NCBI GenBank assembly: GCA_024280655.1
Contig: JAJRPR010000102.1
Location: forward strand, 1-34,095
DNA: 34,095 bases
Origin: Alphaproteobacteria bacterium
GTDB taxonomy: Bacteria > Pseudomonadota > Alphaproteobacteria > Rhizobiales > Devosiaceae
Direction of reading: 5' to 3'
Position 1 is the stretch's first letter. Every line of letters starts with the position of its first letter. The notes under the pieces were generated by a model that searched no databases, had not been told where the DNA came from, and saw nothing but the letters and a program-made list of their open reading frames with translations. Below, piece by piece: positions 1 through 34,095 of this stretch. Position numbers and translations under genes: made by a program.

Positions 1-1
1 A

Positions 2-826
2 TCGCTTTTATGGGCAGATCTTACCAATCTTTATGTGTGGATAGTGTTATTAGTAATTGTGAGCTTTGGTGCTATTGGTTTTTATGATGATTATCTTAAA
101 GTAAAGCGAGCCACAAATGCAGGGTTTAGTGGGGCGCACCGATTGGCACTTGAGGCAGTAATTGCTGGCATTGCAGTGTTCTTTTTAGCGCAACTTAGCG
201 AGCCTGAAGTTGCTACTTCGCTATTTTTCCCATTCATTAAAGATTGGGCGGTTGATTTAGGCTGGTTCTTTATTGCCTTTGGTGGCTTCGTAATTGTAGC
301 GGCTGGCAATGGAGTTAACTTAACTGATGGTCTTGATGGTTTAGCAATCGTCCCCGTAATGATTGCGGCGGCGAGTTTTGGCCTAATTGCATATTTGGCA
401 GGTAATCAAGTATTTTCGGATTATTTGCTGATAAATTTTGTGCCCGGAACAGGTGAGTTGGCGGTGGTATGTGGCGCATTAATTGGCGCAGGGCTTGGCT
501 TTTTGTGGTTCAATGCCCCGCCAGCGCAAATTTTTATGGGCGATACAGGGTCATTAGCACTAGGCGGTGGACTTGGCGCAATCGCAGTTGCTACCAAACA
601 CGAAATCGTACTAGCAATCGTTGGCGGACTATTCGTGCTAGAAACCGTTTCGGTGATTGTACAAGTAGTATCTTTCAAACTAACTGGTAAAAGAGTGTTC
701 AAAATGGCACCAATCCATCATCATTTTGAGCATTTAGGCTGGAGCGAAAGCCAAATAGTCATTCGCTTTTGGATAATTGCCATTGTATTAGCAATGATCG
801 GGCTTTCGTCCTTAAAGCTACGCTAA
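2..826 (+). CDS. mraY: Phospho-N-acetylmuramoyl-pentapeptide-transferase MraY (5' truncated by window edge)
   Basis: The frame is open from base 2 ([15 protein letters not shown]...GFYDDYLKV). MraY motifs are present: [36 protein letters not shown]. Confidence 0.97.
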
Positions 827-827
827 A

Positions 828-2936
828 TTACCCTGCCCGAATTAATGGAATAGCTAGATCACGCCTAAATAAATATAAAAGCGTGCGAATTGCTTCTCCT
901 TGCTCACCGCTTAAATACGGATTTTGTGCCATGATATTTTTGGCATCAACATGTGCAAATTCTAGCAAATGCCGATGAATATCTGGCACTACTAACCTAT
1001 ATCCGGGCATTCCAGATTGACGAGTGCCAAGAATATCGCCCTGACCACGTAATTCTAGATCTTTTTGCGCAATTTCAAACCCGTCTTCAGTTTTACAAAT
1101 AATATCTAAGCGTGCTTTGGCAGTTTCGCTTAGAGGGGATTTATAGAGCAATAGGGCAGCAGAATCTTTGTCCGATCGGCCAACTCGCCCACGTAATTGA
1201 TGTAATTGCGCTAAGCCAAAGCGCTCGGCATGTTCAATAATCATAATTGTGGCGTCTGGCACATCAACCCCAACTTCAATCACTGTTGTTGCAACCAATA
1301 TTTTTGTAATGCCTGTCTGAAAATCTTGCATTATTTGTTGTTTTTCGTCTGCTTTCATACGCCCATGCACCAAAGCAACCTGTGTGCCGAATATCTTCTT
1401 TAACGCCAAAAACCTATCTTCTGCCGAGATTAAATCTAAATGCTCACTCTCCTCAACTAAAGGACAAACCCAAAATGCTTGCGCACCCTCATTTATTTGC
1501 GCTTTAAGACGATTTATAACATTGTCATATTTTCCAATCGGTAAAGCGGCCGTTTTAATAGGCCTTCTACCTGCTGGTTTTTCTTTTAATATGCTAACTG
1601 CCATATCGCCAAAATGAGTAAGCACTAAAGAGCGAGGAATCGGAGTGGCGCTCATTACTAAAAGATCAGCATTTTTGCCTTTTTCAGAGAGCGCAAGGCG
1701 CTGATAAACGCCAAATCTATGCTGCTCATCAATTATTGTTAGCCCAAGATTATTAAATTCAACATCAGATTGAAAAAGCGCATGTGTGCCAATAATAATA
1801 TTGCTACTCCCGTTTTTTATGCTTTCAAGTGCGGCTCTTTTATCAGCAATCTTTTGTTTGCCAGTTAAAAGCACAATATTAAGCCCGACCTTATCGCATA
1901 GGGGTTTTAGGGTTTTATAATGCTGATTAGCCAATAAATCGGTAGGTGCCATTAAGGTAGATTGCGCAGAACTTTCAGCGATTGCCGCCATTGCCATAAG
2001 CGCCACAATCGTTTTGCCTGAACCAACATCACCTTGAAGTAAGCGTGACATCTTGTCTTTATTTTGCAAATCCCCAAATATTTCTTTTATCGCATTTTGC
2101 TGCCCATCAGTTAAAATAAAGGGCAGGGCGGCTTGTAACTTTGTTGTAATAGTACCTGAAAATTGACGGCTTATACCTTTTTCTTTGACCATTGAGGAGC
2201 GAATAATTTGTAAAGTTAATTGCCCTGCCAAATATTCATCATATGCAAGGCGCATTCTGGAAGGTGAATTTATTTCAGCTTCTTGCAGGTTTTTTGGGGT
2301 ATGAACCGCACGCATTGCATCATCAAATTTTGGCCAATTAAATTGCTCTAAGCGATTTTTCTCAATCCATTCAGGTAGGCTCGGCAAGGTGCTAACAATT
2401 TGCACAATGATTTTTCTTAAGGCCTTTGAAGAAAGTCCATGCGTGAGTGGATAAATAGGTTCAACCAATGGCAAATCGTCAAAATTTTCTGGCGCTACAA
2501 TATAATCAGGGTGGGTGATTTGCTTTTCACCGTTAAAAAAAGCAATCTCCCCAGAAACAAAGCGCACCTCGCCAACAGGTAAAGAGCGCTCAACCCAATT
2601 CCCGTGCGAGCGAAAAAACACTAGTGATATTTCACCGCTTTCATCATGGCAAAAAACCCGGTGCGGAATATTGGTGCGGTTCTTTGGTGGCGGCTGATGC
2701 CTATCAATATGTAATTTTAATGTAACAATCGAGTTAAAATAGGCATTTGCTATGCTAACTTGTGCACGCCTATCAATAATTTGGCTTGGCATATGCATTA
2801 AAACATCAAGCGCTATTGCTTCTTGTTCTTTTTGGGTTGCAAAAAACTTTTTGAATAACACACTAAGTTGCGGCCCCACGCCTTTTAATGAGCGTAGCGA
2901 GCGAAATAGCGGTGTTAAAAGTTCGGGACGAGCCAT
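828..2936 (-). CDS. recG: ATP-dependent DNA helicase RecG
   Basis: 702 aa; GDVGSGKT Walker A, DEQHRFG motif II, QLRGRVGRS; convergent with mraY. Confidence 0.96.
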   Translation of the reverse strand: MARPELLTPLFRSLRSLKGVGPQLSVLFKKFFATQKEQEAIALDVLMHMPSQIIDRRAQVSIANAYFNSIVTLKLHIDRHQPPPKNRTNIPHRVFCHDESGEISLVFFRSHGNWVERSLPVGEVRFVSGEIAFFNGEKQITHPDYIVAPENFDDLPLVEPIYPLTHGLSSKALRKIIVQIVSTLPSLPEWIEKNRLEQFNWPKFDDAMRAVHTPKNLQEAEINSPSRMRLAYDEYLAGQLTLQIIRSSMVKEKGISRQFSGTITTKLQAALPFILTDGQQNAIKEIFGDLQNKDKMSRLLQGDVGSGKTIVALMAMAAIAESSAQSTLMAPTDLLANQHYKTLKPLCDKVGLNIVLLTGKQKIADKRAALESIKNGSSNIIIGTHALFQSDVEFNNLGLTIIDEQHRFGVYQRLALSEKGKNADLLVMSATPIPRSLVLTHFGDMAVSILKEKPAGRRPIKTAALPIGKYDNVINRLKAQINEGAQAFWVCPLVEESEHLDLISAEDRFLALKKIFGTQVALVHGRMKADEKQQIMQDFQTGITKILVATTVIEVGVDVPDATIMIIEHAERFGLAQLHQLRGRVGRSDKDSAALLLYKSPLSETAKARLDIICKTEDGFEIAQKDLELRGQGDILGTRQSGMPGYRLVVPDIHRHLLEFAHVDAKNIMAQNPYLSGEQGEAIRTLLYLFRRDLAIPLIRAG

Positions 2937-2972
2937 TTATTCTCTTTATAATTCTGGAGCCTTCTATATAAG

Positions 2973-3001
2973 TTGACTAAAGCATATCATATGCTGAATA
3001 A
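2973..3001 (+). promoter_or_regulatory. Candidate promoter/operator between divergent recG and sdhE
   Basis: TTGACT (2973-2978), 17-nt spacer holding the perfect palindrome AGCATAT-C-ATATGCT (2981-2995), then GAATAA (2996-3001, weak -10). Confidence 0.4.
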
Positions 3002-3017
3002 TTTTGAAAAGATTATA

Positions 3018-3302
3018 ATGGAACAGAAAACCTCAAAAAATAATAATCGTATAAAGCGTATGCTTTATCGTTGTTGGCACCGTGGCACACAAGAAATGGA
3101 TCTTATTCTTGGTCATTTCGCTAATGCAAAGTTAGATGGATATAATGAAGCGGAACTTGATAGGTTTGAACAATTAATGGACGAACAAGATACTGACCTA
3201 TTAAAATGGATTTTGGGGCAAGAGCCCGTGCCAGATAATATTGATGCTGATTTTATAAAACAATTACGAGATTTTCAGCTTATGCGAAATTCTAAATCTT
3301 AA
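3018..3302 (+). CDS. sdhE: FAD assembly factor SdhE (YgfY/DUF339 family)
   Basis: RMLYRCWHRGTQEMDLILGHFA...EQLMDEQDTDLLKWILG is the SdhE signature. The start is likely ATG 3018 rather than 2973. Confidence 0.9.
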   Translation: MEQKTSKNNNRIKRMLYRCWHRGTQEMDLILGHFANAKLDGYNEAELDRFEQLMDEQDTDLLKWILGQEPVPDNIDADFIKQLRDFQLMRNSKS

Positions 3303-3305
3303 ATC

Positions 3306-3941
3306 ATGAGCGAAACACAACAAAATAATTTCCTGCCAAATGAAATATTGATCAATGCACCAGATGGTGTTGTGCCATTTATTTTGGCGGATATGGCAGA
3401 GCAGCGCATAAAGAATGCACCAAATGATAGGGTTGCCTTAAGTTTTATCACACGAGATGGCGAGCGCTTATTGCGTATGAATGATATTTTACGCACTCTT
3501 ATGCCAAATCATCAAATCATTATGCTACCAGCTTGGGATTGTTTGCCCTATGATAGGGTGTCGCCAAATATGGTTTCTATTGCTGCCAGAATGAGCGCAC
3601 TTTCTATTTTAGCAAGTGAGGCAACAAAGGGCGCTATTGTTTTAAGCACCGCAAATGCTCTCATTCAAAAACTACCACCAAAAGCAATAGTAAAATCAAT
3701 GTCATTTATGGCAAAGGCTGGTGAAATAATAGATAGCGAAGACATTATTAAATGGGCAAATATGAACGGCTATTTGCGTGTGCCAACGGTGCGTGAAAGC
3801 GGTGAATATGCAGTTCGTGGTGGTATAATTGATTTATTCCCAGCAGGGCAAAAACAACCCATTAGATTTGATTTTTTGGATCAGTTCTTGAAACAATTAG
3901 GAATTTTAACCCCGAAACTCAGCGCACAAATAATAATCTAA
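3306..3941 (+). pseudogene. mfd: Mfd (transcription-repair coupling factor), N-terminal fragment upstream of frameshift
   Basis: The product matches the Mfd N-terminus (LPAWDCLPYDRVSPN, VRESGEYAVRGGIIDLFPAGQKQPIRFDF). It leaves frame at the T6 run 3872-3877. Confidence 0.9.
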
Positions 3942-3961
3942 CTTCTATATCTTTAGCGCCA

Positions 3962-6793
3962 ATGAGCGAGATTGCATTAAGCGAAGATAGCATAAGAAGA
4001 TTTAGGCAAAATTTTAGCGTTAATTTCAACCAAACTAGAATGGCTGACCCGCTCTATAATGCGATTAGTGCCTCGCAAAGATTTATGGGTATGGAGCATT
4101 GGTTGCCGTTTTTCTATGAGAATTTAGATAGGTTAGTTGATTATTGTGGTGATGCGCCATTTATTTTTGATGATCAAACAATGCTGGCATATAATGAACG
4201 TCAAGCACAAATAATTGATTATTATGAAGCAAGAAGCAAAACACTAAATGCAGCAATCGCTAGTGAAACTATTCCCTATAACGCCATCAAGCCTGAACTG
4301 CTCTATGAGATAGATACAAAAAAACAACAGATATTTGGCAATAATAAATTAATTCAGATTTCTCCATTTGCAAGCCCTGATAGTTTAATAGTAAAAAAAG
4401 ATATGGGAGCGGCTATTGCGCCTTCCTTTGCAGCGCAACGAGCAAAGGAAAATAGCAATATTTTCAATTCGCTAATCGAGTTAATTGACAAAGAGATTGG
4501 AAATAAGCGCAAAATCATTCTCAGCTGCTGGAGCGAAGGTTCTCGTGAAAGAATGGCGCAAGTTCTAGCTGATCATGGTCTAAAAAATATCAATATGGCT
4601 GCTAATTATCATCAGGCAAAGAGTGCAAAGATTGGTGTGGTTTCTTTGCTCGTGCTGGGGCTTGAAACTGGTTTTAAAAGTAAAGAATTATTAGTTTTAT
4701 CTGAGCAAGATATTCTTGGTGAGCGTTTAATTAGATCACGCAAAAAGCGCAAAAGTAGCGATGCCCTAACTGAAGCTAGTGCCTTATCGCCCAATGATCT
4801 CGTAGTGCATATAGATCATGGTATAGGGCGTTTTATTGGTCTTAAGGCCATAAATGTGACTGGTGCGCCGCATGATTGCGTTGAAATTGAATATGCTAAA
4901 AATGATAGGCTTTATTTGCCTGTTGAAAATATTGAATTGCTTTCTCGATATGGATCAGAGCAAGCAGGGGCAACATTAGATAGGCTTGGCACTGGTGCTT
5001 GGCAGGCGAAAAAAGCCAAACTTAAAAAGCGTATAAAAGACATGGCAGAGCAGCTAATAAGAATAGCTGCCAAACGTGAGATGAGTTCCGCTTCTCCCAT
5101 ATCAATGCACGCTGGGGCTTATGATGAATTTGTCGCTAGGTTTTTATTTGATGAAACTGAGGATCAATTAGTAGCAATTGATAATGTTTTAGATGATCTA
5201 ACTTCTGGCAAGGTGATGGATCGCTTGGTGTGTGGTGATGTTGGTTTTGGAAAGACTGAAATTGCCTTGCGTGGCTCATTTGCTATGGCTTTATCGGGCA
5301 GGCAAGTGGCGCTAGTTGTGCCAACCACTTTGTTGGCTCGCCAGCATTATAAAACTTTTAGCGATCGTTTTGCAGGATTGCCAATAAATATCGCCCAGCT
5401 TTCAAGATTAGTTCCAAGCGCACAATTAAAAACTAATAAAAAGGGTTTGGCAGATGGCTCGATTGATATTGTGATTGGCACACATGCGCTTTTAGCCAAA
5501 ACAATAGAATTTCGTGATTTAGGCATGTTGATTATTGATGAGGAACAACATTTTGGCGTTGGACATAAAGAAAGACTAAAAGAGCTGAAAAGCAATGTGC
5601 ATGTGCTAACGCTTAGCGCAACGCCAATCCCACGCACTTTACAATTAGCGCTAACGGGTGTGCGTGATCTATCTTTATTGGCAACGCCACCAGTTGATAG
5701 ATTGGCTATTAGAACCTTCGTTATGCCATTTGATGCATTGAGCGTAAGGGAAGCATTGTTGCGTGAAAAATATCGAGGCGGGCAGAGTTTTTATGTTGTG
5801 CCACGTATTAAAGATCAGGGGAAAATATCACGCTTTTTAAGCGAGCAAGTGCCTGAAGTTAAATTTATGGTGGCTAATGGGCAAATGAATGCCAATGAAC
5901 TTGATGATATTATGAATGCTTTTTATGATGGCAAGTTTGATGTGCTAGTTTCAACCTCCATTGTAGAATCAGGTTTAGATATTCCAAGTGCTAATACTTT
6001 AATTGTACATCGAGCAGATCAGTTTGGTCTTGCGCAACTCTACCAAATACGAGGGCGAATTGGGCGCTCAAAGGTTCGAGCCTATGCTCTATTCACCGTA
6101 CCAGTAGATAAAAAATTAACTGATAATGCGCAAAAGCGGCTTGAAGTATTACAATCGCTTGAACATTTAGGGGCAGGCTTTGAATTGGCGAGCCATGACC
6201 TTGATATTCGTGGTGCTGGTAATTTGCTTGGTGATGAGCAATCGGGGCACATTAGAGAAGTTGGTTTTGAGCTTTATCAAGCAATGTTAGAAGATGCGGT
6301 GGCGGCATTGCGCTCAGGGCAGATTGATGAAAATGAAGAGAATGAGTGGTCGCCGCAAATTTCGCTTTCAATGCCCGTTATGATACCAGAGAATTATGTC
6401 AAAGATTTACCTGTAAGAATGCAGCTTTATCGGCGACTTGGTGATTTAAGCACTGCTGAGGAAATTGATGATTTTGCTGCTGAATTAATAGATAGGTTTG
6501 GCTCTTTGCCAGAAGAGGTGAGGGCGCTATTAAAAATCGTGCTAGTAAAGTCCTTGTGCCGCCAAGCAAATGTTGAAAAAATAGATGCAGGGCCAAAGGG
6601 AGCAATTTTAACGCTTAGAAATAATGAATTCCCAAATCCAACAGCATTAGTTAAGTTAATATCCGATCCAACGCAATTAGTGCGCTTAAGGCCAGATCAA
6701 AAGCTGGTATTTTCTCGAGATTGGCCAAAAGCTGAAGATAGATTAGTAGGAGTTGCATCTATCCTTGCCAAAATGGTAAAAATGACGCAATAA
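3962..6793 (+). CDS. mfd: Mfd, C-terminal part (RNAP-interacting region, translocase, C-terminal domain) downstream of frameshift
   Basis: 943 aa with DLVVHIDHGIGRFIGL, CGDVGFGKTEIALRG, DEEQHFGV, TLSATPIPRTL, QIRGRIGRS. The frame extends upstream to about 3872 as FFGSVLETIRNFNPETQRTNNNLTSISLAP, continuing the upstream ORF. Confidence 0.95.
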   Translation: MSEIALSEDSIRRFRQNFSVNFNQTRMADPLYNAISASQRFMGMEHWLPFFYENLDRLVDYCGDAPFIFDDQTMLAYNERQAQIIDYYEARSKTLNAAIASETIPYNAIKPELLYEIDTKKQQIFGNNKLIQISPFASPDSLIVKKDMGAAIAPSFAAQRAKENSNIFNSLIELIDKEIGNKRKIILSCWSEGSRERMAQVLADHGLKNINMAANYHQAKSAKIGVVSLLVLGLETGFKSKELLVLSEQDILGERLIRSRKKRKSSDALTEASALSPNDLVVHIDHGIGRFIGLKAINVTGAPHDCVEIEYAKNDRLYLPVENIELLSRYGSEQAGATLDRLGTGAWQAKKAKLKKRIKDMAEQLIRIAAKREMSSASPISMHAGAYDEFVARFLFDETEDQLVAIDNVLDDLTSGKVMDRLVCGDVGFGKTEIALRGSFAMALSGRQVALVVPTTLLARQHYKTFSDRFAGLPINIAQLSRLVPSAQLKTNKKGLADGSIDIVIGTHALLAKTIEFRDLGMLIIDEEQHFGVGHKERLKELKSNVHVLTLSATPIPRTLQLALTGVRDLSLLATPPVDRLAIRTFVMPFDALSVREALLREKYRGGQSFYVVPRIKDQGKISRFLSEQVPEVKFMVANGQMNANELDDIMNAFYDGKFDVLVSTSIVESGLDIPSANTLIVHRADQFGLAQLYQIRGRIGRSKVRAYALFTVPVDKKLTDNAQKRLEVLQSLEHLGAGFELASHDLDIRGAGNLLGDEQSGHIREVGFELYQAMLEDAVAALRSGQIDENEENEWSPQISLSMPVMIPENYVKDLPVRMQLYRRLGDLSTAEEIDDFAAELIDRFGSLPEEVRALLKIVLVKSLCRQANVEKIDAGPKGAILTLRNNEFPNPTALVKLISDPTQLVRLRPDQKLVFSRDWPKAEDRLVGVASILAKMVKMTQ

Positions 6794-6928
6794 GCTACAA
6801 ATAATGTTTTTGTATGATGATAATGATTTAGAAAACCCTTTTGGTCATTTTGTTGCCAAAATTTCAGACTTGTTAAGAGATATGTTTTTTATTATGACAG
6901 AACAAATAGCCAACCTTTAGGATTAGAA

Positions 6929-7567
6929 ATGAAGTTAAAGAAATTATTGCTGACCAGCCTTTTAAGTATGGCTCTTGTTAATTTTTCAGGCGCTAGTTTT
7001 GCGCAAGAAAATTCAGAAGACAAGATTGATGCAACTGAGACAAGCTTGCCATCAGCACCAAAACCTGAAGATAATTGGCTAAAAATATGCGCGCCGCTAG
7101 ATAGTGGTGAAAAAGCTTGCATTATGCGTCAAATAGTTTTGCAAAATGGACAGTTTTTTGGCTCATTCATGTTACGTAATGATCCGGGGCAAGAAAACAA
7201 ATTATTAGCTGTTGCAGCCGTTCCTTTAGGCGTTTTATTGCCTTTTAATATGGTTTGGCAGATTGATGGCGGCAAGCCAATTAGAGTTCCATTTGTGCTT
7301 TGCGATAAAGTATCATGTACTTCACAACTTGTAATCAATGAAAATTATATAAATAGTTTGAAAAAAGGCTCTAAACTGTCATTATCTACAAAAACCCAGC
7401 AAAATAAGGATCTCGTGGTCAATATCAACCTCGCAGGTTTTACCTCTGTTTATGATAATGATACTGCCTTAACTTTTGATCAGTTTAGAGAGCAATCAAC
7501 AGGGGCAAGTGCGCTTGAGCAACAATTACAAGATAGAGCTGAGCAAATACGCCAAAATCAAAATTAA
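6929..7567 (+). CDS. Invasion associated locus B (IalB) family exported protein
   Basis: N-terminal signal peptide; W..IC.....K.C.M.Q......G pattern, VPLGVLLP, PFVLCDKVSCTSQLVI, characteristic of the IalB family. Confidence 0.82.
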   Translation: MKLKKLLLTSLLSMALVNFSGASFAQENSEDKIDATETSLPSAPKPEDNWLKICAPLDSGEKACIMRQIVLQNGQFFGSFMLRNDPGQENKLLAVAAVPLGVLLPFNMVWQIDGGKPIRVPFVLCDKVSCTSQLVINENYINSLKKGSKLSLSTKTQQNKDLVVNINLAGFTSVYDNDTALTFDQFREQSTGASALEQQLQDRAEQIRQNQN

Positions 7568-7668
7568 ATTGCTAACAAGGATATACTAACAAAAAAGTGA
7601 AAATAAATTCATTCATTCTTGGTTTTGCAAACAGCCTCTTAACTATCTTGCTTTAGTTTTTAATTATT

Positions 7669-8874
7669 ATGTTTTCACGTGAGAAAAAAACACTCATTGC
7701 CGAATGGTGGTGGACGATAGATAGAACACTCTTAGCAGCACTTATTATGCTATTGCTAGTTGGTGTGGTATTGTCTTTTGCTGCTAGCCCGCCAGTTGCC
7801 GTTCGTCTTGGTTATTCGCCATATCATTTTGTGATACGTCATATTGTTTTCATTGTGCCAACTATTATTGTTCTTATTGGTGCATCATTGTTAAATGAGC
7901 GCTTGGCTAGATTTGCTGCATTATTAATGTTTGTTGGTTCCTTAATTCTACTTTGGGCAACGCCATTCATTGGGTTTGAAGCGAATGGTGCTAGAAGGTG
8001 GATATTGATATTTGGTCAATCAATTCAGCCATCAGAATTTATTAAGCCAAGTTACGCACTTATGGCGGCATGGCTGTTTTCTTTATCGATGCAACAAAAG
8101 GAAGTTCCAGGAAAAATAATTTCTTTCATTTTTATGGGTTTGATAATTATCCCGCTTTTAATGCAACCAGATTTAGGGCAATCATTTTTAGTTGGTGCAA
8201 CATTTTTTTCTCTATTATTTCTTGCTGGTCTATCATGGTTTTGGATTTTTTTGCTCTTTGGGGTTAGTGCTGTTTCGGGCTTTGGCGCATATTTGTTCTT
8301 CCCTCATTTTGCAAGGCGCATAGATGGATTTATAAATCAGGGAAGTAGCGGCCCTTCCTATCAAGTAGAAAAAGCGTTGCAATCATTGCTTGAAGGTGGG
8401 TGGTTTGGTCGTGGGCCGGGTGAGGCTACTGCTAAGAACTATATTCCAGATGCTCATGCAGATTATGTTTTTTCAGCAGCCGCGGGTGAGTTTGGAATTA
8501 TATTTTCTTTAATGCTGGCTTCTTTAATTGGCTTTATTATTATTAGATCATTGAGCAATGCGCAAAATCAAACAGGGTTGTTTGCACGACTTGGAGCTAG
8601 CATTTTAGCTATTCAATTTGGATTGCAATCAATTATAAATTTGGCAGTAAATCTAAATCTCATGCCCTCAAAAGGCATGACTTTGCCATTCGTTTCTTAT
8701 GGAGGAACTTCAATGTTAGCGATTGCTTTTTCAATGGGAATATTGCTGAGCTTAACAAGAAAAAAACCGCATGAAAGACTGCTATCGGTATTACCTCTTT
8801 ATCAAAAGGGAAATAATAAAACAGCGACAGGACTAATGGCGGCAAGAATAAAAGAGCAACCTAGCGAGATATAA
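7669..8874 (+). CDS. ftsW: Peptidoglycan glycosyltransferase / division protein FtsW
   Basis: SEDS family; GARRWI, QPSEFIKP, HADYVFSAAAGEFG, LPFVSYGGTSML. Confidence 0.96.
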   Translation: MFSREKKTLIAEWWWTIDRTLLAALIMLLLVGVVLSFAASPPVAVRLGYSPYHFVIRHIVFIVPTIIVLIGASLLNERLARFAALLMFVGSLILLWATPFIGFEANGARRWILIFGQSIQPSEFIKPSYALMAAWLFSLSMQQKEVPGKIISFIFMGLIIIPLLMQPDLGQSFLVGATFFSLLFLAGLSWFWIFLLFGVSAVSGFGAYLFFPHFARRIDGFINQGSSGPSYQVEKALQSLLEGGWFGRGPGEATAKNYIPDAHADYVFSAAAGEFGIIFSLMLASLIGFIIIRSLSNAQNQTGLFARLGASILAIQFGLQSIINLAVNLNLMPSKGMTLPFVSYGGTSMLAIAFSMGILLSLTRKKPHERLLSVLPLYQKGNNKTATGLMAARIKEQPSEI

Positions 8875-9090
8875 AATGGAAAAAGAAAAATGGCCCACCT
8901 ACGCCAAGGCTTCGGAGGACAGGCGGGGAAGGGCAGCCTGCGTGGCGTGAACGCAAGAAAGAATGTAGCGACCAATGGCGACAAGAATAAAGAAAGCAAC
9001 CTAGCAAGATATAAAATGAAAAAGAAAAACGGCGGGGATGTCGGGGTCGGGAGCGTAGCGACCAACGGCGACAAGAGAAAAAGAGCATGA
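8832..9090. repeat. Degenerate tandem repeat region spanning the ftsW 3' end to the murG start
   Basis: 8835-8893 (aatggcggcaagaataaaagagcaacctagcgagatataaaatggaaaaagaaaaatgg) recurs at 8974-9032 (aatggcgacaagaataaagaaagcaacctagcaagatataaaatgaaaaagaaaaacgg). A partial third copy, gtagcgaccaacggcgacaagagaaaaagagc, runs into the murG start. Confidence 0.85.
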
Positions 9091-10184
9091 GCAAAATTGT
9101 TTTAATGGCTGGTGGAACTGGTGGGCATTTATTTCCTGCAATGGCGCTGGCGCAAGAATTAGAGAGACGTGGGCACGAAATTCATTTGATGAGTGATGAG
9201 CGTGTATCAGCCTATGGTGAAAAATTTCCAGCAAAACAAACTCACATTGTACCATCAGCAACACCATCATTAGCAAATCCGATAAAATTCATTAGAGCTG
9301 GTTTTATTATTTTAGGTGGGACTTTTACTGCTTGGCAAAAGCTGAGGGAAATAAAACCAGATATTGTAATTGGTTTTGGTGGATATCCGATTTTCCCGTC
9401 ATTTTTTGCTGCATCGCTAATGGGAATAAAAGGAATTTTACACGAGCAAAATGCAGTTCTTGGTAGGGCTAATAGGGCATTAGCAAGATTTGCAAAAGTG
9501 ATGGCGCTTAGTTTTGAATATACCGCTTATGCAGAGAGGTATGGGATTATGCAAATTGTAACTGGTAATCCTGTTAGAGATAGGGTGCGAACAGCCGCAA
9601 GGGAATTGGCTTATTCTAGGATAAGCGAAAAAGGTAAGATACGTCTATTGGTGTTTGGGGGATCGCAAGGGGCGAGGGTATTTTCAGATTTAATACCACC
9701 AGCCATTATTCAACTTCCTGAGCATTTAAGAAAGCGCTTAGAAATTACGCAACAATGTCGCCCTGAAGATCTTGAGCGAGTTACTTCTATCTATAAAAGC
9801 GCTAAAGTAAATGTTGAACTATCCGAGTTTTTTGACGATTTGCCTGAGAGAATGGCTGATTCGCATTTGGTTATTTCTAGGTCGGGAGCATCGTCAGTTT
9901 CTGAATTAACAGTACTAGGCCGCCCCGCAATTTTAATTCCATTACCCGGATCACTTGATGGCGATCAGGCTAATAATGCTGCCTTTATCGAATCAGTTGG
10001 TGGCGGTTGGGTTGTTGAACAGAACAATATTTCACCGCAATCTCTTGCCAAACAGCTTGAAGAGTTGTTTTTAGAGCCAGAGCTGTTAAATGATGCTGCA
10101 AATAAGTCAAAATCGCTAGGGCAGCCAAAGGCAGTTGAGCGATTGGCTGATTTAGCAGAGAATATTATTAAAACTAAAAAATAG
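9087..10184 (+). CDS. murG: UDP-N-acetylglucosamine--N-acetylmuramyl-(pentapeptide) pyrophosphoryl-undecaprenol GlcNAc transferase MurG
   Basis: MAGGTGGHLFPAMALAQEL, LHEQNAVLGRANR, FGGSQGARVFSD, SRSGASSVSEL. Confidence 0.97.
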   Translation: MSKIVLMAGGTGGHLFPAMALAQELERRGHEIHLMSDERVSAYGEKFPAKQTHIVPSATPSLANPIKFIRAGFIILGGTFTAWQKLREIKPDIVIGFGGYPIFPSFFAASLMGIKGILHEQNAVLGRANRALARFAKVMALSFEYTAYAERYGIMQIVTGNPVRDRVRTAARELAYSRISEKGKIRLLVFGGSQGARVFSDLIPPAIIQLPEHLRKRLEITQQCRPEDLERVTSIYKSAKVNVELSEFFDDLPERMADSHLVISRSGASSVSELTVLGRPAILIPLPGSLDGDQANNAAFIESVGGGWVVEQNNISPQSLAKQLEELFLEPELLNDAANKSKSLGQPKAVERLADLAENIIKTKK

Positions 10185-10199
10185 TTAGGGAAAATATCT

Positions 10200-11603
10200 A
10201 TGAAAATGCCACAGGATATTGGGCCAGTACATTTTGTTGGAATTGGCGGAATTGGCATGAGTGGAATTGCAGAGATTTTGCATGGGCAAAATTATACCGT
10301 TCGTGGGTCTGATTTATCTTTAAGTTCAAATGTTAAACGTTTGCAAAAAATGGGCATAGAGGTTGAAATTGGGCAAAGCGCAAAAAACATTAAAGACGCA
10401 GCTGTTGTTGTAATTTCTTCGGCTATTAAAAAAGATAATCCAGAATTAAGAGCGGCAAGACGTGCTGGTTTGCCTATTGTTAGACGTGCTGAAATGCTTG
10501 CCGAGATTATGCGTTTTAAGAATTGTGTTGCGATTGGCGGCACGCATGGGAAAACCACAACAACTTCGCTGGTTGCAGCGTTGCTTGATGCTGGCAACAT
10601 GGATCCAACAGTGATTAATGGCGGTATTATTAATGCTTATGGTACGAACGCTCGTGAGGGCAAGGGCGATTGGATGGTGGTTGAGGCAGATGAAAGCGAT
10701 GGCACATTTGTCAAATTACCAGCCGATGTTGCGGTGGTTACTAATATTGATCCAGAGCATTTAGATCATTATGGATCTTTTGATGAGCTAAAAAATGCCT
10801 TTGAGAATTTTATAGAAAACGTGCCCTTTTATGGCTTTGCTGTTATGTGCCTTGACCATTTTGAAGTTCAGGCTCTTGTTGGTGAAATAACAGATAGGCG
10901 AGTAATTACTTATGGACAAAATCCGCAATCTGACGTGCGCTTGAGTAATTTAAGAAATGAAAATGGCATATCAAGATTTGATGTTGAATTGCGTGATAGA
11001 ATTACCAAGCAAGAGCACACAATAAAGGATATTGAATTGCCTATGCCCGGTTTGCACAATGTTATGCACGCAACAGCCGCTATTGCAGTTGCAGATCAGT
11101 TAGGTGTTAGCGAAGAGGCAATCCGAAATGGCTTAAAGAATTTTGCAGGGGTTAATCGTCGTTTTACCAAAGTTGGTGAAGTAAATGGCATAGTAATTAT
11201 TGATGATTATGGGCATCACCCAGTGGAGATATCTTCGGTATTAAAAGCTGCAAGGCAATCAACAAAAAACAATGTCATAGCTATTATGCAGCCGCATCGT
11301 TATTCTCGTCTAGATGGTTTGTTTGATGAATTTTCTGCGTGTTTTAACGATGCAAATAGCGTAATTATTACACCTGTTTTTGCCGCAGGGGAAGAGCCAA
11401 TAAAAGGCGCTAGCCATGTTGATCTAGCTCGAAATATCCGTGCTTCAGGGCATAGAGATGCCAGTTTTGTTAAAGATCCCAATGAAATAGCCAAGATAAT
11501 TAGCGAAAAGGCAAGTGCGGGTGATTATGTGGTGTTTTTGGGGGCTGGAAATATTACGCAATGGGCAAATGACTTCCCACAAGAACTAGCAAAACTATTG
11601 TAA
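10200..11603 (+). CDS. murC: UDP-N-acetylmuramate--L-alanine ligase MurC
   Basis: [58 protein letters not shown]. Confidence 0.97.
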
Positions 11604-11612
11604 GGATTAACT

Positions 11613-12590
11613 ATGTCTAACGAAGGTTTATTATCAAAATTAGGTGGTTGGACAGATAAGATTCATGGTCGCTTAATACCCAATCAAAAAATGTCTGAAA
11701 TAAGCTGGTTTAGGGTTGGTGGGGCTGTTGAATTATTTTTTCAACCAAAAGACATTGAGGATTTACAGTTTTTCCTAAAAAACCTTGATGCAAAAATTAA
11801 AGTAAGCGTGATGGGGCTTGGCTCAAATCTCTTAATAAGAGATGGCGGGATTGATGGTGTGGTGATTAAACTCTCCGCTCGGGGTTTTGGCAATATAGAA
11901 GTGCTGAACGATTATAAAATAGAGGTTGGGGCGGCCAATCCAGACGTTAGAGTTGCCAAAGCGGCAGCAGAAGCAGGGATTGATGGCTTGACCTTTTATC
12001 GAGGTATTCCGGGCGGAATTGGTGGCGCTCTTTATATGAATGCTGGTTGTTATGGCACTGAAACAAAAGATACAATGATTAGCCTTAGTGGCGTAACTAG
12101 GCAAGGTGATCTCATTACGCTAGATAATAAAGATATGAATTATAAATACCGTAAATCTAACGCTCCTGATGGGGTGATTTTTACTTCAGCGATATATCAA
12201 GGATTTGCAGGCGATGCACAAACATTAAAAATGCAAATGCAAGAAATAACCGATAAGAGGGAAGGCTCGCAGCCTGTAAAATCTCGCACGGGTGGCTCAA
12301 CTTTTAAGAACCCTACTGGCCAGTCAAGCTGGAAACTTATTGATAGCGCAGGTTGTCGAGGTTTAAGGATAGGCAATGCGCAAGTTTCAGAATTACATTG
12401 TAATTTTTTGCTAAATCTTGGAGATGCCAGCGCATACGATATTGAATTGCTTGGCGAAACGGTGCGCAATAGAGTGCGAGAAAATTCTGGTATTGAGTTG
12501 AAATGGGAAATTCGACGTATGGGAAAATTTGAGCCAGAAAAGCAAATAAAAGAGTTTTTAGATGGTGATATTTTCACTGGTAAGGTTTAA
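11613..12590 (+). CDS. murB: UDP-N-acetylenolpyruvoylglucosamine reductase MurB
   Basis: SWFRVGGAVELFF, GLGSNLLIRDGGIDGVV, GIPGGIGGALYMNAGCYG, GGSTFKNP, SELHCNFLLN. Confidence 0.96.
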   Translation: MSNEGLLSKLGGWTDKIHGRLIPNQKMSEISWFRVGGAVELFFQPKDIEDLQFFLKNLDAKIKVSVMGLGSNLLIRDGGIDGVVIKLSARGFGNIEVLNDYKIEVGAANPDVRVAKAAAEAGIDGLTFYRGIPGGIGGALYMNAGCYGTETKDTMISLSGVTRQGDLITLDNKDMNYKYRKSNAPDGVIFTSAIYQGFAGDAQTLKMQMQEITDKREGSQPVKSRTGGSTFKNPTGQSSWKLIDSAGCRGLRIGNAQVSELHCNFLLNLGDASAYDIELLGETVRNRVRENSGIELKWEIRRMGKFEPEKQIKEFLDGDIFTGKV

Positions 12591-12592
12591 TT

Positions 12593-13618
12593 ATGAAATC
12601 AAAACGTTTGCACGGTTTAGATTTTGCTCGGTTTTGTGCCTTTGCGGGCATGGTTTATGTGAATTTTCATATTGTAACTGGCGCTGGCACTGGTGCTATT
12701 TGGGCAGAAGTGTTTTTGCTCACTCTTGAGGGCAAAGCTGCGGCTACATTTGTTGTTTTGGCAGGTGTTGGCTTTGGTTTAGCATATAATGCAAGACCAA
12801 GCAATTTCACACCTACTATGCTTAAGCGGGCACTATTTTTACTGGTAATTGGTCTAATAAATATGCTGATTTTCCCTGCAGATATTATCCATTATTATGC
12901 TATTTATTTTGTGTTCGCATTGTTTCTTATTCGCTATTCAACAAAAATAATTGCTATCGTTGCCTTATTGCTTCCACTTATCTTCATCGCTTTGCTATTT
13001 TTGATTGATTACGAAACTGCTTGGAATTGGAAAACGCTAGATTACGCAGATTTTTGGACGTTTAATGGCTTTATTAGAAATCTTTTTTATAATGGCTTCC
13101 ATCCAGCAATTCCTTGGCTAAGTTTTTTGCTGTTAGGAATTATTCTTTCAAGATTGGATTTGCATTCTAAGACCTTGCAAAAAAAGCTAGTAATTGCTGG
13201 TTCTGTTATGTTGGCTATAGCTTATAGCCTATCTATTTCTTTATCATTATTTGGGGCAGATATTGCTGAACTTGTTAGTGTTTTACCAATGCCCCCATTA
13301 CCGCTTTATATGCTTGCAGGCTCAGGTGCTGCATTTCTAGTTATTGGAGTTTCTTTGCTATTATTTAATGGAGAAAAAAAGAAGTTTCTTTCTCCGTTTA
13401 CTATAGCTGGCAAGCAAGCTCTAACATTATATATTGCCCATATCATCATTGGCATGGGAATACTTGAAGAACTCGGACTGCTTGAAGGGCAAACGGCGCA
13501 GTTTTCCATTTATTTTTCTAGTATATTCATTTTTGCTTCAATTATTTATGCTTTAATTTGGTCAAGGTTTTTTAAGAATGGCCCATTTGAGTGGCTATTA
13601 AGAAAACTCACAGGTTAG
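12593..13618 (+). CDS. Polytopic membrane protein, YeiB-like DUF418 / heparan-alpha-glucosaminide N-acetyltransferase-like
   Basis: RLHGLDFARFCAFAGMVYVNFHI N-terminus, many TM segments, and C-terminal AGKQALTLYIAHIIIGMG...SRFFKNGPFEWLLRKLTG, typical of DUF418. Confidence 0.75.
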   Translation: MKSKRLHGLDFARFCAFAGMVYVNFHIVTGAGTGAIWAEVFLLTLEGKAAATFVVLAGVGFGLAYNARPSNFTPTMLKRALFLLVIGLINMLIFPADIIHYYAIYFVFALFLIRYSTKIIAIVALLLPLIFIALLFLIDYETAWNWKTLDYADFWTFNGFIRNLFYNGFHPAIPWLSFLLLGIILSRLDLHSKTLQKKLVIAGSVMLAIAYSLSISLSLFGADIAELVSVLPMPPLPLYMLAGSGAAFLVIGVSLLLFNGEKKKFLSPFTIAGKQALTLYIAHIIIGMGILEELGLLEGQTAQFSIYFSSIFIFASIIYALIWSRFFKNGPFEWLLRKLTG

Positions 13619-13626
13619 GAAAGTTA

Positions 13627-14547
13627 ATGGCAAAAAAAGTTGCACTTCTAAAAGGAGGACTATCGGTAGAGCGTGAAGTCTCTCTTGATAGTGGCGTGGC
13701 TTGTGCCAATGCTTTGCGTGCTGCTGGTTATGATGTGAGTGAAATTGATGTTGATAGAAATATTGCCTCAAAATTAGTTGAGCTAAATCCTGACGTAGTT
13801 TTTAATGCGCTGCATGGTCGATATGGCGAAGATGGCACTATTCAAGGCTTGCTTGAAATCCTTGAAATTCCCTACACCCATTCAGGTGTTTTGGCTTCTG
13901 CCTTGGCGATGGATAAACACCAATCAAAAACACTTTTTAAGGCAAATGGCATTCCTATTGCTAATCATATAATTGCTCACCGTTCGCAAATTGGTGGGCA
14001 TCATCTCATGAAACCGCCTTATGTAGTTAAGCCTGTTAATGAAGGCTCAAGTGTTGGTATTTTTCTAGTCAAAGATGAAAATGCTCACCCAATACAAGAA
14101 GTTCTTGGATCCGATTGGCAGGGTGATGAAATGCTAATGGTTGAACGCTATATTCCAGGAAAAGAACTTACTTGTGCGGTGATGGGCGATGTGGCGCTTG
14201 GGGTTATAGAAATAACTACTGATATGCATTTTTATAATTATGAAGCGAAATATGAAAAACATGGTTCCGAGCACTTAATTCCAGCCCCTGTTCCACAAAA
14301 AATCTATGATAAAATCCAAAGCCTAAGTCTAAAAGCTCATAAGGTGCTTGGCTGTAAGGGAGTAACAAGAGCTGATTTTCGTTATAATGATTTTGGTGGC
14401 GAAAATGGTGAACTGGTTTGTTTGGAGATAAATACTCAACCGGGAATGACCAAAACCTCGCTAGTACCAGAGATTGCTGCACATGCTGGCCACGATTTTA
14501 TTGAGTTGGTTAGTTGGATCGTGGAGGATGCGAGTTGCAACAGGTAG
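13627..14547 (+). CDS. ddl: D-alanine--D-alanine ligase
   Basis: KVALLKGGLSVEREVSLDSG, HGRYGEDGTIQGLLE, KPVNEGSSVGI, CLEINTQPGMT. ATG 13627 preferred over the ORF start 13591. Confidence 0.95.
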   Translation: MAKKVALLKGGLSVEREVSLDSGVACANALRAAGYDVSEIDVDRNIASKLVELNPDVVFNALHGRYGEDGTIQGLLEILEIPYTHSGVLASALAMDKHQSKTLFKANGIPIANHIIAHRSQIGGHHLMKPPYVVKPVNEGSSVGIFLVKDENAHPIQEVLGSDWQGDEMLMVERYIPGKELTCAVMGDVALGVIEITTDMHFYNYEAKYEKHGSEHLIPAPVPQKIYDKIQSLSLKAHKVLGCKGVTRADFRYNDFGGENGELVCLEINTQPGMTKTSLVPEIAAHAGHDFIELVSWIVEDASCNR

Positions 14548-15365
14548 GTAATAAAGCTAGACGCAAGAAAACCCCAAAATTTTTGATAGAGATCAATCAA
14601 TTTTATATTCTATATAAAGCCATCATAAAAAGATTAGCTTTTATTATAGTGAGCCTGATTATAATATTGTTCCTATATCAATCTCGCAATGAAATTTCTA
14701 AAATTACAGATAAGTCTGTCTCATTCATATCAGGCCAGCTTGCAGGATTTGGCTTAAGCATTAAAGAGGTGCAAATAGAGGGTCAAGTATTAACAAATGA
14801 GGAACAAATTTTAAGCGCTCTTAAAATTGATGATAAGACCTCGACACTTACATTTGATGCACAAAAAGCAAGGGAGCGCATACTTGAGTTACCTGCAATT
14901 TTTGAAGCGAGTATTAGAAAGTCCTTTCCCTCACAGTTAATTGTTAATGTCATAGAAATTGAACCTGTCGCTCGTTGGCGTGTTGGCGGCGAAACTTATT
15001 TTATTGGCAAAACAGGTAAAAAATTAGCGCTTTCTACAGGTGAAGTAGATAATAGTTTGCCATTAATTATCGGGCAGGGCGCAGCAGATGATGCTTATTC
15101 TCTCATTAATATTTTAAGTGAATATGCAAGAATAGAGAATGGTTTAATCGCCCTAAGTCGTATAGCTGATAGAAGATGGGATTTGATTTACGATAATGGC
15201 TTAAGGGTACAATTACCAGAAGATGACTTAGAAAAAGCCTTAAGCCTGTTGGCTAACTATCAAAAAGAATATTCAATATTTGATAAAGATATAAATCTAA
15301 TTGATTTGCGTATTACAGGTTCATTAGTAGTTCGTCTTATAAATAGAGATAATAATACGCAATAG
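14514..15365 (+). CDS. ftsQ: Cell division protein FtsQ
   Basis: Single TM followed by POTRA-like region (GFGLSIKEVQIEGQVLTNEEQILSALKID); position between ddl and ftsA. Start codon uncertain because of overlap with ddl. Confidence 0.9.
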   Translation: MDRGGCELQQVGNKARRKKTPKFLIEINQFYILYKAIIKRLAFIIVSLIIILFLYQSRNEISKITDKSVSFISGQLAGFGLSIKEVQIEGQVLTNEEQILSALKIDDKTSTLTFDAQKARERILELPAIFEASIRKSFPSQLIVNVIEIEPVARWRVGGETYFIGKTGKKLALSTGEVDNSLPLIIGQGAADDAYSLINILSEYARIENGLIALSRIADRRWDLIYDNGLRVQLPEDDLEKALSLLANYQKEYSIFDKDINLIDLRITGSLVVRLINRDNNTQ

Positions 15366-15390
15366 GGACAAAGTTGGCTTGGGTAATAGT

Positions 15391-16710
15391 ATGATTAATG
15401 AACAAATGAGTGCAAGGTTAAAGCCGATAGAAAAGGGTCGCACACGTCTTGTTTCGGTGCTTGATATTGGTTCAACAAAAATATGCTGCACCATTGCTCG
15501 CCTTGTTCCACGCATTGAAGGGCAGGCACTACGAGAAAGAACTCATGAACCTGAAGTAATTGGTTTTGGCTATGGGCCATCGGCTGGCATAGAAAGCGGA
15601 GTGATTAGCGACCTTGATTTAGCAGAAAAGTCTATTCGCTTTGTGCTAAGTGAAGCTGAGAAAAAAGCAGGGCTAACAATAGAATCAATTATTATCAATG
15701 TAAGTTCAGGCGATTTATCTTCACAAACTTTAAGCGCAAATATTTCGCTTGATGGGCAAGAAGTCGAAAAATCAGACATATCTCGTGTGTTTGAAGCGGT
15801 AAATGAAGTGTCCGTTGAGAAAAAACGCACAATTATTCATGCGCTTCCAATAGGTTTCTCACTTGATGGACAGCGCAATGTAGCTGAACCTTACGGCATG
15901 GTTGGTGAGCATCTTGGAGTTGATGTAGCTGTTGTAAGTGCAAATACGTTGGTTATGCGAAATATAGAATTAGTGCTTAATAGATGCCATTTGCAAGTGC
16001 AGGCATTTATTGCCACCCCTTATGCAAGTGGGTTAGGCGCTTTGGTCGATGATGAGGCGAATTTAGGCGTTGCATGTATTGATTTTGGTGGCGCAACTAC
16101 TAGTATAAGTGTGTTTTTTGAAGGCCACTTAGTATTTGCAGATGTTTTGCCGATTGGTGGCCAACAAATCACTATGGATATAGCACGCCAGCTTTCGATC
16201 TCTATTGAAGATGCAGAAAGAATAAAGACCCTTTATGCCAGTGTTTTACCGGGGCAAAACGATGAGAGAGAGTTAATTCCCATTATGCCCATTGGTATGA
16301 GCGAAGAAAATAGCCCAAATGCTATTGCCCGCTCTAATATAACCCGCATCGTTCGTCCTCGTATTGAAGAAATACTTAATGGAGTGCGAGAAAAAATAGC
16401 AAATGCAAAAATGATGGATGTTGCTGGCCGTAGATTCGTGTTCACAGGTGGAGCAAGCGAATTAACTGGTTTGACGGAATTAGGACAAAGAATGTTGTCA
16501 CGACACGTTCGAAAAGGGCGTGCAATGGGCATTGCAGGCCTTCCAGATGCCGCAAAGGGCCCCGCTTTTTCAACAATAGCTGGAATGTTAGTTTATCCGC
16601 AAATATGTCAGCATGAATTTGTTGCAAAAAACCAAAATAAAGCACTCATGGGTTCTGGTGGTTATTTATCACGTGTAATCAATAGATTAAAAGAGAACTT
16701 TATAGAATAA
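15391..16710 (+). CDS. ftsA: Cell division protein FtsA
   Basis: VSVLDIGSTKICCTIARL, GGATTSISVFFEGHLVFADVLPIGGQQITMDIA, FTGGASELTG. Start may be ATG 15391 or 15406. Confidence 0.95.
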   Translation: MINEQMSARLKPIEKGRTRLVSVLDIGSTKICCTIARLVPRIEGQALRERTHEPEVIGFGYGPSAGIESGVISDLDLAEKSIRFVLSEAEKKAGLTIESIIINVSSGDLSSQTLSANISLDGQEVEKSDISRVFEAVNEVSVEKKRTIIHALPIGFSLDGQRNVAEPYGMVGEHLGVDVAVVSANTLVMRNIELVLNRCHLQVQAFIATPYASGLGALVDDEANLGVACIDFGGATTSISVFFEGHLVFADVLPIGGQQITMDIARQLSISIEDAERIKTLYASVLPGQNDERELIPIMPIGMSEENSPNAIARSNITRIVRPRIEEILNGVREKIANAKMMDVAGRRFVFTGGASELTGLTELGQRMLSRHVRKGRAMGIAGLPDAAKGPAFSTIAGMLVYPQICQHEFVAKNQNKALMGSGGYLSRVINRLKENFIE

Positions 16711-16787
16711 GTTTAAGTTGCTAGTACTTGTTATGGCTAATGAACTGTGAATTTAAGTCTTTGTTTTTTTCTAAAATGCACAAAAAT

Positions 16788-16853
16788 TAACAATTTCCTT
16801 GTAATTGTTAGCGTTGGGTTAACGAATTAACTGCTATTTTATATATAACAATT
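16788..16853. promoter_or_regulatory. ftsZ upstream region: inverted repeat TAACAATT-N7-AATTGTTA, a CtrA-like box, and a further TAACAATT
   Basis: TAACAATT 16788-16795 and AATTGTTA 16803-16810; TTAG-CGTTGGG-TTAAC 16808-16823 (one mismatch to TTAA-N7-TTAAC); TAACAATT again at 16846-16853. Confidence 0.45.
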
Positions 16854-16872
16854 ACCATAAGTGAGGTCTGAA

Positions 16873-18477
16873 ATGACAATTAACCTGCAAATTCCTGATG
16901 TACAAGAACTGAAACCTCGAATCACTGTGTTTGGTGTTGGGGGAGCTGGTGGCAACGCCGTAAATAATATGATTAATTCTGGATTGCAAGGAGTTGAATT
17001 TGTCGTTGCAAATACCGATGCTCAAGCACTCACCTTATCAAAAGCGCAACGTATTATTCAGCTTGGCGTTGATGTAACCGAAGGTCTTGGCGCAGGCTCG
17101 CACCCTGAAGTTGGCGAAGCGGCGGCCGAAGAAAGCTTTGACGAGATTAATGATCATTTAAGCGGTTCGCACATGGTATTTATTACTGCTGGAATGGGTG
17201 GCGGTACTGGTACAGGAGCAGCTCCCGTTGTTGCCAGAGCGGCACGAGAGCAAGGTATTTTGACGGTAGGGGTTGTTACAAAGCCATTTCAATTTGAAGG
17301 TAATCGCCGCATGCGTTTAGCTGATGATGGAATTGATGAGTTGCATCGCTATGTTGATACGCAGATTGTTATTCCAAACCAAAATCTGTTTCGTGTAGCA
17401 AATGAAAAGACAACATTTGCTGATGCGTTTGCAATGGCTGATGAAGTGCTATTTTCTGGTGTTGCTTGTATTACCGATTTAATGACCACAGACGGTCTTA
17501 TTAATCTTGATTTTGCGGATGTTCGGGCAGTTATGCGTGGTATGGGTAAAGCAATGATGGGAACGGGCGAGGCAAGTGGTGAAGATAGAGCCCGTCATGC
17601 CGCAGAAGCCGCTATTGCTAATCCTTTGCTTGATGATGTTTCAATGCAGGGCGCAAGAGGTCTGTTGATTTCTATAACTGGTGGCAAAGATATGACACTT
17701 TACGAGGTTGATGAGGCCGCAAGTCGTATTCGTGAAGAGGTAGATAGTGATGCTAATATTATTCTCGGTGCAACATTTGACGATAGTTTAAATGGTGAAA
17801 TTCGTGTATCAGTTGTTGCGACTGGAACAGAAGCGGCAATGGTACAGGCTATGGATCCGCATCAACCAAACCCTGAGCGTGTCTTATCTGTTAAAGATAC
17901 AATGAGAGAAACTGCAACTAAAATCACTACTGAAACTAATGATATTGACACTATAGCAAAAGGTGCGGTTTCTAGCGCATTAGATGAGATGGAAGCACAA
18001 TCACCAATCACTGATAAAACCAATGACGTGATGGTAGAAAGATATTACCCACAAGATCAGGCGCTTGAGCCAATGGATGATGCGCCTATTAAGCAAGAAA
18101 TTCCTATGCCCTCGTCTCACACAATGTCAAAGCCAGTAAGGCCAAGTGTCGCAAGAAGAATGCCACGTACTGATGAGTTGCCAATGGTAGCGCAAAAAAC
18201 TTTGCAAGAAAAACCGCAGGTTAATTCACCAAGAGCATTTTTTAAGCGCATAGCCTCTAATGTTGGATTAAATATTGGTGCAAATGAGGAAGGCAATAAT
18301 TCTCATAATATGGATGATTCTGATGCGCAAAGTGCTATTGAGTCGGGTAATCCTCGTTCCTCACGACCACAGGTGCAAGGAAGTTCTGGTGATTTAGACG
18401 CTCACGGGCGTGCAAATATGCAACAGTTGAGAAAAGAACACCTCGAAATTCCTTCATTTTTGCGAAAACGTGGCTAA
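16873..18477 (+). CDS. ftsZ: Cell division protein FtsZ
   Basis: [33 protein letters not shown], variable linker, C-terminal [11 protein letters not shown] peptide. ATG 16873 preferred over GTG 16861. Confidence 0.98.
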
Positions 18478-18501
18478 AACTTAAAATAATTGATTAGAAG
18501 T

Positions 18502-18531
18502 CCCAATGCGGGTTTCGCATTGGGGTTTTTT
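18502..18531 (+). terminator. Rho-independent terminator after ftsZ
   Basis: Perfect 9-bp stem cccaatgcg / cgcattggg with loop ggttt, followed by g and T6. Confidence 0.9.
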
Positions 18532-18587
18532 AGTTTAAGCAATTTAGATTGTTTAGAATTGTTAATGAGTTTAGGGGCAGTACCAAA

Positions 18588-19544
18588 ATGAACAGGATAT
18601 CAGCACGTCAATGCACAATATGTAAGCCTATTGAGTTTAGTGGTTTTGGGGTGCATTCGGGACAGCCTGTTACTCTATTGATTGAGCCGAATGATGTTGA
18701 TAGTGGTTTGCATATTTGTAGAATCCTAGACGATGGCACAAAGACAGATCCCGTAAGCGTTCATTATTCAAGAATTTCAAGCACTACATTATGCACAACA
18801 CTTGATTTGGATAATTCGATTAATGCGGCGACCGTTGAGCATGTCGTTTCTGCACTTAGTGGACTTGGCATAGATAATGCTCTTATTACTATTGATGGCC
18901 CTGAATGCCCAATACTTGATGGAAGTGCTATGCCTTTTGTTGAAGGTATTTTGCAAGCGGGGTTAAAATTTCAAACAGAGAAGCGTAAGTTTATAAAAAT
19001 ATTACGAGCCGTTACGGTTCGTAATAACGATTCTTTTGCAGCGCTTGAGCCATATAATGGGCGTGTTCTTGATTTAGAAATTGATTTTGATAATGATGTC
19101 ATTGGTCGCCAAAGAATGATATTTGATTGGACACCAAGATTATATGTTGAAAAAATAGCAAGGGCTCGTACTTTTGGCTTTGTTGAAGAAGCCAAAGTTT
19201 TGCGTCAAGGAGGACATGCTCTTGGCTCGTCTTTAGAAAATTCTATAGCTATTGATGAAGATGGAATTCAAAATAAAGAGGGTTTGCGATTTGAAGATGA
19301 ATTTGTGCGTCATAAATTACTTGATGCTATTGGTGATCTAGCGCTTGGGGGTTTGCCAATTTATGGACGTTTTAGATCTTATAAGGGTGGCCATAAATTA
19401 AACTCTCAAGTTCTTAAAAGCATGTTTGCGACAGAAGCAAATTATGAAATTGTTAGCGCTGATAAATTACCACTTTCATTTGATGCACTTGATGATTTAC
19501 CTGAAGGTCTTAAAGTAGAATCGTTCTTACGATCTGTTGGATAA
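18588..19544 (+). CDS. lpxC: UDP-3-O-acyl-N-acetylglucosamine deacetylase LpxC
   Basis: SGFGVHSGQPVTLLIEP, TVEHVVSALSGLGIDNALI, DGPECPILDGSAMPFVE, DAIGDLALGGLPIYGRFRSYKGGHKLN. Start refined to ATG 18588. Confidence 0.96.
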   Translation: MNRISARQCTICKPIEFSGFGVHSGQPVTLLIEPNDVDSGLHICRILDDGTKTDPVSVHYSRISSTTLCTTLDLDNSINAATVEHVVSALSGLGIDNALITIDGPECPILDGSAMPFVEGILQAGLKFQTEKRKFIKILRAVTVRNNDSFAALEPYNGRVLDLEIDFDNDVIGRQRMIFDWTPRLYVEKIARARTFGFVEEAKVLRQGGHALGSSLENSIAIDEDGIQNKEGLRFEDEFVRHKLLDAIGDLALGGLPIYGRFRSYKGGHKLNSQVLKSMFATEANYEIVSADKLPLSFDALDDLPEGLKVESFLRSVG

Positions 19545-19636
19545 AGAAAAAGTTATTTTGTTTGTCACAGTTTTGAGATAATTTACAATTAAAGCGAATT
19601 TGATAATTTAGAAATTTTATAAGAGCAGGACATTTT

Positions 19637-20479
19637 GTGAGCAAAGAAATAATTATAAATAGTGCAAATCGCTTATTGCGAATAGTAATCCTCACCTTGG
19701 CTATTTTTAGCCTTAGTGCCTGTGCTGGGTTTAATCTGTTTGGACCCCCCAAAATCACTCAAGAAGAAATTATTCCACCAGAAACACTATATCAAAGTGC
19801 TCTTGATGATATGGATAGGCAATATTTCCAAGCAGCTTTAAAATCATTAGCTAAATTAGAGCGTCAGCATCCGTTCTCTGAATTTGCTGAAAAGGCTAAA
19901 TTGATGACAGTTTATGCCAATTTCAGTACTGGGAAATTTGATGATGCAATTTTGGCGGCGGATCGTTATTTAGCACTATACCCAAATTCAAAAGAAACAG
20001 CTTATATATTATATGTGAAGGGCTCTTCTTATTATGCACAGATTAAAGATATAACTCGTGATCAGCAATTAGCTCAAGATGCAATCGATACATTGCAACT
20101 ATTGGTTAGCACTTATCCGAAGTCAAAATATAGCGATGATGCACGCGAGAGTTTGCGGGTAGCATATGATCAATTAGCAGGCAAAGAAATGTCTGTTGGT
20201 CGTTATTATCAAGGAAATGGAAAATACCTAGCATCAATAAATCGTTTCAAAGAGGTTGTACAAAAATATGAAACATCAACTCACATTGAAGAAGCTTTGT
20301 TTCGGTTAGTTGAAAGCTATCTTTCTCTTGGGCTAATAAATGAGGCTCGTACATCTGCTGCCATTTTAGGGCATAATTATTCTTCAAGCGAATGGTATCA
20401 ATCGGCATATAATCTATTACAATCTCAAGGGTTGACGCCAGAAGTTATAGATGCAGATCTGTTCAAGCAGAACGGTTAG
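19637..20479 (+). CDS. bamD: Outer membrane assembly lipoprotein BamD (ComL)
   Basis: Signal peptide with lipobox LSAC; TPR-like YQSALDDMDRQYFQAALKSLAKLERQHPFSEFAEKA; position before recN. Confidence 0.93.
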   Translation: MSKEIIINSANRLLRIVILTLAIFSLSACAGFNLFGPPKITQEEIIPPETLYQSALDDMDRQYFQAALKSLAKLERQHPFSEFAEKAKLMTVYANFSTGKFDDAILAADRYLALYPNSKETAYILYVKGSSYYAQIKDITRDQQLAQDAIDTLQLLVSTYPKSKYSDDARESLRVAYDQLAGKEMSVGRYYQGNGKYLASINRFKEVVQKYETSTHIEEALFRLVESYLSLGLINEARTSAAILGHNYSSSEWYQSAYNLLQSQGLTPEVIDADLFKQNG

Positions 20480-20496
20480 AACTAAATTAGGTAGTC

Positions 20497-26283
<5,787 letters not shown>

Positions 26284-26400
26284 CCTTTTATTAACTCGCT
26301 ATGCGTTGAGCGCATGGCAGTTTCTCGTTTGTGTGGCTACCTAATAAAAAAATTACCCCTATATTAGCTTTAATGCAAATTAATCAAAAGGAGCAAAGTG

Positions 26401-26529
26401 ATGAATAAGCAAAATAATATATTCAAAAACGTTTTTAACGCAATGATTGAAGGTCGCACTCGTAGCGCCGAGCGTGAAATTGCTCAATATCGTACAATGA
26501 TACGTACTAAACCTTCTGATGTTGTTTAG
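26401..26529 (+). CDS. Small hypothetical protein (42 aa, Arg-rich C-terminal half)
   Basis: MNKQNNIFKNVFNAMIEGRTRSAEREIAQYRTMIRTKPSDVV. Strong Shine-Dalgarno AAAGGAG at 26387-26393, 7 nt before the ATG. Too short for the supplied ORF track. Confidence 0.6.
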   Translation: MNKQNNIFKNVFNAMIEGRTRSAEREIAQYRTMIRTKPSDVV

Positions 26530-27385
26530 AAAGAATAAGAATTGCCCATTCATTTTTGATTAGGCGTTCCTCTAGGGTAAAACCAGCACTAAAATAGACA
26601 GCGATTACTTCCTCTGCCTGTTCTTCCAAAATACCTGATAGAATGATTTTAGCATCAGGTGTCGCAATTTTGCTCATTTGTGGGGCAAGTTCAATAAGCG
26701 GTTGTGCCAAAATATTTGCGACAATTAAATCATAAGGCGCATCATTATTGATTGTATAATGATCTAGCCCTGTCGCTTCAAAACAATAAATATTTTCTTC
26801 AATTTTATTTATCTTAGCATTCTCTTGCGCAATTTTAACTGCAAGCGGATCTATATCACTGGCAAAAACAAAATTCCCAGTGACCTTAGCCAAAGCGATT
26901 GCTAAAACTCCTGTTCCAGTCCCTACATCAAGAATGTTTTGTGGGATTGATTGTTCAAGCACAATTTTAATCGCCTCTAAACAACCCGTAGTTGTTTCGT
27001 GATGCCCAGTGCCAAAAGCCTGCGCCGCATCTATTTTTATCGATATAAGATTATCATCAATTTCATCAACATTATGCGAGCCATAAATATAAAACCCACC
27101 AGCACTAACTGGTTTTAATCCCTCAAGCGACTTTGCAACATAATCAATATCAGTATCAATAGGTTCAATAGAAAAATCCACCTTGCCATCAAGTACTTCA
27201 CTTACTAGTTGGTTAAACTGTTCAATATCAGGCTTTTGCTCGCACGTTGCTTCAAATATCCAAATATTGTTTTCTTTTTCATATGCTGAAGCAGTGATTG
27301 CTAAATCTTCACGCTCACTCACGGCATCAACAAGCGCAAATGCTTGTTGCTTTGTTAGATGTTTAGAAGTTGAAACCTGATCCAT
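26507..27385 (-). CDS. prmA: Ribosomal protein L11 methyltransferase PrmA
   Basis: AFGTGHHETTTGCLEAI, LDVGTGTGVLAIALAKV, DLIVANILAQPLIELAP. Confidence 0.95.
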   Translation of the reverse strand: MDQVSTSKHLTKQQAFALVDAVSEREDLAITASAYEKENNIWIFEATCEQKPDIEQFNQLVSEVLDGKVDFSIEPIDTDIDYVAKSLEGLKPVSAGGFYIYGSHNVDEIDDNLISIKIDAAQAFGTGHHETTTGCLEAIKIVLEQSIPQNILDVGTGTGVLAIALAKVTGNFVFASDIDPLAVKIAQENAKINKIEENIYCFEATGLDHYTINNDAPYDLIVANILAQPLIELAPQMSKIATPDAKIILSGILEEQAEEVIAVYFSAGFTLEERLIKNEWAILILSKQHQKV

Positions 27386-27508
27386 TAAAATACCTTGAGC
27401 TTTAGTCTATTTAGTCTCTATCATAAAGCATAGTCTAGCTAAAGGAAAATTGATTTGATTATAGGTTAAGTTAGCTAGAATAGTGATTCTTTGAATAGGA
27501 AATTGTAA

Positions 27509-28441
27509 ATGAGCGAAAACACTTTGAGCGATAATATTAGCAACAAGCTAGCACGTATTGAACTATTAGATATTGTTCGAGGCTTAGCAATAATTGGTGT
27601 GGTGATTTATCACTTTATGTTTGATTTACGCTTGTTGGAATTTATCAATTTAGATGTAACTGTAGATCCCGCTTGGGTTTTCTTTGCTCGCACATTAGCT
27701 GGAACATTTTTGGCGCTCGTTGGCTTTGGTTTAGTTTTTTCTCACCATAATGGCATGCGTTGGAAAAGCTTTTGGAAACGGTTTGTAATAATATGCATTG
27801 CAGCGATTGCCATTAGCGTTGCAACATTTTTTGTCTTTCCAAATATGTTTGTATATTTTGGAATTTTGCACGCTATTGCAATTTTTTCTATTATAGCCTT
27901 GCCATTTTTGCGTGCGCCAATTTGGGTAATAGTTGCAACAATGATATTTATACTATCATTGCCGTTCTTTTTTAGTTCAGCCATTTTTAATGAAAAGCTT
28001 TTTTCAATTATTGGCCTTTGGCAAGCGCCACCATATACTGCTGATTTGGTGCCATTTTTCCCCACATTTGGTTTTACATTGCTCGGTGTGCTAATCGCTA
28101 GGCTAGTTATAAAATTCAATATTGTAACTCGTTTAGCAGCTATTACGCCAAACGGTGGGTTTTTTAATATGCTAAAAAAGGCGGGGCAGTGGAGCTTGAT
28201 TATCTATCTTGTGCATCAACCAATAATGTTGGCAATTCTCTATCCTATAGCGAGTTTTGTTAAACCCGGTGAACTTTCGCAACCCCAAGCATTTTATGGT
28301 GCATGTTTTAGTAATTGTTTACAAACAAACGGCAGCACAGTTAATTGCGTATCTTATTGTCAATGCTCGCTTGAAAAAGTTGAGGAGGGCGATCTATGGG
28401 AAACTATTAATTCACCCATATTAACGAATGAGCAAAATTAA
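27509..28441 (+). CDS. DUF1624 / heparan-alpha-glucosaminide N-acetyltransferase-like membrane protein
   Basis: ARIELLDIVRGLAIIGVVIYHFMFDLRLL...FARTLAGTFLALVGFGLVFSH...YFGILHAIAIFSI...SLIIYLVHQPIMLAILY; Cys-rich C-terminal tail. Confidence 0.85.
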   Translation: MSENTLSDNISNKLARIELLDIVRGLAIIGVVIYHFMFDLRLLEFINLDVTVDPAWVFFARTLAGTFLALVGFGLVFSHHNGMRWKSFWKRFVIICIAAIAISVATFFVFPNMFVYFGILHAIAIFSIIALPFLRAPIWVIVATMIFILSLPFFFSSAIFNEKLFSIIGLWQAPPYTADLVPFFPTFGFTLLGVLIARLVIKFNIVTRLAAITPNGGFFNMLKKAGQWSLIIYLVHQPIMLAILYPIASFVKPGELSQPQAFYGACFSNCLQTNGSTVNCVSYCQCSLEKVEEGDLWETINSPILTNEQN

Positions 28442-28486
28442 ACAATAATGTCAATTTCTAATCTGTGCTCAGTAATGAACAAATAA

Positions 28487-28966
28487 TTATCTTGAGGCGC
28501 TAACTCGATACCAATCTTCACTTTGGCATATAAGCCCTAAATAAGCGCAGCCAGTTAGGCGCAACTGATTATAATTGATTAACTCTAGCTTGCCAGAATA
28601 GGTTTTGCCATCTTCAGGATTATAGATTTTACCAGAAAAAACGGTTGGAGCTTCTTGTTTATCAAGCATAAGAATTTGCAAGCCCAACAAGCGACGTGAG
28701 CGCAAATCTGGATCTTTATTGAAATAGTCAGGTGCATTTTGAATGCCAACCTTATCAATTTCTTGTTTGTTTTTTTCATATAGTTCAGGGCGGATAGAAA
28801 CTTTAGTAATGTAGCCACAAAGCCCTTCTTGACATGCTTTTATTGTTAAGTGGGACTTTACATCTGTTAGCCAAACGCCGGCAAACGGATTGCTTTGCGC
28901 AAAAGCTTGGGAACTTATAAGTAAAAGCATAAAAAAGCCAATAATTGATTTTAGAAAAAATCTCAT
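28487..28966 (-). CDS. DUF2147 family exported protein
   Basis: Signal peptide; GVWLTDVKSHLTIKACQEGLCGYI, GKIYNPEDGKTYSGKLELINYNQLRLTGCAYLGLICQSEDWYRV. Confidence 0.85.
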   Translation of the reverse strand: MRFFLKSIIGFFMLLLISSQAFAQSNPFAGVWLTDVKSHLTIKACQEGLCGYITKVSIRPELYEKNKQEIDKVGIQNAPDYFNKDPDLRSRRLLGLQILMLDKQEAPTVFSGKIYNPEDGKTYSGKLELINYNQLRLTGCAYLGLICQSEDWYRVSASR

Positions 28967-29056
28967 TTTAAGCTATTCCTACTTTCTATTTTGTTCATGC
29001 CTATATTATTATATGTCACTTAATTAGGGCTTAATAAATATCATCTTTCATATATT

Positions 29057-30904
29057 TTAATCTGAAATTTTTACAAAACTATCCAAAACCTTTTTACGAC
29101 CCGCACTATCAAAATCAATCGCTAGTTTTTTCCCCTCAACATTGCTGATTGTTCCTTGCCCAAATTTTAGATGCGTAACTCGCATTCCTTTTCTAAAAGC
29201 AGAATTATTGCCCTCAGGAACTTCTTCAAAATTTGCATTAATGGTTTTAGGTGAATTTGCCCGCATACGCTTCCAATTAGGTGCATCATAAATATCATCT
29301 AGCGGGTCGTGTTTATTATATTTACTCGCTTGTTTGAAATTATTTTGTGAATAATTGTCGCCACTACTAGATAATTCAATATTGCTCACAATTACTGAAT
29401 TTTTTGGCAATTCATCTAAAAACCGAGAGGGCAGGGCGCTTTGAGTAAGTCCATGAATACGGCGATTTTGCGCTAGAGAAATAAAGCTACGTTTTTTAGC
29501 ACGAGTAATGCCGACATAGGCAAGTCGACGCTCTTCTTCTAAGCCAGCATTACCATTTTCATCAAGAGACCTTTGCGAGGGGAAAAGCCCTTCTTCCCAA
29601 CCAGCTAGAAACACATTGTTAAATTCAAGCCCTTTGGCAGCATGAAGCGTCATAATAGAAACGGCATCTTTGCTTTCACCACTAGAGCGCTCTAAAACCA
29701 AAGCGATATGTTCTAAAAAATCACCTAAAGCGTCAAATTCTTGCATAAAATTAACTAGCTCTTTAAGGTTCTCAAGCCTTCCGGGAGCATCAGCTGATTT
29801 TTCTTGTTTCCACATGGCAGTATAGCCACTCTCATCTAATATTTCTTCAGCCAATTCAAAGGGAGAAGTATTTGCAGAGCGTTTATTCCAATCGTCAAAT
29901 TGCGCAACTAAAAACCCTAAAGTCTCACGTTGCTTTTTCCCTAATTCTTCAGTTTCAATTAATAGCCGAATAGCTTGTAACATTGGGATATGTTGTGAGC
30001 GAGCAACTCTAATTATCATCTGTATTGTTGCGCTACCCAAACCACGTTTTGGCACATTGATAATGCGTTCAAGCGCCAGATCATAAGATTGCTGATAAGT
30101 AATGCGCAAATATGCTAAAGCATCACGAATTTCTCGCCTTTCGTAAAATTTAGCGCCCCCAATCACTCGATAATTTATGCCACGCTTAATGAAAATCTCT
30201 TCAAATTCACGCATTTGTGCCGAAGTGCGCACTAATATTGCTATTTCATTTAATTGTTCATTTTCCTCTCGTTGCAACTGCTCGATTTGCCCTGCAACAT
30301 GACGTGCCTCATCTTCACTGCCCCAAAATGGGCTAACGCAAACTTTTTCACCATCCTCACCACTCGCACTAAACAGAGTTTTGTCTAAGCGCCCCTCATT
30401 ATTGGCAATTACACTAGCGGCACAATTAAGAATGTGCCCAGTAGAGCGATAATTCATTTCCAATTTTATAGTTTTTGCACCGGGGAAATCTTTTTCAAAC
30501 CGTAAAATATTATCAATTTCAGCGCCTCGCCAACCATAAATTGATTGATCATCATCACCAACAACACAAATATTTGCCTCACTGGCTGGCTTGCCTTGCG
30601 CTAACAAGCGTAGCCAGAGATATTGCGCCACATTACTATCTTGATATTCATCGACCAAAATATATTTGAAGCGCTTATGATAGATAGATAAAATATCAGG
30701 ATTTTCACGAAATAACTTAATGCATAATAATAATATATCACCAAAATCAGCGGCGTTTAGATCTATTAGGCGTTGCTGATAGTCCTTATATAATTTATCT
30801 CCCAAACCATTGGCAAACATAGAGCTTGTTGATGAGCCTATATCTTTAGGCAATAGACCTTTATTCTTCCAGCCATCAATAATCGCAGCGAATTGACGTG
30901 CTGG
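29057..30904 (-). pseudogene. uvrD: UvrD/PcrA-type DNA helicase II, C-terminal part downstream of in-frame TAG (first Met of listed ORF at 30853)
   Basis: VDEYQDSNVAQYLWLRLLA, GDDDQSIYGWRGAEIDN, NYRSTGHIL, MTLHAAKGLEFNNVFL, EERRLAYVGITRAK. Same reading frame as the upstream fragment. Confidence 0.92.
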
Positions 30905-31366
30905 CTAGCGTTTTTGATCTATATTTTCAGCCTCTAATAATTGCTTTATTAGCCTAATTTGATCGTCTGTGTCTAAAATTGTGAAGTCAGACCTCAGATC
31001 AACAAGTTCAGCATGGCGACGTAAAATTCTTGCGCCAATCGAATGGAACGTACCAAGCCATGCCATGCCCTCAGTGCTAGAGCCGATAAGCGAAGCAACT
31101 CGTTGTTTCATTTCAAGCGCGGCTTTATTGGTGAATGTAACCGAAAGAATTTCGCTACTACGTGCTAAGTTTGAAGCTAGAATATGCGCAATTCTAGTAG
31201 TTAGAACCCGAGTTTTACCAGTTCCAGCTCCAGCTAAAACTAACAGCGGCCCCTCAATAGTAGTTACCGCTTCATTTTGCTGCTCGTTTAAGCCTTCCAA
31301 ATATTTAGGGTTTTTTTGCCTAAATTGCGCTGTAATTGGGTTGTTTGAAATTTCTGTATCTGTCAT
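30905..31366 (-). pseudogene. uvrD: UvrD/PcrA-type DNA helicase II, N-terminal fragment ending at in-frame TAG
   Basis: LNEQQNEAVTTIEGPLLVLAGAGTGKTRVLTTRI, SVTFTNKAALEMKQRV, GTFHSIGARILRRH. Terminates ENIDQKR-TAG-PARQFAAIIDGWKNKGL. Confidence 0.92.
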
Positions 31367-31474
31367 TTGAATATTGTTGCGAATCTCTCTTTGTTCTCTT
31401 TAATATATATGCGATGCAACAATATGTACATCTATCAATTTTGCAGTTTGCTATGAAGTTTTGTGAGTTTCTTT

Positions 31475-31633
31475 TGTCACCTTGAGCGTAGTCGAAAGGT
31501 CTAAGATGCTCGACTCTTTATGCGCTCACGCCGCACAGGCTGCTCAGCATGACAGCACCTATGTTATACTGGGTGACACATAAATGTTCAGGGCACACGC
31601 AAATGTCATACTGAGCAAAGCGAAGTATCTTAA
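31475..31633. repeat. Extragenic palindromic repeat cluster (TGTCAnnnTGAGC-type)
   Basis: TGTCACCTTGAGC 31475-31487, inverted GCTCAGCATGACA 31542-31554, direct TGTCATACTGAGC 31604-31616, with AGTCGAAAGGTCTAAGATGCTCGACT and AAAGCGAAGTATCTTAAG flanks. Confidence 0.8.
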
Positions 31634-31641
31634 GCTTTTAC

Positions 31642-33282
31642 TTACAAATGCTCTTCTTTGCTTTGCTCAACCAATGCTTTATTATAGTTCGACAGGGCAT
31701 CAACATGATAGAGCCAGCCGATTGGCGTTCTCTCGCGTCCCTCAAGCACAATTAAGCATGATTTCCCTGAACTTTCAAAAGCCTTTAGTGCAGTTTCAAG
31801 ATTATCACCAGCACGTAACCATGCTTTTGAGGTCATAATATCAAATTCAGGAATTTCATCACCCTCCTTAAATCTAGCCATAATATCTCGCACCCTAATC
31901 TGCTTGGCGAAATATTGATGCGGGCCTTCTTCAAGCATAATGCCACGAGTAAAAAGCTGCCAATAAAAGAAACTTCTACCCATTGCTAATTGGCTTAGGC
32001 CTGTTGAAATTGAAACGGCAATTAGCAAGGCAATAGACAATGCAAACCCTCCCGTAAGTTCAAAAATCATCACAACAGTTGAAATTGGTGCGCCAAGTAC
32101 TGCAGCGGCTACTGCACCCATGCCAATAATTGCATAGAGCGAACTTGATGAAACGGCATCAGGAAAAACTGCCAATGCCATAATGCCAAATGCCCCACCA
32201 GTCATTGCACCTAAATATAGAGCAGGAGAAAACACACCGCCCCCCATGCGTGAGCTAATGGTGATAGCGGTGGCAATGGTTTTTGCAACGATTAAGGCTA
32301 ACATTAGACCAATAGAAAGTGAGCCAGCAATAGCGCTATCGGTTGCTTCATAGCCAACACCAAGAACTTGCGGGAATAATAAGGCTATTAGGCCTACTAA
32401 AAACCCGCCCAATACTGGGCGTAACATTATTGGCATTTTAAGATGTCTAGAAACCCAATCTGTGCCAATCAATGAAGATTGAAACAAAATGGCAACCAGT
32501 GCGCAAGTAACGCCAAGCAGAGCAAAGGCCGGAACTTCCCAATATGATATTAAAGTAAAATCAGGAACAATAAAAGCAGGGACATCGCCAAACCACATGC
32601 GAGAAATAACCGCAGCCACTACTGCTGCAATAACCAAAGGCACAAAGGCGCTCATTGCAAAATGTGCCAATATTACTTCATGCGCAAATAAAACCCCAGC
32701 AATGGGCGCATTAAAAGAAGCTGAAATAGCAGCGGCAACACCGCAAGCTAGCATGGTTTTACGAGCTGAGGGGGGGAGTTCAAAAAAGCGAAAAAGTGCT
32801 TTTGAAACAGCGGCGGCATAAAATACAACTGGGCCTTCACGTCCAGCACTGCCGCCAAACCCAAGCGTAATTGCTGAAATGAGCGTTCCAATAGTGGCGT
32901 TCTTTAGATTTAGATGTTTCGAGGAATGGGCACGAGCCTCAATAACGTCGGCAACACCGCCAGCTCGCCCTAACGGTCGCCAAAAATGTAAAATAGTTCC
33001 TACCAACAGACCGCCAAATGTCGGTGCTACAATAACAACCCACCAAGGCAATGTTGAAAGCGATAATAAAAACCGCTCAGAGCTTGTGCCAGCCCAAAAG
33101 ATTTGAAACATACCTATAAGCGTGCGAAACCCAATGCCGACTAATGCGCCAGATATTCCAGCAATCAGTGCTAGCAACCAAACTTTTGGTTGTTGCATCT
33201 TAAGAAAAATATCAACATGCGGTCGCACCCAGCGATAGATAACCATATTTATTTGGTGGATGCGACCATGCCTACGTGACAT
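31642..33282 (-). CDS. ClC-type chloride channel/transporter with C-terminal CBS-domain region
   Basis: GFGGSAGREGPVV selectivity motif, GVFSPALYLGAMTGGAFG, MGAVAAAVLGAPIS; cytoplasmic C-terminal tail consistent with a CBS region. Confidence 0.93.
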   Translation of the reverse strand: MSRRHGRIHQINMVIYRWVRPHVDIFLKMQQPKVWLLALIAGISGALVGIGFRTLIGMFQIFWAGTSSERFLLSLSTLPWWVVIVAPTFGGLLVGTILHFWRPLGRAGGVADVIEARAHSSKHLNLKNATIGTLISAITLGFGGSAGREGPVVFYAAAVSKALFRFFELPPSARKTMLACGVAAAISASFNAPIAGVLFAHEVILAHFAMSAFVPLVIAAVVAAVISRMWFGDVPAFIVPDFTLISYWEVPAFALLGVTCALVAILFQSSLIGTDWVSRHLKMPIMLRPVLGGFLVGLIALLFPQVLGVGYEATDSAIAGSLSIGLMLALIVAKTIATAITISSRMGGGVFSPALYLGAMTGGAFGIMALAVFPDAVSSSSLYAIIGMGAVAAAVLGAPISTVVMIFELTGGFALSIALLIAVSISTGLSQLAMGRSFFYWQLFTRGIMLEEGPHQYFAKQIRVRDIMARFKEGDEIPEFDIMTSKAWLRAGDNLETALKAFESSGKSCLIVLEGRERTPIGWLYHVDALSNYNKALVEQSKEEHL

Positions 33283-33321
33283 TTATAGGTTCTCCTAATA
33301 GACTTGTATTCAACCATGTTT

Positions 33322-33371
33322 AACCTATCTTAAGAATAGGTTTGACTTAGTGAAACTAATTGTCACAATTA
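33322..33371. promoter_or_regulatory. Two palindromes in the divergent clc / AsmA-family intergenic region
   Basis: AACCTAT-CTTAAGA-ATAGGTT (33322-33342) and perfect TAATTGT-C-ACAATTA (33357-33371), with TTGACT between them at 33342-33347. Confidence 0.45.
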
Positions 33372-33404
33372 TAAAGAGAAAATGAAACATCTAACAAGGC
33401 TTTT

Positions 33405-34095
33405 ATGTTAAATCGTATATATATAATTGTTGGAATGTTGGCAATTGTTTTGCTTGCAGGTGCATTTCTTGCGCCATTTATGGTCGATTGGAATAACTAT
33501 AAAGAGCGCATGGAATATATCGCACAAAAGGCGCTCGGCAATGAAGTAAAAATAAATGGCGATATGTCAATTTCATTATTGCCGCAACCACGACTTAGTT
33601 TTGAAGATGTTGTGGTTGGATCTGATGAGCAAATAACTATTAAAATAGCTCGTGTAAGTGCTAAGTTTTCATTGTTGGATTTTTTTCGAGATCGTTATTT
33701 TATTACAGATCTTTCCCTAGAATCTGTACAGTTTTTTTTGAAGATTGATAAAAATGGTAAATTAATAACGCCCTTTGTTTTAGCAAAATCAATCACTAAT
33801 ATTAATGCCAGTATTGCAGATGCTAATATTGAGAACGGCTCAATAGAGATTTACGATGCACGAGTTGATGAGGTTTTAGGTGCGCAAAATTTCGATGGAA
33901 ACCTGACGATTGCAGGTTTAGATGGGCCGTTTTCATTAGCTGGAATTGGTGAATATGAAGGAAAAACCTATGATTTACGGGTTAATAGTTCGCAAATTAA
34001 TTCGAAAAACAAGATGCAGTTAGGACTATTGCTTCGCCCACAAAATAACGGTTTCACTCTTAAAATGAACGGTGAATTAACAGCAAATCTAATGC
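33405..34095 (+). CDS. AsmA family protein (3' truncated by window edge)
   Basis: Open frame from ATG 33405 to the window end: MLNRIYIIVGMLAIVLLAGAFLAPFMVDWNNYKERMEYIAQKALGNEVKINGDMSISLLPQPRLSFEDVVVG, the classic AsmA N-terminus. Confidence 0.88.
   Translation, partial: MLNRIYIIVGMLAIVLLAGAFLAPFMVDWNNYKERMEYIAQKALGNEVKINGDMSISLLPQPRLSFEDVVVGSDEQITIKIARVSAKFSLLDFFRDRYFITDLSLESVQFFLKIDKNGKLITPFVLAKSITNINASIADANIENGSIEIYDARVDEVLGAQNFDGNLTIAGLDGPFSLAGIGEYEGKTYDLRVNSSQINSKNKMQLGLLLRPQNNGFTLKMNGELTANLM

Follow-up and report, generated by a model that had tools for sequence, protein, structure and literature searches.

The window analysed here is a 34,095-nucleotide stretch corresponding to contig C104 of a 2.0 Mb draft genome (G000; 227 contigs, estimated 92.8% complete). 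The mfd gene, which encodes the transcription-repair coupling factor, is interrupted in this window, and the locus raises the question of whether the organism carries a broken mfd or whether the break is confined to the deposited record.

Organisation of the interrupted mfd gene

The mfd gene spans positions 3306–6793 (3,488 bases) and ORF translation reads it as two frames. The relevant features are as follows.

3306–3941, forward strand: N-terminal fragment of Mfd, 211 aa, with the final ~20 aa out of frame and a truncated UvrB-interaction domain.
3872–3877, forward strand: T6 run at which the frame breaks; the nearest relative compared, G002, has T7 here and an uninterrupted frame.
3962–6793, forward strand: remainder of Mfd, 943 aa from an internal ATG, with Pfam matches to MFD_D3, RID (CarD-like), DEAD, helicase C and TRCF.

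The first ORF terminates with ...QPIRFDFLDQFLKQLGILTPKLSAQIII-stop, and the frame of the second contains no stop upstream as far as the T run. This arrangement bears out the sequence-only reading, which had proposed that mfd is split by the loss of one nucleotide in the T6 run. The Pfam domains expected of an Mfd protein (RID, SF2 helicase and TRCF) are present in the window gene. As in intact Mfd, the two fragments jointly carry the UvrB-interaction, D3, RID, DEAD/helicase C and TRCF regions, and they are collinear with the intact genes of the genus; they differ from Mfd in that the frame, as deposited, is broken once.

It had also been suggested that initiation at position 3962 would yield a translocase lacking the UvrB-homology region. 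The domain loss holds in part, because the Pfam match to the UvrB-interaction domain covers residues 137–201 in the window fragment versus 137–222 in G002, so that the break passes through this domain instead of dividing it off neatly. A separately produced, shortened translocase is unlikely: no Shine-Dalgarno-like sequence was identified upstream of 3962, and the ATG at this position is an internal methionine codon common to three of the four congeners.

Conservation and constraint of mfd in the genus

Comparison with close strains had been proposed as a check on the break, and it showed an uninterrupted mfd frame in all four congeners compared (G001, G002, G003 and G004). The stop-to-stop lengths of these single open frames are 1163, 1187, 1168 and 1171 aa in G002, G001, G003 and G004, respectively. 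The G002 gene (contig JAMONS010000136.1) is 92% identical to that in the window; the two differ by 264 substitutions and by a single indel, which is the missing T. The genes of G001, G003 and G004 are 68–69% identical to the window gene. The mfd break is thus a singleton among the four congeners compared. Within the ~21 kb common to the window and G002, this T is also the sole uncompensated frame-breaking indel inside a gene body; the other indels are compensated, are multiples of three, are intergenic or lie at gene ends.

The remainder of mfd was described in the sequence-only reading as free of decay, and our analysis agrees. Substitutions relative to G002 at codon positions 1, 2 and 3 number 43, 26 and 195, giving a ratio of 0.35, compared with a median of 0.38 in intact gene pairs. 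Relaxed constraint and further lesions were both looked for in mfd as signs of a pseudogene, and we found a single lesion and a normal ratio. Normal constraint on the gene means that the break either arose very recently or is not real. In the C-terminal part of Mfd, amino-acid changes private to one genome (three in G000 and two in G002, over 574 conserved sites) were too few to separate error from mutation.

Further lesions in the window and across the genome record

A second interrupted gene was identified in the window.

29057–31366, reverse strand: pcrA/uvrD helicase gene, split by a TAG into 153 aa and 598 aa.
30905–30907, reverse strand: the in-frame TAG, at codon 154 of pcrA/uvrD; tryptophan in the six relatives examined.

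This TAG is the same class of lesion as the mfd break. In a comparison of about 680 kb of G000 with 710 kb of G002, 14 of the 191 G002 open frames that had a counterpart appeared broken in G000 (about 7%), a count that is approximate because L147, L233 and L234 (about 86–91% identity) may be alignment artefacts. The reverse comparison flagged 7 of 188 frames, three of which mirror lesions already counted in the forward direction, leaving at most 4/188. The six single-base frame breaks in the set of 14 are all deletions in G000; indeed, all clear single-base indels in this genome are deletions, mostly in A/T runs. The broken genes include infB (L049, likewise an essential gene, with TAA at codon 134), pyrD and gor, as well as genes for a ypfJ-like peptidase, a dihydropyrimidinase and a sensor kinase. 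Clear stop-gains in G000 are nearly all GC-to-AT changes, compared with about 42% expected under uniform change, a lean that also fits natural mutation.

Essential genes are broken in the same record

We examined five long and strictly essential genes in G000, namely rpoB, dnaE, secA, rpoC and ileS. Three of these (secA, rpoC and ileS) are broken; rpoB and dnaE are intact. In secA (L244), codon 512 is TAA (GRGTDI*LGGN) versus CAA in G002. The gene is otherwise strongly constrained, with 20, 7 and 141 substitutions relative to G002 at the three codon positions. The rpoC gene (L240/L242) consists of two frames meeting at an A6 run, and ileS (L245/L246) of two frames meeting next to a short T run; for both, the exact base change was deduced from the two frames and not from G002 sequence. 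Searches of the genome returned no second intact copy of the broken essential genes. A living cell cannot do without secA, rpoC and ileS, and the record would therefore contain many false lesions of the type seen in mfd. Lesions equivalent to that in mfd are thus present across the record, in 14 of 191 orthologues and also in genes that cannot be lost.

Origin of the missing T

Based on these comparisons, the missing T in mfd very likely stems from faulty sequencing or assembly of a low-accuracy draft, and the organism would in that case have an intact mfd gene. A homopolymer-deletion error would drop one T, so that a true T7 run would be deposited as T6. The break has the form expected of such an error, being a single-base indel at a homopolymer (T6 versus T7 in G002) that is absent in close relatives. 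Since the cell needs secA, rpoC and ileS, lesions of the mfd kind in this record are probably mostly false, with that of mfd among them. The sequence-only reading had weighed homopolymer error, a very recent pseudogene, and slippage or phase-variable expression; the first of these is strongly favoured by the lesions in secA, rpoC and ileS, and the last is not supported, because the congeners are intact and the T6 run is short.

Frameshifts have been surveyed in 1106 prokaryotic genomes, in which unclustered frameshifts with BLASTp support are expected to be sequencing errors (PMC3711429). The mfd lesion resembles the singleton frameshifts attributed to error there in being an unconserved, single-base break, validated by protein similarity, in a constrained gene. 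It differs from them in that the essential-gene check in the window's own record independently supports error. The draft genome would accordingly carry frequent false stops and frame breaks of little biological weight, and read-level support is needed before this genome is used to claim that genes have been lost, split or recoded. For such cases, the state of long genes that are essential, elsewhere in the record, offers a quick and decisive check.

A true and very recent loss of function, in which replication slippage deleted one T from the run in the population sampled and left a cell without transcription-coupled repair, is unlikely. Both mfd and pcrA are dispensable in known bacteria, so each lesion alone could represent a true loss, and the fact that both genes are broken in one window is compatible with this. 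The genomes of the genus, at about 2.0–2.1 Mb, are below those of most of the family, which makes some gene loss plausible, and the GC-to-AT lean of the stop-gains points in the same direction. Against this, the same class of lesion affects secA, rpoC and ileS, mfd lacks relaxed constraint, and few such lesions were found in the nearest relative, G002.

Restoration of Mfd by recoding, through a –1 ribosomal shift on T_TTT_TTG (3872–3878) or through RNA polymerase slippage, would make the gene functional or phase-variable, and we regard it as highly improbable. The shift needed is indeed –1, and T_TTT_TTG lies in register for zero-frame tandem slippage, a homopolymer placement shared with dnaX-type recoding, whether by ribosomal –1 shift or by transcriptional slippage. 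Unlike dnaX-type sites, however, the window site lacks conservation, a long run and stimulators. The frame break is conserved in none of the four congeners, RNA structure downstream of the T run was no better than in shuffles (z-scores of –0.81 and –0.23), and no Shine-Dalgarno-like motif was identified upstream. The T6 run is below the length of roughly 9 nt at which bacteria generally show selection against transcriptional slippage (PMC1088944), and in E. coli A_AAA_AAG outperforms the U-type heptamers that were tested as a shift site (PMC5009743). Recoding would also leave the nonsense lesions elsewhere in the record unexplained. We give the least credence to the proposal that the lesions are real throughout, with a lineage that recently lost mfd and pcrA/uvrD together, bears a high nonsense and slippage load, and rescues its essential genes by frameshifting or readthrough.

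Additional features of the window and genome

The GC content of the window is 39.6%, and no tRNA or Rfam match was found within it. A search for a G002 counterpart contig of window positions 22158–34095 returned none; in other congeners, the genes of this region are divided between contigs, and their order may therefore be different. The FtsW-like and MurG-like genes are separated by a spacer (window 8780–9110) that contains degenerate repeats of 27–40 nt and has diverged from G002 with many indels. On another contig, a dispersed repeat (L040:6042–6190) has dozens of matches in G002, including three on its mfd-bearing contig. The genomes of G000–G004, at about 2.0–2.1 Mb versus about 2.2–4.6 Mb in other members of the family, possibly reflect genome reduction.
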